Origin: Microcella alkalica
GTDB taxonomy: Bacteria > Actinomycetota > Actinomycetes > Actinomycetales > Microbacteriaceae
DNA length: 64,000 nt
Direction of reading: 5' to 3'
NCBI RefSeq assembly: GCF_014137945.1
Contig: NZ_JACGWX010000001.1
Coordinates: forward strand, 744,001 to 808,000
The position numbers and the translations under genes were made by a program. The stretch's first letter is position 1. The number at the start of each line of letters is the position of its first letter. Shown here piece by piece: positions 1 to 64,000 of the stretch. The notes under the pieces are model-generated. The model was not told where the DNA came from and did no database searches. It saw only the letters and a program-made list of their open reading frames with translations.

Positions 1-543
1 TCCGCGCCACAGGGTCAGGCGGGTCCAGGCGAAGTCGGTGTCGCCGGGCTTGTAGTCCTCGGCGAGACGAGCGAGCATCCCCACCGGGTCATCGGAGGCG
101 CCGCTGTCGGTGATGCGACGCTGAGCGATCCGGCCGAGCGGAGTCTCGCACGCGCGCTGGCTGGGGCACTCGCCCGGCCACCAGGTGACGACGGGCGCAT
201 CGGGCAGCAGCAGGCCGGTCACGAGACCCTGCTGATCGCGTGCGGTTTCGCCGTGGGCGCGCAGGACGATGACCTCGCTCGCGCCGGCGTCTCCGCCCAC
301 GCGGATCTCCGCGTCGAGACGGGGCTCTTCGCCCGCGCCGTTCGTCGACACCACGATGATGCGCATGGGATGCTCGCGCGAGGCCTCGTTGGCGGCCTCG
401 ATGGCCTCCTCCTCGGCTCCGATCGCGGTCGCGATGACGAGCGTGAGAACGCGGCCGAGGGCGACCGCGCCGCCCTCCTCGCGGAGGGTGACGAGCTTCT
501 TCGACACCTGGCTCGTGGTCGTGTCGGGCAGGTCGATGATCAC
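1..543 (-). CDS. opcA: Glucose-6-phosphate dehydrogenase assembly protein OpcA (partial, C-terminus off the window)
   Basis: OpcA is an actinobacterial partner required for activity of the cytoplasmic NADP glucose-6-phosphate dehydrogenase encoded just upstream. The 181 visible codons begin with GTG and read VIIDLPDTTTSQVSKKL, the usual OpcA opening. They go on through a VALGRVLTLVIAT segment and a VVTWWPGE segment seen in the family, and the frame stays open to base 1, so the C-terminal part is missing. The start overlaps the zwf stop as GTGA (540-543), implying translational coupling in the tkt-tal-pgi-zwf-opcA operon. Family assignment is firm; the full length cannot be seen. Confidence 0.93.
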   Translation of the reverse strand, partial: MIIDLPDTTTSQVSKKLVTLREEGGAVALGRVLTLVIATAIGAEEEAIEAANEASREHPMRIIVVSTNGAGEEPRLDAEIRVGGDAGASEVIVLRAHGETARDQQGLVTGLLLPDAPVVTWWPGECPSQRACETPLGRIAQRRITDSGASDDPVGMLARLAEDYKPGDTDFAWTRLTLWRG

Positions 544-2081
544 GGGCGCCTCCAGACGCGGCCGTCGCGGGCGAGCAGGTCGTCCGCGGACTTCGGGCCC
601 CAGGTTCCGGGGGCGTACTGCTCGGGGCGGCCCTGCGTCGCCCAGAACTCCTCGATGGGGTCGAGGATCTTCCAGCTGAGCTCGACCTCCTCGTGGCGCG
701 GGAAGAGCGGAGGCTCGCCTAGCAGCACGTCGAGGATGAGGCGCTCGTAAGCCTCCGGGCTCTGCTCGGTGAATGCGTGGCCGTAGCCGAAGTCCATCGT
801 CACGTCGCGCACCTGCATGCCCGCGCCCGGCACCTTCGACCCGAACCGCATCGTCACGCCCTCGTCGGGCTGCACGCGGATCACGAGGGCGTTCTGCCCG
901 AGCGCCGAGGTCTGGCTCTCGGCGAAGAGGTACTGCGGCGCGCGCTTGAACACCACGGCGATCTCGGTGACGCGGCGACCGAGGCGCTTGCCCGCCCGTA
1001 GGTAGAACGGCACGCCCGCCCAGCGCCGAGTGGAGATGTCCAGGCGCATGGCCGCGTAGGTCTCCGTGACCGACTCGGGGTTCATGCCCTCCTCCTCCAG
1101 GAACCCGGGCACGAGCTCGCCGCCCTGCCACCCGCTCGCGTACTGGCCGCGCGCCGTGGCCGTCGAGAGGTCCTTCGGCAGGCGCACCGCCGAGAGAACC
1201 TTCTCCTTCTCGGCGCGCAGGTCGGCGGCGTCGAACGAGACGGGCTCCTCCATCGCCGTGAGGGCGAGCAGCTGCAGCAGGTGGTTCTGGATGACGTCGC
1301 GCGCCGCGCCGATGCCGTCGTAGTAGCCGGCCCGGCCGCCCACGCCGATGTCCTCCGCCATTGTGATCTGCACGTGGTCGACGTAGTTCGCGTTCCAGAT
1401 CGGCTCGTACATCATGTTGGCGAACCGCAGAGCCAGGAGGTTCTGGACGGTCTCCTTGCCGAGGTAGTGATCGATGCGGAAGACCGAGTCCGGCGGGAAC
1501 ACCGACTCGACGACGGCGTTGAGCTCGCGCGCGGTCGTCAGGTCGTTGCCGAACGGCTTCTCGATGACGACGCGACGCCACTCGCCGTCCTTCGCCTCGG
1601 CGAGCCCGCTGCGGCGAAGCTGCTCGGTCACGACCGGGAACGACTTCGGCGGGATCGACAGGTAGAACGCGTGGTTGCCCATCGTCCCGCGCTCTCTGTC
1701 GAGCTCCGCGATCGTCTCCGACAGCCGTTCGAATGCGCCGTCGTCGTCGAAATCGCCCGACACGAAGCGGATGCCCGCCGCGAGCTGCTTCCAGGTGGCC
1801 TCGTCGAACGGCGTGCGCGCGTGCTGCTTCACGGCGTCGTGCACAACCTTCTCGAAGTCCTGGTCCTCCCAGTCGCGTCTGGCGAACCCGACCAGGGCGA
1901 ATCCCGGGGGCAGCAGCCCGCGATTGGCGAGGTCGTACACCGCGGGCATGAGCTTCTTGCGCGACAGGTCGCCCGTCACGCCGAAGATGATCAGCCCGCT
2001 CGGTCCCGCGATGCGGGCGAGCCGGCGATCCTCGACGGAGCGCAGGGGATTGTTCTCCGGCGAGATCTCGACCGGTGCCAT
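540..2081 (-). CDS. zwf: Glucose-6-phosphate 1-dehydrogenase
   Basis: This enzyme oxidises glucose 6-phosphate to 6-phosphogluconolactone with reduction of NADP, the entry step of the oxidative pentose phosphate pathway. The 513-residue length is normal for the family. Residues 34-39 carry the dinucleotide-binding GVTGDL motif followed by SRKKL. Residues 202-209 carry the substrate-binding RIDHYLGK signature, with its histidine at 205. An EKPFG motif lies near residue 174. The ATG at 2081 follows a GAGGAG ribosome-binding site. Only 24 bases separate it from the upstream pgi stop, and its own stop overlaps opcA by four bases, so it is read as part of one operon. Confidence 0.97.
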   Translation of the reverse strand: MAPVEISPENNPLRSVEDRRLARIAGPSGLIIFGVTGDLSRKKLMPAVYDLANRGLLPPGFALVGFARRDWEDQDFEKVVHDAVKQHARTPFDEATWKQLAAGIRFVSGDFDDDGAFERLSETIAELDRERGTMGNHAFYLSIPPKSFPVVTEQLRRSGLAEAKDGEWRRVVIEKPFGNDLTTARELNAVVESVFPPDSVFRIDHYLGKETVQNLLALRFANMMYEPIWNANYVDHVQITMAEDIGVGGRAGYYDGIGAARDVIQNHLLQLLALTAMEEPVSFDAADLRAEKEKVLSAVRLPKDLSTATARGQYASGWQGGELVPGFLEEEGMNPESVTETYAAMRLDISTRRWAGVPFYLRAGKRLGRRVTEIAVVFKRAPQYLFAESQTSALGQNALVIRVQPDEGVTMRFGSKVPGAGMQVRDVTMDFGYGHAFTEQSPEAYERLILDVLLGEPPLFPRHEEVELSWKILDPIEEFWATQGRPEQYAPGTWGPKSADDLLARDGRVWRRP

Positions 2082-2105
2082 GGTTCTCCTCTTCGGCCGT
2101 GCCGG

Positions 2106-3701
2106 TCAGTCGATCGCCGCGATGAGCGCGGCGATCGCGTCCTCGTCCGCGACGGCGAGCGTCACGACGGGGCGGCCGTGCTCGGCGAGCACGCGCGCAT
2201 CGCCCGCGGCCTGCGCGGCGATGAGCTGGCCGAAGGTGAACGGCCGGTCGGCGATCTCGAGGTCGTCGGAGGTGCCCCCCACAATCTGGAGGAACACCCC
2301 GTGCGCGGGCCCGCCCTTGTGGTACTGACCCGTCGAGTGCAGGAACCGCGGGCCCCAGCCGAAGGTGACGGGGCGCCCGCTCGCGGCCGCGAGCCGGTGA
2401 CGCACTGCCTCGAGCTCGGGGTGCGCGGTGCGGTCGAGGTAGGCCTGGACGGCGATGTAGCCGTCCGCCGGCACGGCGTCGCGCAGTCGGGCGACGGCCT
2501 GCGCGGCGGTCGTCGCACCGGCGAGCAGCTCGGCGGGGCCGGTGACGGCGATGCCGCCGTCGACGAAGACGGGCGCGACCGGCTCGGGGCGGGCATCCAG
2601 CAGTCCGCGCGCGGCGATCTTCGCCGACTCGACGTCGGGCTGATCGAACGGATTGATGCCGAGCAGGATGCCCGCGACGGCCGTGGCGTACTTCCACGTC
2701 ATGAGCAGCCCGCCGAGCGATCCCGACACCTCGATCTCACCGGGAGCGACCTCCTCGGTGGCGCGCGCGTTCGCGACGAGACGGACCACCTGGATGTCCG
2801 GTGCGCCGGAGTGGAGCTCGGGAGCATCCGAGCCGACGACGACGGGGAGGATGCCGGTGCCGTCCTTGCCGGTCGACTCGGCGATCAGCTGCTCGACCCA
2901 GTCGCCGAAGCCGACGATGTGCGTGCCATCGGCGACGATGACAAGCTTGTCGCGGCGCGGCTCGGTGCCCGCGATCGCCGCGCCGAGCTGCAGCCCGGGG
3001 TTCGACGCGCTGTCGATGGCGAGCGGGGCGAGCGCAGCCTCCGCCTCGTCGAGGATCTCCTCGATGTCGGCGCCCGCGAGTCCGGAGGGCACGAGGCCGA
3101 AGGCCGTGAGCGCCGAGTAGCGTCCGCCGACGGTGGGATCGGCGCGGAAGACGCGGTAGCCGGCGGCGAGCGACGCCTGCTCGAGGGGGGAGTCGGGGTC
3201 GGTGACGATGACGATGCGCTCGGCCGGATCGATGCCCGCGGCGCGGAAGGCAGCCTCGAATGCCCGCTTCTGGCTGTCGGTCTCGACCGTCGACCCCGAC
3301 TTCGACGAGACGACGACGACCGTTTCGGCGAGCCGGTGCTCGACGACGGCGCGGACCTGGCCGGGATCGGTCGAGTCGAGCACGACGAGGTCGGCGCCGA
3401 GCGTTCGCGTGATGACCTCGGGGGCGAGCGACGAACCGCCCATGCCGCAGAGCACGACCCGGGTGACGCCGCGCGCCGCGAGGTCGTCGCGCAGCGCGAT
3501 GATCGCGGGCACGAGCGGGCGCGAGACCGAGACGGCCTGCGTCCAGCCGAGGCGCTTCTCGGCCTCGTCCTCCGCAGCAGGGCCCCAGAGCGTGGCGTCC
3601 CCGTTCGTCATGCGGCTCGCGACGAGTTGTTCGACGAGCTGCGGCACGTGCCGTGCGATGGCGTCCGCTGCGGGGCCGCGGGCTCCGATGGTCGCCGTCA
3701 T
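2106..3701 (-). CDS. pgi: Glucose-6-phosphate isomerase
   Basis: Interconverts glucose 6-phosphate and fructose 6-phosphate, linking glycolysis to the zwf branch. The predicted protein has 531 residues. Sugar-isomerase (SIS) motifs are visible: [11 protein letters not shown], a phosphate-binding SKSGSTVET loop, [10 protein letters not shown] with a candidate catalytic glutamate, and [15 protein letters not shown] near the C-terminus. The start chosen is the ATG at 3701 (MTATIGARG), which overlaps the tal stop as ATGA. The frame stays open far upstream, but that stretch lies antisense or out of frame to tal and has no family match. Third gene of the minus-strand central-carbon operon. Confidence 0.95.
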
Positions 3702-4813
3702 CGGGCGGCCTCGAGAGCGGCCGTGACAGTGTCGAGGAGCTCGTTCCAGCTCACGATGAACTTCTCGACGCCCTCCTTTTCGAGCAGGGCCGTGACTTCC
3801 GCAACCGAGATGCCCAAGCTCTCGAGCGCGGCGAGGACCTCGCGCGAGGCCTCGTAGCCACCGGTCACCTGGTCGCCGGTGATCACGCCGTGGTCGAAGG
3901 TCGCCTCGAGCGTCTTCTCGGGCATCGTGTTGACGGTCTGGCCGACAGCGAGCTCGGTCACGTAGAGGGTGTCGGGGAGCGCCGGGTCCTTGACCCCGGT
4001 CGAGGCCCACAGCGGGCGCTGGACGTTCGCCCCGCCGCCGATGAGCTCCTGGGCCCGCGCGCCGGCGAACTCCTGCTCGAACAGCTCGTAGGCGAGGCGC
4101 GCGTTGGCGATGCCGGCCTTGCTCTTGAGCGCCAGCGCCTCCGGGCTCCCGATGGCGACGAGCCGCTTGTCGATCTCGGTGTCGACGCGCGAGACGAAGA
4201 ACGACGCCACCGAGTGGATCGTCGCGAGGTCGATACCCGCATCGCGCGCCTTCTCGAGGCCCGCGAGGTAGGCCTCGATGACCTCGCGGTAGCGCTCGAG
4301 GCTGAAGATGAGGGTGACGTTGACGCTGATGCCCGCGCCGATCGTTTCGGTGATGGCCTCGAGACCCTCGCGGGTCGCGGGGATCTTGATCATCGCGTTG
4401 GGGCGGTCGACCTTCGCCCACAGTTGCCGGGCCTGCTCGATGGTGCCGGCCGCGTCGTGCGCGAGGCCGGGCTCGACCTCGATCGAGACGCGGCCGTCCT
4501 GTCCTGCGGAGCTCGCGTAGATCGGGGCGAAGATGTCGCACGCCGCAGCGACGTCGTCCGTCGTGATCTCGAAGACCGCATCGGTGACGTCGACGCCCGC
4601 GCCCGCGAGGTCTCGCACCTGCGCGTCGTACGTCGTGCCGGTCGCGAGCGCGGCGGCGAAGATCGTCGGGTTCGTGGTGACGCCGACGACGCCGCGATTC
4701 TCGATGAGCGAGGCGAGCGCGCCGGAGCCGATGCGGTCGCGCGACAGGTCGTCGAGCCAGATGCTCACGCCGAGGGCGCTCAGCTGGGCGGTGGGGGTGG
4801 GGGTGGGGCTCAT
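3698..4813 (-). CDS. tal: Transaldolase
   Basis: Transfers a dihydroxyacetone unit between sugar phosphates in the non-oxidative pentose phosphate pathway. It has 371 residues, matching the actinobacterial transaldolase size. The opening IWLDDLSRD and TTNPTIF segments and the Schiff-base lysine in NAMIKIPAT are visible, as is a DTEIDKRL stretch. The start is the ATG at 4813, preceded by AAAAGAGGA at good spacing. The first residues (SPTPTPTAQ) are low-complexity. The stop overlaps the pgi start by four bases, and 80 bases separate it from tkt upstream. This gene order is standard in high-GC actinobacteria. Confidence 0.96.
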
Positions 4814-4893
4814 GGTGTCCTCTTTTGTCTCGTGCCCGGCGCGTGCGTCGCGCGTGCGGCGGATCCGGTGGTGGCGGGGAGGGGGACGGTCGT

Positions 4894-6984
4894 CTAGGAG
4901 GCGATCGACTCGAGCGCGGCGGCGACGGCGGCCTCCGCCGTGATACCGAACTCGCGGAACAGCGTCTGGTAGTCGGCGGAGGCGCCGAAGTGCTCGATCG
5001 ACACCGCACGCCCGCGGGAGCCGAGATAGCGGCGCCACGACAGGGCGACTCCCGCCTCGATCGAGACGCGCGTGGTCACAGTGCTCGGGAGCACCGACTC
5101 GCGGTACTCCGCGCTCTGCTCCTCGAACCACTCCAGGCACGGTGCAGACACCACGCGGGCGTGCACCCCCTGGGCAGCGAGCTGCTCGCGCGCGGCAAGG
5201 GCGACCTGGACCTCGGACCCGGTGGCGATGAGCACGACGTCGGGCGAGCCGTTCGCCGCCTCGGCGAGCACGTAGGCGCCGCGGGCGACGTGGTGCGCGG
5301 CGGCCAGGACGTCGCCGGAGGCGGCGTCATCCCCCCGCTCGAACACCGGGATGTTCTGACGCGTCAGAGCGATGCCCGTCGGGCGGTCGTTGCGCTCGAG
5401 AACGGTCTTCCAGGCCCATGCCGTCTCGTTCGCGTCGGCGGGGCGCACGATGTCGAGCCCCGGAATCGCGCGGAGCGCGGCGAGCTGCTCGATCGGCTGG
5501 TGCGTCGGGCCGTCCTCGCCGAGCGCGACCGAGTCGTGCGTCCAGACGTAGGTGACGGGCACGCGCATGAGAGCGGCGAGGCGCACGGCGGGGCGCATGT
5601 AATCGCTGAAGATCAGGAACGTGCCGCCGAACACGCGAGTGCGGCCGTGCAGGGCGATGCCGTTGAGGATCGCGCCCATCGCGTGCTCGCGGATGCCGAA
5701 GTGGAGGATGCGGCCGTAGGGGTTCGCCTGCCACTCGTGCGTCGAGTGCTCGGAGGGCGCGAACGAGCCGCCGTTCGCGATCGTCGTGAGGTTGGACTCG
5801 GCGAGGTCGGCCGAGCCGCCCCAGAACTCGGGCAGGACGCCCGCGATCGCGTTGATGACCTTGCCGCTCGCGGCACGAGTGGACACGCTCGTCCCGCCCT
5901 CGAAGACGGGCAGAGCCGCATCGAGGCCCTCGGGCAGCTCTCCTGCGAGCATGCGATCGAGCAGCGCCTTCCGCTCGGGGTTCGCGGCGGCCCAGGCGTC
6001 AAAGCGCTCCTGCCAGGCGGCGTGACGCTCGGCCCCGCGGACGACGGCGCCGCGCGTGTGGGCGATGACCTCGTCGGAGACGACGAACGACTGCTCGGGG
6101 TCGAAGCCCATGATGGTCTTGGTGGCCGCGAGCTCCTCGGCGCCGAGCGCCGAGCCGTGGATCTTGCCGGTGTTCTGCTTCGTCGGCGCCGGCCACCCGA
6201 TGATCGTGCGCAGGATGATGATGCTCGGCTTCGAGGACTCGGCCTTGGCCTCCTCGATCGCGGCGTGAAGCGCGTGGACATCCTCCACGTACTCGCCGGT
6301 CTTCTTCCAGTCGACCGTCTGGACGTGCCAGCCGTAGGCGGAGTAGCGCGCGGCGACGTCTTCGGTGAAGGCGATGTCGGTGTCGTCCTCGATGGAGATC
6401 TGGTTCGAGTCGTAGATCACGACGAGGTTGCCGAGCTGCTGGTGCCCGGCGAGCGAGCCTGCCTCGCTCGTCACGCCCTCCTGCAGGTCGCCGTCGCCGG
6501 CGATCACGTAGACGTGGTGGTCGAAGACGCTCTCGCCCGCGGGGGTATCGGGGTCGAGCAGCCCGCGCTCGAAGCGCGCCGCGTAGGCGAAGCCGACGGC
6601 GGAGGCCAGCCCCTGACCGAGGGGGCCTGTGGTGATCTCGACGCCGTCCGTGTGACCGTACTCGGGGTGGCCGGGCGTCTTGGAGCCCCACGTGCGCAGC
6701 GCCTTGAGATCGTCGAGCTCGAGTCCGTAGCCGCCCAGGTAGAGCTGCACGTACTGGGTGAGCGAGCTGTGACCGGCGGAGAGGATGAACCGGTCGCGGC
6801 CGAGCCACTGCGGGTCGCTCGGGTCGTGCTCCATGACCTTCTGGTGCAGCAGGTACGCGACGGGCGCGAGGCTCATGGCGGTGCCCGGATGCCCGTTCCC
6901 CACCTTCTCGACGGCGTCGGCCGCCAGCAGTCGTGCAGTGTCAACCGCGGCGGAGTCGATCTCGTCCCAGGTCAGGTGGGTCAT
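4894..6984 (-). CDS. tkt: Transketolase
   Basis: Thiamine-diphosphate enzyme moving two-carbon units between ketoses and aldoses. The 696 residues are typical. Visible motifs are [10 protein letters not shown] near residue 30, the cofactor and metal motif GDGDLQEG followed by [11 protein letters not shown], and the pyrimidine-domain [10 protein letters not shown]. The ATG at 6984 begins [16 protein letters not shown]. In-frame GTG or TTG codons upstream lack homology-like sequence and a good ribosome-binding site. This is the first gene of the minus-strand operon continuing to opcA, and a TATACT hexamer about 165 bases upstream is the best candidate promoter. Confidence 0.96.
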
Positions 6985-7142
6985 TAGGGGGTACAGCCCT
7001 TTCTCGAATCGAGCCCGGTGGTGGTCGGGCGGAAGACTCTTGCCCAGATCACCGTTGATCGAGACCGCGGCCTGCTCGGGCTCCCGAGCGCGAGGCGATC
7101 GGGGCGCCCCCGTTTCGAGAGACGGACGTGGCGGCGGACAAG

Positions 7143-7156
7143 CCTCCCCAGTATAT
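7143..7156 (-). promoter_or_regulatory. Candidate promoter of the tkt operon
   Basis: On the minus strand a near-consensus -10 hexamer TATACT occupies 7155-7150. No clear -35 box sits 17 bases upstream. Transcription from about 7143 would give tkt a 5' leader of roughly 158 bases. The divergent ctaB promoter lies about 65 bases away. Confidence 0.45.
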
Positions 7157-7216
7157 GAGTCCGCTGGGAGGCGAGGAGCCTCCCCTCCTCCCGGCGGGGC
7201 ATCGGAACGGCTCGCG

Positions 7217-7228
7217 TAGACTGGGCCG
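7217..7228 (+). promoter_or_regulatory. Candidate ctaB -10 element
   Basis: TAGACT at 7217-7222 ends five bases before a GTG (7228) that is in frame with ctaB and 24 bases before the ATG at 7252. It could drive a leaderless GTG-started message, or a short leader carrying the GAAGAGGAG at 7241-7249. Confidence 0.5.
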
Positions 7229-7251
7229 TGCACGCCGTACGAAGAGGAGTC

Positions 7252-8172
7252 ATGGATACAGCGCTGGATCAGCCCGCCGTCGCCCGGCGCCCGACCCTCC
7301 GCCGAACCCTCGTCGCGTACGTCGCACTCATGAAGCTACGCGTGGTCGAGCTGCTGCTCGTCACGACCGCTCCCGTGATGGTTCTCGCTCAGGACGGCCT
7401 GCCCGACGCGTGGCTCGTCATCGCGACGCTCATCGGCGGCACGCTCTCGGCCGGCTCGGCCAATGCGTTCAACATGTACCTCGATCGCGACATCGACCGG
7501 CTCATGAACCGCACCAGGAACCGTCCGCTCGTGACGGGCGAGCTCACCGACCGGCAGGCGCTCGCCTTCGCGTACGCATCCGGCGCGGTCTCGATCGTCT
7601 GGCTCGGCCTCTTCGCGAACTGGCTCGCCGCATCCCTCTCGCTCGCCGCGATCCTCTTCTACGTGATCCTCTACACGATGGTGCTGAAGCGGCGCACCGA
7701 GCAGAACATCATCTGGGGCGGCATCGCGGGCTGCTTCCCGGTGCTAATCGGCTGGAGCGCCGTCACCGGCTCGCTCGACTGGGCCCCGGTCATCCTCTTC
7801 CTCGTCGTCTTCCTCTGGACCCCCCCGCACTACTGGCCGCTCTCGATGCGCTACCGCGACGACTACGCGTCCGCCTCGGTGCCGATGCTCGCGGTCGTCC
7901 GTGGGGGCACGGTCGTCGGCGTTCAGATCATCCTCTACGCATGGGCGACGGTTGCCATGTCGCTCATCCTCATCCCGGTCGCGGAGATGGGTGCGGTCTA
8001 CACGCTCGCCGCGCTCGGTGCCGGCGCGTGGTTCATCATCGAGAGCCACCAGCTGTACGGCCGTCTGCTCCGCGACGAGACGCCCGCCCCGATGCGGGTG
8101 TTCCACTCGAGCATCACCTATCTGACGCTGCTGTTCGTCGCGGTCGGCATCGATCCGCTCCTGCCGTTCTAG
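7252..8172 (+). CDS. ctaB: Protohaem IX farnesyltransferase (haem O synthase)
   Basis: Membrane UbiA-family prenyltransferase that adds a farnesyl group to haem B to give haem O, the precursor of haem A for cytochrome oxidase. The first conserved segment reads KLRVVELLLVTT, and the family's polyprenyl-diphosphate and Mg-binding motif NMYLDRDIDRLMNRTRNRPL is intact, with a second DDYASASVPML motif downstream. Several hydrophobic helices follow each motif. The ATG at 7252 gives 306 residues; an in-frame GTG at 7228 would add eight (MHAVRRGV) and could be a leaderless start. It is divergent from tkt and convergent with ctaA, the next enzyme of the pathway. Confidence 0.95.
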   Translation: MDTALDQPAVARRPTLRRTLVAYVALMKLRVVELLLVTTAPVMVLAQDGLPDAWLVIATLIGGTLSAGSANAFNMYLDRDIDRLMNRTRNRPLVTGELTDRQALAFAYASGAVSIVWLGLFANWLAASLSLAAILFYVILYTMVLKRRTEQNIIWGGIAGCFPVLIGWSAVTGSLDWAPVILFLVVFLWTPPHYWPLSMRYRDDYASASVPMLAVVRGGTVVGVQIILYAWATVAMSLILIPVAEMGAVYTLAALGAGAWFIIESHQLYGRLLRDETPAPMRVFHSSITYLTLLFVAVGIDPLLPF

Positions 8173-8173
8173 C

Positions 8174-8187
8174 CGGGCGGTTGCCCG
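8174..8187. terminator. Short hairpin between convergent ctaB and ctaA
   Basis: CGGGC-GGTT-GCCCG fills the 15-base gap between the two convergent stop codons. The five-base-pair stem has no U-tract, so it is at best a weak bidirectional terminator. Confidence 0.35.
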
Positions 8188-9156
8188 CTAGGCGGTGACC
8201 TCGTCGCGCACGGCGGGCGCGCCCTCCGCCGCGATCGCGGCCCGCGGTGCCCGCAGGCTCAGCAGCACGAGCGTCATGACGGCCACGAGCACGCAGGCGA
8301 GAACCATGTGCACGCCCACGAGGACGACGGGCAGTCCGAGCCGGGCCTGGGCGAGACCGACCGCGATCTGGATGAGCTCGACGGCGACGAGCGCGAGCGA
8401 GGCCGTCCGAAGGAGGTCGGGTCCTGTTCTCACGGCGAAGAGCAGGAGCAGGATGCTCCCGGCGAACGACGCGTAGGCGGGCCACGAGTGGACGTGCTGC
8501 CAGAACTCGGAGTCGAGCCCGTTGCGGGCTGCGCCGCCGTCACCGGCGTGCGGGCCGGATCCTGTGACGACGATGCCGACGAGCACCGTGATCCAGACGA
8601 TGACCGCCGTGGCGATCGCGAGGGGCCGCACCGCGCGAGGGAGCGGCTCGAGGGCCCCGGCGGGCCCGCGGTAGACGCGGACGACGAAGGCCGTCGCGAG
8701 GGCCACGAGCACGGCCGAGACGATGAAGTGGAAGCCGACGATCCAGGGGTTGAGGTTGGTGAGCACCGTGATGCCGCCGATGATCGCCTGCGCCGGGATT
8801 CCGAGCCCGAGCGCGACCGACAGGCGCAGGAGCTCCGGGCGCTCGCGCCGCATCCGCACCACGAACGTGAACGCGACGATCGCGATGATCACGAGGACGA
8901 AGGTCAGCAGGCGATTGCCGAACTCGACGAGGCCGTGGATGCCCATCTCGGGCGTCGCCACGAACGAGTCGACCGTGCAGCGCGGCCAGGTCGGGCACCC
9001 GAGCCCGGAGCCCGTGAGCCGCACGGCGCCTCCGGTGCCGACGATGAGGGTCTGGCTCACGAGCGAGGCCCACGCGATGAACCGCACGCGGCGGTCCGTC
9101 GTCGTCGGGAGCCACTGCCACACCCTCGACCGCCACAGACGATTCACGGCTCGCAT
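8188..9156 (-). CDS. ctaA: Haem A synthase (COX15/CtaA family)
   Basis: Integral membrane monooxygenase converting haem O to haem A. With the ATG at 9156 the protein has 322 residues. Visible features are about eight hydrophobic helices, a GAVRLTGSGLGCPTWPRC segment carrying the extracytoplasmic cysteine pair, and candidate haem-ligand histidines in HGLVEFGNR, VGFHFIVS, HVHSWPAY and GVHMVLA. An upstream in-frame ATG at 9201 (MVSSVILQG) would add 15 residues unlike the family. The gene faces ctaB and shares only a 15-base gap with it, so the two haem-modifying steps are encoded together but transcribed convergently. Confidence 0.93.
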   Translation of the reverse strand: MRAVNRLWRSRVWQWLPTTTDRRVRFIAWASLVSQTLIVGTGGAVRLTGSGLGCPTWPRCTVDSFVATPEMGIHGLVEFGNRLLTFVLVIIAIVAFTFVVRMRRERPELLRLSVALGLGIPAQAIIGGITVLTNLNPWIVGFHFIVSAVLVALATAFVVRVYRGPAGALEPLPRAVRPLAIATAVIVWITVLVGIVVTGSGPHAGDGGAARNGLDSEFWQHVHSWPAYASFAGSILLLLFAVRTGPDLLRTASLALVAVELIQIAVGLAQARLGLPVVLVGVHMVLACVLVAVMTLVLLSLRAPRAAIAAEGAPAVRDEVTA

Positions 9157-9385
9157 CCTCCGATTCCCGGTGAGGCCCTGTAGAATCACGGAGCTCACCA
9201 TCAGTGTCGATCACGGGCGTCGATGCGGCGCAGAATCGCCGGTCGGCCCGTCCGTGGCCAGTCTAGATCTGGCTCCTTGAGCATCCGCCCTCAGCCCGGC
9301 GCACCGTGCAATCAGGTGAACAGGTCGGTTCGAGGGAATGCGTCGACATCGCGACCGGTTGGGTTCGGCAAGAGAGAGGAACAGC

Positions 9386-10804
9386 ATGTCCGACGTGCTC
9401 ATCGACCGACCCGAGCTGGAGGGCCTGGGGCAGTACGAGTTCGGCTGGGCCGACTCCGACACCGCAGGCGCCACCGCTCGCCGCGGGATCTCCGCCGAGG
9501 TCGTCACCGACATCTCGAACCTGAAGAACGAGCCCGAATGGATGCTCAAGCGGCGTCTTCGCGGCTACGACCTCTTCGGCAAGAAGCCGATGCCCCTGTG
9601 GGGCGCCGACCTCTCCGGCATCGACTTCGACAACATCAAGTACTTCGTGCGCTCGACGGAGAAGCAGGCGACCTCCTGGGAGGAGTTGCCCGACGACATC
9701 AAGGCGACGTACGAAAAGCTCGGCATCCCGGAGGCCGAGCGCCAGCGCCTCGTCGCCGGCGTCGCGGCGCAGTACGAGTCCGAGGTGGTCTACCACCAGA
9801 TCCGCGAGGACCTCGAGGCCCAGGGCGTCATCTTCATGGACACCGACACGGCTCTGCGCGAGCACCCCGAGTACTTCGAGGAGTACTTCGGCACGGTCAT
9901 CCCCGCCGGCGACAACAAGTTCGCGGCCCTCAACACGGCCGTCTGGTCGGGCGGATCGTTCGTCTACGTGCCCCCCGGCGTGCAGGTGGAGATCCCGCTG
10001 CAGGCGTACTTCCGGATCAACACCGAGAACATGGGGCAGTTCGAGCGGACGCTCATCATCGCCGACGAGGGCTCGTACGTGCACTACATCGAGGGCTGCA
10101 CCGCCCCGATCTACAAGAGCGACTCGCTGCACTCGGCCGTCGTGGAGATCATCGTGAAGAAGAACGCGCGCGTTCGCTACACGACGATCCAGAACTGGTC
10201 GAACAACGTCTACAACCTCGTCACCAAGCGCGCGATCGCGCACGAGGGCGCGACGATGGAATGGATCGACGGCAACATCGGCTCCAAGGTCACGATGAAG
10301 TACCCGTCGATCTTCCTCATGGGCGAGCACGCCAAGGGCGAGACGCTCTCGGTCGCCTTCGCGGGCCCCGGTCAGCACCAGGACGCCGGCGCGAAGATGA
10401 TCCACATGGCGCCGTACACGACGTCGTCGATCGTCTCGAAGTCGATCGCGCGCGGCGGCGGCCGTGCCGGCTACCGCGGCGAGGTTCGGGTCGATGCCAA
10501 CGCGCACCACTCGGCCAACACCGTGCGCTGCGATGCGCTCCTCGTCGACACGATCTCGCGCTCCGACACGTACCCGGCGATCGACATCCGTGTCGACGAC
10601 GTGCAGCTCGGGCACGAGGCCACGGTCTCGCGCGTGAGCGAGGAGCAGCTGTTCTACCTCCAGTCACGCGGCCTCCCGGAGGACGAAGCCATGGCGATGA
10701 TCGTGCGCGGGTTCATCGAGCCCATCGCGCGCGAGCTCCCCATGGAGTACGCACTCGAACTCAACAAGCTCATCGAGATGAGCATGGAAGGCAGCGTCGG
10801 CTAG
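9386..10804 (+). CDS. sufB: Fe-S cluster assembly scaffold protein SufB
   Basis: Scaffold subunit of the SufBCD complex on which iron-sulfur clusters are built in the cytoplasm. Its 472 residues end in a beta-helix core typical of SufB. The conserved cysteine lies in the [12 protein letters not shown] segment, and the C-terminal [20 protein letters not shown] block is present. ATG 9386 follows AGAGAGGA. The 229 bases upstream show no regulator gene: the sufR gene found first in many actinobacterial suf operons is absent here. sufD starts two bases after the stop. Confidence 0.96.
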
Positions 10805-10806
10805 GA

Positions 10807-12006
10807 ATGAGCTCCACCATCGAGACTGAGAAGCCCGATACCGATAAGACCCTCGCCCCGGGCGCCGGCGCCCACTCCCACGGAGCGGATGACGTCCCCG
10901 TGCAGACCCGCTCCGAGCGCTTCGCCTCCGCGGTCCACGGCGACTTCCCCGAGGTGACCGGTCGCGAGCTCGAATGGCGGCTGACGCCGGTCGAGAAGAT
11001 CCGCGACCTCATCGACGGCGAGCTCGACGGCGGCCGCTTCCCGGCCGTGGTGAGCGAGGCCGCGGGCGTCACGACGGAGTGGATCGGGCGCGACGACGCC
11101 CGCATCGGCTCCGCCGGCCTCGCGGAGGAGCGCGCCGCGGCGAACGCCTGGTCGAGCTTCCAGGAGGCCCTCGCGGTCACCCTGACCGCCGAGGAGTTTA
11201 CCGAGGTCGTCATCGATCGGACGGGGGAGGACCGCGCTCCGCGCGCCGCCCACACGATCCTCACGGCCGGAGCGAACGCACGCGGCATCGTCGTGATCGA
11301 CAACCGCGGCAGCGCGCGACTGAGCGAGAACGTCGAGGTCGTCCTCGGCGACGGCGCGCATCTCACGGTCGTGAGCCTGCAGGAGTGGGACGACGAGAGT
11401 GTTCACCTCTCGAGCCAGTTCGCGCGCATCGGCCGCGACGCCGTGCTCAAGCACGTCGTCGTCTCTCTCGGCGGCGCGATCGTGCGGGTCAACCCCTCGG
11501 CGCACCTCGCCGAGCAAGGTGCGACGGGCGAGCTGCTCGGCCTGTACTTCTCCGACGCCGGCCAGCACCTGGAGCAGCGCGTCTACGTCAACCACGATGC
11601 TCCCAACACCGTGAGCCGGGTCACCTACAAGGGCGCGCTGAACGGCGAGGGCGCGCGCACCGTCTGGGTGGGGGATGTCCTCATCGGCCGCACCGCGCCC
11701 GGCACCGACTCGTACGAGCAGAACCGCAATCTGGTCCTGAGCGACGGGACCCGCGCCGACTCGATCCCGAACCTCGAGATCGAGACGGGCGACATCGCCG
11801 GCGCCGGTCACGCGAGCGCGACGGGCCGCTTCGACGACGAGCAGCTGTTCTACCTGCGCTCGCGCGGGATCCCCGAGCAGGAGGCGCGCCGCCTGGTCGT
11901 GCTCGGCTTCCTGCTCGAGGTCGTTCAGAAGATCGGTCAGCCCGAGCTCGAGACGCGGCTCCTGGCGGCGATCGAGGCCGAGCTCGCCGCCGTTGCGGTG
12001 GTGTGA
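10807..12006 (+). CDS. sufD: Fe-S cluster assembly protein SufD
   Basis: Partner of SufB in the SufBC2D complex, needed for iron acquisition during cluster assembly. The 399-residue protein has a variable N-terminus, then a beta-helix domain. The C-terminal block GAGHASATGRFDDEQLFYL carries the conserved histidine and parallels the equivalent SufB block. The ATG is two bases past the sufB stop and relies on an AGGA in the overlap region, indicating coupling. The Rieske gene follows after two bases. Confidence 0.95.
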   Translation: MSSTIETEKPDTDKTLAPGAGAHSHGADDVPVQTRSERFASAVHGDFPEVTGRELEWRLTPVEKIRDLIDGELDGGRFPAVVSEAAGVTTEWIGRDDARIGSAGLAEERAAANAWSSFQEALAVTLTAEEFTEVVIDRTGEDRAPRAAHTILTAGANARGIVVIDNRGSARLSENVEVVLGDGAHLTVVSLQEWDDESVHLSSQFARIGRDAVLKHVVVSLGGAIVRVNPSAHLAEQGATGELLGLYFSDAGQHLEQRVYVNHDAPNTVSRVTYKGALNGEGARTVWVGDVLIGRTAPGTDSYEQNRNLVLSDGTRADSIPNLEIETGDIAGAGHASATGRFDDEQLFYLRSRGIPEQEARRLVVLGFLLEVVQKIGQPELETRLLAAIEAELAAVAVV

Positions 12007-12008
12007 GC

Positions 12009-12335
12009 ATGACCGCGACGCGCGTCTGCGCCGACGCCGACCTCGCTCCGGCGACGGCGATGAAGGTCGTCATCGACGGCAAGCCCATCGCGGTCGTCAA
12101 GGAGTCCTCCGGTGCGGTGCACGCCCTCGGCGACACCTGCACCCACGGCGACATCTCCCTCAGCGAGGGCTTCGTCGAGGACGACAGCCTCGAGTGCTGG
12201 GCGCACGGATCGAAGTTCGATCTGGCGACCGGCAAGCCGAAGAACTTCCCGGCCTACGAGCCGGTCCCCGTCTACGCGGTCACCGTCGAGAACGGCGAGA
12301 TCTTCGTCGACGCCGACCACACCCTCACCACGTAA
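12009..12335 (+). CDS. Rieske [2Fe-2S] ferredoxin of the SUF operon
   Basis: Small 108-residue Rieske protein. The cluster-binding pattern is visible as CTHGD, a 16-residue spacer, then CWAHGSKFD, giving two cysteines and two histidines. Such proteins are usually named non-haem-iron oxygenase ferredoxin subunits, but no oxygenase gene is nearby. The position between sufD and sufC suggests it is an electron carrier for, or a product of, iron-sulfur assembly; that role is inference. The ATG at 12009 sits two bases after the sufD stop. Confidence 0.9.
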   Translation: MTATRVCADADLAPATAMKVVIDGKPIAVVKESSGAVHALGDTCTHGDISLSEGFVEDDSLECWAHGSKFDLATGKPKNFPAYEPVPVYAVTVENGEIFVDADHTLTT

Positions 12336-12349
12336 GGAAGAGACACGAC

Positions 12350-13114
12350 ATGTCCACTCTCGAGATCCGCGATCTCCACGTCAGCATCGAGACCGATCAG
12401 GGCGTCAAGCAGATCCTGCGCGGCGTCGACCTGACCATCAAGCAGGGCGAGATCCACGCCATCATGGGCCCCAACGGCTCCGGCAAGTCGACCCTCGCGT
12501 ACACGATCGCGGGGCACCCCCGCTACACCGTCGACTCGGGCTCGATCACGCTCGACGGTGAGGACGTGCTCGAGATGAGCATCGACGAGCGCGCGAAGGC
12601 CGGTCTCTTCCTCGCCATGCAGTACCCCGTCGAGATCCCCGGCGTCACGGTGTCGAACTTCCTGCGCACCGCCAAGACCGCCATCGACGGCGAGGCGCCC
12701 GCGCTCCGCGGCTGGATCAAGGAGCTCCGCGGCTCGATGGAGGCCATGCGCATGGACACCTCCTTCGCCGAGCGCAACGTCAACGAGGGCTTCTCCGGCG
12801 GCGAGAAGAAGCGCCACGAGATCGTGCAGCTCGAGCTGCTCAAGCCGAGGATCGCCGTCCTCGACGAGACCGACTCCGGTCTCGACGTCGACGCGCTCAA
12901 GGTCGTCTCGGAGGGCGTCAACCGCGTCAAGGAGCAGACCGGCCTCGGCGTGCTCCTCATCACGCATTACACGCGCATCCTCCGGTACATCCACCCCGAC
13001 TTCGTCCACGTCTTCGTCGACGGCCGCGTCGCCGAGGAGGGCGGCGCCGAGCTGGCCGAGCGCTTGGAGAACGAGGGCTACGATCGCTATCTGACCGGGT
13101 CGACCGTAGGCTAG
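12350..13114 (+). CDS. sufC: Fe-S cluster assembly ATPase SufC
   Basis: ABC-type ATPase that energises the SufBD scaffold. The 254 residues show Walker A GPNGSGKST near residue 39, a Q-loop MQYPVEIPG, the Suf-specific signature FSGGEKKR, Walker B AVLDETDSGLD, and a switch histidine in LLITHYTRIL. ATG 12350 follows AAGGAAGAG. The last codons contain TAGGCT, which can act as -10 element for the following sufT-like gene. No transmembrane segment is present, as expected for this soluble ATPase. Confidence 0.97.
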   Translation: MSTLEIRDLHVSIETDQGVKQILRGVDLTIKQGEIHAIMGPNGSGKSTLAYTIAGHPRYTVDSGSITLDGEDVLEMSIDERAKAGLFLAMQYPVEIPGVTVSNFLRTAKTAIDGEAPALRGWIKELRGSMEAMRMDTSFAERNVNEGFSGGEKKRHEIVQLELLKPRIAVLDETDSGLDVDALKVVSEGVNRVKEQTGLGVLLITHYTRILRYIHPDFVHVFVDGRVAEEGGAELAERLENEGYDRYLTGSTVG

Positions 13115-13118
13115 TCGC

Positions 13119-13448
13119 ATGCCCACCGCACTCGAGCCGCAACTCTTCGACCAGGTCGAGGAGGGGCTGAAGGACGTCGTTGACCCCGAGCTCGGGGTCA
13201 ACATCGTCGACCTCGGCCTCGTCTACGACCTCGCGTGGGATGACGAGACCGATGCCCTCATCATCTCCATGACGCTGACCTCCGCCGGCTGCCCGCTGAC
13301 CGACGTCATCGAGGAGTCGATCGGGAACTCCCTCGACGGCATTGTCGAGCGCTTCCGCATCAACTGGGTGTGGATGCCGCCGTGGGGCCCCGAGCGCATC
13401 ACCGACGACGGTCGCGACATGATGCGCGCACTGGGCTTCAGCATCTAG
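13119..13448 (+). CDS. MIP18/DUF59-family metal-sulfur cluster assembly factor (SufT/PaaD-like)
   Basis: A 109-residue DUF59 protein that helps insert or mature iron-sulfur clusters. The family signature DPELGVNIVDLGLVYDL is near the N-terminus, and the conserved cysteine lies in LTSAGCPLTD. It is the last gene of the suf run, four bases after sufC. The usual sufS (cysteine desulfurase) and sufU genes are not between sufC and this gene and do not occur in the window. A strong hairpin terminator follows. TAGGCT ending six bases before the ATG could allow separate leaderless transcription. Confidence 0.9.
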   Translation: MPTALEPQLFDQVEEGLKDVVDPELGVNIVDLGLVYDLAWDDETDALIISMTLTSAGCPLTDVIEESIGNSLDGIVERFRINWVWMPPWGPERITDDGRDMMRALGFSI

Positions 13449-13471
13449 CCGAGGCGCCGCGACGAGAAAGA

Positions 13472-13491
13472 CCCCCTCCCGCGGGAGGGGG
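13472..13491. terminator. Bidirectional hairpin terminator (sufT / bioY)
   Basis: Perfect nine-base-pair GC stem, CCCCCTCCC and GGGAGGGGG, around a GC loop. It is followed on the plus strand by CCTTCTTC and preceded by GAAAGA, the minus-strand pyrimidine tail. It lies between convergent genes and can serve both. Confidence 0.8.
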
Positions 13492-13512
13492 CCTTCTTCG
13501 TGCGGGGGCCGT

Positions 13513-14127
13513 CTACGCGGCGTCCGTGCGATCGTTGCGCTCTACGGCCTTCCACAGCGCCGGCAGGAGCGCCGCGGCGATCGCGGCCTTTATGAGCCCG
13601 CCGATGATGAAGGGGTAGAAGCCCGCGACGAGCGTCGACTGCAGGTCGTTGGGCAGACCGAACCCGCCGAGCGAGTACGAGAGCCACGGGAGTCCGACGG
13701 CGAACACGACGAGCGAGCCGCCGATGAAGGTCACAGCGGCCTTGAGCCAGCCGCGATCCCAGCGGCGCTCGGCCGCCCAGCCGACGATAGCAGCCGAGAG
13801 CACGAAACCGATGATGTAGCCGCCGGTCGGACCGACGAGAACGCTCCAGCCGGAGGCGGCGTCGCTGTAGATCGGGAGCCCGATCGCACCGAGGAGCGCG
13901 TACAGCGCGAGCGAGGAGGCCCCGCGCACGGCGCCGAGCGAGGCGCCGACGAGCAGCACCGCGAGGGTCTGCCCGGTCACCGGGACGGGCCAGAGCGGGA
14001 TGGCGACCTGAGCGAGCACCGCGACGAGCGCCGTGCCGGCGATGACGAGCGCGGAATCGGTCAGGAGCGTGCGGGGGATGACGCGATCGACGAGAGTCGG
14101 GCGCGGGAGAGCGGTGGCAAGCGTCAC
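13513..14127 (-). CDS. bioY: Biotin transporter BioY (ECF S component)
   Basis: Membrane substrate-binding component for biotin uptake, a stand-alone transporter or part of an ECF system. The 204 residues are mostly hydrophobic with about six helices. The BioY signature IPLWPVPVTGQTLAVLLVG is followed by GPTGGYIIGF. The GTG start at 14127 is preceded by GAGGAA about ten bases away. The A and T components (bioM and bioN) are not adjacent. It converges on the suf operon, so physical linkage to SUF may reflect the iron-sulfur dependence of biotin synthase, which is inference. Confidence 0.93.
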   Translation of the reverse strand: MTLATALPRPTLVDRVIPRTLLTDSALVIAGTALVAVLAQVAIPLWPVPVTGQTLAVLLVGASLGAVRGASSLALYALLGAIGLPIYSDAASGWSVLVGPTGGYIIGFVLSAAIVGWAAERRWDRGWLKAAVTFIGGSLVVFAVGLPWLSYSLGGFGLPNDLQSTLVAGFYPFIIGGLIKAAIAAALLPALWKAVERNDRTDAA

Positions 14128-14171
14128 GGGGATGCGTTCCTCACGGGAATCGGGGACCAGGGGACTGCGGT

Positions 14172-14177
14172 TAGACT
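14172..14177 (+). promoter_or_regulatory. Candidate -10 element upstream of the ABC-F gene
   Basis: TAGACT about 60 bases before the GTG start, with no convincing -35. It lies in the 110-base gap between divergent bioY and the ABC-F gene and would give a leader of about 55 bases. Confidence 0.4.
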
Positions 14178-14237
14178 ATCGGGCTGGCCCCCCATGGCCC
14201 TCCCTGACGAAACCTACGAAAGAAACGGACGTTCGCT

Positions 14238-15836
14238 GTGCTCGCTGTGCAGGATCTCGAGATCCGCGTCGGAGCGCGCCTGCTCATGGAGAACGTCTCC
14301 TTCCGCGTCGACAAGGGGGACAAGGTCGGGCTCGTCGGCCGCAACGGCGCCGGCAAGACGACGCTCACGAAGGTTCTCGCGGGCGACGAGCTCCCCGCGG
14401 CCGGTCACGTGCAACGCGTCGGCGAGCTCGGGTACCTCCCGCAGGATCCGCGCTCGGGCGACCCCGAGCAGCTCGCCCGCACGCGCATCCTCGACGCTCG
14501 GGGCCTCGGGCAGATCGTCATCGACATGCAGCAGGCGACGCTCGACATGGCGAGTCCCGACCCGGCCGTGAGCGAGAAGGCCATGAACCGCTACGGCCGG
14601 CTCACCGACCGGTTCCTCGCGCTCGGCGGCTACGCGGCGGAGGCCGAGGCCGCCTCGATCGCGAGCAACCTGAACCTGCCCGACCGCATCCTCAGCCAGC
14701 CGCTCAAGACCCTCTCGGGCGGGCAGCGGCGACGCATCGAGCTCGCCCGCATCCTCTTCAGCGATGCCGAGTCGATGATCCTCGACGAGCCGACGAACCA
14801 CCTCGACGCCGACTCGGTGGTGTGGCTGCGCGAGTTCCTGAGCTCCTACCAGGGCGGCTTCATCGTCATCAGCCACGACATCCACCTCGTGGAGGAGACC
14901 GTCAACAAGGTCTTCTACCTCGATGCGAACCGTCAGGTCATCGACGTCTACAACATGGGCTGGAAGAACTACCTGCGCCAGCGCGAATCCGACGAGGAGC
15001 GCCGGAAGAAGGAGCGCGCCAACGTCGAGAAGAAGGCCACGGCCCTGCAGCTCCAGGCGGCCCGATTCGGGGCGAAGGCGTCGAAGGCGGCCGCGGCCCA
15101 CCAGATGGTCGCGCGGGCCGAGAGAATGCTCGCGGGCCTCGACGAGGTGCGCGCGGTCGACCGCGTCGCGAAGCTGCGGTTCCCCGAGCCCGCCCCCGTC
15201 GGCAAGACCCCGCTGCAGGCGAAGAACCTCTCGAAGAGCTACGGCTCTCTCGAGATCTTCACCGCCGTCGACCTCGCCGTCGACCGCGGTTCGAAGGTCG
15301 TCATCCTCGGCCTCAACGGAGCGGGCAAGACGACCCTCCTGCGCATCCTCGCCGGCGTCGATCAGCCCGACACCGGGCAGCTCGAACCCGGCCACGGCCT
15401 CAAGGTTGGCTACTACGCGCAGGAGCACGAGACGCTCGACGTGAGGCGCAGCGTGCTGCAGAACATGATGTCGGCCTCGCCCGCGATCACCGAGCTCGAG
15501 GCGCGCAAGGTGCTCGGCTCGTTCCTCTTCACGGGCGATGACACCGCGAAGCCTGCCGGCGTGCTCTCCGGCGGCGAGAAGACGCGCCTCTCGCTCGCGA
15601 TGCTCGTCGTGTCGAAGGCGAACCTGCTGCTGCTCGACGAGCCGACGAACAACCTCGACCCGGCGAGCCGCGAGGAGATCCTCGGCGCGCTCGCGAACTA
15701 CTCGGGCGCGGTCATCCTCGTCAGCCACGACGAGGGCGCGGTCGAGGCGCTCAACCCCGAGCGAGTGCTCATCATGCCCGACGGCGTCGAGGATCTCTGG
15801 ACCAAGGACTACGCCGAGCTCATCTCGCTCGCCTGA
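14238..15836 (+). CDS. ABC-F family ATP-binding protein
   Basis: Soluble protein with two ABC ATPase domains and no membrane segments. ABC-F proteins act on the ribosome in translation control or antibiotic protection. Walker A motifs are GRNGAGKTT (domain 1) and GLNGAGKTT (domain 2). Signatures are LSGGQRRR and LSGGEKTR, with Walker B motifs ILDEPTNHLD and LLDEPTNNLD. The inter-domain linker, around residues 250-300, is rich in lysine, arginine and alanine (ERRKKERANVEKKA). The GTG start at 14238 gives 532 residues, in the housekeeping range. Orthology to a named E. coli factor cannot be settled by eye. Confidence 0.93.
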   Translation: MLAVQDLEIRVGARLLMENVSFRVDKGDKVGLVGRNGAGKTTLTKVLAGDELPAAGHVQRVGELGYLPQDPRSGDPEQLARTRILDARGLGQIVIDMQQATLDMASPDPAVSEKAMNRYGRLTDRFLALGGYAAEAEAASIASNLNLPDRILSQPLKTLSGGQRRRIELARILFSDAESMILDEPTNHLDADSVVWLREFLSSYQGGFIVISHDIHLVEETVNKVFYLDANRQVIDVYNMGWKNYLRQRESDEERRKKERANVEKKATALQLQAARFGAKASKAAAAHQMVARAERMLAGLDEVRAVDRVAKLRFPEPAPVGKTPLQAKNLSKSYGSLEIFTAVDLAVDRGSKVVILGLNGAGKTTLLRILAGVDQPDTGQLEPGHGLKVGYYAQEHETLDVRRSVLQNMMSASPAITELEARKVLGSFLFTGDDTAKPAGVLSGGEKTRLSLAMLVVSKANLLLLDEPTNNLDPASREEILGALANYSGAVILVSHDEGAVEALNPERVLIMPDGVEDLWTKDYAELISLA

Positions 15837-15851
15837 GCGCGTGCGCCGCGC

Positions 15852-16676
15852 TCAGCGGCGCTCAAGCAGGGCATCCTCTTCATCGGCGTCGCTCGCCCGC
15901 GTGCGCGCGCGCACCGGGATCGGCACGCCGGTCTCCTCCGACACGATGCGCTGGCGCTCCTTGCGCAGCGCCCAGCCGTAGCCGATGAATCCCATGAGGG
16001 CGAAGACGTACCACTGGAACGTGTAGCTCAGGTGGGGCCCCTCGTCGGGCACGGGGCGCGTGGCGGTCACGGGGCGGGTGCCCGGCTCTGGCGACTCGCT
16101 GTCGAGCAGGCCGTACGCACCCGTCACGACCGCGCCCGCCTCGACGCGCTCGGCGACGTCGGGCAGGTTGATCGTCGCGATCTGCCCCTCGGGAGCGCCG
16201 CGGCCCCGCAGCTCGGGCTCGCCGGGCTTGAGGCGCACGAGAACCTCCACGCGCCCGCTCGGGGGAGCTGGCACGACATCGGGGGAGTCCTGCGCCGACC
16301 CGACGGGGAGCCAGCCGCGATCGACGACGAAAACCGAGCCGTCGTCGAGCATCAGGGGCGTCAGCACCTCGAAACCGGGCCGGCCGTTGAGCGGCCGGGC
16401 ACGCACGAGCAGCTGCTCGTCGACGAGGTACTTTCCCGCGAGTTCGACGGGCTGCCACTCGAGCTCCGGGTCGAGAGCCTCGATGTCGGGCAGCGCCTCG
16501 GAGAGGGCGACCGGGGCCGCATCCCAGTTCTGAGCGACGACGCGGATCTCGGCCACCGTCTCGACGCGCCGCTGCCACTGCCACTGGGCGAGCCCGACGC
16601 AGACGACCGCGAACAGCGTCGTGAGGCCGAGCCAGCCGAGCCAGCGGCGCTGCAGGGCCAGGCTCAGGATGCTCAC
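15852..16676 (-). CDS. SURF1-family cytochrome oxidase assembly protein
   Basis: Membrane protein aiding haem insertion into cytochrome c oxidase. The 274-residue protein has an N-terminal transmembrane helix (WLGWLGLTTLFAVVCVGLA) followed by QWQWQRR, the family's N-terminal landmark. The large outer domain contains RGWLPVG, and a C-terminal helix follows LSYTFQWYVFALMGFIGYG, also characteristic. The GTG at 16676 overlaps the upstream stop as GTGA. ctaB and ctaA lie about 8 kb away, and the oxidase structural genes are outside the window. Confidence 0.9.
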   Translation of the reverse strand: MSILSLALQRRWLGWLGLTTLFAVVCVGLAQWQWQRRVETVAEIRVVAQNWDAAPVALSEALPDIEALDPELEWQPVELAGKYLVDEQLLVRARPLNGRPGFEVLTPLMLDDGSVFVVDRGWLPVGSAQDSPDVVPAPPSGRVEVLVRLKPGEPELRGRGAPEGQIATINLPDVAERVEAGAVVTGAYGLLDSESPEPGTRPVTATRPVPDEGPHLSYTFQWYVFALMGFIGYGWALRKERQRIVSEETGVPIPVRARTRASDADEEDALLERR

Positions 16677-16924
16677 GCCGTCGATTCTCCCGGATCAGGC
16701 AGCGATTCGACGACGACGCCCGCCGGCGTGATCGACACGGGGAAGGAGCGCTGGGCGACGAAGTCGTACAGGAAGTCGCGATGCTCGTCGCACGCGAGCC
16801 ACACCTTGACCCTCTCGGGGCCGTGGATTCGGGGGTTCCGCCAGTTGACGGCCCATGTCGCCTCGGCGCGGCAGCCGCTCCGGGAGCACCGCGTTCCGGA
16901 GATCTCCCCGGGGAGCGAGATCAC
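16673..16924 (-). CDS. Small conserved protein with a cysteine pair, function unknown
   Basis: An 83-residue soluble protein starting at GTG 16924 (MISLPGEISGTRC). It has two cysteines close together in TRCSRSGC, then a third with a histidine in WLACDEHRDFL, an arrangement that could hold a metal. It overlaps the DUF3099 gene upstream and SURF1 downstream, each by a GTGA, so the three are translationally coupled. No function is recognised; linkage to SURF1 hints at respiratory assembly but proves nothing. Confidence 0.75.
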   Translation of the reverse strand: MISLPGEISGTRCSRSGCRAEATWAVNWRNPRIHGPERVKVWLACDEHRDFLYDFVAQRSFPVSITPAGVVVESLPDPGESTA

Positions 16925-17205
16925 GCCGCGGAGCCCGGCGGCGTGTACGGGAGGAGCTGACCGGGGCGCTCGACCGCACGCCCGTCGTTGGGGGCGACCT
17001 GGTTGGCGACGACGACAGCGAAGTAGGGTAGGACGATCGCGCCGAGAGCGGGGATCAGCAGCCACCAGCCGGGCGTGACGAAGCACGCGCCGATGCAGAC
17101 CAGACGCACGGCCATCGCGACCGAGTACTTGATCATGCGAGAGCGCCGCTCGTCGGTGGGGGAGGACGGGAGGCTGGTGATGGCGGCGCCGGTCGGCTGC
17201 TTCAT
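16921..17205 (-). CDS. DUF3099-type small membrane protein
   Basis: The 94-residue protein has a short charged N-terminus ending in DERRSRMIKYSVAMAVR and two hydrophobic helices (RLVCIGACFVTPGWWLLIP and ALGAIVLPYFAVVVANQVA), the layout of actinobacterial DUF3099. Function is unknown. It is first in a three-gene coupled set with the small cysteine protein and SURF1. It starts 68 bases from divergent fabG. Confidence 0.8.
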   Translation of the reverse strand: MKQPTGAAITSLPSSPTDERRSRMIKYSVAMAVRLVCIGACFVTPGWWLLIPALGAIVLPYFAVVVANQVAPNDGRAVERPGQLLPYTPPGSAA

Positions 17206-17260
17206 GAGGTCTCGATTCTAGGTTCGCCGCCTGCGAGAAGACTGGTTCGAAGCCTGCCAA

Positions 17261-17273
17261 TAGGCTTGACGCC
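17261..17273 (+). promoter_or_regulatory. Leaderless-type promoter of fabG
   Basis: TAGGCT at 17261-17266 ends seven bases before the ATG, so the transcript is predicted to begin at or next to the start codon. Confidence 0.6.
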
Positions 17274-17984
17274 ATGACCACTCAGCGCACCGTTCTCGTC
17301 ACCGGAGGCAACCGCGGCATCGGCTTCGCGATCGCCGAGGAGTTCCTCGCTCAGGGCCACCGCGTCGCCGTCACGGCCCGCTCGGGCACCGGCCCCGAGG
17401 GCGCGCTGACGGTCGTCGCCGACGTCACCGACGCCGCCTCGCTCGACGCCGCATACAGCGAGGTCGAGGCCGCGTACGGCCCGATCGAGGTCGTCGTCGC
17501 CAACGCCGGGATCACGCGCGACACCCTGCTGCTCCGAATGTCGGACGAGGACTTCCAGTCGGTCGTCGACACGAACCTCACGGGCGCCTTCCGGTCGGTC
17601 AAGAGGGCGATGAAGGGGATGCTCAAGGCGCGCTTCGGCCGCATCATCCTCATCTCCTCTGTCGTCGGGCTGTACGGCTCGCCCGGGCAGGTCAACTACT
17701 CCTCGTCGAAGGCCGCCCTCGTCGGCATGGCGCGCTCGATCACGCGCGAGCTCGGCGGCCGGGGCATCACCGCGAACGTCGTCGCCCCGGGCTTCATCGA
17801 GACAGACATGACGGCCGAGCTGCCGGAGGAGCAGCAGAAGGCGTACAAGGACTCCATCCCCGCCGGCCGCTTCGCGAGCCCGCAGGAGGTCGCGCGCGTC
17901 GTGACCTGGATCGCGAGCGACGACGCCGCCTACATCTCCGGCGCGGTCATCCCCGTCGACGGCGGTCTCGGGATGGGGCACTAG
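17274..17984 (+). CDS. fabG: 3-oxoacyl-ACP reductase, SDR family
   Basis: NAD(P)H-dependent short-chain dehydrogenase, 236 residues. The Rossmann loop is TGGNRGIG near residue 10, and VVANAG and the catalytic serine in ILISSVVG follow. The catalytic YSSSK and the substrate-loop APGFIETDM are present. The closing SGAVIPVDGGLGMGH resembles FabG, which reduces 3-oxoacyl-ACP in fatty acid elongation. No other fas genes adjoin it, so a different SDR substrate is possible. No ribosome-binding site is visible before the ATG, consistent with leaderless translation. Confidence 0.85.
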   Translation: MTTQRTVLVTGGNRGIGFAIAEEFLAQGHRVAVTARSGTGPEGALTVVADVTDAASLDAAYSEVEAAYGPIEVVVANAGITRDTLLLRMSDEDFQSVVDTNLTGAFRSVKRAMKGMLKARFGRIILISSVVGLYGSPGQVNYSSSKAALVGMARSITRELGGRGITANVVAPGFIETDMTAELPEEQQKAYKDSIPAGRFASPQEVARVVTWIASDDAAYISGAVIPVDGGLGMGH

Positions 17985-18010
17985 GGGCCCTCGCCGGGCT
18001 CCGCCCGATC

Positions 18011-18649
18011 TCAGCCGCGCAGGCCGAGCAGCGGGAGCACGTCGCGCAAGTCGCGGCGCGCAATGCTCACGTGGGCGCGCTCGCGCACGATCGGCTTCGC
18101 GATGAAGGCGACGCCGAGCCCCGCCGCCGCGAGCATGCGCAGGTCGTTCGCGCCGTCGCCGATCGCGACGGTGCGGGCGAGCGGCACGCCCCGGTCGGCG
18201 GCCCACTCGCGCAGAGCGACCTCCTTGGCCTCGGCATCGATCACGGGGCCGAGCGTGCGGCCCGTGAAGCGGCCCTCCGCGACCTCGAGCCGGTTCGCCC
18301 GGTGATGATCGAGCCCGAGCTCGGCGGCGATCGGGTCGAGCAGCTCGTGGAACCCGCCGGACACGACGCCGACGGCACCGCCGGCGGCGTGGACGGCCTC
18401 GACGAGCTCGCGCGCACCGGCGGTGAGGGTGATGCGGGCGCCGACGCGCGCGCAGCATCCCTCATCGAGGCCCGCGAGCGTCGCGACGCGCTCGGTGAGC
18501 GACGCGGCGAAATCGAGCTCGCCCGCCATCGCGCGATCGGTGATCGCCGCGACGGCAGGGCCGGAGCCGGCCTCGTCGGCGAGCAGCTCGATCGCCTCCT
18601 GCTCGATGAGGGTCGAGTCGACGTCGAGCACGACGAGGAAGCGGGTCAT
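18011..18649 (-). CDS. serB: Phosphoserine phosphatase
   Basis: HAD-superfamily enzyme releasing serine from phosphoserine, the last step of serine synthesis. The 212-residue protein opens with the nucleophile motif VLDVDSTLIEQE. It has the motif-II region VGVVSGGFHE, lysine in DAEAKEVALREW, and motif III/IV in AIGDGANDLRML, all diagnostic for SerB. It lacks the N-terminal ACT domains found in many mycobacterial forms. ATG 18649 follows GAGGAG. It sits 37 bases after glgC on the same strand and may be co-transcribed. Confidence 0.93.
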   Translation of the reverse strand: MTRFLVVLDVDSTLIEQEAIELLADEAGSGPAVAAITDRAMAGELDFAASLTERVATLAGLDEGCCARVGARITLTAGARELVEAVHAAGGAVGVVSGGFHELLDPIAAELGLDHHRANRLEVAEGRFTGRTLGPVIDAEAKEVALREWAADRGVPLARTVAIGDGANDLRMLAAAGLGVAFIAKPIVRERAHVSIARRDLRDVLPLLGLRG

Positions 18650-18686
18650 CAGGCGGGCACTCCTCGTCGGGGGCGCACGCGCCCGA

Positions 18687-19922
18687 TCACTCGATGCGGA
18701 TGCCCTTGCCGACGACCGTGATACCGGTGTCGGTGACGGTGAAGCCGCGGGCTCGATCGGCGGCGTGGTCGACGCCGACCTGCGCGCCGGGGGAGACCAC
18801 GACCTCCTTGTCGAGAATAGCCCGCCGAACGACGGCGCCCGCGCCGATCGTGGTGCGCTCGAAGACGACCGAGTCGGTCACCTCGGCCGACTCGACCGTG
18901 ACCCACGTGCCGAGGACGCTGCGCTCGATGCGGGCGCCCGAGAGCACCGAGCCGAGCGAGACGATCGAATCGACGACGTGGCCCGTCGCGCCCGCGCCGT
19001 CGCGCACGAACTTCGCCGGCGGCATGTTGAGCTGCTGCGTGTAGATCGGCCAGGCGGTGTTGTACAGGTTGAAGACCGGGAGGGCGGCGATGAGATCCTG
19101 GTGGGCGTCGAAGAACGACTCGATCGTCCCCACGTCACGCCAGTAGAAGCGGTCGCGCTCGGTCGCGCCGGGAACGTCGTTGTGGTTGAGGTCGTAGACG
19201 AAGGCCTCGCCGCGATCGACGAAGTAGGGAACGATGTCGCCGCCCATGTCGTGCGCGGAGTTGTCGATGTCGGCGTCGCGCGTCACGGCATCCATGAGCA
19301 CGTCGGCGTCGAAGACGTAGTTTCCCATCGAGGCGAGAACCTGATCGGGGGCATCGGCGAGGCCGATCGCCTCCGTCGGCTTCTCGTGGAAGGCGGCGAT
19401 GCGCGAAGGGTTCGCCGGGTCGGTCTCGATGATGCCGAACTGATCGGCGAGCTCGATCGGCTGCCGGATGCCCGCGACCGTGACGCCCGCGCCCGAGGCG
19501 ATGTGGGCGTCGATCATCTGCGTGAAGTCCATGCGGTAGACGTGGTCCGCGCCGACCACGACAACGATGTCGGGCTTCTCGTCGCGGATCAGGTTCAGGC
19601 TCTGGAAGATCGCGTCGGCGCTGCCGGAGAACCAGCGCTTGCCCAGGCGCTGCTGCGCCGGAACGGAGGCGACGTAGGCGTTGAGCATGCCGCTCAGGCG
19701 CCACGTCTGCGACACGTGCCGGTCGAGCGAGTGGCTCTTGTACTGCGTGAGCACGACGATCTGACGCAGCCCCGAGTTGATGAGGTTCGACAGCGCGAAG
19801 TCGATGAGGCGGTAGCCGCCAGCGAAGGGCACGGCGGGCTTCGCCCGGTCCGCCGTGAGGGGCATGAGCCGCTTCCCCTCGCCGCCAGCGAGCACGATTC
19901 CGAACACCTTAGGGGTCGCCAT
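18687..19922 (-). CDS. glgC: Glucose-1-phosphate adenylyltransferase
   Basis: Makes ADP-glucose from glucose 1-phosphate and ATP for glycogen or maltose-1-phosphate synthesis. The 411 residues match the family. The nucleotide-binding [11 protein letters not shown] is at residues 13-23, and [15 protein letters not shown] and the [11 protein letters not shown] motif follow, with a C-terminal left-handed beta-helix ([17 protein letters not shown]). The ATG at 19922 ([15 protein letters not shown]) was chosen because the family starts there. A TACTGT hexamer ends six bases upstream, suggesting a leaderless transcript. It is divergent from glgA, its pathway partner. Confidence 0.95.
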
Positions 19923-19968
19923 GCCCCCACAGTAGGCGACGCACAGGCGCTGTACTAGCGTCATCACC
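19923..19968. promoter_or_regulatory. Compact divergent promoter region of glgC and glgA
   Basis: Only 46 bases separate the two start codons. On the minus strand TACTGT (19934-19929) ends six bases before the glgC ATG. On the plus strand TAGCGT (19956-19961) ends seven bases before the glgA ATG. Both genes therefore look leaderless, and the two promoters share upstream sequence. Confidence 0.6.
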
Positions 19969-21156
19969 ATGCGCGTCGACGTCATCTCCCGTGAGTATCC
20001 GCCCGAGGTCTACGGAGGGGCGGGAGTCCACGTCGCTGAGCTCGTGCGGGCCCTCCGCCACGATTCGATGGATGTCCGCGTGCGCTGCTTCGGCGCGCCG
20101 CGCAACGAGGCTGACACGCACGCGTACCTCGTCCCCGGCGCCCTCTCCTCGGCGAATCCCGCCCTCGCGACGCTCGGCGTCGACCTCGCGATCGCCGACG
20201 ACGTCGACGGCGCCGACATCGTGCACTCGCACACCTGGTACGCCAACGCCGCGGGCCAGCTCGCGCAGATGCTGCATGGGATCCCGCACGTCGTCACCGC
20301 CCACAGCCTCGAGCCGCTGCGGCCGTGGAAGGCCGAGCAGCTCGGCGGCGGCTACCGGATCTCCAGCTGGATCGAGCGCGAAGCCTTCGAGACGGCGGAT
20401 GCCGTGATCGCCGTGAGCGACGGCATGCGCCGAGACATCCTGCGCTGCTATCCCCAGCTCGACGAGCAGAAGGTCGGCGTGATCCACAACGGCATCGACC
20501 TCGAGGGCTGGCAGAGGACGATCGACCACGAGTTCGTCCGCACGCTCGGCATCGATCCCGACCGCCCGACGATCGTCTTCGTCGGCCGCATCACCCGCCA
20601 GAAGGGACTGCCCTATCTGCTCGAGGCCGTGCGGGCGCTGCCGAAGGACGTCCAGCTCGTACTGTGCGCGGGCGCTCCGGACACGCCCGAGATCCTCCGC
20701 GAGGTGCAGAGCGGCGTCGCCGCGCTCCAGGCCGAGCGCACCGGGGTCGTCTGGATCGAGCGGATGCTCTCGCAGCGCGAGCTCGCGGCCGTCCTGTCGC
20801 ACGCCACGACGTTCGTGTGCCCGAGCGTCTACGAGCCGCTCGGCATCGTCAACCTCGAGGCCATGGCATGCGGTGTCGCCGTCGTCGGCACTGCCACGGG
20901 AGGCATCCCGGAGGTCGTCGCGGACGGCGAGACCGGCCGGCTCGTGCCGATCGAGCAGGTGCAGGACGGCACCGGCATCCCCGTCGACCCCGCGAAATTC
21001 GTCGCCGATCTCGCGGCCATCCTCGCAGAGGTCGTGAGCGACCCGGAGCGCGCCGCAGCCATGGGCCGAGCGGGCCGTGCGCGCGCGGAGGAGCACTTCG
21101 CGTGGGGAGCGATCGCGGAACGGACACGCGCGCTCTACGCGAGCCTGCTCGTCTAG
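19969..21156 (+). CDS. glgA: Glycogen synthase / maltose-1-phosphate synthase, GT4 family
   Basis: Glycosyltransferase using ADP-glucose, 395 residues, of the actinobacterial short GlgA/GlgM type. It opens with [19 protein letters not shown], containing the donor-binding GGAG, then has [11 protein letters not shown] and [12 protein letters not shown]. The GT4 C-terminal domain shows [12 protein letters not shown] and the [19 protein letters not shown] block with its EPLG motif. In mycobacteria the divergent glgC neighbour makes GlgM, which forms alpha-maltose 1-phosphate. Which acceptor is used here cannot be told from sequence alone. Confidence 0.92.
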
Positions 21157-21168
21157 GCTGGAGCGATC

Positions 21169-21951
21169 ATGGCCAGCGTTCTCGAGTTCGACGATGTCTC
21201 CCTCAGCCGCGATGGCGCCGCCATCCTCGATGGCATCCGCTGGAACGTCGAGGACACCGATCGCTGGGTCGTCCTCGGCCCCAACGGCGCGGGCAAGACC
21301 ACACTCCTGCAGCTCGCCGCGGCGAACCTGCACCCCACGAGCGGCCGCGTGACGGTGCTCGAGGAGGAGATCGGGCACTCCGACCTCGCCTCGCTGCGCC
21401 CGCGCATCGGCTTCGCGTCGACCGCGATGGCCCGCCGCGTGCCCGCCGACGAGCGCGTGCTCGACGTCGTCATGACCGCGGCGCACTCCGTGACGGGTCG
21501 GTGGAATGAGGAGTACGAGGACGTCGACGAACGCCGCGCCCGTCGAGTGCTACGCGAGTGGCACCTCGAGCGCTTCGCCGACCGCCGCTTCGGCAGCCTG
21601 AGCGACGGCGAGCAGAAGCGCGTGCAGATCGCACGCTCGATCATGACCGACCCCGAGCTGCTTCTGCTCGACGAGCCCGCCGCGAGCCTCGACCTCGGCG
21701 CGCGCGAGGAGCTCGTCCTGCTGCTCGGCAGCTACGCGAGCTCGCCCGACTCGCCCGCGATGGTCATGGTCACCCACCACGTCGAGGAGATCCCGGCCGG
21801 CTTCACCCACGCGCTCCTCCTCGCGGAGGGTCGGGTCTCGGCCGCCGGGCCGATCGACGAGGTCATCACGGCCGAGCGCCTGACGGAGGCCTTCGGGATC
21901 CCCCTCCAGGTCAGCCGCGACGGCGACCGGTTCGCCGCGCGCGGCGCCTGA
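21169..21951 (+). CDS. ABC transporter ATP-binding protein (YlmA-like), no permease adjacent
   Basis: Single ABC domain of 260 residues. Walker A is GPNGAGKTT, the signature is a divergent LSDGEQKR, Walker B is LLLLDEPAASLD, and the switch histidine is in MVTHHVEEI. No membrane protein gene lies next to it, so partner and substrate are unknown. It is close in pattern to orphan YlmA-type ATPases of Gram-positives. TAGGCT overlaps the glgA stop and ends nine bases before the ATG, so it may have its own start site or be read through from glgA. Confidence 0.85.
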   Translation: MASVLEFDDVSLSRDGAAILDGIRWNVEDTDRWVVLGPNGAGKTTLLQLAAANLHPTSGRVTVLEEEIGHSDLASLRPRIGFASTAMARRVPADERVLDVVMTAAHSVTGRWNEEYEDVDERRARRVLREWHLERFADRRFGSLSDGEQKRVQIARSIMTDPELLLLDEPAASLDLGAREELVLLLGSYASSPDSPAMVMVTHHVEEIPAGFTHALLLAEGRVSAAGPIDEVITAERLTEAFGIPLQVSRDGDRFAARGA

Positions 21952-21980
21952 GCCGACGCGGCTCCCGGCCGCCGCTCTGC

Positions 21981-22079
21981 TAGTCTTGAGAGTCGGCCTC
22001 GAAGGCTCGCCCTTCGCCTGCCCATCAACCTGCCCGCAGCGGGGGCACCCCGCTGAACAGAGAATCCAAGGAACCGTTC
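21981..22079 (+). promoter_or_regulatory. rpmE2 promoter and structured 5' leader
   Basis: TAGTCT at 21981-21986 is a candidate -10, giving a leader of about 87 bases, the longest for a short gene in this window. The leader holds a seven-base-pair hairpin, AGCGGGG-GCA-CCCCGCT (22038-22054), then an AAGGAA ribosome-binding site. Autoregulatory leaders are known upstream of L31 genes in several bacterial groups; whether this is one is inference. Confidence 0.45.
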
Positions 22080-22328
22080 ATGAAGACTGACATTCACCCC
22101 GAGTACAAGGCGATCGTGTTCCGCGACCTCGCGTCGGGTGAGACCTTCCTCACGCGCTCGACCGTGTCGAGCGACAAGACGATCGAGCTCGACGGCGTGG
22201 AGTACCCCGTCATCGACGTCGAGATCTCGTCGGCCTCGCACCCGTTCTACACGGGCAAGCAGCGCATCATGGACTCGGCCGGTCGCGTCGAGAAGTTCAA
22301 CCAGCGCTTCAAGAACTTCGGCCAGTAG
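22080..22328 (+). CDS. rpmE2: 50S ribosomal protein L31 type B
   Basis: Ribosomal large-subunit protein of 82 residues. It opens MKTDIHPEY, contains [13 protein letters not shown] and ends in [11 protein letters not shown], all typical of bL31 type B. It contains no cysteine, so it lacks the zinc-ribbon CxxC motifs and is the zinc-independent form. In many actinobacteria such paralogues are induced by zinc limitation, but no Zur-type palindrome is evident upstream. A very strong hairpin terminator follows. Confidence 0.96.
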
Positions 22329-22341
22329 GTCGCATCATCAT

Positions 22342-22379
22342 CGATGAAGGGCCCCGTCCTCGGACGGGGCCCTTCATCG
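22342..22379. terminator. Strong bidirectional terminator after rpmE2
   Basis: An 18-base-pair perfect stem (22342-22359 with 22362-22379) has a GC-rich core GGGCCCCGTCC, closing on a very tight loop. It lies between convergent rpmE2 and the exonuclease gene. Confidence 0.85.
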
Positions 22380-22398
22380 TGCGCGGTGCGGCGCGCGG

Positions 22399-23103
22399 TC
22401 AGAGACGGACGGGCCAGCCGCGGTCGGCCGTGAAGCGGTGGTCGCGCTCACGACGCATGTAGTCCTCGAACGAGTCGCACTGCTGGTCATGCCAGCTCAC
22501 CTGCGCGCCGTGCAGCGCCGCGATGTCGTCGGGTAGCGCCGCCTCGTGCTTCCGCGCGAGCGCCTGTGCGACCCGGCCCGCGGCGATCGCGTCGGCCGCC
22601 GCATCGTGCGCGCCCGTGAGGGCGACGCCGTAGTGGGCTGCCGCGGCCTCGAGCGTGCGTTTGCCACGACGGTAGCGGTCGACGGCCTTGTCGATCACGA
22701 GCGGGTCGACGACGGGGGCGGGGGAGGCGAGCGGCTCCACGCCATGACGCAGGGCCTCGTGCTCGAGCAGGCTCAGATCGTAGGCGGCGTTGTAGACGAC
22801 GAGCGGCAGGGGGCGGGCGAGGAGCGCGCGCAGGGCATCCGCGATCTCGGCGACGACCTCACGGGCGGGACGGCCCTCCGCGCGGGCGCGCTCGGTCGTG
22901 ATGCCGTGCACGGCGGTCGCGCCGGCCGGGATCTCGACGCCCGGGTCGGCGAGCCATGACCAGGACTCGAGCTGCTCGCCTTCGGGACCGATCACGCCGA
23001 TGTGGGCGGTCACGATGCGCGACGTCGTGACGTCGACGCCCGTCGTCTCGAGGTCGAAGACGGCGAGACGATCGCTCCAGTGGGTTGCTCCTGGCTGGCT
23101 CAT
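22399..23103 (-). CDS. DEDDh 3'-5' exonuclease (DnaQ-like, stand-alone)
   Basis: RNase T/DnaQ-fold exonuclease of 234 residues. ExoI is the FDLETTG motif near residue 16, ExoII is VVYNAAYDLSLLEHE, and ExoIII is HDAAADAIAA preceded by the GAH context, giving the DEDDh acidic set plus histidine. A tryptophan-rich tail (SWHDQQCDSFEDYMRR) is typical of actinobacterial homologues. The exact substrate is unknown: DNA proofreading, repair or small RNA turnover. TAGGCT on the minus strand (23115-23110) ends six bases before the ATG and includes the treS stop codon, so the gene is probably leaderless. Confidence 0.88.
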   Translation of the reverse strand: MSQPGATHWSDRLAVFDLETTGVDVTTSRIVTAHIGVIGPEGEQLESWSWLADPGVEIPAGATAVHGITTERARAEGRPAREVVAEIADALRALLARPLPLVVYNAAYDLSLLEHEALRHGVEPLASPAPVVDPLVIDKAVDRYRRGKRTLEAAAAHYGVALTGAHDAAADAIAAGRVAQALARKHEAALPDDIAALHGAQVSWHDQQCDSFEDYMRRERDHRFTADRGWPVRL

Positions 23104-23112
23104 GCCGCGAGC

Positions 23113-24861
<1,749 letters not shown>

Positions 24862-24965
24862 GAGGCTCCTCGGCGACGGAGGGGAGAGAGGGCTGGCGTC
24901 GCGCGCACGCGATCGCGTTCCACTGTAGACCGGGTGCCGCCGCCGGTCGTGCGGGTGCCCCGACC

Positions 24966-24978
24966 TAGACTGTGCGGG
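24966..24978 (+). promoter_or_regulatory. Leaderless-type promoter of the hydrolase at 24979
   Basis: TAGACT (24966-24971) ends seven bases before the ATG, and no ribosome-binding site is seen. Confidence 0.6.
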
Positions 24979-25863
24979 ATGCCCGCGCCCTCTCCCTACG
25001 CCGCCGCCCTGAGCGCGATCCCGCGTCGCGATCGCGACCTCACGATCCTCGGCGCGCGGACGCACGTCGCCGAGTACGGGCCGGCGGATGCCCCGCGCAC
25101 GCTCGTCGTCGTGCACGGGTTCCGCGGCGATCACCACGGCCTCGAGCCCGTCATCGCCCACCTTCCCGACCTGCGCATCATCGCTCCGGATCTGCCGGGC
25201 TTCGGCGCGTCGGCCCCGCTGCCCGACCGGGAGCACGACATCGCCGGGTACGCCGAGTGGCTCGACGCCCTGCTGACGACCCTCGGCGTGCGCGGCACCG
25301 CGGTGCTGCTCGGCCACAGCTTCGGCTCGATCGTGGTGGCAGGGGCGCTCGCGGCGGGCGTGCCCGCGCCGCGGGCGGTGTTCGTGAACCCCATCGGCCA
25401 GCCCGCCCTCGCAGGCCCCCGGGGCATCCTCACTCGCGGAGCGGTCGCGTTCTACCGGCTCGGCGCCATCCTGCCCGAGCGCGCCGGCTTCGCCCTGCTG
25501 CGCAGCCGCGCCATCACGCGCGTGATGAGTGTCTCGATGGCGAAGACGCGCGAGAAGAGCCTGCGGCGGTGGATCCACGAGGAGCACGACCGCTTCTTCT
25601 CCGGCTTCGCCGAGCGCGACACCCTGCTGCAGGCGTTCCGCGCCTCGGTCTCGCACGACGTCTCCGACTACGCCGAGGAGGTGCGCGTGCCGACGCTGCT
25701 GATCGCCGCCGAGCAGGACGACATCACGCCGCTCGAGGCCCAGCACCGGCTCGTGCGGCGCTTCCCCGACTCCCGGCTCGTCGTCGTGCCCGACGTCGGC
25801 CACCTCGTGCACTACGAGGCGCCGGCGGCGGCGGCTCGGGCGATCCGCGAGTTCCTCGCGTGA
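24979..25863 (+). CDS. Alpha/beta-fold hydrolase
   Basis: The 294-residue protein has the alpha/beta-hydrolase layout: VVVHGFRGDHHG (oxyanion region), DLPGFGAS, nucleophile elbow GHSFGS near residue 115, an acidic residue in IAAEQDDITPLE and catalytic histidine in DVGHLVHYEAP. The substrate cannot be predicted. It is divergent from treS and followed 25 bases later by a glycosyltransferase, possibly as a two-gene unit. Confidence 0.88.
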   Translation: MPAPSPYAAALSAIPRRDRDLTILGARTHVAEYGPADAPRTLVVVHGFRGDHHGLEPVIAHLPDLRIIAPDLPGFGASAPLPDREHDIAGYAEWLDALLTTLGVRGTAVLLGHSFGSIVVAGALAAGVPAPRAVFVNPIGQPALAGPRGILTRGAVAFYRLGAILPERAGFALLRSRAITRVMSVSMAKTREKSLRRWIHEEHDRFFSGFAERDTLLQAFRASVSHDVSDYAEEVRVPTLLIAAEQDDITPLEAQHRLVRRFPDSRLVVVPDVGHLVHYEAPAAAARAIREFLA

Positions 25864-25888
25864 GCGCCGCGGGCGCGGGGATGCGGGC

Positions 25889-26974
25889 ATGAGGATCGCG
25901 ATCGACTGCCGCTACGTGCGCATCGGCCGGCACGACGGCATCAGCCGCTTCACGGCGGGCCTCGTCGAGCACCTCCTGCCGCTTCTGGGCACCGACGACG
26001 AGCTCGTCGCGCTCATCCACGACGACCGCCAGCTCGAGATGCTGCCCGCGGGGCTCAGCGCGCACCGGGTGAGCTCGCCGACGAGCGCGCGCGAGCCGTG
26101 GGTCGCGAGTCAGGTCAACCTCATCCGGCCCGACGTCGTCTTCAGCCCCATGCAGACCATGGGAACGGTCGGCCGCCGTTATCCGCTCGCGCTCACGCTC
26201 CACGACCTCATCTACTACGCCCATCCCACGCCGCCGCGCGACATGCCCGCGCCCGTGAGAGCGGGGTGGCGGCTCTTCCATCTCGCGTGGTGGCCGCAGC
26301 GGCTCCTGCTGAATCGGGCGGATGCGGTGGTCACCGTGAGCGAGACCTCGCGCGCCCTCATCGAGACGCATCGCCTCACCACCCGGCGCGTCGTCGTGGT
26401 GCCCAACGGCACCGATCGGCCCGCTCCGCGCCCGCGCAAGCGCCCCGAGGGCGTCGAGCTCGTCTACATGGGCTCGTTCATGCCGTACAAGAACGTGCAG
26501 ACGGTCTGCCGCGCGCTTCACGAGCTGCCGGGCGCGCGCCTGCACCTGCTCAGCAGGATCCGCCCGGATGACCGCGCGCGGCTGGTGTCGATCGCACCCG
26601 CCGGCGCGCTCGTGATCTACGACGGAGTCAGCGACGAGGAGTACGCGTCGATCCTCGATGGAGCGACCGCACTCGTGCACGCCTCCCGCGAGGAGGGGTT
26701 CGGCATCCCGCTCGTCGAGGCGATGGGGCGCGGCACGCCCATCGTGGTCGCCGACACGACGATCTTCCGCGAGATCGGAGGCTCTGCGGCGCTGTACGCG
26801 GATCCCGACGACGCGGCCGGGTTCGCGCAGCGGGTGCGCGAGCTGCTGCATCCGGGGGAGTGGGAGGCGCGATCGCGGGCCGGATACGCGCAGGCCGCGC
26901 GGTTCGACTGGGAGCGCAGCGCGGGCATCCTGCTCGAGCTGCTGCGCGAGCTCGCGGCGACTCCGCCGCGTTGA
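25889..26974 (+). CDS. Glycosyltransferase family 4 protein
   Basis: GT-B fold glycosyltransferase of 361 residues. The opening is MRIAIDCRYVRIGRHDGISRF with a donor/acceptor glycine motif. VVPNGTDRP marks the domain boundary, YMGSFMPYKNVQT begins the second domain, and ASREEGFGIPLVEAMGRGTPIV is the donor-binding EX7E-type motif. The final DWERSAGILLELL is typical. The substrate is unknown; cell-wall or exopolysaccharide glycosylation is plausible. No transmembrane helix is seen. It converges on the hypothetical gene at 26979 with a four-base gap. Confidence 0.88.
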   Translation: MRIAIDCRYVRIGRHDGISRFTAGLVEHLLPLLGTDDELVALIHDDRQLEMLPAGLSAHRVSSPTSAREPWVASQVNLIRPDVVFSPMQTMGTVGRRYPLALTLHDLIYYAHPTPPRDMPAPVRAGWRLFHLAWWPQRLLLNRADAVVTVSETSRALIETHRLTTRRVVVVPNGTDRPAPRPRKRPEGVELVYMGSFMPYKNVQTVCRALHELPGARLHLLSRIRPDDRARLVSIAPAGALVIYDGVSDEEYASILDGATALVHASREEGFGIPLVEAMGRGTPIVVADTTIFREIGGSAALYADPDDAAGFAQRVRELLHPGEWEARSRAGYAQAARFDWERSAGILLELLRELAATPPR

Positions 26975-26978
26975 GCGG

Positions 26979-27449
26979 TCAGTCGAGCAGTTGCGCCGCG
27001 TCGAGCACGAGCACCCTGTCGTCGTCGCCGATGCAGAAGCCGGCGACGCTCGCCCAGTGGCCGTCGGGGCCCTCAATCGCGAGAAGTGCGTCGTAGGGCA
27101 TCTCGACGCCCTCGACCGACAGGACGGCGCCGTCGGCGATGATCACGCCGTCGGCGTCGACGACCGCGTCGCCGCCCGTCGTGAACCCGTCTGGCCAGAT
27201 CACGAACCGATCGCCCTCCTGGGTGCCGAGTCGGAAGCAACCCTCCGACCCCACGACGAGGGGTGCCTCGAGGGCGACGGTCTCGCCCGCGTAGCTCTCG
27301 CCCGGCAGCTGGACCGGCAGACCGGGGCCGCCCTGATCGGTCCCGGGCGCCTCGGCCGGGGGAGCCCCGACCACGAGGAGGACGATCACGGCGATGACCG
27401 TCGCGACGGCGACCGCGATGATCGCGGCGAGCATCCGGCGGGAGGGCAT
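26979..27449 (-). CDS. Hypothetical protein with one N-terminal membrane anchor
   Basis: The 156-residue protein starts MPSRRMLAAIIAVAVA, a basic tip followed by one long hydrophobic segment (to about residue 28), so it is either secreted or anchored with its body outside. The mature part is acidic, beta-rich and has two cysteines (SEGCFRLG and GFCIGDD) that could form a disulphide. No family is recognised. TACAGT (27461-27456) ends six bases before the ATG, suggesting a leaderless message. Confidence 0.75.
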   Translation of the reverse strand: MPSRRMLAAIIAVAVATVIAVIVLLVVGAPPAEAPGTDQGGPGLPVQLPGESYAGETVALEAPLVVGSEGCFRLGTQEGDRFVIWPDGFTTGGDAVVDADGVIIADGAVLSVEGVEMPYDALLAIEGPDGHWASVAGFCIGDDDRVLVLDAAQLLD

Positions 27450-27498
27450 GACCGCACTGTACGCCCGCGTCCACCCGTCGCGGCGGAGGCGAACGCGC

Positions 27499-27975
27499 TC
27501 AGCCGGGCGTGGCGATGCGGGCGACGCGGCCGCCCGACCACTCGACGAGCCTCTCGGGGTCGGCGGGGAAGACGCTCTGCGCGTCGCCCGCGGCCGACCA
27601 CACCTCGTCGAAGCGAAGGAGGCTGTCGTCGACGAGCGTGCGCACGGGGCTCGGATGCCCGATCGGGGGCACGCCGCCGATCGAGTAGCCCGTCGCCGCC
27701 TTCACGGTCGTCGCGTCCGCCTTCTCGACCGGCAGCCCGACGGCGTCGGCGAGCAGCTCGAGATCAGCGCGCCGGTCACCGGCGACGAGGGCGAGCAGAG
27801 GCGTGCGCTCATCGCCGTCGAGGACGACGAAGACGAGCGACTTCACGATCGCGCCGACCTCGCAGCCGACGGCGGCGGCGGCCGCGGGGGCCGTGTGGGT
27901 CGAGTCGGGCATCCGCACAGGGCTCAGGCCCAGCTCGGCGGTCGCGGCGGCGAAGCGCTCAGCGCCCGTCGCCAT
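27499..27975 (-). CDS. YbaK/EbsC-family aminoacyl-tRNA deacylase
   Basis: A 158-residue protein of the YbaK/ProX editing-domain family, which hydrolyses mischarged aminoacyl-tRNAs. Family landmarks are the conserved lysine in GAIVKSLVFVV, LALVAGDRRADLE, and the glycine-rich ATGYSIGGVPPIGH loop. The start at 27975 overlaps the upstream phosphatase stop as TGATG, so the two are coupled. Whether it acts on Cys-tRNA(Pro) or another substrate cannot be read from the sequence. Confidence 0.9.
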   Translation of the reverse strand: MATGAERFAAATAELGLSPVRMPDSTHTAPAAAAAVGCEVGAIVKSLVFVVLDGDERTPLLALVAGDRRADLELLADAVGLPVEKADATTVKAATGYSIGGVPPIGHPSPVRTLVDDSLLRFDEVWSAAGDAQSVFPADPERLVEWSGGRVARIATPG

Positions 27976-28619
27976 CAGCGGCCCACCTCGCGGTGCTCTT
28001 CCCGACGGGCCAGGGGGTTCTGCTCCTCGAAGTCCTCCGCGAGGGGGAAGATCGACCGCTCGTCGATCGGGTCGTCGAAGCGCGAGAGCGACAGCCCGCC
28101 GTCGGCGTGCAGGAACGAGTGCACCGAGCCGTTCGTGATGGGCTCCCGGTGCCGGCCGGGCACGACCGACTCGAGAACGCTGCGGATCACGCCGCCGTGC
28201 GCGACGACGACGATCGACTCGCCCGGGTGCTCGGCGGCGAGGCGGTGCAGCCCCTCGACGACGCGCGCCGCGACGGCCTCGCGGGTCTCGCGGCCCGGAA
28301 CCTCGGCGCCCTCGGGGTAGCGGGCGTCGAGCTCGGCACCCGTGAGGCCCTCGGCGTCGCCGTAGTTGCGCTCGACGAAGGCGGCGTCGAGCTCGGGGGC
28401 GGGCATCCCCACCGCGGCGGCGATGATCGCGGCGGTCTCGGCTGCGCGGCCGAGCGGCGAGGCGATGATGCGCGACCACTGGCGGCCGCGCAGCAGCTCG
28501 CCTGTCGCGGCCGCCTGGGCGCGACCCGTGTCGTTGAGCGGGATGTCGGTCGAGCCCTGGATGCGGCGATCGCGATTCCAGGCGGTCTCACCGTGTCGGA
28601 CGAGCGCGAACGCGGTCAT
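27975..28619 (-). CDS. Histidine phosphatase family protein
   Basis: Phosphoglycerate-mutase-like phosphatase of 214 residues. The catalytic LVRHGETAWN is at the N-terminus, NDTGRAQA and IIASPLGRAAET follow, then the acid residue in ERNYGDAEG and the second histidine in VVAHGGVIRS. Its substrate is unknown. ATG 28619 has a GGAAAGG upstream. Its stop overlaps the YbaK start, and the sirtuin gene lies 53 bases upstream on the same strand. Confidence 0.9.
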   Translation of the reverse strand: MTAFALVRHGETAWNRDRRIQGSTDIPLNDTGRAQAAATGELLRGRQWSRIIASPLGRAAETAAIIAAAVGMPAPELDAAFVERNYGDAEGLTGAELDARYPEGAEVPGRETREAVAARVVEGLHRLAAEHPGESIVVVAHGGVIRSVLESVVPGRHREPITNGSVHSFLHADGGLSLSRFDDPIDERSIFPLAEDFEEQNPLARREEHREVGR

Positions 28620-28672
28620 GGGGGCCTTTCCGGAGTCGGGGCGGGCGACCGAGCCGGACTGCGGCGGGAGCG

Positions 28673-29539
28673 CTAGTCGGCGATGAGCGCGTCGCGGAGG
28701 GCCGCGAGCGTCTCGGTGGTGCCCGCGTCGATCTTAACGGCGGCGCGCGCGTCGGCTTTCGTCTCTCCCCGGTTGACGATGATCGTCGGGATGCGCCGCT
28801 TCGCGGCGAGGCCCACGAGGCGCACGCCCGAGTTGACCACGAGAGAGGAGCCGAGGACGAGCAGAGCGTCGGCGCGGGCCACGATGCCGCGGGCCTCCTC
28901 GAACTTCACGGGAGGAACGAACTCGCCGAAGAAGACGATGTCGGGCTTGAGGGTGCCGCCGCACACGGTGCACTCGGGGATGGCGAAGCGCGAGACGTCG
29001 TCGACCTCGGCGTCGCCGTCGGGGTTGACGCGGTGCTCTGCGTCGACGTCGAGCCAGGGGTTCAGAGCGGTGATGCGGTCGGCGATCGACTCGCGCGCGA
29101 AGGCCTGGCCGCAGTGCAGGCACACGACGCGATCCATCGAGCCGTGCAGGTCGACGACGCGGCGGCTGCCAGCCCGCACGTGCAGCCCGTCGACGTTCTG
29201 CGTGACGACGCCCGCGATGCTGCCGTGATCCTCGAGCTCGGCGAGGGCGCGGTGGCCGTCGTTCGGGCGGGCGGAGGCGAAGCGGCTCCACCCGAGGTGA
29301 CTGCCGGCCCAGTAGCGCTTGCGATAGGGCTCGTCGGCGAGGAACTGGCTGAAGGTCATGGGGGTGCGAACGGGAGCGCCCGCGCCCCGGTAGTCGGGGA
29401 TGCCCGAGTCGGTGCTGACGCCCGCCCCGGTGAGCACCGCGATGCGGCGGCCCATCAGGAGCCCGATCGCCTCGTCGAGGCTCGCCCGTGCGGAATCGCC
29501 GAGCGGCAGCGGCTGAGCCGGAGCCGACGAGTGCGCCAT
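28673..29539 (-). CDS. NAD-dependent protein deacylase, Sir2 family
   Basis: Sirtuin of 288 residues. NAD-binding motifs GAGVSTDSGIPDYRG and TQNVDGLH are intact, the catalytic histidine lies in VDLHGSMDRVV, and the zinc site is CLHC plus CTVC about 60 residues apart. Later FFGEFVPP and LGSSLVVNSG fit the family. The spacer between the two cysteine pairs is long and acidic (NPDGDAEVDD). An upstream TACTCT (minus, 29570-29565) may be the -10, leaving a short leader with GGGAGG before the ATG. Confidence 0.93.
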   Translation of the reverse strand: MAHSSAPAQPLPLGDSARASLDEAIGLLMGRRIAVLTGAGVSTDSGIPDYRGAGAPVRTPMTFSQFLADEPYRKRYWAGSHLGWSRFASARPNDGHRALAELEDHGSIAGVVTQNVDGLHVRAGSRRVVDLHGSMDRVVCLHCGQAFARESIADRITALNPWLDVDAEHRVNPDGDAEVDDVSRFAIPECTVCGGTLKPDIVFFGEFVPPVKFEEARGIVARADALLVLGSSLVVNSGVRLVGLAAKRRIPTIIVNRGETKADARAAVKIDAGTTETLAALRDALIAD

Positions 29540-29657
29540 GGGGCCTCCCTGGGGGGTCTCTCGCAGAGTAAACGTGCCGGGTTTCGGATATGTTTCCGGA
29601 GGCTGTGCGACCGGGGAGCGCCCTCGGCGAACGCCCCGAATGGAAGGCGGGATCTCG

Positions 29658-30458
29658 ATGCGGATCGTGCGGATCGAGGGTCTGAAGCATCCCGACCTCG
29701 CCGACTACGCGCGCCTCACGGACGTCGCGCTGCGCCGGCTGACGGAGCCCGAGGGCGGGCTGTACCTCGCCGAGTCGCTCACCGTCATCGGGCGCGCTCT
29801 GCGGGCCGGGCACGAGCCGCGCTCGGTGCTCACGAGCGAGAAGTGGCTGCCCGACGTCGAGGCGCTCCTGGATGGTCGCGACGTGCCCGTGTACGTCGGC
29901 GCGGCGGGCGCGCTCGAGGAGCTCACGGGCTTCCATCTGCACCGCGGGGCGCTCGCGAGCATGCATCGGCCCGCGCCGATCGACCCTCGCGAGCTGCTGC
30001 GGGATGCCCGGCGCGTCGTCATCGTCGAGGACGTCGTCGATCACACCAACGTCGGAGCGATCTTCCGCTCGGTCGCCGGGCTCGGCGCGGACGCCGTGCT
30101 CGTCACTCCTCGCTGCGCCGACCCGCTCTACCGCCGCAGCGTACGCGTGTCGATGGGCACGGTGCTGCAGGTGCCGTGGACGCGCCTGCCCGAGTGGGAT
30201 GAGGCCGCGCCCCTGCTGCACGAGGCGGGGTTCACGATCGCCGCGCTCGCCCTCGCGGACGACGCGGTGCCGCTGCGACAGTTCGCCGCGGACGCCCCCG
30301 AGCGCGTGGCTGTGCTCGTCGGCGCCGAGGGGGACGGGCTCTCGCGCCCGGCGCTCGCGGCGGCCGACGTCGTCGTGACGATCCCCATGGCGCACGGCGT
30401 CGACTCGCTCAACGTCGCGGCCGCGAGCGCGGTCGCGCTGTACGCGCTGCAGGGCTAG
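29658..30458 (+). CDS. SpoU/TrmH-family RNA 2'-O-methyltransferase
   Basis: SPOUT methyltransferase of 266 residues. An N-terminal substrate-binding domain includes EGGLYLAESLTVIGRAL. The trefoil-knot domain shows VVIVEDVVDHTNVGAIFRSV (motif 1), VAVLVGAEGDGLS (motif 2) and IPMAHGVDSLNVAAASAVALY (motif 3), all diagnostic. The target, tRNA or rRNA, is unknown. The ATG at 29658 (MRIVRIEGL) follows GGAAGGCGGG; a GTG or ATG further upstream would add unmatched residues. It is divergent from the sirtuin gene. Confidence 0.92.
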   Translation: MRIVRIEGLKHPDLADYARLTDVALRRLTEPEGGLYLAESLTVIGRALRAGHEPRSVLTSEKWLPDVEALLDGRDVPVYVGAAGALEELTGFHLHRGALASMHRPAPIDPRELLRDARRVVIVEDVVDHTNVGAIFRSVAGLGADAVLVTPRCADPLYRRSVRVSMGTVLQVPWTRLPEWDEAAPLLHEAGFTIAALALADDAVPLRQFAADAPERVAVLVGAEGDGLSRPALAAADVVVTIPMAHGVDSLNVAAASAVALYALQG

Positions 30459-30462
30459 CGGC

Positions 30463-32541
30463 TCAGTCGAGCGCGATCGCGTGCAGCACGATCGCCTGCT
30501 CGGGAGCGAGGAGCGGCACGGGCAGGCCCGCCTCGGCGAGCACGCGGCCCGACGCGATGACCTCGCCGGTCGCGAACCACGCGGGAGGGGCATCCTGCAC
30601 CGCACGCGGAGGCGTGCCGAGCGGGACGAGCGCGACGCGATAGCGGCGATCGGGGTCGAGACCGGGCAGGCGCAGCGGCGGAGGCACCGACACGCGCGAG
30701 GCGGCCGTGGTCGCGAGGCTGAAGAGCGCCTCGCCGCGATCGGGCGCGACGACGCCGTGCACGAGACGGCTCGCGTCGTCGTCGGGATCGACGCGCACGG
30801 TGCGTCCCGAGTGGAGGAGCGGCCGGAAGCGCTGCACCGTCGCGACCCACTCGCGAAGCAGGGCGCGATCGTCGTCGCTCGCGCGCGTGACATCCCACTC
30901 GATGCCCGCGTGGCCGAACAGGGCCGTTGCGAGGCGCAGCGAGAGGTCGTGCGTGCGGCCCGTGATGTGGGCGCGCGGAGCGCCGACGTGGCCGCCGAGC
31001 AGCTCGAGCGGCACGAGGATGCTCGACCAGCGCTGGATGCTCTGCCGCTCGAGGGCGTCGTTCGTGTCGCTCGTCCAGAAGCGGTGCGTGCGGCGGGCGA
31101 TGCCGAGGTCGATGCGGCCGCCGCCGGATGCGCACGACTCGATCGCGACATCGGGGTGCCGGGCGCGCAGCTCGTCGAGCAGGGCGTAGAGGGCGCGGGT
31201 CTGCGCCGCGGAGCCGCCTGCCATGAGCGCGCGGTTGTGATCCCACTTGAGGAACCGGATCGGGTACTCGTCGAGCAGCGCTCCGAGGGCGGAGAGCAGG
31301 TGCTCGCGCACCGCCGGGTTCGTGAGGTCGAGCGCGTGCTGCCAGCGCCACGTCGGCGGCACCGCACCGTCGGAGGAGGCGAGCAGCCAGTCGGGGTGCT
31401 CGCGCGCGAGCCGCGACTCGGGGCTCACCATCTCGGGCTCGACCCACAGGCCGAAATCCATGCCGCGCTGCTCGACCAGCCCGACGAGCGGGTGCAGGCC
31501 CGCGGGCCAGCGGTCGGAGTCGACGATCCAGTCGCCGAGAGCGCGGCGGTCGTCGGTGCGGCCGGCGAACCACCCGTCGTCGAGCACGAAGCGCTCGACC
31601 CCGAGGTCGGCGGCCGCGTCGACGAGCGGCACGAGCGCGGCGAGCGACTGGTCGAAGTAGACGGCCTCCCACGTGTTGAGCACGACGGGGCGGTGCGTGG
31701 GAGGCGAGATGCGGCGCACGTAGGGGTGGAAGCGGTCGGAGAGGCCGTCGAGACCCTGGCCGGAGAACGCGAAGAGCGCGAGGGGCGCGTCATAGTGCTC
31801 GCCGGGAGCGAGCACGATCTCACCGGGCTGCAGAAGCTCCTCGGCACCGAGGTGCCGATGACCGGTCGCGAGGGATTCGAGCGCGATGCGGCTGTCGCCG
31901 CTCCAGGCGTGGTGCAGGCTCCAGACCTCGCCCGCGGCGAAGCCGAAGCCGGGCGTGCCGGCGACCGTCAGGAAGGGCGCGTCGTGGCCGGGGCGCCCCT
32001 GGCGCTGCTCGCGCAAGTGGACGCCGTCGCGCACGGGGCCGCGCTGCGGGCGGCGTTCACCGGCCCACAGGCCGGAGAAGTCGAGCAGGTCGCTCGCGCG
32101 GGCGGGAACGGGCAGGCGCGCGGCGAGCCGACCGAGAGCGACGGGATGCTCGCCCGCGGCGGTCGCGGCGACCGAGACCTCGACGATTCCCTCGTCGGTG
32201 AGCTCCGCGCTCCAGTCGAGGTCGAGGAGGAGGCCGTGCTCGTCGTGCGCGCGCAGCGCGACCACGAGGCCGGCGGGGGCGGAGCGGTGCACGGCCGTGG
32301 GGGTGAGGCGGAGAGGAGAGCGAGAGGCGGGCATCCCCACTCGATGCGCCTCGATGCCGGGGAGCCCGGTCCAGCCCTCGGCGGGCGTCGGGAGGACGGA
32401 CGGCACGAGCGGGATGTCGGGCGAGCTCGGCGCGATCGCGGGGGCGACGGCGACGACCGCGAGGTCGGCCTCGTCGAGGGGGCCGAGATCGGGGCCCCAG
32501 TAGCGGACGGCGGGCACGGCCGCGCCGCGGGCGTCGAGCAC
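30463..32541 (-). CDS. Alpha-galactosidase, GH36
   Basis: Glycoside hydrolase releasing terminal alpha-galactose. From the GTG at 32541 it has 692 residues. The beta-supersandwich N-domain is followed by a TIM barrel with LDDGWFAGR (321 on), the nucleophile in KWDHN (Asp434) and acid/base in SDTND (Asp492). ESCASGGGR is also diagnostic. The start is uncertain. The frame upstream encodes ISLHHLRAAGVSL, which looks like the true first strand. Only an ATC codon at 32580 sits at proper distance from AGGAG, so a non-standard start is possible. It is the last gene of the galactoside operon, 41 bases after the binding-protein gene. Confidence 0.9.
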   Translation of the reverse strand: MLDARGAAVPAVRYWGPDLGPLDEADLAVVAVAPAIAPSSPDIPLVPSVLPTPAEGWTGLPGIEAHRVGMPASRSPLRLTPTAVHRSAPAGLVVALRAHDEHGLLLDLDWSAELTDEGIVEVSVAATAAGEHPVALGRLAARLPVPARASDLLDFSGLWAGERRPQRGPVRDGVHLREQRQGRPGHDAPFLTVAGTPGFGFAAGEVWSLHHAWSGDSRIALESLATGHRHLGAEELLQPGEIVLAPGEHYDAPLALFAFSGQGLDGLSDRFHPYVRRISPPTHRPVVLNTWEAVYFDQSLAALVPLVDAAADLGVERFVLDDGWFAGRTDDRRALGDWIVDSDRWPAGLHPLVGLVEQRGMDFGLWVEPEMVSPESRLAREHPDWLLASSDGAVPPTWRWQHALDLTNPAVREHLLSALGALLDEYPIRFLKWDHNRALMAGGSAAQTRALYALLDELRARHPDVAIESCASGGGRIDLGIARRTHRFWTSDTNDALERQSIQRWSSILVPLELLGGHVGAPRAHITGRTHDLSLRLATALFGHAGIEWDVTRASDDDRALLREWVATVQRFRPLLHSGRTVRVDPDDDASRLVHGVVAPDRGEALFSLATTAASRVSVPPPLRLPGLDPDRRYRVALVPLGTPPRAVQDAPPAWFATGEVIASGRVLAEAGLPVPLLAPEQAIVLHAIALD

Positions 32542-32582
32542 GAGGCTGACACCCGCGGCGCGGAGGTGGTGCAGGGAGATGG

Positions 32583-33920
32583 TTACTCCTTGACGGGGAT
32601 CGACGCCGCCTCGAGGGCGGAGATCGTTGAGGCCTGGCCGGACTCCAGAGCGTCCATGAGCGTACCGCTGCCCGAGAGGGCGCCGGAGAAGCCGTCAGCG
32701 ACGTCGTTGTAGACCTGCGTCATGGTCGGGCCCCACGTGAAGCTGGGGTCGACCTCGGCGCCGGCCGCCGCGAAGACCTCGTAGATCTTCTGGCCGCCGT
32801 AGAACTCCACGCCCTCGGCGAAGACCGGGAGGTTCGCACCCTCGACCGTCGCCGGGTAGATCTGCGCGGTGCGGTTCATCGCCGTGAGCGCGTCGTCGTC
32901 GATGTTGAGCCAGAGCGCGAACTGCGCCGCCTCGTACGGGTGGTCGGAGCCCTTGAGCACCGCCGTGGTCGAGCCGCCCCAGTTACCGGCGGCCGACTGG
33001 CCGGCCTCCCACTGCGGCATGGGCGCGACGGCCCAGTTGCCCGCGGTGTCGGGTGCGCCGCTGAGGATCGTGTTGGCGCCCCAGACCGCGGAGACCCAGG
33101 TCCAGATCTCGCTGGAGTTGTACGCGGCGTTCCACTCGTCCGTCCACGGCGGGTACTTCGCGACGAGGTCGTTCTCGATCATGCCCTGCCAGTACTCGGC
33201 GACCTCGAGCGACTCGTCACCCGTCAGCGAGACCTCCCAGGCCTCGCCGTCGTTCGCGAACCACTGACCGCCGGTCTGCCAGACCAGTCCGGCGAAGGCG
33301 TTGATGTCGCTCTGCGAGAAGTTGTTGATGTAGCCGCCCTCCTCGCGGATCTGCGCGGCAGCGGCCTCGTACTCTTCCCACGTCTCGGGGATCTCGATGC
33401 CGGCGGCCTCGAAGAGGTCGGCGCGGTAGAACATGGCCATGGGGCCGGTGTCCTGCGGGATCGCGTAGACCGCGTCTTCCTCGCCGAACGTCACCTGGCT
33501 CCAGGTCCAGTCAACGAACTGGCTCTCGGCATCCAGGATGCCGTCGCACGCGGCGATGTTCTCGAGGCCGTCCTGCACGCGGAAGTTGGGGAGGGCGTCG
33601 AACTCGATCTGACCGAGGTCCGGAGCATTGCCGGCCTCGAGCTGGTTGAAGAAGTTCTGGTAGGTGCCGCCGTTGCCGTTAGGACCGGTCTGGACGGTGA
33701 CCTGGATGTCCGGGTTCTGGTCGTTCCAGATCGCGACGGCCTCGTCGATTCCGGGGAGCCAGCTTGTGAACGTGAGCTCGACGGGTCCGTCGGAGGGGGC
33801 GCAGTCGCCTCCGGGGGCTCCGGCTCCGGGGGCGTCGGTGCCTCCGGTCGAGCAGGCGGTGAGTGCGAGCGCTGCGAGAGCCGCCATGGCTCCGGCGCGT
33901 GCGACGGTGGAGATCGCCAT
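32583..33920 (-). CDS. Sugar ABC transporter substrate-binding lipoprotein
   Basis: Extracytoplasmic solute-binding protein (cluster 1, MalE-like) of 445 residues. The signal is MAISTVARAGAMAALAALAL with lipobox LTAC, so the mature protein is anchored through a cysteine near residue 24. VELTFTSWLPG, the EAGNAPDLGQIE stretch and YAIPQDTGPMAMFYR are typical of sugar-binding members. ATG 33920 follows AAAGGA. It would normally adjoin its permeases, but an IS element now separates them. The ligand is probably an alpha- or beta-galactoside, judging from the neighbours. Confidence 0.92.
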   Translation of the reverse strand: MAISTVARAGAMAALAALALTACSTGGTDAPGAGAPGGDCAPSDGPVELTFTSWLPGIDEAVAIWNDQNPDIQVTVQTGPNGNGGTYQNFFNQLEAGNAPDLGQIEFDALPNFRVQDGLENIAACDGILDAESQFVDWTWSQVTFGEEDAVYAIPQDTGPMAMFYRADLFEAAGIEIPETWEEYEAAAAQIREEGGYINNFSQSDINAFAGLVWQTGGQWFANDGEAWEVSLTGDESLEVAEYWQGMIENDLVAKYPPWTDEWNAAYNSSEIWTWVSAVWGANTILSGAPDTAGNWAVAPMPQWEAGQSAAGNWGGSTTAVLKGSDHPYEAAQFALWLNIDDDALTAMNRTAQIYPATVEGANLPVFAEGVEFYGGQKIYEVFAAAGAEVDPSFTWGPTMTQVYNDVADGFSGALSGSGTLMDALESGQASTISALEAASIPVKE

Positions 33921-34012
33921 GCGTGTGGTCCTTTCTCTTTGTGGTGGTTCGGGTGATTCCGGTGGTGCGGGTGGTGCGCCCGATCGGGTCGCGATCGGGA
34001 GTCGGGGGCGGC

Positions 34013-34561
34013 CTAGGGCGTGTCTCCTAAGCGTTTGAGCCAGAGTGTGATGGCTCGCAGGACCGCGCCGCCGCGGTAGGTGAGCGCGAGTTTGTCGTAT
34101 CTGGTGGCGAGCCCACGCCATTGCTTGTCTTCGTTGAAGCCGCGTTCGACAACGTTGCGACCCTTGTAGTCCTCGACGTCGTAGCTGACTGGTCGCCCGC
34201 CACGGGAGCCGCGACGCTGCCGGTGTCCCTGCTGGTCGGAGGGCTCGGGGATCACGGCGACGATCCCGCGTTCGCGCAGGCGGGTGCGGATGGCACGCGA
34301 GGAATACGCCTTGTCGCCGCGGACGCGGTCCGGTCTCGAGCGGGGCCTGCCCGGGCCACGCCGGCCAACTTTGAGGTGGTCCATGAGCACGGGGAACATC
34401 GGGGCATCGCCGGCCTGCCCGGGGCCGACCAGCACGACCAGCGGTAGCCCGCGGCCGTCGACGAGGTGGTGGATCTTCGTGCTCAACCCTCCGCGTGACC
34501 TGCCAATCGCGTGGTCAGGCGGCTCCTCCCGCAAATTCTTGTAACTCGATAGAGCCCCCCG
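34013..34561 (-). CDS. IS5-family transposase, C-terminal half (orfB frame)
   Basis: Second half of the split DDE transposase. It carries the GRSRGGLSTKIHHLVDG stretch, the second catalytic aspartate in VRGDKAYSS, and the glutamate in NVVERGFNEDKQWRGLATRYDK, so the catalytic set is complete when joined with orfA. The start coordinate marks the likely frame change at a run of six G bases (34560-34555), not an initiation codon. The stop TAG (34015-34013) lies in the CTAG outside the element. Expression presumably needs frameshifting from orfA. Confidence 0.85.
   Translation of the reverse strand, partial: RGALSSYKNLREEPPDHAIGRSRGGLSTKIHHLVDGRGLPLVVLVGPGQAGDAPMFPVLMDHLKVGRRGPGRPRSRPDRVRGDKAYSSRAIRTRLRERGIVAVIPEPSDQQGHRQRRGSRGGRPVSYDVEDYKGRNVVERGFNEDKQWRGLATRYDKLALTYRGGAVLRAITLWLKRLGDTP
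34017..34026. repeat. IS terminal inverted repeat (operon-downstream end)
   Basis: GGCGTGTCTC, an exact reverse complement of 34946-34955. Inward the two ends share TAA after one mismatch. Confidence 0.9.
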
Positions 34562-34931
34562 TGTCGCGCGGGAGGTTCGTTGCGTGCTGATGCGCACGGT
34601 TGATGGTGGAGTCCACGCTGACGGCCCATTCGATCTCGCCCGCTGCGTCCGCGTCAGCGAGGATCTCGGCGTAGATACGATCCCAAGTGCCGTCTCCGCT
34701 GAACCGGCGATGACGCTTCCACGCGGTCTGCCACGGCCCGAACTCGGCGGGCAGATCACGCCACGGCGAACCCGTCCGATACCGCCACACGATCCCCTCC
34801 AGCACCCGACGATGCTCCTGAAACGGTCGCCCGCCCTTGCGGGAAGCGATCGGCATCAAAGGCTCGATCCGAGCCCAAGCAGAATCCGACAAAGTACGAG
34901 TACGCGTCACGCTCCCAGCCTGCCGCAACAT
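34515..34931 (-). CDS. IS5-family transposase, N-terminal half (orfA)
   Basis: Contains the DUF4096-type helix-turn-helix region (LSDSAWARIEPLMP, GGRPFQEHRRVLEGIVWRYRTG) and the first catalytic aspartate in VDSTINRAHQHA. Starts proposed are ATG 34931 (MLRQAG) or GTG 34910 (VTRTRT). It ends 46 bases after the G6 run where the orfB frame takes over; the shift needed is +1 (or -2). Alone it lacks the other two catalytic acids. Confidence 0.85.
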   Translation of the reverse strand: MLRQAGSVTRTRTLSDSAWARIEPLMPIASRKGGRPFQEHRRVLEGIVWRYRTGSPWRDLPAEFGPWQTAWKRHRRFSGDGTWDRIYAEILADADAAGEIEWAVSVDSTINRAHQHATNLPRDTGGSIELQEFAGGAA

Positions 34932-34945
34932 CCCGCAGAGGTTAC

Positions 34946-34955
34946 GAGACACGCC
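34946..34955. repeat. IS terminal inverted repeat (operon-upstream end)
   Basis: GAGACACGCC, followed outward by CTAG that matches the CTAG at the other end. Confidence 0.9.
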
Positions 34956-34969
34956 CTAGGGGGCCGGGG

Positions 34970-35893
34970 TCACTTGAGCCCGCCGCTCGCGAGCCCGGAC
35001 TGCCAGAAGCGCTGCAGGCCGAGGAAGGTGAGGATGAGCGGGATGATCGACAGGAGCGAGCCGACGATGACGAGGGCGCGGATGTCGGGGATCTGGCTCA
35101 CCTGCGTGTTCCAGACGTAGAGGCCGAGCGTCACGGGGAACAGGCTCTCGTCGCGCAGCATGATGAGCGGGAGGAAGAAGTTGTTCCAGATCGCGACGAA
35201 CTGGAACAGGAAGATCGTCACGAGCGCCGGGGCCATGAGCCGCGTGGCGACCGTGAAGAACGTGCGGAGCTCGCCCGCGCCGTCGATGCGCGCGGCCTCG
35301 ACGATCTCATCCGGCACGCTCGCCGCGGCGTAGATGCGCGAGAGGTAGACGCCGAAGGGGCTCACGAGGCTCGGCAGGAAGACGGCCCAGATGGTGTTCG
35401 TCGCGCCGACCTGGCTGAAGAGCAGGAACAGCGGCAGCGCGAGCGCCGTCGCGGGGACGAGCACGCCGCCGAGGATGATGTTGAACAGCAGCTCGCGGCC
35501 GCGGAAGCTGTACTTCGCGATCGCGTAGCCCGCCATCGCCGCGATGATCGTCGCGAGCAGGGCACCGACGCCGGCGTAGAGTGCGCTGTTGCCGAGCCAG
35601 CGGAGGAAGACAGCGTTGCGGTAGTCGAAGAGCGCGGCGATGTTGTCGAACAGGGCGAAGTCGGCGAACCAGAGCGGTGCGGTCGTCGTGAAGTCGGCGC
35701 GCGTCTTGCTCGAGGCGACGAGCAGCCACCAGATCGGCGTGAGGAAGTACAGCGTGGCGACGACCATGACGGCCATCGCGATCGTGCGGGATGCCGCGCT
35801 CTCGCGGATTCCGCTGCGCCCGTTCTCGCGGCCGGGCTTCGGCGCTTTCGCGGTCTTCTGGGCCTTCTCGAGGCGAGGGGATGTCGCGGTCAT
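34970..35893 (-). CDS. Carbohydrate ABC transporter permease (MalG-like)
   Basis: Membrane permease of 307 residues with six predicted helices, the first at VMVVATLYFLTPIWWLLVAS. The EAA motif that contacts the ATPase reads EIVEAARIDGAGELRTFFTVATRLMAP, divided here as EIVEAARIDGAGE then the LMAP end. ATG 35893 overlaps the upstream permease stop as ATGA. The stop lies 14 bases from the end of the IS element. No ATPase gene is present in the operon, so a shared multitask ATPase (MsiK-like) elsewhere is likely. Confidence 0.93.
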   Translation of the reverse strand: MTATSPRLEKAQKTAKAPKPGRENGRSGIRESAASRTIAMAVMVVATLYFLTPIWWLLVASSKTRADFTTTAPLWFADFALFDNIAALFDYRNAVFLRWLGNSALYAGVGALLATIIAAMAGYAIAKYSFRGRELLFNIILGGVLVPATALALPLFLLFSQVGATNTIWAVFLPSLVSPFGVYLSRIYAAASVPDEIVEAARIDGAGELRTFFTVATRLMAPALVTIFLFQFVAIWNNFFLPLIMLRDESLFPVTLGLYVWNTQVSQIPDIRALVIVGSLLSIIPLILTFLGLQRFWQSGLASGGLK

Positions 35894-36783
35894 GCTGCCG
35901 TCCTCCGCTGCGTGAGCTTGAGCACCGTGAACGAGAGCACGAACGTGGCGAGCGCGAGCACGACGCTCATGGCCGCCGCGAGGCTGATGTTCGGCACCGA
36001 TGCGGTGGAGTAGATGGTGAGGTTCGGGGTGAACGTGCTCGTCACCGCCGAGGTGAACGACTGGAACACCTGCGGCTCGGCGAGCAGCTGGAGCGTGCCG
36101 ATGATCGAGAAGATTCCCGTGAGCACGAGCGCCGGCACGACGAGCGGGATCTTGATCGACCACGCGATGCGCAGCTGGCTCGCGCCGTCGAGGCGCGCGG
36201 CCTCGTAGATCTCGCTCGGGATCGCCAGGAGCGCCGAGTAGATGATGAGCATGTTGTAGCCGACGTAGACCCAGGTCACGACGTTCGCGATCGACCACAG
36301 CACGTTGCCGGCCGAGAGGAAGTCCACGGCCTGCGTCACCCCGGTGAAGGGCGAGAGGTTGGGGGAGTACAGGAAGCCCCACATGATCGCGGCGATGACG
36401 CTCGGCACCGCGTAGGGGGCGAAGAACGCGAGCCTGAAGAACTTCGAGCCCCGCACGAGGGGCGAGTCGAGCAGCAGCGCCAGCACGAGCGCGATGCCGA
36501 GCATGATCGGCACCTGCACGACACCGAACAGCAGCACGCGGCCGATCGACGACCAGAACGCCTGGTTCTCGAACACGGCGATGTACTGCGTGAGACCGCC
36601 GAAGACCTGCACGGCGGGCCCGAAGGTGCCATCGCGCTCGACGACGAGCAGCGACTGGTAGACGGCGTAGCCGATCGGCACGATGTAGAAGAGCGCGAAG
36701 AGCATTCCGAACGGCGCCAGGAAGATCGCGATGGACCCTCGGTGGCGCACGGCGCGCGGGCGGCGCACGGCGGTGTCGGTCAC
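35890..36783 (-). CDS. Carbohydrate ABC transporter permease (MalF-like)
   Basis: The 297-residue partner permease has a helix at IAIFLAPFGMLFALFYIVP and about five more. Its EAA motif is EIYEAARLDGASQLRIAWSIKIP. It starts with GTG 36783, overlapping the beta-galactosidase stop as GTGA, and overlaps the second permease by four bases. With that permease and the lipoprotein it forms a sugar importer lacking its own ATPase gene. Confidence 0.93.
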   Translation of the reverse strand: MTDTAVRRPRAVRHRGSIAIFLAPFGMLFALFYIVPIGYAVYQSLLVVERDGTFGPAVQVFGGLTQYIAVFENQAFWSSIGRVLLFGVVQVPIMLGIALVLALLLDSPLVRGSKFFRLAFFAPYAVPSVIAAIMWGFLYSPNLSPFTGVTQAVDFLSAGNVLWSIANVVTWVYVGYNMLIIYSALLAIPSEIYEAARLDGASQLRIAWSIKIPLVVPALVLTGIFSIIGTLQLLAEPQVFQSFTSAVTSTFTPNLTIYSTASVPNISLAAAMSVVLALATFVLSFTVLKLTQRRTAA

Positions 36784-38828
36784 GAGTGACTCCTCTCGGT
36801 CAGCACGGCGATGATGCCGCCCGCGGCGACGGCGGCGGGGCCGGACACGCTCTCGCCGGTGACGAGGTCAACGCCGTGGAGCGCAAGATCGGCGAGCGTC
36901 AGCTCGGCGTCGCGGTGGTTGATGACGATCGTCACCGTGCGGCCGTCGCCGCTGCGGACGACGAGGTCGACGTCGTCGCCGACGTCGATGACGGGGATGC
37001 CCGCCTCGGCGCACGCGCGCCGCATCACCGCTCGCAGCGCGTCGGCCTCGAGCACCGTCGCGAGGTACCACGCGGCGCCCGAGCCGTGCGTCGCCCGAGT
37101 GATCGCGGGCGAGCCCGCGGCCGGTCCGCTCGCGAAGCGGTCGAGCACCTCGGCCCGCTCGGCGCGCAGCGCCTCGCTCCAGATGGTCGCCGTCGCCCCG
37201 CTCTCGAGCACGACCGCGTCCCCGGCCGCGAGCGGCCGCAGCTCGTCGATGACGATGCCGAGCAGGTCGCGGAAGGCGCCGGGGTGGCCGCCGAGGCGGA
37301 TGGCGGCGTCCTCGTCGGCGAGTCCGCTGAAGGGGGTGATGAGGACGGTCGCGCCGGAGGCCGCGGCGTGCGCGATCGTGTCGGCCGCGGCATCCGTCAC
37401 CGAGTAGAGCGTCGGGACGACGACGAGGTCGTACCCGGCGAGAGAGTCGCCCGGCCGCACCATGTCGACGGTGACGCCGAGCGAGCGCAGGGCGCGGTGG
37501 TAGCGGCGGGCCTCGGGCAGGTACTGCAGCAGCTGCGAGGGATGCGTGTCGACCTCGGCGGCCCACCGGGGCTCCCAGCCGACGACCATGGCGGCACGCG
37601 CCTCGACGCGCATCCCGACGACGGGCTCGAGCCGATCGAGGAGGGCCGAGAGCTCGACGGTCTGCCGCCAGGCCGGCCCGGTCGCGCCGGCGTGGGGGAG
37701 GAGCGCGGAGTGGAACTTCTCGGCGCCGCGCTGCGATGCGCGCCACTGGAAGAAGCAGATCGAGTCGGCACCCCTGGCGACGTGCCCGAGCACGGTGCGG
37801 GCGAGCTCGCCCTCGCGCTTGGCGTGGTTCACGGGCTGCCAGCTGACGGCGCTCGTGGAGGTCTCCATGAGCATCCACGGTGCGCCGTTCGCGAGTCCGC
37901 GCGTGAGATCGGCGCTGAAGGCGAGCTCGCCGAGCGGCTCGGCGAGGCGGTGGTCGAGGTAGTGGTCGTTGGCGATGACATCGAGGTCGCCGGCCCAGCT
38001 CCAGTAGTCGAGGGCGCTGATGTGGTCGGTAACCATGAGGTTGGTCGTGACGGGCGCGGAGGAGCGACGGCGGATCACCTCGGCCTCGGCTCGGTAGTGC
38101 GCGAGCAGCTCGTCGGAGGAGAAGCGCTGGAAGTCGAGCTGCTGGGCCGGGTTCCCGGCCGACAGCGTCGCGCGCGGCGGGAGGACGTCGGCCCACTCGC
38201 TGTAGCGCTGGCTCCAGAAGGCCGTGCCCCACGCCGCGTTGAGCGCCTCGATCGAGCCGTACCGGCGCGCGAGCCAGTCACGGAAGGCGGCGGCGGAGAC
38301 GTCGCAGTAGCAGAGGGCGTTGTGGCAGCCGAGCTCGTTGGAGACGTGCCAGAGAGCGACAGCGGGGTGCTCGCCGTAGCGGTCGGCGACGCGCTCCACG
38401 AGGGCGAGCGCCCGCTCGCGGAAGACGGGCGAGCTGGGGCACCATGCCTGACGGCCGCCGGGGTAGGCGATGACGCCGGCGCGATCGCGCGGAAGGATCT
38501 CGGGGTGTAGCCGCGACAGCCACGGCGGCGGCGAGGAGGTGCCGGTCCCGAGATTGATGCGGATGCCCGCCTCGTGCAGGAGCGCGATGATCGCGTCGAG
38601 CCCGCTGAAGTCGAACTCGCCGTCGCGGGGTTCGAGGTGCGCCCAGCCGAAGATGTTGATCGCGACGAGGTCGACGCCGAGCTCGCGCATGAGGCCGACG
38701 TCCTCGCGCCACACCTCGGGGCGCCACTGCTCGGGGTTGTAGTCGCAGCCGAGGAGGACCGACGCCGTCGGCCAGCCGGGCACGAGCGGCTCGGCGGTCG
38801 TGCGGGGGAGGGCGGGGGTGAGGCTCAC
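36780..38828 (-). CDS. Beta-galactosidase, GH42
   Basis: Cytoplasmic GH42 enzyme of 682 residues hydrolysing beta-galactosides. The opening LLGCDYNPEQWRPEVW is characteristic. The acid/base glutamate is Glu165 in WHVSNELGCH and the nucleophile is Glu322 in WMLMETSTSAVSW. A cysteine cluster (CHNALCYCD, residues 168-175) matches the metal site of many GH42 enzymes. A trimerisation domain and a C-terminal beta domain follow. GTG 38828 is preceded by AGGA. There is no signal peptide, so the substrate is imported intact. First gene of the operon and divergent from the LacI gene. Confidence 0.94.
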   Translation of the reverse strand: MSLTPALPRTTAEPLVPGWPTASVLLGCDYNPEQWRPEVWREDVGLMRELGVDLVAINIFGWAHLEPRDGEFDFSGLDAIIALLHEAGIRINLGTGTSSPPPWLSRLHPEILPRDRAGVIAYPGGRQAWCPSSPVFRERALALVERVADRYGEHPAVALWHVSNELGCHNALCYCDVSAAAFRDWLARRYGSIEALNAAWGTAFWSQRYSEWADVLPPRATLSAGNPAQQLDFQRFSSDELLAHYRAEAEVIRRRSSAPVTTNLMVTDHISALDYWSWAGDLDVIANDHYLDHRLAEPLGELAFSADLTRGLANGAPWMLMETSTSAVSWQPVNHAKREGELARTVLGHVARGADSICFFQWRASQRGAEKFHSALLPHAGATGPAWRQTVELSALLDRLEPVVGMRVEARAAMVVGWEPRWAAEVDTHPSQLLQYLPEARRYHRALRSLGVTVDMVRPGDSLAGYDLVVVPTLYSVTDAAADTIAHAAASGATVLITPFSGLADEDAAIRLGGHPGAFRDLLGIVIDELRPLAAGDAVVLESGATATIWSEALRAERAEVLDRFASGPAAGSPAITRATHGSGAAWYLATVLEADALRAVMRRACAEAGIPVIDVGDDVDLVVRSGDGRTVTIVINHRDAELTLADLALHGVDLVTGESVSGPAAVAAGGIIAVLTERSHS

Positions 38829-38852
38829 GGTGCGGTCCTGGATTCCTTCGGT

Positions 38853-38863
38853 CAACGTCGTTG
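38853..38863. promoter_or_regulatory. CAACG-T-CGTTG inverted repeat upstream of GH42
   Basis: A small palindrome 25 bases upstream of the beta-galactosidase start, in the region expected for a LacI-family operator. Supporting evidence is its symmetry and position only. Confidence 0.35.
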
Positions 38864-38873
38864 TCGCTCGAGG

Positions 38874-38894
38874 ATTCTGGGAGCGTGCACAGAC
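38874..38894. promoter_or_regulatory. Direct repeat copy 1, candidate LacI-family operator
   Basis: First of two identical 21-base copies. The core TGGGAGCGTGCACA is close to the TGGGAGCGCTCCCA palindrome bound by actinobacterial LacI-family sugar regulators such as CebR. Its location between the divergent lacI-type gene and GH42 supports an operator role. Confidence 0.55.
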
Positions 38895-38919
38895 CGAGCT
38901 GCGACGAACGCCCTGACGA

Positions 38920-38940
38920 ATTCTGGGAGCGTGCACAGAC
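38920..38940. promoter_or_regulatory. Direct repeat copy 2, candidate LacI-family operator
   Basis: Identical to 38874-38894 and offset by 46 bases, between four and five helical turns. Paired sites in the same orientation may allow cooperative binding or looping. Confidence 0.55.
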
Positions 38941-39014
38941 TAGGCGTGCCCCCGTCCGGGTGTCAACGATCGGGCGTGCCTTCCGGCGTGTCGCGCGTCG
39001 ATACACTGACCACC

Positions 39015-40040
39015 ATGACCCCGCCAGCACCGCGCCCGAAGCGCGCCACGATCTTCGACGTGGCCGCGGAGGCGGGCGTCTCGAGGGGCACCGTCTCGCG
39101 CGTGCTCAACGGCGAACCGTACGTCTCCGAGACCGCGCGCACCGCCATCGAGGCGGCGATCGCCAAGGTCGGCTACGTGCGCAACACCGCGGCGCGCAAC
39201 CTCGCGAGGCAGTCCTCCGGGGCCATCGCGCTCATCGTGCACGAGCCGCACTCGGTCTTCGTGGACGACCCCAACATCGGCAACATCCTGCTCGGCACCA
39301 ACAGCGCCCTCTCGGCCGCCGACTACCAGCTCGTGACGCTCGTGATCGAGACCGACCGCGACTCCGAGCGCGTGAGCGGCTACCTCGGCGGAGGCTTCGT
39401 CGACGGCGCGATCATCGTCTCGGCGCGCGAGGGCGACCCGATCTCGCAGGCGATCGCGGAGCTGCGGCTGCCCGCGGTGATGATCGGGCGACCGGACAAC
39501 CAGCCCCGTCTGGCCTGGGTGGGCATCGACAACCGGGGGGCCGCGCAGCAGATCTCCGAGCGGCTCGCCGCGACCGGTCGCCACCGCGTCGGCATGATCG
39601 CTGCCGGGCTCGACCGCGACTCCGGCCGCGATCGGCTCGCCGGCTTCCAGGACGCCCTGGGCGCGCGCTACGACGCCGATCTCGTCTCCCGCCAGCCCTT
39701 CTACACCTTCGACGCCGGTGTCGCGGGCATGACCGAGCTGCTCGAGCGCGATCCGGCGATCGACGGCGTCTTCGCTGCCTCCGACGCGGTCGCGGCCGGC
39801 GCGATCGACGTCCTGCGCGCGCGCGGCCGCCGTGTGCCGGAGGACGTCGGTGTGGTCGGCTTCGACGACTCCGCGTGGGCGCTGCGGAGCCAGCCGCTCC
39901 TGTCGACCGTGCGGCAGCCCGCGGCCTCCCTCGGCGCGCGCGCCGCCGAGCTCGTCCTCGAGCAGATCCGGTCGGGAGGCACGAGCGGCGACGGGGGAGT
40001 CGTGCTCGACACCGAGGTGGTCTGGCGCGCCTCGGCCTGA
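39015..40040 (+). CDS. LacI-family transcriptional regulator
   Basis: DNA-binding repressor of 341 residues. The helix-turn-helix and hinge read ATIFDVAAEAGVSRGTVSRV, with LNGEPYVSE and NTAARNLAR following, and a periplasmic-binding-like effector domain ends in VGVVGFDDSAW. It is divergent from the galactoside operon and probably controls it through the repeats at 38874-38940. TACACT (39002-39007) ends seven bases before the ATG, and no ribosome-binding site is visible, so it is likely leaderless. The upstream frame is open but carries no family sequence. Confidence 0.93.
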   Translation: MTPPAPRPKRATIFDVAAEAGVSRGTVSRVLNGEPYVSETARTAIEAAIAKVGYVRNTAARNLARQSSGAIALIVHEPHSVFVDDPNIGNILLGTNSALSAADYQLVTLVIETDRDSERVSGYLGGGFVDGAIIVSAREGDPISQAIAELRLPAVMIGRPDNQPRLAWVGIDNRGAAQQISERLAATGRHRVGMIAAGLDRDSGRDRLAGFQDALGARYDADLVSRQPFYTFDAGVAGMTELLERDPAIDGVFAASDAVAAGAIDVLRARGRRVPEDVGVVGFDDSAWALRSQPLLSTVRQPAASLGARAAELVLEQIRSGGTSGDGGVVLDTEVVWRASA

Positions 40041-40063
40041 GCCGGGCATCAGCTCGCGCTTCG

Positions 40064-40075
40064 TAGACTGAGCGG
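40064..40075 (+). promoter_or_regulatory. Leaderless-type promoter of the carboxypeptidase gene
   Basis: TAGACT (40064-40069) ends six bases before the GTG start at 40076, in the 35-base gap after lacI. Confidence 0.55.
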
Positions 40076-41377
40076 GTGCACCGCCGATCCCTCGCCCTCG
40101 TCGCCGGGATCACCGCCGGCTCTCTCGCGACCGGCGCGGGTCTGTACTCGAGCTATGCGCTCATGACGCCCGTCCCCGCCGTGGCCGGGCACGTGATCGA
40201 GAGAGCGATCATCGCCACGCCCGTCGAGACCGTCGCCCTCCCGGGCTACGGAGCGAGCGCGATCGGGCCGGTCGACGAGCGCGGCGCCGTCTACGCGGGC
40301 GTCGATGTCGACACCGCACGACCCATCGCGTCGATCACCAAGCTCGTGACGGCGCTCGTCGTGCTCGACCGCTCGCCGATCGCCGCCGGCGAGAGCGGAC
40401 CGACGATCACCCTCGACGCCGCCGCCGGCGCGCTCGACGAGGAATACATCGCGCGCAACGGCTCGTACGCTCCGGCTCGCGAGGGTCTGCAGCTGACCCA
40501 GCGTCAGATGATCGATCTCATGCTCGTGTGGTCGGCGAACAACTACGCGGACACGCTCGCGATCTGGGCGTTCGGCTCGATCGAGGCCTACGTCGAGGCC
40601 GCAGCCGAGTGGATCGATCGGGAGGGCCTCGAGGAGCTCAGGGTCGCCGACGCGACCGGGTTCTCGCCGCAGAGCTCGGGCACGCCGCGAGCACTGCTCG
40701 ACCTCGCCCGCCTCGCGGTCGCGAACCCCGTCGTCGCCGACTCGGCCGGACTCGAGCGCATCGACGTGCCGGGCGTGGGCGTGTTCGAGAATCGCAACAC
40801 CGCGCTCGGCCTCGACGGCGTCACCGGCCTCAAGACCGGCACGACCCAGGAGGCGGGCGCCTGCCTGCTGTTCTCGGGACGTACCGAGGTCGACGGCGAG
40901 CTCGTCGAGACCGTCGGAGTCGTGCTCGACGCCGACGTGCACGCACGGGCCGCCGCCGATTCGCGCACGCTGCTGACGAGCGTCGTGGACGACTACCGCT
41001 CGGTGGAGCTCGGCACGGCAGGAGAGGTCGTCGCCCGATGGCGGGCGGCCTGGGGGGACGAGGTCGAGCTGCGCATCGCCGACGACGCGCGCGAGCTCGT
41101 CTGGGGCGAGGCGACGAGCCAGACGTTCGTGCCGACGCCCGCGCTCGCGCCCGGTGGCAGGGCGCCGGAGGATCCGCTTATGATCGTGCAGCTCGGCGAC
41201 GAGCAGCTGGATGTCCCGCTCGAGTGGAGCGGACGGATGGGCGGCCCTGACGTGTGGTGGCGGCTCATGCGGCCGCTGCGGGAGTGGGGCATCCTCGAGG
41301 AGCAGGTCGCGCGGCGCCCGATCGCCCTCCGCGCGGTCAGCGTCGCGGCGAGCCCGCCTCCGGCCGCTTCGCGGTGA
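40076..41377 (+). CDS. D-alanyl-D-alanine carboxypeptidase (S11 penicillin-binding protein)
   Basis: Cell-wall enzyme of 433 residues trimming peptidoglycan stem peptides. The N-terminus MHRRSLALVAGITAGSLATGAG is a basic tip plus one hydrophobic segment (signal or anchor). Active-site motifs are SITK (SxxK, near residue 86), SANNYAD (SxN) and LKTGTTQEAG (KTG). After the catalytic domain, roughly residues 310-400 form a region without a recognised family. Starts with GTG 40076. Its last 41 bases overlap the convergent SGNH hydrolase gene. Confidence 0.9.
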   Translation: MHRRSLALVAGITAGSLATGAGLYSSYALMTPVPAVAGHVIERAIIATPVETVALPGYGASAIGPVDERGAVYAGVDVDTARPIASITKLVTALVVLDRSPIAAGESGPTITLDAAAGALDEEYIARNGSYAPAREGLQLTQRQMIDLMLVWSANNYADTLAIWAFGSIEAYVEAAAEWIDREGLEELRVADATGFSPQSSGTPRALLDLARLAVANPVVADSAGLERIDVPGVGVFENRNTALGLDGVTGLKTGTTQEAGACLLFSGRTEVDGELVETVGVVLDADVHARAAADSRTLLTSVVDDYRSVELGTAGEVVARWRAAWGDEVELRIADDARELVWGEATSQTFVPTPALAPGGRAPEDPLMIVQLGDEQLDVPLEWSGRMGGPDVWWRLMRPLREWGILEEQVARRPIALRAVSVAASPPPAASR

Positions 41378-42113
41378 TGAGATCGCCCGACGACTGGTGT
41401 CGGATGCGCCGCACGACCCACGGCACGAGGTGCTCGCGGGCCCAGCCCAGATCCTCGGTGCGCGCCTGACGCCACGTGCGGCCGGGCAGCGGCTCGGGGC
41501 GCATGGGCTGCAGGTCGTGCTCGATGCCGAGAGCGCCGAGCGTCGCTCGCGCGATCGTGTGATGCCCGAGGGACGAGAAGTGCAGGCGGTCGGGGTGCCA
41601 CATGCGGGAGTCCTGCAGCTCGCGCAGCGCCCACATGTCGATGACGATTGCATCGCGCTTCGCGGCGACGTAGCGGAGGTTCTCGTTGTAGATCGCGACC
41701 TTGCCGCGCACGCGCCGCAGCACGGGCGTCATGCCGATGTCGGGGCCGGTGAAGATCACCACGGTCGCTCCGTCGGAGCGCAGGCGCGCGATGGCGTCGT
41801 CGAATCGCTGGGCGACCTCGTCGGGGTCGGTGCCGGGCCGGAGGATGTCGTTGCCCCCGGCGGAGATCGAGATGAGGTCGGGGCGCAGGGCGAGGGCCGG
41901 GTCGATCTGCTCGTCGGCGATCTGCTGCAGCAGCCGCCCGCGGACGGCGAGGTTGGCGTAGGCGAAGTCGTCGGTGCGCTCGGCGAGCTGCTCGGCGACG
42001 CGATCGGCCCATCCGCGGTGTCCGCCGGGGGACTCGGGCTCGGGGTCCCCGATGCCCTCCGTGAACGAGTCGCCGATCGCGACGTACCGTGACCAGGGGT
42101 GCAGCTGAGACAT
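41337..42113 (-). CDS. SGNH/GDSL-family hydrolase
   Basis: The 258-residue esterase-like protein carries the four block motifs: YVAIGDSFTEG (nucleophile serine), a glycine in LAVRGRLLQ, ISAGGNDILRPG, and HPDRLHFSSLGHH with the catalytic acid and histidine. No signal peptide is visible. Substrate unknown; homologues act on acylated sugars or lipids. The ATG at 42113 follows TAGGAG. The C-terminus overlaps the carboxypeptidase gene convergently. Confidence 0.9.
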   Translation of the reverse strand: MSQLHPWSRYVAIGDSFTEGIGDPEPESPGGHRGWADRVAEQLAERTDDFAYANLAVRGRLLQQIADEQIDPALALRPDLISISAGGNDILRPGTDPDEVAQRFDDAIARLRSDGATVVIFTGPDIGMTPVLRRVRGKVAIYNENLRYVAAKRDAIVIDMWALRELQDSRMWHPDRLHFSSLGHHTIARATLGALGIEHDLQPMRPEPLPGRTWRQARTEDLGWAREHLVPWVVRRIRHQSSGDLITAKRPEAGSPRR

Positions 42114-42269
42114 GCTCCTATCGTCGCAGAGGTTCACGGGTGGCAGGCACAAGTCGAGGCGACTCCCGGGCGCCTCCGGTCCGCGCTTCGGAACCTGGGA
42201 GGATTCTGAGACCCTCGCACCCCTCGATCGGGGGGTGTGCTTGACTATCGGCCGAGCGATTCCACCGAG

Positions 42270-42281
42270 TCGTTCGAACGA
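42270..42281. promoter_or_regulatory. Perfect palindrome upstream of the stress membrane gene
   Basis: TCGTTCGAACGA, a 12-base perfect palindrome 45 bases before the start at 42327 and 23 bases after a TTGACT (42241-42246). It may be an operator. It is not an actinobacterial LexA box, which has the half-sites in the opposite order with a four-base spacer. Confidence 0.35.
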
Positions 42282-42326
42282 AGGCTGAGAGTCCGCTGGC
42301 TCTCGCCACAACGAAAGGACAATCCC

Positions 42327-42596
42327 ATGGGTTTCCTCGCTTTCCTCCTTCTCGGGCTCATCGCCGGCGCGATCGCGAAGCTCATCATCCCCGGCAAGCA
42401 GGGCATCGGCTGGCTGATGACCCTCGTCCTCGGCGTCCTCGGTGCGCTGCTCGGCGGATGGCTCGGCAGCGTGCTGTTCGGCCGCGGCCTCGAGGAGTTC
42501 TTCGACCTCGGCACCTGGCTGCTCGCCATCGGCGGCGCGATCATCGTGATCCTCATCTACGCCGCCGTCACCGGCCGCAAGGGCCGTCGCGCGTAA
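42327..42596 (+). CDS. GlsB/YeaQ/YmgE-family stress response membrane protein
   Basis: Small 89-residue membrane protein with three hydrophobic helices and the glycine-rich family pattern FLLLGLIAGAIAKLIIPG and GVLGALLGGWLGSVL. Members are induced in envelope or stationary stress; the molecular function is unclear. ATG 42327 follows GAAAGGA. A UUCG-loop terminator follows, so it is probably monocistronic. Confidence 0.9.
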   Translation: MGFLAFLLLGLIAGAIAKLIIPGKQGIGWLMTLVLGVLGALLGGWLGSVLFGRGLEEFFDLGTWLLAIGGAIIVILIYAAVTGRKGRRA

Positions 42597-42615
42597 TCGC
42601 GACCAGTACCGCTCA

Positions 42616-42647
42616 CGGGGGCGGATCGCTTCGGCGATCCGCCCCCG
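42616..42647 (+). terminator. Hairpin terminator with UUCG tetraloop
   Basis: A 14-base-pair perfect stem (42616-42629 with 42634-42647) closes on a C(UUCG)G tetraloop. The trailing sequence begins TTCG. Confidence 0.85.
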
Positions 42648-42670
42648 TTCGCGTGTCCGTTCGATCGCGG

Positions 42671-42705
42671 CGGTCGGCGGTCGGCGGTCGGCGGTCGGCG
42701 GTCGA
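42671..42705 (+). repeat. Five tandem CGGTCGG heptamers
   Basis: Four exact copies of CGGTCGG and a fifth ending in A, located between the terminator and the dinB -10 region. The copy number is likely prone to slippage. Confidence 0.85.
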
Positions 42706-42720
42706 TGCCAGGATGTCCGC

Positions 42721-43986
42721 GTGAGCAAGCAGGACGGCAGCGGGCGGCAGGTCACCGTCGCACCGACCGACGACACGAGCGCGAGCATCCTGCACCTCGA
42801 CATGGACGCGTTCTTCGCGTCGGTCGAGCTCCTCGAACGGCCGGAGCTGCAGGGGAAGCCGGTGATCGTGGGCCATCGCGGCGCGCGCTCGGTCGTGACG
42901 GCGGCGACCTACGAGGCACGCCGCTACGGGGTCAACTCGGCCATGCCGATGGCCATCGCCCTGCGCCGCTGTCCGAACGCGATCGTGCTCGAGCCGCACT
43001 ACGACCGCTATCAGCACTTCTCGCGTGAGGTCATGCGGATCCTCGGCGACACGACGCCACTCGTGGAGCCGCTCTCGATCGACGAGGCGTTCCTCGATGT
43101 GCGCGGCGCCATTCCGCTCTTCGGGCCGCCGTTCGCGATCGCGACCGCGCTGCGCGACCGCATCCGGCGCGAGACGGGCCTCACCGCCTCGGTCGGCGCC
43201 GCCGCGACGAAGTTCGTCGCCAAGCTCGCCTCCAGCAGGGCCAAGCCCGACGGCCTGCTCGTCGTGCCCGAGGCCGACACGCTCGCCTTCCTCCATCCGC
43301 AGCCGATCTCCGCGCTGTGGGGCGTGGGCGCCTCGACGGAGGAGCGCCTCTCCCGCCTCGGGCTTCGGACGATCGGCGACCTCGCCACCACGCCGCTCGA
43401 CTCGCTGCGCGCCGCGATCGGCGACGCAGGCACGATGCGGCTGCACGAGCTCGCCTGGGGCCGCGATCCCCGGTCGGTCACGCCCGGACGGGACGAGAAG
43501 TCCATCGGCCACGAGGTGACGTTCGAGCGCGACGTGAGCGATGCCGTCGCGCTCGACCGCGAGCTGCTGCGCCTGTCGACGCGCGTCGCCGAGCGCCTGC
43601 GCCGTGGCGGCTGGGTCGCGCGCACCGTCGCGGTCAAGATCCGCTTCGGCGACTTCCGCACCATCACGCGGTCGCGCACGCTCACCGAGCCGAGCGATGT
43701 GGCCGAGCGGCTGTCGCGCGAGGCGCGCGCGCTGCTCGCGGAGGCGCGCCCGGTCGGCACGGGCATCCGCCTCATCGGTGTGCGCGCCGAGAACCTGCTG
43801 CCTGCCGGATCGGTGGCTCGAGGTCTCTGGGATGACGACGAGCCATGGCGCGAGACCGAGACGACTCTCGACGCGGTCACCGAGCGGTTCGGGCGCGGAG
43901 CGATCCAGCGAGCATCCCTGCTCTCGCCGGGGGAGCGGCGCCGGCGCTCGGCGCTGTCGACCGACGATGTCGGGAGCCTCGACTAG
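42721..43986 (+). CDS. dinB: DNA polymerase IV (Y family)
   Basis: Translesion polymerase of 421 residues. Catalytic motifs are intact: HLDMDAFFASVE near residue 26 and PLSIDEAFLDVRG, then steric-gate and thumb regions with ALWGVGASTEERL, and the little-finger domain with SIGHEVTFERDV. The GTG at 42721 begins MSKQDG. CAGGAT (42709-42714) ends six bases upstream, suggesting leaderless transcription. No LexA box is present upstream, unlike imuA. The helicase gene starts 12 bases after its stop. Confidence 0.94.
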   Translation: MSKQDGSGRQVTVAPTDDTSASILHLDMDAFFASVELLERPELQGKPVIVGHRGARSVVTAATYEARRYGVNSAMPMAIALRRCPNAIVLEPHYDRYQHFSREVMRILGDTTPLVEPLSIDEAFLDVRGAIPLFGPPFAIATALRDRIRRETGLTASVGAAATKFVAKLASSRAKPDGLLVVPEADTLAFLHPQPISALWGVGASTEERLSRLGLRTIGDLATTPLDSLRAAIGDAGTMRLHELAWGRDPRSVTPGRDEKSIGHEVTFERDVSDAVALDRELLRLSTRVAERLRRGGWVARTVAVKIRFGDFRTITRSRTLTEPSDVAERLSREARALLAEARPVGTGIRLIGVRAENLLPAGSVARGLWDDDEPWRETETTLDAVTERFGRGAIQRASLLSPGERRRRSALSTDDVGSLD

Positions 43987-43997
43987 CATCGGGTCGA

Positions 43998-45779
43998 GTG
44001 AGCACCTCCGACCGCAGCGCCCCCCACGTGGGCACCTTCGCGGCCGAGCATCTCTCTCCGTCGTTCCCGGAAAGGGCGGCGCGCGGCACCGCGAGCCGGC
44101 TCCGCGCCTGGCAGGCCGCGGCGCTCGACAAGTACTTCGCGACCGAGCCGCGCGACTTCCTCGCCGCCGCGACGCCCGGTGCCGGCAAGACGACTTTCGC
44201 CCTCCGACTCGCGACCGAGCTGCTCGCGCGCCGCGCCGTCGATCGGGTGATCGTCGTCGCGCCGACCGAGCACCTCAAGCGCCAGTGGGCCGACGCGGCG
44301 CACCGCGTGGGAATCCGCCTCGATCCCGCCTTCCGCAACAGTCAGCGCATCATCCCGCGCGCCTTCCACGGCATCGCCGTCACCTACGCGCAGGTCGCCG
44401 CGAAGCCGTACCTCCACCGCACGCTCACCGAGACGGCGTCGACGCTCGTCATCCTCGACGAGGTGCACCACGGCGGCGACGCGCTCAGCTGGGGAGACGC
44501 CATCCGCGAGGCCTACGAGGGAGCCGCGAGGCGCCTGTCGCTCACGGGCACGCCCTTCCGCTCCGACACCGCGCCGATCCCGTTCGTGTCGTACGTGCCC
44601 GATGAGCAGGGCATCCGAGTCTCGCAGACCGATTACGCGTACGGGTACGGGCGCGCCCTCGCTGACGGCGTCGTCCGGCCCGTGCTCTTCATGGCCTACG
44701 CGGGGAAGGTGCGCTGGCGGACCACGACCGGCGACGAGATGGAGGCCCACCTCGGCCAGGGCGACACGCAGGACGTCACCTCCCAGGCCTGGCGCACCGC
44801 GCTCGACCCCGAGGGGCAGTGGATGCCCGGGGTGCTGTCCGCCGCTGACCGCCGGCTGACCGAGGTGCGCCACTCCGTGCCCGACGCCGGAGGTCTCGTC
44901 ATCGCGACGGACCAGACCGCCGCACGCGCCTACGGGGCGCTGCTGCACCGGCTGACGGGGGAGGAGCCGACGGTCGTGCTCTCCGACGACAAGGGCGCGA
45001 GCGGGCGGATCCAGCAGTACGCCGATGGCGACGGTCGCTGGCTCGTCGCCGTCCGGATGGTCTCCGAGGGGGTGGACGTGCCGCGGCTCGCGGTCGGCGT
45101 CTACGCGACGAGCTCGTCGACCCCGCTGTTCTTCGCGCAGGCGATCGGGCGCTTCGTGCGCGCGCGGCGCCGAGGCGAGACGGCGTCGATCTTCATCCCG
45201 AGCGTCCCGCCCATCATGGGTCTCGCCAACGAGCTCGAGCGCGAGCGCGATCACGCGCTCGACCGCGAGGGCTCAGGAGACGAGCTGCTGGCCGACGATC
45301 TGATGCGCGAGGCCGAGACGGGCGAGAGCGCGAGCGACGCGCTCACGGAGACCTACGCCTTCGCGGCGCTGGAGTCGCACGCGCAGTTCGACAAGGTGCT
45401 CTACGAGGGCGTCGAGTTCGGCCAGCAGGCCGAGGTCGGCAGTCTCGAGGAGCTCGACTTCCTCGGCCTCCCCGGCATCCTCGAGCCCGACCAGGTGCAC
45501 GAGCTGCTGCGATCGCGCTATCAGCGCCAGATGCGCCGCGTCGCCGAGCGCCCGCCCTCCGAGCGCCAGCCCGCCCCGCTCTATCGCACGCTCAAGGAGC
45601 AGCGCACGCTGCTCAACAACCTCGTCGGTCTGCGCGCCAAGCTCACCGGTCAGCCGCACGGCCACGTGCACGCCGAACTGCGCCGCGTCTGCGGCGGTCC
45701 CGCGGTCGGGCAGGCGAGCGTCGCGCAGCTGCAGTCGCGCATCGACTTCCTGCGCAGGCAGATGGCCGCCGGCGGCTGA
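43998..45779 (+). CDS. DEAD/DEAH-box (SF2) helicase
   Basis: The 593-residue ATPase has motif I as TPGAGKTTFALRLA, motif Ia VVAPTEHLKRQW, motif II LDEVHHGG, motif III LSLTGTPFRS, and motifs V/VI VSEGVDVPRL and QAIGRFVRARRRGE. It resembles restriction-type and UvrB-like SF2 helicases, but no nuclease domain is visible. The C-terminal 200 residues are mostly helical and of unknown role. The GTG at 43998 is 12 bases after dinB and has TAGCAT upstream. Coupling with dinB hints at DNA repair, unproven. Confidence 0.9.
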   Translation: MSTSDRSAPHVGTFAAEHLSPSFPERAARGTASRLRAWQAAALDKYFATEPRDFLAAATPGAGKTTFALRLATELLARRAVDRVIVVAPTEHLKRQWADAAHRVGIRLDPAFRNSQRIIPRAFHGIAVTYAQVAAKPYLHRTLTETASTLVILDEVHHGGDALSWGDAIREAYEGAARRLSLTGTPFRSDTAPIPFVSYVPDEQGIRVSQTDYAYGYGRALADGVVRPVLFMAYAGKVRWRTTTGDEMEAHLGQGDTQDVTSQAWRTALDPEGQWMPGVLSAADRRLTEVRHSVPDAGGLVIATDQTAARAYGALLHRLTGEEPTVVLSDDKGASGRIQQYADGDGRWLVAVRMVSEGVDVPRLAVGVYATSSSTPLFFAQAIGRFVRARRRGETASIFIPSVPPIMGLANELERERDHALDREGSGDELLADDLMREAETGESASDALTETYAFAALESHAQFDKVLYEGVEFGQQAEVGSLEELDFLGLPGILEPDQVHELLRSRYQRQMRRVAERPPSERQPAPLYRTLKEQRTLLNNLVGLRAKLTGQPHGHVHAELRRVCGGPAVGQASVAQLQSRIDFLRRQMAAGG

Positions 45780-45814
45780 GACCGCGCGCGCCCGCGGCGC
45801 GGCAGGATGGTCGC

Positions 45815-46915
45815 ATGCGCGACACACCCTGCCTCGTCGTCGACGCCGACGTGCTCGAGGCGAACCTCTCCGCGATGGCCGAGCACGCCCGAGCACGGGG
45901 CCTGGCCCTCCGGCCGCACGCGAAGACGCACAAGTCGCTCGACATCGCGCGGCACCAGCTCGCCCACGGGGCCGTCGGGCTCACCGTGGCGACGGTCGCC
46001 GAGGCGGAGGTCTTCGCGGCAGGGGGGTTCGACGATCTCTTCATCGCCTATCCGATCTGGGCGGAAGGGCCGCGCGCGGAGCGTCTCCGCGCGCTCACGA
46101 CCCTCGCGCGCGTGCGCGTCGGGGCCGATTCCGTCGAGAGCGTGCGGATGCTCGCCGCCGCTGTGCACGCCGGTCGCCGCGCTGCCGGCTCGGCCTCCGA
46201 CCGCGCCGACAGCACCCCGCTCGCGATCGCAGTCGAGGTCGACAGCGGGCACCACCGCTCCGGCTGCGCGCCCGACCGGGCCGCGGAGGTCGCCGCCGCC
46301 GCGCGCGACGCCCGGCTCGCGGTCGACGGAGTGTTCACCTTCCCCGGGCACTCCTACGGGCTCGGGGCGGGCGACGACGCTGCGCGGGACGAGGCCGCGG
46401 CCCTCACGATCGCGCGCGACGCGCTCACGGCCGCCGGCATCCCGTGCCCCATCGTGAGCGGCGGGTCGACGCCGAGCGCGCACGCGGCCGATCAGGGCGT
46501 GCTGACCGAGCTGCGGCCGGGCGTCTACGCCCTCGGCGACGCGCAGCAGTGGGAGCTCGGATCATGCGACCCGGCATCGATCGCCCTGTGGGCGCTCGCG
46601 ACGGTCGTGAGCCGGCGCGAGGGCATCGTGGTGCTCGATGCGGGCAGCAAGATGCTCGGGGCCGATCGTCCCGGCTGGACGACGGGCTTCGGACGCGTGC
46701 TCGACGCGCCGGAGGCGCGCATCGTGGCGCTCTCGGAGCATCACGCGACCATCTCGCTACCGGTGGGAATGGACGCGCCGGCTGTGGGGACGCGGATGCG
46801 CGTCGCACCGAACCACGTCTGCTCGGCCGTCAACCTCGCCGATGCGCTCGTCATCGAGCGCGCGGGCGTCGAGACGGGCACGTGGTCGGTGTCGGCACGC
46901 GGTGCGAACACCTAG
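45815..46915 (+). CDS. PLP-dependent D-serine dehydratase / D-threonine aldolase-like protein
   Basis: Fold-type III (alanine-racemase-like) enzyme of 366 residues. The PLP lysine is in LRPHAKTHKSLD near residue 37. IAVEVDSGHHRSG and VSGGSTPSA bind cofactor phosphate. The C-terminal metal site of the DSD1/D-threonine aldolase family is visible as a histidine and cysteine in PNHVCSAVNL. The substrate, D-serine, D-threonine or related hydroxy amino acids, cannot be fixed. CAGGAT ends six bases before the ATG. Confidence 0.87.
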   Translation: MRDTPCLVVDADVLEANLSAMAEHARARGLALRPHAKTHKSLDIARHQLAHGAVGLTVATVAEAEVFAAGGFDDLFIAYPIWAEGPRAERLRALTTLARVRVGADSVESVRMLAAAVHAGRRAAGSASDRADSTPLAIAVEVDSGHHRSGCAPDRAAEVAAAARDARLAVDGVFTFPGHSYGLGAGDDAARDEAAALTIARDALTAAGIPCPIVSGGSTPSAHAADQGVLTELRPGVYALGDAQQWELGSCDPASIALWALATVVSRREGIVVLDAGSKMLGADRPGWTTGFGRVLDAPEARIVALSEHHATISLPVGMDAPAVGTRMRVAPNHVCSAVNLADALVIERAGVETGTWSVSARGANT

Positions 46916-46921
46916 CGCGCG

Positions 46922-47716
46922 TCAGAGTCGCGCGAATCGCGCGCGGGCGAAACCGTAGACGCCGTAGATCACAAGCCCCGCGCCGATCGACGCGAGCCAG
47001 AACTCGCCGAGGAATCCGCGACGGACGGCGCCGAGCGCTCCGGCGAGACCGGTGACGTCGTTCGGGTCGACCTCGATGGCCTCGACGATGATGAGCCCGG
47101 CGAGGAGGAGGAACGCGATGCCGCGAGCGACGTAGCCGACGGCGCCGAGCGCGCGCACGGCGCGGCCCCGCCGCTCCGCCATCGGCCGGAGCTCCCAGGA
47201 GAAGCGCCGACGGAGGCCCTTGACGACGAAGTACCCGCCGACGATCGCGATCCCGACGCCGATGAGCACGAGGACCACGGCGCCGGCGGTGGAGTCGAGG
47301 AGGAAGGCGCTGAGGGCGCGCGAGGTGCGACCCGATTGCAGGTCTCCGCCGAAGAGCAGGATGCCGGGAGGCACCGCCAGGGCGAGGTAGACGAGGCCCT
47401 GGGCGGCGCTGGAGACGCCGGAGGTCCAGCGGTGCATCGGGCCGCCGTTGAGGATCGCGTCGGCGAGCATCCACAGCCCGAGACCGACGAGGCTCACGAT
47501 CACGGCGACGAGGAGGACGGCGCCGAGCGGAGCGGCGGCGATGGCCTCGAACGCGCCCACCTCGTCGGGCCGAGCACGTCGATCACCGAACGCGACCGCG
47601 ATCGCGAGAGCCCCGATGATGACGTGGAGCAGCCCCGTGACGACCCACCCGAATCGGGCGACGAGGGTGAAGATCCGACTCTCGTGCACCTGCTGAACGG
47701 CCTCGGAACCGTTCAC
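46922..47716 (-). CDS. DUF1206 membrane protein, copy 3 of 3
   Basis: The 264-residue protein has six predicted helices arranged as three helix pairs. Landmarks shared with its two neighbours are RFGWVVTGLLHVIIGALA, KGLRRRFSWELR, VGYVARGIAFLLLAGL and the ending YGVYGFARARFARL. GTG 47716 overlaps the middle copy as GTGA. The function of DUF1206 is unknown. It ends four bases from the convergent PLP enzyme gene. Confidence 0.88.
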   Translation of the reverse strand: MNGSEAVQQVHESRIFTLVARFGWVVTGLLHVIIGALAIAVAFGDRRARPDEVGAFEAIAAAPLGAVLLVAVIVSLVGLGLWMLADAILNGGPMHRWTSGVSSAAQGLVYLALAVPPGILLFGGDLQSGRTSRALSAFLLDSTAGAVVLVLIGVGIAIVGGYFVVKGLRRRFSWELRPMAERRGRAVRALGAVGYVARGIAFLLLAGLIIVEAIEVDPNDVTGLAGALGAVRRGFLGEFWLASIGAGLVIYGVYGFARARFARL

Positions 47717-48510
47717 AGACGCGACCAGCGAGCCCGCGCGCCGCAGTAGACGCCGTAGGCGACGAGGCCGACGCCGACGATGCTCAGGAGCGCGACGCCG
47801 AACGGAAGCTCCGCGATCGCGCGGAGCGCGCCGTCGAGCCCCGTCACGCCGCTCGAATCGGCGGTGACGGCCGCCACGATCACGAGCACGCCGAGCGCGA
47901 GGAGGGCGACGCCCTTCGCGACGTAGCCGATGACCCCGAGCGTGACGACCGTGCGGCCGGTCTTGCCGTCGGGGACGCGCAGGTCGTCGCGGAAGCCTCG
48001 ACGGGCGCCCTTCACGATGAAGTACGCACCGATGCCCCCGATCACGGCACCGAGCAAGCCGAGGACGAAGACCCCGCCTGGCGTGCCGATGAGGAAGGCG
48101 CTGACCTCGCGGGCGTCCTCGACGGAGTCCGAGCGCCCACCCATAGCGATCGTCACGGCGGATGCGGCGAGAGCGCCGTAGACGAGCCCCTTGAGCGCGG
48201 ACACAAGACCCCTGCCGATCTCGCCGGCCGGCAGGAGCAGCAGGAGCCCTTCGATGAGCAGCCACAGAGCGAGCGCGGCGAGCCCCGCGGCAAGAGCCCA
48301 CGTGAGGATCATGCCTCCGGGAGTCGCCGCGATCGCGCTCAGCGCACCCGAGGGGTCGGCGTCCTGACCGCCCGTTCCCGCGCCGGTTGCGACGCCGAGC
48401 GCGAGGAGGCCCATGAGCACGTGCAGGAGCCCGTTCGTGGCGAAGCCCGTTCGCGCCGCGATCTGGAACGGCCTGCTGCTCCGGGCCTCACTGACGGCGC
48501 GGGCTCTCAC
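47713..48510 (-). CDS. DUF1206 membrane protein, copy 2 of 3
   Basis: The 265-residue paralogue has TGFATNGLLHVLMGLLALG, KGARRGFRDDLR, IGYVAKGVALLALGVL and the ending YGVYCGARARWSRL. It begins with GTG 48510 overlapping the first copy's stop, and its own stop overlaps the third copy's start, so all three are coupled on one message. Low-complexity alanine- and glycine-rich helices make distant homology hard to judge. The role is unknown. Confidence 0.88.
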   Translation of the reverse strand: MRARAVSEARSSRPFQIAARTGFATNGLLHVLMGLLALGVATGAGTGGQDADPSGALSAIAATPGGMILTWALAAGLAALALWLLIEGLLLLLPAGEIGRGLVSALKGLVYGALAASAVTIAMGGRSDSVEDAREVSAFLIGTPGGVFVLGLLGAVIGGIGAYFIVKGARRGFRDDLRVPDGKTGRTVVTLGVIGYVAKGVALLALGVLVIVAAVTADSSGVTGLDGALRAIAELPFGVALLSIVGVGLVAYGVYCGARARWSRL

Positions 48511-49319
48511 AGCCGGGCCAGCCGTGCACGCGCTGCTGTGTAGAACCCATGGGAGATGAGCCCGAGCCCGACGATCGCGAGCAGCAGGGGGCCGGCGGGG
48601 GAAAGAGCGAGACCCGCGAGCTGCCCGTCGAGTCCGGCGGGTCCGGCAGGGAGGAAGGCCGCGACAAGGGTGAACGCGCCCAGGATGCCGAGAGCGATCG
48701 CCTTGCCGACGTAGGCGACGCGACCGGCGATGAGTGTGGGGCGCCGACCCGAGGACTCCGCGGGGACGCGTATGTCGTCGAGGAATCCGCGTCGCCATCC
48801 CTTGAGCGCGAAGTAGGCCGCGACCGTGAGGATGAGGAGGGCGAAGATCGCGAGGACGACAGGGCCCACGGGAAGCTGCATGACGGAGCTGGAGAGGCTG
48901 CCTGGATCCTCCTGGGGATTGCTGCGGCCGGCGGCGGCGATGCTTCCGCTGCTGAGGCCGAGCAGGAGGTACGCGACGCCGCGGCCGATCATGACGGCGC
49001 GATCTCGGGTGGGGTGATCGCGGTGGCGTCCGAGGAAGGGGTTGGCGAGCATCCATGCGCCCAGGAGGACGTAGCCGATCGCGATGACCCAGAACAGCAC
49101 GGCGCCGCCGGGGTTGGCTGCGACCACGCGGAGGGCGCCGACGCTCTCGGCGCCGGGGGTGACGAGCACGGCGATCGGGATGGACAGCACGATGACGCCG
49201 AGCAGGACGTGGAGGACGCCGTTCACGGCGAAGCCGGTGCGGCTGACGACGCGGTATGTGCGGGTGGAAACGGCGACGCCGTGCGGGCGCGCGGCATCGC
49301 CCTCGGTGCGGGAGGTCAT
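48507..49319 (-). CDS. DUF1206 membrane protein, copy 1 of 3
   Basis: The 270-residue paralogue has TGFAVNGVLHVLLGVIVLS, KGWRRGFLDDIR, VAYVGKAIALGILGAF and the ending HGFYTAARARLARL. It has a longer N-terminus (MTSRTEGDAARPHG). TAGCCT (minus, 49331-49326) ends six bases before the ATG, so the three-gene message appears leaderless. The copies have diverged between conserved blocks, arguing for old duplication. Confidence 0.88.
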   Translation of the reverse strand: MTSRTEGDAARPHGVAVSTRTYRVVSRTGFAVNGVLHVLLGVIVLSIPIAVLVTPGAESVGALRVVAANPGGAVLFWVIAIGYVLLGAWMLANPFLGRHRDHPTRDRAVMIGRGVAYLLLGLSSGSIAAAGRSNPQEDPGSLSSSVMQLPVGPVVLAIFALLILTVAAYFALKGWRRGFLDDIRVPAESSGRRPTLIAGRVAYVGKAIALGILGAFTLVAAFLPAGPAGLDGQLAGLALSPAGPLLLAIVGLGLISHGFYTAARARLARL

Positions 49320-49404
49320 CCGCCCAGGCTAGAGGGCGACGGGGATTCGCGTCGCGGGGTTGCCGCTGATCTCCGCGCGCGCTAGGTCGGGCACGGCTCC
49401 CGGT

Positions 49405-52400
49405 TCAGCGGAAGTCGCGGCTCGCGATGGTCGCTCTCAGCGGCAGGTTCTCGACCCGGTCGGCTACGATCGCGATGACGCCCTCGCGCGAGCGCTCGAG
49501 CGTGCCGCGGACGATCAGCGCCCGGCTCTCCCGGACGACCCGGCGGTAGCGGCCCCACAGCCCGACCGAGCAGACGACGTTGACGAGCCCGGTCTCGTCC
49601 TCGATGTTGAGGAAGGTGATGCCGCTCGCGGTCGCCGGCCGCTGCCGGTGCGTGACCACCCCGGCGATCTCGACGCGGCGCCCCGGCTCGGCGGTGCGGA
49701 GGTCGAGAGCGGTGAGCACGCCCCGCCGGTCGAGCGCGGGGCGTGCGTAGCGCACGGGGTGGTCGCCCGGCGTGATCCCCGTCGAGACGAGGTCGGCGAC
49801 CATCGTCTCGGCGTCATCGAGATCCGTGAACAGCGGCGGCTGCACGGCGACGATCGTCCCGGGCAGATACTCGGGGCGGGCCTGCGCTGCCGCGCCCGCC
49901 GCCCACAGCGCGGCGCGTCGCGAGAGGCCGAGCACGTCGAAGGCTCCGGCTGTCGCGAGCGCCTCGAGCTGCGCCGCCGTGAGCCCCGTGCGGTAGGCGA
50001 GCTCGGTGAGGTCGCGGTACGGACGGCCGCGCTCACGCTCGGCGACGATGCGCTCCGCGGTCGGGCGGCCGATGCCCGACACCGCGGCGAGCCCCTGCCG
50101 GACGGCGAGGTCGGAGTCGCGGCGGTGCCTGACGCAGTCGGCGAGGTCGCCGTCGGTGGAGTCGGGACGGAACTCGGGCACGGGGGGCTGGATGCGGCAG
50201 GCGCAGTCGGCGAGACCCGTCGGGGCCGCGCGGCGGGCATCCGCCCCGACCGCGGCGAAGGGGTCGTCGACCGTCAGGTCGACGCGCTCGAGCCCCGCCT
50301 CGACGCCGGAGCGCAGGATGCAGGGCGTGCGCACCTCGACGCCGTGCCGCTCGGCGTCGGCGGCGAGGGAGGCAGGGGAGTAGAAGCCCATCGGCTGGGC
50401 GCGCAGGAGGGCGGCGAGGAAGACGCCCGGGTAGTGCAGCTTGAGCCACGAGCTCGCGTAGACGAGCAGGCCGAAGCTGATCGAGTGGCTCTCGGCGAAG
50501 CCGAAGTTCGCGAAGGCCTGGATGCGCCCGTAGATCTCGTCGGCGAGGCGCCCGGTGATGCCGTTGCCCGCCATGCCGGCGTAGAGGGTCTCGCGCAGCG
50601 ACTCGATGCGCTCGAGGCCGCGCTTGCTGCCCATCGCGCGGCGCAGCAGGTCGGCGTCGTCGCCCGTGCAGCCGCCGACCGCCATGGCGATCTGCATGAG
50701 CTGTTCCTGGAAGACGGGCACGCCGAGGGTGCGCTCGAGCGGCTCGACGAGCTTCGGGTGGTCGTACGTGATGGGCTCCTCGCCGAGCTTGCGGCGCACG
50801 AACGGGTGCACGGCGCCGCCCTGGATGGGCCCGGGGCGCACGAGAGCGATCTGCACGACGAGGTCGTAGAAGCGGCGCGGCTGCAGGCGCGGCAGGAGGC
50901 TCATCTGCGCGCGGCTCTCGACCTGGAAGACGCCCACCGAGTCGGCGCGGCACAGCATGTCGTAGGTCGCCTGCTCCTCCTTCGGCAGAGTGGCGAGCTC
51001 CCACCGCTCGCCGAGGTGCTCGTCGACGAGATCGAAGGCGTACTGCAGCGCCGCGAGCATGCCGAGGCCCAGCAGGTCGAACTTGACGAGGCCCATCCAG
51101 GCGCAGTCGTCCTTGTCCCACTGCAGGACGGTGCGGCCCTCCATGCGCGCGTGCTCGATCGGCACGATCTCGCCGACGGGGCGATCGGTGAGCACCATGC
51201 CGCCGGAGTGGATGCCGAGGTGCCGGGGGTAGGTGAGCACCTGCTGGGCGAGTGCGACGACGGGCTCGGGGATGTCGTGGTCGTCGCTCGAGAGGACGGC
51301 GCCCCAGCGCTCCACCTGCTTGCTCCACGCATCCTGCTGCCCCACGGAGTACCCGAGCGCGCGCGCCATGTCGCGCACGGCGTTCTTCGGCCGGTACGAG
51401 ATGACGTTCGCGACCTGGGCGGCGTTGCGCCGGCCGTATCTCTCGTAGACGTACTGGATGACCTCCTCGCGCCGGTCGGAGTCGAAGTCGACGTCGATGT
51501 CGGGCTCCTCGTCGCGCAGCGCCGAGAGGAAGCGCTCGAAGGGCAGCCGGTAGCCGATGGAGTCGACGGCGGTGATGTCGAGCAGGTAGCAGACGGCCGA
51601 GTTCGCGGCCGAGCCCCGCCCCTGGCAGAGGATGCCCCTCCCGCGCGCGAACTGCACGATGTCGTGGACGATGAGGAAGTAGCCGGGGAAGTTCTTCTGC
51701 TCGATGACGTCGAGCTCGCGGGCGATGCGCGCGCGATCGGGGTCGCTCGCGTCGGGGTACTTGCGCGGCACGGCGGCCCAGACGAGCTCGCGCAGCCAGC
51801 TCATCGGCGTGTGGCCGGCCGGCACCTCCTGCGCGGGCAGCTGCGGCTTCGCCTGCCGCAGCGGGAACCCGAGCGCGTCGGCGAGCTCGACGCTGCGCGC
51901 GACCGCGCCGGGGTGGCGGGCGAAGCGCTCGGCCATCTCGGCGCCGCTGCGCAGGTGGGCGGTGCCCGCGGCGGGCAGCCATCCCTCCATGTCGTCGAGG
52001 CTGCGTCGCGCGCGCAACGCGGCGAACGCGGTGGCGAGGGGATGCCGGGCGGGCGTCGCGTAGTGCACGCCGCCGGTCGCGACGACGGGCAGGCCGCGAT
52101 CGCGGGCGAGGGCCGCGAGGGCGTCGTTGTGCACGGAGTCGAGCGGCCGCCCGTGGTCCATCAGCTCGACGACGACGCCCTCGCGGCCGAAGCGCGCGAC
52201 GAGGGCGTCGAGCGCGGAGCCCGCCGCCTCGACCTGCGCGCTCGTCGGCACGGCCCGCTGGCCGAGGGCGGCGCGCACGGCGCCCTTGCGGCAGCCGGTG
52301 AGCACGACCCACTCGCCGGCCGCCTGCGCGGCGAGCTCGTCGAGGTCGTAGACGGGGCGGCCCTTCTCGCCGCCGGCGAGCTGGCTCTCGGTGATCGCGG

Positions 52401-52881
52401 CGGCGAGCCGGTGGTACCCCGCCTGCCCCCGCGCGAGCACGAGCAGGTGGGTGCCCTCGGGGTCGGCGACGCCCTGCTGCGAGCCGGTGAGCCCGAGGCT
52501 CAGCTCAGCGCCGAACACGGTCGTGAGGCCGTAGGGCTCGGCGGCCTCGGCCATGCGGACGACGCCGTAGAGCCCGTCGTGGTCGGTGAGCGCGAGGCCG
52601 TGCAGTCCGAGCCGCGCAGCCTCCTCCAGAAGCTCCTCCGGGCTCGAGGCGCCGTCGAGGAAGGAGAACGACGAGTGGGCGTGCAACTCGGCGTACGGGA
52701 CGATCGTCTCGGGGTCGGGGCGGTCGAGCTCGGCTGCGCGGTACGGGGCGCGCTTGTGCGACCAGGCGGGCGAGTCGCCGCCGTCGGCGCCGGGCGGCGG
52801 CGCGGTGCCGGGGCGAGTGCCGTCGCGCAGAGCGCGCTCGAACTCGCTCCAGGGGATGGGCGGGTTGTGCCAGCCGGCCAT
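49405..52881 (-). CDS. dnaE2: Error-prone DNA polymerase III alpha subunit DnaE2 (ImuC)
   Basis: C-family translesion polymerase of 1158 residues. The N-terminal PHP domain opens YAELHAHSSFSFLDGASSPE. The palm catalytic acids are in EPDIDVDFDSDRREE, preceded by QGRGSAANSAVCY. A helix-hairpin-helix (GRPTAERIVAERERGRPY) and a C-terminal OB domain (VEIAGVVTHRQRPATASG) follow. The ATG at 52881 lies 45 bases after imuB with no clear ribosome-binding site. With imuA and imuB it forms the SOS-induced mutasome, where DnaE2 does the synthesis. Confidence 0.96.
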   Translation of the reverse strand: MAGWHNPPIPWSEFERALRDGTRPGTAPPPGADGGDSPAWSHKRAPYRAAELDRPDPETIVPYAELHAHSSFSFLDGASSPEELLEEAARLGLHGLALTDHDGLYGVVRMAEAAEPYGLTTVFGAELSLGLTGSQQGVADPEGTHLLVLARGQAGYHRLAAAITESQLAGGEKGRPVYDLDELAAQAAGEWVVLTGCRKGAVRAALGQRAVPTSAQVEAAGSALDALVARFGREGVVVELMDHGRPLDSVHNDALAALARDRGLPVVATGGVHYATPARHPLATAFAALRARRSLDDMEGWLPAAGTAHLRSGAEMAERFARHPGAVARSVELADALGFPLRQAKPQLPAQEVPAGHTPMSWLRELVWAAVPRKYPDASDPDRARIARELDVIEQKNFPGYFLIVHDIVQFARGRGILCQGRGSAANSAVCYLLDITAVDSIGYRLPFERFLSALRDEEPDIDVDFDSDRREEVIQYVYERYGRRNAAQVANVISYRPKNAVRDMARALGYSVGQQDAWSKQVERWGAVLSSDDHDIPEPVVALAQQVLTYPRHLGIHSGGMVLTDRPVGEIVPIEHARMEGRTVLQWDKDDCAWMGLVKFDLLGLGMLAALQYAFDLVDEHLGERWELATLPKEEQATYDMLCRADSVGVFQVESRAQMSLLPRLQPRRFYDLVVQIALVRPGPIQGGAVHPFVRRKLGEEPITYDHPKLVEPLERTLGVPVFQEQLMQIAMAVGGCTGDDADLLRRAMGSKRGLERIESLRETLYAGMAGNGITGRLADEIYGRIQAFANFGFAESHSISFGLLVYASSWLKLHYPGVFLAALLRAQPMGFYSPASLAADAERHGVEVRTPCILRSGVEAGLERVDLTVDDPFAAVGADARRAAPTGLADCACRIQPPVPEFRPDSTDGDLADCVRHRRDSDLAVRQGLAAVSGIGRPTAERIVAERERGRPYRDLTELAYRTGLTAAQLEALATAGAFDVLGLSRRAALWAAGAAAQARPEYLPGTIVAVQPPLFTDLDDAETMVADLVSTGITPGDHPVRYARPALDRRGVLTALDLRTAEPGRRVEIAGVVTHRQRPATASGITFLNIEDETGLVNVVCSVGLWGRYRRVVRESRALIVRGTLERSREGVIAIVADRVENLPLRATIASRDFR

Positions 52882-52926
52882 CAGCGGCGCCGCCCCGCGC
52901 GCACCGGCCGCGGCGCCGCCGCGCGC

Positions 52927-54495
52927 TCAGTCATACTTCGCCTCGGCCCACCAGCTCGCACCCTCGAGCACGAGCAGCCACGCGACGCCCCCGGAGTCGA
53001 CGACCTGCAGCCGGTGGGCGCGGCGGGCGCGCGCGGGATCCCACCAGCGCTCCTCGAGCGGCCACGGACCCGCCCACGACACGATGGGCCGCACGGCGCC
53101 GCCGGCGCTCGGAGCGAATCCCGCGGGAGACCCGCTCAGTCGCAGCCGCTCGTCGACGCGCACGGTCTCGCCGCGCTCGTCGACCACCGCGACGGGGTGG
53201 CGGGAGGCGTAGACGGTCGCGGGTGCGGGCTGCGGGAGCGCTCCTGGCCAGGGCCGGTCGAGCGGCCGGGTGAGGACGGCGCGGTCGCCCCAGGGCACGA
53301 GCACTCTGCGCTCGGCGAGAGAGCGGCCGCCCGAGCGCTGCGCGGTGAGGACGGCCTCGTGCCCGAGCAGGCTCTGCACGCGCGCGAGGGCGTGGTGCAC
53401 GCGCTCGTCGGGCCCCGCGCCCCACAGCCCCGGCTCGTGGTGGGCGAGCGCGTCGAGGCTCTCGGGAACGATCCGAACGCGCGACACGGCGGCGCGCAGG
53501 TCGGGCCCGGTCGGCGCGCCCGTCGCCGCGCCCGCCGTGCGCGTCGCGCCGCTCAGCTGCCAGCGCACGCGGTCGACGATCTCGCTCGGCCGGAAGGAGC
53601 GCGGGTGCAACCAGGCCCGCTCGTGCTCGCCGCCGAGCTCGTCGCGGAAGCCGATCCGGATCGCCGTCGCCACGAGCCGGTGCCCCGAGAGGGTCTCGAC
53701 GACCTCGTCAGCGAGGCGCCGCACGGCGAAGGCGACCTGATCGACGCGATCGAGGGGAGGCTCGAGCTCGAGCACGCGCTCGAGGTCGAGGGGCGGGATG
53801 CGCGGCACGAGCCCGCGCGGATCCCGAGCGCTCGCGAGCGCATGCCGGTGAGCCCCCCGCTCGCCGAAGCGGTCGCGCACGGCCTCGGCGGGCAGCTGCG
53901 CGAACTCGCCGAGCGTGCGCACCCCGAGGCGACCGAGCAGGGTCGCGAGGTCGGGGTCGTCGAGCGCCGCGACCGGCTGCGGGGCGAGGAACGCCGCCGC
54001 CGCGCCGGGCGGCACGATGCGGACGGGGGCGTCGGCGGGGGCATCCCGCGCCGCGAGATCGGCCGTGAACGCGCCGTCGGCGATGCCGACGCGCGCGTCG
54101 GACACCCCCTCCTCCGCGAGGGCGGAGCGCAGCGCGAGCGCCGCGGCCCGCTCGCCGCCGTAGTAGCGGGCGGGGCCGCCCGCGCCGACCATGACAAGGC
54201 CGGGGCGCACGACCTGCACCCCGGCGACGAGCGCTTCGAGCGCGTCGACGAGGGGCGAGAACAGCCGGTGATCGCGGTCGTCGTCGTGGGGGAGCACGAC
54301 GAGCGCGGGGCACAGCGACTGCGCCTCGCGCCGCCGATGACCCCGCCGCACCCCCTGGGCGCGCGCGGCGGACGAGCACGCGACGACGCGATTCGCGGCG
54401 ACGACCGCGAGCGGCACCCCGACGCGCGCGGCACCGTCGCGCACCGCCGCGAGCACCGGCCAGTCGGGCACCCACAGGCACAGCGCGCGCAGCAT
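52927..54495 (-). CDS. imuB: DNA polymerase Y-family protein ImuB
   Basis: Y-family-like accessory protein of 522 residues that links DnaE2 to the sliding clamp. The opening LCLWVPDWPVLA replaces the catalytic MDAFF motif, and GPARYYGGERA replaces the second acidic motif (SIDEAF in dinB), so it should be inactive as a polymerase, as known for ImuB. The fingers and thumb regions (LLGRLGVRTLGEFAQLP) remain. The start overlaps the imuA stop as TGATG. The C-terminal 150 residues include a WWAEA segment typical of the family. Confidence 0.93.
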   Translation of the reverse strand: MLRALCLWVPDWPVLAAVRDGAARVGVPLAVVAANRVVACSSAARAQGVRRGHRRREAQSLCPALVVLPHDDDRDHRLFSPLVDALEALVAGVQVVRPGLVMVGAGGPARYYGGERAAALALRSALAEEGVSDARVGIADGAFTADLAARDAPADAPVRIVPPGAAAAFLAPQPVAALDDPDLATLLGRLGVRTLGEFAQLPAEAVRDRFGERGAHRHALASARDPRGLVPRIPPLDLERVLELEPPLDRVDQVAFAVRRLADEVVETLSGHRLVATAIRIGFRDELGGEHERAWLHPRSFRPSEIVDRVRWQLSGATRTAGAATGAPTGPDLRAAVSRVRIVPESLDALAHHEPGLWGAGPDERVHHALARVQSLLGHEAVLTAQRSGGRSLAERRVLVPWGDRAVLTRPLDRPWPGALPQPAPATVYASRHPVAVVDERGETVRVDERLRLSGSPAGFAPSAGGAVRPIVSWAGPWPLEERWWDPARARRAHRLQVVDSGGVAWLLVLEGASWWAEAKYD

Positions 54496-55286
54496 CAGCC
54501 GACCTCGCGCCAGGCCTCGCGGGCCCGCTCGGTCGCCGTGCGCGCCGCGGCGCGCGGCATCGCGCGCGGGTCGAGACGACGGATGCCCTGCTCGGGGTCG
54601 GGCATGAGCAGCCGCCCGCTCACGGGTCGCGGCGAGCGCCTGCTCGTCACCGTCACGGTCACCTCCCGGCTCGTGAGGCAGCCGGAGCCGGAGCCGAGGC
54701 CCGACCAGCGGCTCTCGGTGAGGCTGATCATCGCCTCGGTCTGGGGCCACGCGCCGACGACGAGCAGCGTCGACCCGCGCTCGCGCAGCCGGCTCGCGAG
54801 CCGCGCCACCGCCGCGTCGCCCGCGGCGCGGCCGGGCTTCACGACGACGACGCCGAGCGCGTCGGCGATCGAGGCCGTGACGGTGAGCCACTGGTCGCCG
54901 GGATGCGGCACGAGGACGAGGCGGTCGAGGTCGAGCCCCATGGCCTCCGCCGCCTCGACCCCGAACTCGGGCATGCCGACGACGCCGCACCACGACCCCG
55001 CGGCCGACGGTCCGGCGAGGAGCGCCATGACGAGCGCGCTCGACGGAGTCACCGAGTAGGCGGCCCCCTCCTTGAGCCCGCCGTCGGGCAGCAGGTCGGC
55101 GAGGGCCTCGTGCGTCGGCATGAGCATCGGCATGAGCGCCGAGTCGAGCGTCGTGCGCTGCAGCGCGTCGATGCGGGCCTGAAGGGCCTGCACGGTGTCT
55201 ACCGTCTGGAGGCGCGCACCCGCAGCGGGCCCCGCGCCCGGGCCCGCGTCGGGCGACGCGAGGGGGGAGAGGGCGAGAGCGGGCAT
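54495..55286 (-). CDS. imuA: ImuA-like (RecA-fold) SOS mutagenesis protein
   Basis: Accessory protein of the ImuA/ImuB/DnaE2 system, 263 residues from ATG 55286 (MPALALSP). The region around ALADLLPDGGLKEGAAYSV and the GMPEFGVEAAEAMGLDL block are like ImuA. A canonical Walker A is not visible, consistent with the ImuA-prime type. ATGs further upstream (55304, 55334) lie within or before the LexA box and are unlikely. Its first bases are immediately downstream of the SOS box. The gene is coupled to imuB. Confidence 0.87.
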   Translation of the reverse strand: MPALALSPLASPDAGPGAGPAAGARLQTVDTVQALQARIDALQRTTLDSALMPMLMPTHEALADLLPDGGLKEGAAYSVTPSSALVMALLAGPSAAGSWCGVVGMPEFGVEAAEAMGLDLDRLVLVPHPGDQWLTVTASIADALGVVVVKPGRAAGDAAVARLASRLRERGSTLLVVGAWPQTEAMISLTESRWSGLGSGSGCLTSREVTVTVTSRRSPRPVSGRLLMPDPEQGIRRLDPRAMPRAAARTATERAREAWREVG

Positions 55287-55296
55287 GCCTCCATGG

Positions 55297-55312
55297 TCGA
55301 ACATAGGTTCGA
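55297..55312. promoter_or_regulatory. LexA binding site (SOS box) of imuA-imuB-dnaE2
   Basis: Perfect actinobacterial/Gram-positive SOS palindrome TCGAAC-N4-GTTCGA, overlapping a minus-strand TATGTT (55305-55300) that is a plausible -10. The site ends 11 bases upstream of the imuA start, so LexA would block the promoter directly. Confidence 0.92.
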
Positions 55313-55364
55313 ATATCGCAACCGCCACCGACATTGGCCGGCGTGTCGGAGCGCGCGCCTCCCG

Positions 55365-55976
55365 CTACGGCGCGCCCGCGCTCCTCAGCACCGCCTCGAT
55401 CGCGATGCGCGTGCGTCGGTGAGGCTCGGCGGTGCCGAGTCGCAGGGCATCGGTGCTGGCGGCCTCGAGCAGCGCTCGCAACTGGTACGCCAGCTGCTCC
55501 GCGTCCGTGTCGGGGTCGAGATCGCCCTTCCCGATCGCCCGCTCGACGATGCGCAGCAGAACGGCGTCCCACTCCGCCCGCGCGGCGAGGATCGCGTCGC
55601 GCACGGAGCTCGGACGCCCGGCGAACTCGCTGCTCGTCGCGGCGAAGAAGCAGCCGCCCGACTCGCGCCGCGCCTCGCTGTAGCGCACATGGCTCTCGAG
55701 CAGCGCGCGCAGGCGATCGAGACCGCCGGCGACGGACAGGACCGGCGCGACGACCTCCTCGACGAAGACATCCCGAGCGATCGAGACGGTCGCGAGCTGG
55801 AGAGCCTCCTTCGAGCCGAACAGGGCGACCACGCCGCTCTTGCTCATCCCGAGATCGTGCGCCAGCCGTGCGAGCGAGAGCCCGTCCAGGCCCTCGACGG
55901 CCGCGAGGCGGCGGGCGCGGTCGACGATCGCCGCGCGCGACGGTGAAGACGCCCCCGGCTGGTTCCGAAGGCTCAT
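55365..55976 (-). CDS. TetR-family transcriptional regulator
   Basis: 203-residue repressor-type protein. The helix-turn-helix reads ARLAHDLGMSKSGVVALFGSKEAL, near residues 30-53, followed by a C-terminal ligand domain with a CFFAATSSEFAGRP stretch. ATG 55976 (MSLRNQ) was chosen; ATG 55982 is equivalent. The start codon overlaps the start of the divergent hydrolase gene, so there is no intergenic region and operators must lie inside coding sequence. It most likely regulates that neighbour and itself. Confidence 0.88.
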   Translation of the reverse strand: MSLRNQPGASSPSRAAIVDRARRLAAVEGLDGLSLARLAHDLGMSKSGVVALFGSKEALQLATVSIARDVFVEEVVAPVLSVAGGLDRLRALLESHVRYSEARRESGGCFFAATSSEFAGRPSSVRDAILAARAEWDAVLLRIVERAIGKGDLDPDTDAEQLAYQLRALLEAASTDALRLGTAEPHRRTRIAIEAVLRSAGAP

Positions 55977-56807
55977 GACCATGCTGAGCACGATCGCGCC
56001 GCCTCTGGCCACTGCGATCGCCCTGCGACTGTTCTGGACGCTCGGCGCGCCCGCGCCCGCGCCCGTACGGCCCGCCGACCGGGCGACCCATGAGCGAGCG
56101 ACGAGGGGCGCCATCGAGGTTAGGGGCGACCAGGAGCGCCCCGTCGTCATCCTCGTCCACGGCTGGCGCAGCCGCGCGTCGCGCTTCGCGGTGCTCGTCG
56201 ACGCGCTGGTCGACCGCGGCTACGCCGTCGTCGCCTTCGACGCGCCGGGCAACGGCGACTCGGCCGGGACGCGCACCGTCATCTACGACTACGTGGAGGC
56301 GATCCGCCGGCTCGCCGAGAACGAGCGCGTCACCGCCCTGATCGGCCAATCGTTCGGGGCGATCGCCGCGGCGATGCCGTGCGCCGCGGCGTGCATGCGC
56401 CCCTCGTCGTCACCGTCGCCGGGGCGCACGACTTCGATTTCATCGTCGACCACTTCGTCGCGCAGATGGGCCTGCGCGGCGCGGCGGCCCGCGCGCTTCG
56501 ACGGCGCACCGAGCGCGTCGCCGACGAGCCGGGCATCCGCGAGCTCGTCGAGGGCGACCTCTGGAGCGACATCGTCGCCCGATTCGACGACCCCGAGCAG
56601 CGCGTGCTCGTCATCCACGACGAGGGGGATGCCTCGGTTCCGACCGCGCAGTCGCGCGCGACCGCGGCGGGGCAGGGCCGGTCGGTCCGGCTCGTCACCA
56701 CCGCGGGTCTCGGTCATTCGGCTCTGCTCGCCGACTCCGGGGTCGTCGGACTCCTCGCCGATGAGGTTGCGGCCGCCGAGAAGCAGGGCGAGCGGCGCGA
56801 CGCGTGA
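55975..56807 (+). pseudogene. Alpha/beta hydrolase disrupted by a frameshift
   Basis: The first frame from ATG 55975 has a membrane-like N-terminus (PPLATAIALRLFWTLG), oxyanion motif VVILVHGWRSRASRF, FDAPGNGDSAG and nucleophile elbow GQSFGA, then goes out of frame near 56374-56378. The second frame from 56379 continues with VRRGVHAPLVVTVAGAHDFD, an acid residue in LVIHDEGDASVP and catalytic histidine in GLGHSALL. One missing base explains the break. It may be a true pseudogene, a sequencing error or, less likely, programmed shifting. Confidence 0.85.
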
Positions 56808-56817
56808 CCGGCGCGGG

Positions 56818-57093
56818 CTACTCGACCCAGTAGTCGCCGTCGAAGTGAAGGCGACCGTTCTCGGAGATCTCGTCGTCGAGGAACTCCTCCTCCTCGACGT
56901 CCCTCTCCTCGAAGGAGACGGGAGTTGTCGTGGTGATGAGGACGCTCAGGACGCGGTCGCCCGAGAGCCGGACATCCACGAAGGCACCGCCGACCGCGCA
57001 GGCGCGGACGATCTCCGTCTTGAGCGCGGCCAGATCCTCGTTGTCGGCGAGGTAGTTGCGGCTGTCACCGATGCTGGCCTGCACGACTCTCAT
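56818..57093 (-). CDS. Small acidic hypothetical protein
   Basis: The 91-residue protein starts MRVVQASIGDSRNYLADNED. The N-terminal half looks globular (VGGAFVDVRLSGDRVLSVLIT). The C-terminal third is strongly acidic (EERDVEEEEFLDDE) and ends FDGDYWVE. No family is recognised. It overlaps the DUF7882-like gene upstream as ATGA, so the pair is co-translated and the proteins may interact. Confidence 0.75.
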   Translation of the reverse strand: MRVVQASIGDSRNYLADNEDLAALKTEIVRACAVGGAFVDVRLSGDRVLSVLITTTTPVSFEERDVEEEEFLDDEISENGRLHFDGDYWVE

Positions 57094-57470
57094 GTGCGTC
57101 CTCCGTCGTCGAGTGCGGTGTCGTCGTTCGGGATGGTGAGGGTCGGATCGATGCGCATGACCGCGGGAGCGGCGCCGGTCGGCTCGGGGACGATGCGCAG
57201 GCCGCCCGAGCTGTTGGCAGAGGCCATGAGCGCCTCGACCCAGGCGCGGCTGATGGTGGGGGTACGGCCGCCGTGGAAGGTGAACACGAGCGGGATGGCC
57301 GGGTGGAGCCACAGGCTCGCCCGCCCGCTGCCCTCCTCGCGCGGCTTCGACCACGAGAACGCGAACGACTCCTGGCGCCGGAGCTTGGCGACGATGACGA
57401 TCTGCAGATGTGCGAGAACCCGATCGTCGAAGCGCGCTTCGAACGTGGACGCGTAGATCAGCTGGCCCAT
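57090..57470 (-). CDS. DUF7882-like protein
   Basis: The 126-residue protein starts MGQLIYASTFEARFDDRVLA; homologues in Microbacteriaceae share MGxLIYG openings, LKVVIxxKLRRxESF and WLHPAIPL segments, seen here as LQIVIVAKLRRQESFAFSW and LWLHPAIPLVFTFHGG. Some such proteins are labelled as DNA ligase, but no ligase motif is visible. ATG 57470 with GAAGGG upstream was chosen over GTG 57482. Function unknown; family name given from memory. Confidence 0.7.
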   Translation of the reverse strand: MGQLIYASTFEARFDDRVLAHLQIVIVAKLRRQESFAFSWSKPREEGSGRASLWLHPAIPLVFTFHGGRTPTISRAWVEALMASANSSGGLRIVPEPTGAAPAVMRIDPTLTIPNDDTALDDGGRT

Positions 57471-57560
57471 GCGGCCCTTCACGTTCGAGACGCTGCTCGC
57501 GCACCGCGAGCAGGACGTGCACCGGCAGGTTCGTTCGAGTCGGCCCCTCCAGGGTAACCG

Positions 57561-58466
57561 CTATCGGAGCGCGGCGACTCGCTCGCGGAGGAAGTCGGCG
57601 CCTGCCGCATCGTGCACGAGGTCGCCGCGCACGTCGATCGGGTAGGGGCGGTCGAGCACCCCATCGGCCGGGCGCACGTCGACGTGCACCGCCTCGAGGC
57701 CCACCGCATGCACGTGATCGGCCATGAGGTAGTCCGATCGGGAGTCGCCGACCGAGTACCAGCGCGGTGCCGTCACCCCACGGGAGGCGAACCAGTGGAT
57801 GGCGCGCTCGGCCCCATGGTCCTTGTCGAGCCGAACCGACTCGATGTCGGTCGAGATGATCGTGGGGTCGATGCGGAAAGGCACGGCGCCGTCGGAGTCT
57901 GCGGAGACCCGATCGCCGTGGCGGATGCCGAGGCCGCGGTCGGCGAGCGCCGCGAACGCCGCCTCCTCGAACTTCTCCTGGGCGCCCCGGTAGATCTCCG
58001 ACGACACGTCGACGCGCTGCTCGAGCGAGACCATCACGCGCTTGCCCTCGTCGACGAACATCGCGTGGTCGAACCGGTCACGGGCGATCGTCTCGACCTC
58101 CGCCCGCGCCTCGGCAGGAATGGCGACGGAGGGGTCGAGCTGCACCTCGCCGAGACCTGCGGCCGTGATCGGGGCCCACGCTCCGCCCTTCTCGAAGACG
58201 CCGAAGAGGGCGGCGTCGTCCCGCATCCCGTGCTCGAGAAGGCGCGAGACGACCTGCTCGCGCATGAACGCGTCGCTGCGACCGGTCACGAACGCGACGG
58301 GCACGCCCGCGTGCGCGAGCGTCAGCAGGTCGGCGACGATCGAGGGGTGCGCGATCGTGCGCGACTCGGGGCTCGCGATCGGCCCATCGACGTCGAGAAG
58401 GAGGCCGAACGGGGCGATGATGGCGGCATGACCCGATCCACCCGACCGAGCAGCCTGACCCGTCAC
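57561..58466 (-). CDS. HAD-superfamily hydrolase (IIB-like)
   Basis: Phosphatase-type HAD protein of 301 residues. Motif I is LLLDVDGPIASPES, with the usual second aspartate replaced by glycine as DVDGP. Motif II is FVTGRSDAF, and motif IV is SVGDSRSDYLMADH. The large insertion between motifs II and III suits a IIB cap. The GTG at 58466 has AGGAG five bases upstream; no other start lies close enough. It overlaps the divergent DUF2834 gene by 39 bases at their 5' ends. The substrate, possibly a sugar phosphate, is unknown. Confidence 0.82.
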   Translation of the reverse strand: MTGQAARSGGSGHAAIIAPFGLLLDVDGPIASPESRTIAHPSIVADLLTLAHAGVPVAFVTGRSDAFMREQVVSRLLEHGMRDDAALFGVFEKGGAWAPITAAGLGEVQLDPSVAIPAEARAEVETIARDRFDHAMFVDEGKRVMVSLEQRVDVSSEIYRGAQEKFEEAAFAALADRGLGIRHGDRVSADSDGAVPFRIDPTIISTDIESVRLDKDHGAERAIHWFASRGVTAPRWYSVGDSRSDYLMADHVHAVGLEAVHVDVRPADGVLDRPYPIDVRGDLVHDAAGADFLRERVAALR

Positions 58467-58817
58467 TGGACTCCTCGCGCCATCGTGTTCCTCGTTCTCG
58501 CGATCATCGGCCTCGTCGGCACGTGGACGTACAACGTCATCGCGATTCTTCAGCGCAACGACTTCCTGGGGGACTGGTTCAATAATGGCCCGGCCGTGAG
58601 CTCGCTCACGACCGACCTCCTCATCATGGCCGTCGCCGGCTGCGCGTTCATCGTCATCGAGGGGCGGCGACTGGGCATGAGGCACCTGTGGGCGTACATC
58701 GTCTTCTCGGGACTCACGGCGATCGCGTTCACGTTCCCGCTGTTCCTCGCGAACCGCGAGCGGCGCCTCGCCGAGCTCGCCATCGCCGACCGCGCGGAGG
58801 GCATGGCACCCTCGTAA
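58428..58817 (+). CDS. DUF2834 membrane protein
   Basis: The 129-residue protein has three hydrophobic helices. The conserved FLVLAIIGLVGTWTYNVIAI with FNNGPAVSSLTTDL, then IEGRRLGMRHLWAYIVF, match DUF2834. The role is unknown. The ATG at 58428 lies inside the 5' end of the divergent HAD gene. The next membrane protein gene starts two bases after its stop, so the two are coupled. Confidence 0.85.
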   Translation: MTRSTRPSSLTRHWTPRAIVFLVLAIIGLVGTWTYNVIAILQRNDFLGDWFNNGPAVSSLTTDLLIMAVAGCAFIVIEGRRLGMRHLWAYIVFSGLTAIAFTFPLFLANRERRLAELAIADRAEGMAPS

Positions 58818-58819
58818 CG

Positions 58820-59527
58820 GTGAGCGAGCGCGCGACGGCACGGCGGGTCGTCGGCGGCCTGCGCCTGCTCGCCGCCCTCGTGGGGGTCATCGCGCTCGTC
58901 GCCCGCTTCCAGTACGGGCTCGGCTTCAGCGTCTTCATCGCGTCGAACTTCTTCGGCTACCTCACCGTGCAGTCGAACATCGCGGCGATCGCTCTCGGCA
59001 TCGTCTCGGGCACGATCGCGCTGCGCCGCTCGCGCGATCCGGCGTGGATGCCCGTGGCCCGCGTCGCGGTCCTCAGCCTGATGCTCGTGGCCGGCATCGT
59101 CTTCGCCCTCCTGGCCTCGCAGGCGGCGACCCGCGGCTACCGGCTCGACGTGCCGTTCAGCGACCAGTTGCTCCACTTCGTGCTGCCCGCCTGGCTGCTC
59201 CTGGACTGGCTGCTCTCGCCGGGAGAGCGCCGCACGGATCCGCGCGTCCTGCTCATCGTCGTCGGCTACCCGCTCGGCTGGGGCCTCGTGACGCTCATCC
59301 GCGGCGCGATCGTCGGCTGGTACCCGTACTTCTTCCTCGATCCCGACCAGGTGAGCGGCGTGATCGAGCTGCTCGCGTACGGGGCGGCGGCGCTGGGTCT
59401 GTTCGCGCTCGTCGCGGCCGTCGTGCGCCTCCTGCCGCGCATCCCCCTCGAGCGGATGCTGTCCCTCAGTCGCCCGAGGGCTCTCGTGCCCCCACGAGGG
59501 GAGCCAGCCCCGCGAGCGCAGCGGTGA
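58820..59527 (+). CDS. Pr6Pr-type membrane protein (FAR-17a/AIG1-like)
   Basis: The 235-residue protein has about six helices and a FFGYLTVQSNIAAI segment plus YPLGWGLVTLIRGAIVGWYPY, as in the Pr6Pr/AIG1-like family. Function is unknown. It starts with GTG 58820, two bases after DUF2834. Its last 62 bases overlap the convergent amine oxidase gene. The tail (RALVPPRGEPAPRAQR) is basic and cytoplasmic in style. Confidence 0.83.
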   Translation: MSERATARRVVGGLRLLAALVGVIALVARFQYGLGFSVFIASNFFGYLTVQSNIAAIALGIVSGTIALRRSRDPAWMPVARVAVLSLMLVAGIVFALLASQAATRGYRLDVPFSDQLLHFVLPAWLLLDWLLSPGERRTDPRVLLIVVGYPLGWGLVTLIRGAIVGWYPYFFLDPDQVSGVIELLAYGAAALGLFALVAAVVRLLPRIPLERMLSLSRPRALVPPRGEPAPRAQR

Positions 59528-60908
59528 CCGCATCCTCCTCGCCGAGCGCGCCGAAGCCGATCGCCCGCGCGCCCGCGACGACGCCGACGATCACGGGTTC
59601 CCCTGTCACGGCCTGGAGGTTGAGCCACAGGGGCACGGCCGCCTCCGGGTCGGCGAGCACCCAGAGCGCCGCCTCCTCGTCCCAGAACGGCTCGGCGTAC
59701 CGCAGCCAGATCGTCTCGATCGCGCCGACCCCGAGACGCGCGATCGCGGAGTCCTTCACCGCAGGCAGCTCGAGGTCGATGCCCCCCTGCTGCAGCACGC
59801 CGAGCGGCGCCGTCAGCACGACGCGGTCGGCCGAGAACGAGTCGCCCACCCCGAGGCGGACGCTCACCGAGTCCTCACCGACGGCGACGCCCGTCACGGG
59901 GCTCGACAGCTGCACATCGACGTCGTCGAGCAGGGCGTCGACGAGCCTGGCCCAGCCCCCCGTCACGAGGTTCTCGGCGCCGAGCGCGAGCTCGTCGAGC
60001 CCCGGACCGGCGGAGAGCACGCCACTCGCAGCGCCGAGCCGCGGCTCGACCAGCGCGGCGAGAGCGAGCGCGATCGTCTGCCGCTCGCTCGGACCGCCGT
60101 CGGGGCCCGGATCCTCCGACCACGGGCGCAGCAGCGCGAGCGCGGTCGCGAGGGCGACGTCGGGCTCGACCGTCTCGGCGGCGGCGCGGGCGCGCGCGAT
60201 GACGGGCAGCAGCGCCGCTTCGAGCGATGGCGGCTGGCCGGCCGGGGGGATCGGCCGCGTCGCCCCCTCGTCATCGAGCGCGAGCGCGGCATCCGCGATC
60301 GCGATCTCGACGCCGACGCGCACGAGCCGCTCGAGCAGGTCGTGGTCGGCGATCGAGCGGACCCACTGGGCGCCCAGCTCGACGGGCCCGGGCCACGCGC
60401 CGCTCTCGATCGTGTGGATGCGGCCCCCCGTGCGGCCCCGCGCCTCGAGGACGATGACCTCGAGGCCCTCCGGGCCGTCGTCGACGAGCAGGCGAGCGGC
60501 GGCCGCGCCGGCGATGCCCGCCCCGACGATCACGACGCGCTCTCCGGGCGCGGCGACCCCGAGGATCTCGGCGGCGGCGCGCTCGCCCGACGCGAGGGCC
60601 CCGTGAACGGTGGAGGGGGCATCCGTCGACGTCGCCTCGCCGGCGAAGAACAGCCGATCGCGCCAGGGGGCGGCGAGATCCTCGCGCAGTCGCGGCGACT
60701 CGCCCACCGGCAGGTAGCTCGACGATCCGCGCGAGAACGAGTCTCCGAGCCAGTCGCTGCGGGCGACGCCCGAGGGTCGGGGCGCGCCGACCGGCGGAGC
60801 GGGCGTCGGCTCGGGGGAGGGCTGCGGGCGCTCATCGGAGCACGCGGCGAGCACGGCGGCTGTGAGGCCCGTGGCCCCGATCAGGAAGGTTCGCCGTGTC
60901 ACGCCCAT
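59466..60908 (-). CDS. Flavin amine oxidase-like Tat/lipoprotein with circularly permuted motif order
   Basis: FAD oxidoreductase of 480 residues, exported as a lipoprotein: twin arginine TRRTF (residues 4-8) and lipobox LAAC with Cys23. In ordinary monoamine oxidases the FAD dinucleotide motif is N-terminal and the GEAT...VHGA segment closes the protein. Here the closing segment comes first: WLGDSFSRGSSSYLPVG (53-69), FFAGEAT (87-93), VHGALASGERA (101-111). The GAGIAG dinucleotide motif follows at 129-134, then LEARGRTGGR and GAQW. The C-terminus stops where the moved segment should begin. Substrate unknown. Start is ATG 60908. Confidence 0.88.
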   Translation of the reverse strand: MGVTRRTFLIGATGLTAAVLAACSDERPQPSPEPTPAPPVGAPRPSGVARSDWLGDSFSRGSSSYLPVGESPRLREDLAAPWRDRLFFAGEATSTDAPSTVHGALASGERAAAEILGVAAPGERVVIVGAGIAGAAAARLLVDDGPEGLEVIVLEARGRTGGRIHTIESGAWPGPVELGAQWVRSIADHDLLERLVRVGVEIAIADAALALDDEGATRPIPPAGQPPSLEAALLPVIARARAAAETVEPDVALATALALLRPWSEDPGPDGGPSERQTIALALAALVEPRLGAASGVLSAGPGLDELALGAENLVTGGWARLVDALLDDVDVQLSSPVTGVAVGEDSVSVRLGVGDSFSADRVVLTAPLGVLQQGGIDLELPAVKDSAIARLGVGAIETIWLRYAEPFWDEEAALWVLADPEAAVPLWLNLQAVTGEPVIVGVVAGARAIGFGALGEEDAVTAALAGLAPLVGAREPSGD

Positions 60909-60951
60909 CGCGGGCGAGCCTACCCGCGGACGACGAGGCCCGCGGAAAGCA

Positions 60952-60984
60952 GAACGGCCCCGGGCCGGAGCCTCGGGGCCGTTC
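60952..60984 (-). terminator. Hairpin terminator after tRNA-Leu
   Basis: Ten-base-pair stem GAACGGCCCC/GGGGCCGTTC with a 13-base loop, followed on the minus strand by TGCTTTCC. It sits 44 bases before the amine oxidase start. Confidence 0.7.
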
Positions 60985-60985
60985 A

Positions 60986-61048
60986 CCGCATCCTGCGATG
61001 CGGACTGTCTCAACCAGTTCTGGTTGGTTGGTGATCGCTCACCGACCA
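60986..61048. other. Cluster of three further hairpins between tRNA-Leu and its terminator
   Basis: CCGCATC-CTGC-GATGCGG (60986-61003), CAACCAG-TT-CTGGTTG (61011-61026), and a ten-pair stem with one G-U around TCGC (61025-61034 with 61039-61048). No reading frame of interest is present. Confidence 0.6.
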
Positions 61049-61051
61049 GCG

Positions 61052-61135
61052 TGCGCGAGGGGGGACTTGAACCCCCACGCCCTTTCGGGCACTAGCACCT
61101 CAAGCTAGCGCGTCTGCCATTTCCGCCACCCGCGC
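61052..61135 (-). tRNA. tRNA-Leu (anticodon GAG)
   Basis: 84-base class II tRNA. The acceptor stem GCGCGGG pairs with CTCGCGC, the D arm GGCGGAAATGGCAGAC follows, and the anticodon arm CTAGC-TTGAGGT-GCTAG shows anticodon GAG. The long variable arm TGCCCGAAAGGGCG and a T arm with GTTCAAGTC are present. The discriminator is A, and CCA is not encoded. It reads CUC and CUU codons, CUC being very frequent in this genome. Confidence 0.95.
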
Positions 61136-61225
61136 TGGTCAGGTTCCTCCGCCGTGGCGGGGCAACCGAGAGACGACGATAGCACGTTCCGAGACGCCGC
61201 CAGCACCCGGGGTAGCGTGGTCGGC

Positions 61226-62569
61226 ATGGCAGGCCAGGAGCAGCTCGGCGAGACCGCTCGCATCGCCCGCGACCTCATCCGATTCGACACCACGAACCAC
61301 GGCGAGGGGCGCAGCAACGGCGAGACCGAGGCGGCCGAGTACGTCGCCGCGTTCCTCTCCGAGATGGGGCTCAAGCCCGAGCTCATCGACGCGGCGCCCG
61401 GCCGCACGAGCGTCGTCGCGCGCGTCGAGGGCAGCTACGCGAACCCCGTCGACACGACCCGCGGCGAGCGCCCCGCCCTCGTCGTCCACGGGCACCTCGA
61501 CGTCGTCCCCGCCGACCCCGCGAACTGGTCGGTCGATCCGTTCGGCGGCGAGATCCGCGACGGGATGCTGTGGGGGCGCGGCGCCGTCGACATGAAGAAC
61601 ATGGACGCGATGATCCTCACCTCCCTGCGCGAGATCCTCGCCGCTGGAGGTCGCCCGAACCGCGATCTCGTGGTCGCGTTCTTCGCCGACGAGGAGAACG
61701 GCGGCGCCTTCGGCTCGCACCACCTCGTCGAGCACCGCCCCGAGCTCTTCACGGGAGCCACCGAGGCGATCAGCGAGGTCGGCGGGTACTCGGTCGACAT
61801 CGAGGGCCAGCGCGCGTACCTGCTGCAGACGGGCGAGAAGGCCCTCGTATGGATCCGTCTGCGCACGCGAGGCACGGCGGCGCACGGCTCGCGCGTCATT
61901 CGCGAGAACGCCGTGACGAAGCTCGCCGAGTCGGTGGCGCTGCTCGGCCGGCGCGAGTGGCCCGTGCGGCTCACCGGGACGACGACGCAGCTGCTCGCCG
62001 AGCTCTCGCGCATCATAGGCACCGACCCCGAGGCGGTGGGGCCCGACGGCGCCGGCGCCGACGAGCTGCTGCTGCGCACCGGCACTGCCGCGGGGTTCCT
62101 CACGGCGACCCTGCGCACGACGAGCAACCCGACGCTCCTGAAGGCCGGATACAAGCACAACGTCATTCCCGACTCCGCGGAGGCCCTCATCGACATCCGC
62201 ACGCTCCCCGGCGAGGAGGACGCCGTGCTCGCCGAGATCCGAGCGATGCTCCCCGACGAGGTCGAGATCGAGGTCGTCACGCGCGACGTCGGGCTCGAGA
62301 ATCCGTTCTCGGGCGCCCTCGTGGAGGCGATGGTCGCAACGCTGATGCGCCACGACCCCGAGGCCCAGGTCATCCCGTACCTGCTGAGCGGCGGCACCGA
62401 CAACAAGGCGCTCAGCGAGCTCGGCATCACCGGCTACGGCTTCGCTCCCCTGAAGCTCACTCCCGACCTCGACTTCCCGGCGATGTTCCACGGCGTCGAC
62501 GAGCGCGTACCGCTCAGCGCGCTCGACTTCGGCCACCGCGCCCTCACCGACCTGCTCTCGACCTACTAG
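61226..62569 (+). CDS. M20-family metallopeptidase
   Basis: Zinc hydrolase of 447 residues. Metal ligands lie in VVHGHLDVVPAD (histidine and nearby aspartate), WGRGAVDMKNMDA (bridging aspartate), and DEENGG with the catalytic glutamate. The dimerisation domain contains GTAAHGSRV, and a final metal histidine is in FHGVDERVP. The substrate, a dipeptide or N-acyl amino acid, is unknown. The ATG at 61226 has TAGCGT ending seven bases upstream, suggesting leaderless transcription. uppP starts seven bases after its stop. Confidence 0.92.
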   Translation: MAGQEQLGETARIARDLIRFDTTNHGEGRSNGETEAAEYVAAFLSEMGLKPELIDAAPGRTSVVARVEGSYANPVDTTRGERPALVVHGHLDVVPADPANWSVDPFGGEIRDGMLWGRGAVDMKNMDAMILTSLREILAAGGRPNRDLVVAFFADEENGGAFGSHHLVEHRPELFTGATEAISEVGGYSVDIEGQRAYLLQTGEKALVWIRLRTRGTAAHGSRVIRENAVTKLAESVALLGRREWPVRLTGTTTQLLAELSRIIGTDPEAVGPDGAGADELLLRTGTAAGFLTATLRTTSNPTLLKAGYKHNVIPDSAEALIDIRTLPGEEDAVLAEIRAMLPDEVEIEVVTRDVGLENPFSGALVEAMVATLMRHDPEAQVIPYLLSGGTDNKALSELGITGYGFAPLKLTPDLDFPAMFHGVDERVPLSALDFGHRALTDLLSTY

Positions 62570-62576
62570 GAGCCGC

Positions 62577-63416
62577 GTGTCCCTCCTCGAAGCGATCATC
62601 CTCGGGCTCATCCAGGGCCTGACGGAGTTCCTGCCGATCTCCTCGAGCGCTCACCTGCGCATCGCGGGCGAGATCCTCCCGAGCGCCACCGACCCGGGCG
62701 CGACCTTCACCGCGATCACGCAGATCGGCACCGAGCTCGCGGTGCTCCTCTACTTCTGGAGGGACATCACACGCATCATCGGCCGCTGGTTCCGGCACTT
62801 CTCGCCGACCTCCGGCGTGCCGCGCACCGACCCGGATGTGCGGATGGGGTGGCTCATCATCATCGGCACGATCCCGATCGTGCTCGTCGGCTTCTTCGCG
62901 CAGGAGTACATCCGCTCGACCTTCCGCTCGCTCTGGCTCGTCGCGATCGTGCTCATCGTGTTCGGGCTCATCCTCGGTCTCGCCGACTGGCTCGGTCGGC
63001 GCACGCGCGAGCTCGACGAGCTCACCTATCCGCACGGCCTGCTCTACGGCGCCGCGCAGATGCTCGCCCTCGTGCCGGGAGTCTCGCGCTCGGGCGCCAC
63101 GACGACCATGGGCCTCGCGCTCGGCTACTCGCGACCGGCGGCGGCGCGCTACGCCTTCCTGCTCGCCGTGCCCGCCGTGTTCGGCAGCGGCTTCTACGAG
63201 CTGATCACGGCCTTCCGCGAGCCGAGCACAAGCCCCTTCGGCCCGCTCGACATCCTCGCCGCGACGCTCGTCGCCTTCGGCGTCGGGTACCTCGTGATCG
63301 CGGGGCTCATGCGCTACATCTCGACGCGCTCGTTCCTGCCCTTCGTGATCTACCGCGTCGTGCTCGGCACGGTCCTGCTGATCCTCCTCGGCCTGGGCGT
63401 CATCAACCCGCTCTAG
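62577..63416 (+). CDS. uppP: Undecaprenyl-diphosphatase
   Basis: Membrane phosphatase recycling undecaprenyl pyrophosphate for peptidoglycan synthesis and giving bacitracin tolerance. The 279-residue protein has eight predicted helices. Motif 1 is LGLIQGLTEFLPISSSAHL and the phosphatase motif is LALVPGVSRSGATTTMGL, both diagnostic of UppP/BacA. The GTG at 62577 follows AGGAG. Coupled to the M20 peptidase gene upstream. Confidence 0.96.
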   Translation: MSLLEAIILGLIQGLTEFLPISSSAHLRIAGEILPSATDPGATFTAITQIGTELAVLLYFWRDITRIIGRWFRHFSPTSGVPRTDPDVRMGWLIIIGTIPIVLVGFFAQEYIRSTFRSLWLVAIVLIVFGLILGLADWLGRRTRELDELTYPHGLLYGAAQMLALVPGVSRSGATTTMGLALGYSRPAAARYAFLLAVPAVFGSGFYELITAFREPSTSPFGPLDILAATLVAFGVGYLVIAGLMRYISTRSFLPFVIYRVVLGTVLLILLGLGVINPL

Positions 63417-63654
63417 GGGTGCGGGCGCGCCGGGGTGGAGGTCGATCGCGCGCGAGCCGCGCATCCGCCCCTCGCGCTCGCCGCGACGGCGACGGCGACG
63501 GCGACGACGGATGTCCGCCAGACCGACATCGCGGTCCGACCCGCCGCGCGGCAGGCGCCTCCGCCGGTGCGTCCGCCGGCGGAGTCGGGATCGCGGACGC
63601 GCGCGGGAACGGCACGTGCGCCACCCCTGAACCCGCGGCGAGCGGATGCCCGCC
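63417..63654. other. Intergenic region between convergent uppP and PAC2 gene
   Basis: 238 bases of very GC-rich DNA with a short run of GACGGC hexamers (about 63485-63510). No credible gene, tRNA or strong terminator is seen. Confidence 0.6.
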
Positions 63655-64000
63655 CTACGCGGGAGGCTCGGTGGCCGACTGCGGCGGCTCGTCGTCGCCG
63701 CGCTTGCGCAGGTAGCGCTCGAACTCCTGCGCGATCGCCTCACCGCTCGCCTCGGGCGCCTCGACCGCGTCGCGCGCGCGCTCGAGCGAGACGATGTACG
63801 ACTTCATGTCGTCGTCGTCGTCGGCGAGCGCGTCGATGCCGTCCTCCCACGCGCGCGCCTCGTCGACGAGATCGCCGCGGGGGATCGTCACGTCGACGAA
63901 CTCCTCGAGCTTGTCGAGTAGCGCGAGCGTCGCCTTGGGGGAGGGGGCGTTGTGCACGTAGTGCGGCACGGACGCCCAGAGCGACACGACTGGGATCCCG
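63655..64000 (-). CDS. PAC2-family protein (partial, N-terminus off the window)
   Basis: The visible C-terminal 114 residues read GIPVVSLWASVPHYVHNAPS, then PKATLALLDKLEEFV, and an acidic helical tail containing LADDDDDMKSYIVSLE. This matches the end of PAC2-type proteins, related to eukaryotic proteasome assembly chaperones and found in many actinobacteria, including those without proteasomes. The frame is open at base 64000, so start and size are unknown. The tail ends in DDEPPQSATEPPA. Confidence 0.83.
   Translation of the reverse strand, partial: GIPVVSLWASVPHYVHNAPSPKATLALLDKLEEFVDVTIPRGDLVDEARAWEDGIDALADDDDDMKSYIVSLERARDAVEAPEASGEAIAQEFERYLRKRGDDEPPQSATEPPA

Follow-up and report, generated by a model that had tools for sequence, protein, structure and literature searches.

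In what order does a flavoprotein gene of Microcella alkalica carry the two parts of the flavin amine oxidase fold, and is the reversed order that its motifs present a true circular permutation? The gene lies in contig NZ_JACGWX010000001.1, within the 64,000-nucleotide stretch (positions 744,001-808,000) that was analyzed here and is called the window. In the canonical order described by the Pfam profile PF01593 the FAD core (part A) comes first and the closing segment (part B) last. The window protein has these parts reversed: a Tat-type lipoprotein leader comes first, B follows, A adjoins it directly, and the chain stops at the point where B would ordinarily start. The reading favored here, to which we assign a probability of about 0.72, is that a circularly permuted flavin amine oxidase fold has been inherited here, with a Tat-exported, lipidated and membrane-tethered flavin oxidoreductase as its predicted product. 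The features of the locus are collected in Table 1.

Table 1. Features of the permuted flavoprotein locus, in window coordinates.
Feature	Position	Strand	Remarks
Permuted flavoprotein gene, whole	59466..60908	-	480 aa plus stop
Tat-type lipoprotein signal, residues 1-23 (RR 5-6; LAAC, Cys23)	60840..60908	-	Pattern in translation; conserved in relatives
Pro-rich linker, residues 24-42	60783..60839	-	Translation and relatives
Moved closing segment B, residues 43-118 (W53, GSSSY, FAGEAT, VHGA..SGERA)	60555..60782	-	C-terminal in canonical homologues
Short B-to-A joint, residues 119-122	60543..60554	-	Spacing between two profile models
FAD core A, residues 123-474 (GAGIAG, E155, RxGGR)	59487..60542	-	Profile and PDB sequence matches
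Thr399 codon	59712..59714	-	Column with flavin-side Lys in 29/32 canonical tree rows
Pr6Pr family membrane protein gene, convergent	58820..59527	+	NF038065; GTG start assumed
62-bp 3'-end overlap of permuted gene and Pr6Pr gene	59466..59527		Convergent pair

A PF01593 search of the window's own genome matches the locus twice, both times on the minus strand. Profile positions 368-443 match window positions 60561-60788 (E 1.9e-16) and profile positions 1-373 match 59475-60515 (E 3.5e-34); the 368-443 piece is the upstream one, so the end of the profile precedes its beginning in the gene. The whole window protein scores 174.6 bits against PF01593 in two stretches, the cut-off being 19.8. Solved enzymes reveal the same swap. 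With phmmer, query residues 120-185, 309-413 and 41-116 correspond to residues 2-63, 209-325 and 404-480 of the human spermine oxidase chain, and the match to the LSD2 PDB sequence is swapped in the same way. Together with many separately assembled genomes, these matches confirm the inverted motif order that an earlier note had read from the translation. The motifs lie where that note placed them: the twin arginine at residues 5-6, LAAC with Cys23, W53...FSRGSSSYLPVG, FAGEAT at 88-93, VHGALASGERA at 101-111 and GAGIAG at 129-134.

The permutation itself was addressed by rotation, using a profile built from 31 homologues of canonical order only. In native order the trimmed window protein gives two matches to this profile, of 210.9 bits (positions 2-350) and 85.7 bits (352-427). 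When B is put behind A, a single colinear match of 293.3 bits over positions 2-427 results, which supports the circular permutation proposed earlier. Rotation raised the score in 106 of 110 permuted rows (repeated loci included), by a median of 82 bits, and four rows showed no gain. If the whole mature window protein is rotated, leaving the Pro-rich linker and the tail in mid-chain, the two profile matches stay unmerged. A second GEAT/VHGA segment at the C-terminus, which had been named as grounds for abandoning the permutation, is absent: the three minus-strand frames past the stop, read by eye, hold no further closing segment. Exactly one B is present in each of 94 permuted ORFs. An HMM scan of the locus ORFs gives 104 with the order B-A, 62 with A-B, 17 with A alone, 3 with B alone and 2 with B-A-A, the last two being one gene in two overlapping loci with its core split into two pieces; the order B-A-B, that of a duplicated intermediate, occurs in none of the ORFs scanned.

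All the FAD motifs are present in the window protein (G129-G134, E155, R159-R163 and G90-T93, from the translation and relatives), with core A at about residues 121-474 and segment B at about 43-118. The Tat-lipoprotein pattern of twin arginine, hydrophobic stretch and lipobox Cys23 is recognizable in the translation, as the earlier note had held. Its further suggestion, that the moved segment acts as the linker from the anchor, does not stand: conserved motifs of the fold lie within B, and it is connected to the lipobox by a distinct Pro-rich linker. The distance from the lipobox Cys to B has a median of 22 residues in the 85 of 89 distinct permuted ORFs that were measured. The B-to-A joint is five residues between the profile models in 83 of these 89 and three or four in another four; the core match is split in the other two. 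For the two closest orthologues, L009 and L010, dN/dS is 0.16 and 0.19 in B and 0.31 and 0.37 in A, and for the more distant third, L012, it is 0.52 and 0.55. These values indicate that both parts are under constraint.

The AlphaFold2 model of the window protein, calculated from an alignment of 40 permuted proteins, has a mean pLDDT of 88.5 and a pTM of 0.87. Its 10-residue blocks in residues 41-120 have pLDDT values of 92-98, and most of the leader falls below 50. The FAD-site motifs are invariant or nearly so among the 40 aligned proteins. Foldseek, whose chain-order alignment is blind to permutation, lists LSD2, LSD1, a bacterial monoamine oxidase and maize polyamine oxidase as PDB neighbors of the model. 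The prediction is that of a single, confident fold for the permuted protein, in which the moved segment B is likely placed at the FAD site.

Permuted homologues are widespread in the Microbacteriaceae, and the orthologues of the same order that the earlier note had left to be looked for are found across the family. In a comparison of 60 relatives, a colinear match to the window protein is present in nine of 26 genomes of the genus (Microcella in the NCBI sense, which takes in Yonghaparkia and hence G002, Yonghaparkia sp. Root332), its own included and with the G008 copy truncated where the contig stops, and in a single genome from each of three further Microbacteriaceae genera. A canonical-order lipoprotein is present in five of the 26; none of the 26 has both forms, a sample too small to imply that one excludes the other. 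Of 398 Microbacteriaceae genomes searched with a profile, 190 have a match at 1e-20. By our own count of the listed rows, at least 134 of the 398 have a single colinear match with the closing part ahead of the core; this count takes in G372 (match in two adjoining pieces) and several short matches, e.g. G266, G342 and G405. All 30 loci retrieved from this survey are permuted by tblastn order. Permuted loci are found in Microbacterium, Cryobacterium, Agromyces, Rathayibacter, Herbiconiux, Frondihabitans, Leifsonia and Frigoribacterium, among other genera, and in the MAG loci L067, L071, L078 and L094. Further permuted forms are present in G524, G621, G751, G576, G595 and, broken off, in G775, none of them of the window's class, and in G834, G949 and G944. 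On sequence evidence, the permuted order is also present in some Actinomycetota beyond the Microbacteriaceae.

Some of the outlying homologues have features of their own. L182 (G775:C6:129886-130443) ends early in the core, in a 290-aa open frame, and is possibly a decayed copy. The permuted cores of L178 and L186 (G595 and G834) are without about 40-50 mid-profile positions (99-139 and 88-140). The frame of L190 (G949:C109:14733-16013) continues for about 107 residues past the permuted core, in sequence that by eye resembles a translated tRNA gene. L191 (G944:C11:53074-54267) is permuted and has a twin-arginine stretch, but no lipobox Cys was found, and it is perhaps anchored via its hydrophobic stretch. 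In L094, the ORF holding 5956-7209 is a 966-aa stop-to-stop frame with a permuted core and no lipoprotein leader; the in-frame upstream sequence resembles a GNAT acetyltransferase by eye, possibly indicating a fusion. A phage or plasmid origin of the permuted gene was considered and rejected: phage records contain no match to the protein, and none of the matches in 7 of 72,556 plasmid records covers 80% of the query. PHROGs gives two weak matches (best E 0.0003). The single short match in PADLOC (PDLC01086, residues 124-168, E 3e-11) is to the dinucleotide-binding part and says nothing on defence.

Phylogenetic trees of the re-ordered core and closing segment place most permuted rows in one starred clade, with 25 rows at 100/97 in the first tree and 19 permuted rows at 99/97 in the second. 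Permuted L078, L168, L178 and L094 fall among canonical rows in the first tree, as do L078, L168, L178/L186, L190 and L191 in the second, where L078 groups with canonical L087, L089 and L095 at 99/98. All permuted rows form one group in 0 of 200 bootstrap trees, in each of three tree sets. A single permuted clade is rejected in the 57-row set (p-AU 0.0064) but not in the first 65-row set (0.173); after L191, L179, L176, L180, L183 and L099 are dropped from the 57 rows, it is again not rejected (0.134). A grouping of the main clade with L078 against the canonical rows is not rejected (p-AU 0.105). Several origins of the permutation are favored by the trees, not established, and reversions to the canonical order are possible. 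A lipoprotein leader is detected by script pattern in 24 of 25 permuted and 8 of 32 canonical rows of the 57-row set; by eye the canonical lipoproteins number 10 of 32, L099 and L170 being added. Compared as independent pairs, permutation and leader yield three pairs on starred branches, which have no power.

The gene that converges on the permuted gene encodes a member of the Pr6Pr family (NF038065, 94.1 bits against a cut-off of 30), for which no Pfam match was found. It is the sole broadly conserved neighbor cluster, present in 43 of 49 permuted loci with flanks (window included), mostly convergent and at about 1.2 kb, and the next most widespread cluster is present in 10 of the 49. The Pr6Pr HMM matches 91 of 110 permuted rows, repeats included, versus 0 of 67 canonical rows, many of which come from short loci (3-4 kb, some reaching about 1 kb past the gene) that would miss a distant copy; permuted loci of 4.4 kb showed the gene. 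Fifteen of the 19 permuted rows without Pr6Pr lie outside the Microbacteriaceae, in L011 and L088 the contig stops on the side where the gene would lie, and the gene is missing from L039 and L075. The arrangement is different in L059 (same strand), L144 (upstream, same strand) and L064 (5.6 kb away). The 3' ends overlap in 28 of 42 measured convergent pairs, by 62 bp in the window. This pairing suggests a functional link between the two proteins.

The Pr6Pr neighbor has six or seven predicted helices, an AlphaFold2 pLDDT of 88.1, and Thr49 and His119 invariant in 32 homologues. No PDB entry matches its model at E 0.001 or better. The highest TM among the 50 listed is that of TMEM164 (9lw1), 0.46 with E 0.36, a modelled likeness that is a lead only; a literature search on this lead found nothing, and a search by name for the Pr6Pr family found no paper. 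On the other side of the permuted gene, window positions 61051-63413 hold a tRNA-Leu (gag) gene at 61051-61135 (-), immediately upstream of it, followed by genes for an M20 peptidase and a PF02673 (BacA family) protein.

A lysine on the N5 side of the flavin matters for catalysis, i.e. for flavin reduction or reoxidation. This column holds Lys in 29 of 32 canonical tree rows and Thr399 in the window protein. Among the 89 distinct permuted ORFs two were unscorable, and the remaining 87 have K in 25, T in 40, Q in 10, V in 7, L in 2, and S, N and A in one each, so that the lysine is missing in 62. (L066, with T, and L070, with Q, both with a Pr6Pr neighbor, are counted as Microbacteriaceae without a tree.) It is kept in all 11 scored rows placed outside the Microbacteriaceae (L067, L071, L078, L094, L164, L167, L168, L178, L186, L190 and L191) and in the Cryobacterium permuted rows; the loss consequently seems to postdate the permutation rather than to result from it.

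These residues bear directly on whether the permuted protein keeps classical amine oxidase activity and, outside the cell, would convert an amine and O2 to an aldehyde and H2O2. Its FAD motifs are retained, as are the GSxSY and HGA..SG elements, and the 25 proteins with Lys, among them all those scored outside the Microbacteriaceae, would fit such an activity. The Thr of the window protein and of 40 of the 87, and the Q, V, L, S, N or A of 22 more, weigh against it, and we regard a classical amine oxidase as unlikely. Of the name "flavin amine oxidase" given earlier, the family fold and the FAD motifs hold up, but amine oxidation by the window protein is doubtful, the flavin-side Lys being Thr399 here and absent from 62 of 87 permuted proteins. 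The proper name is permuted homologue of the flavin amine oxidase fold, rather than amine oxidase.

Catalysis might also have been lost altogether, leaving a flavin-binding lipoprotein with a structural, sensing or electron-carrying role, perhaps together with Pr6Pr. The free variation at the lysine column would agree with this, as would a Pr6Pr pairing far better conserved than any other neighbor; the near-invariance of the FAD-site motifs in the 40 permuted proteins and the constraint on A and B would not, and such a loss seems less probable than a retained amine oxidase activity. Very improbable is a domain-swapped dimer, with the B of one chain packed against the A of its partner. The structure was predicted for a monomer. 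Against a dimer stands the B-to-A joint, which is short and constant in length across 83 of 89 ORFs, as expected if both ends meet within one chain. An assembly error, frameshift, hidden downstream frame or decayed canonical gene that mimics a permutation is refuted in practice by orthologues with the same order in many independent genomes, there being also no downstream closing segment, constraint on both parts, and no point found in its support.

If the circular permutation is accepted, the protein would fold with FAD in the cytosol and then be exported by the Tat system and lipidated, giving a flavin oxidoreductase that is tethered to the membrane on its extracytoplasmic side. The native termini, which must then be close together, would be replaced by the short B-to-A joint, and the new chain ends would lie in the loop that leads from the last helix of the core to the opening strand of B. 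With the ends in that loop, the anchor would exit there and not from the N-terminus of the FAD domain, and the enzyme would face the membrane differently. As the leader keeps its place at the front, the anchor would be attached to a different loop after permutation, and this may be why the permuted order has been retained. Since most sampled permuted proteins of the Microbacteriaceae are without the flavin-side Lys, the substrate is probably not a classical amine oxidized with O2 as the acceptor; as a guess, the conservation of Pr6Pr as a partner may hint at a lipid or some other membrane-borne substrate. A bolder scenario is that membrane-anchored proteins of Actinomycetota had the fold cut open and rejoined at one and the same loop on several occasions, because a closing segment brought to the front shifts the anchor and turns the active site to the membrane, and that the Microbacteriaceae form then repeatedly lost the Lys and works with Pr6Pr on a membrane-borne substrate. 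Taken as a whole, this scenario is speculative and we would not expect all of it to hold.

The window protein shares its fold elements and FAD motifs with spermine oxidase (7oxl), LSD2 (7xe1), LSD1, a Thermoanaerobacterales MAO (8p84) and maize polyamine oxidase (1b37), and differs from these solved flavin amine oxidases in segment order, in the Tat-lipoprotein leader and in Thr for the flavin-side Lys. Canonical Tat-lipoprotein homologues from the same genus (L020-L024), and L087, L089 and L095, share the leader type and homologous A and B. They differ in having the order A-B and no Pr6Pr beside them; the Lys is kept in the same-genus rows and is Arg in L089 and L095. In the excerpted text of PMC11334425, FMN-bind domain proteins are extracytosolic flavoproteins that are likewise permuted in nature; these have another fold and cofactor attachment, and there a C-terminal helix is displaced in a multi-domain protein. 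Duplication with loss and fission with fusion are the models of natural permutation given in the excerpt of PMC3320104, where swaposin and transhydrogenase are further natural cases in other folds; no duplicated intermediate was found for the flavoprotein. An older paper by Murzin, as cited in the excerpt of PMC2395249, concerns a probable permutation in a flavin-binding domain, and the excerpt of PMC6957218 has nothing on amine oxidases. No naturally permuted flavin amine oxidase came up in searches of the open-access literature (listings and abstract openings) on permuted oxidases of amines, monoamines and polyamines and on permutation in natural flavoproteins.

Flavin amine oxidases are a large superfamily with much-studied human members. 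Domain annotation names the permuted gene yet hides the reversed order of its parts. The pairing with Pr6Pr offers a testable partner for this family of membrane proteins. As a single genus holds both the permuted and the canonical form, each behind a Tat-lipoprotein leader, it would allow a direct test of how the position of the chain ends relates to membrane seating and substrate.
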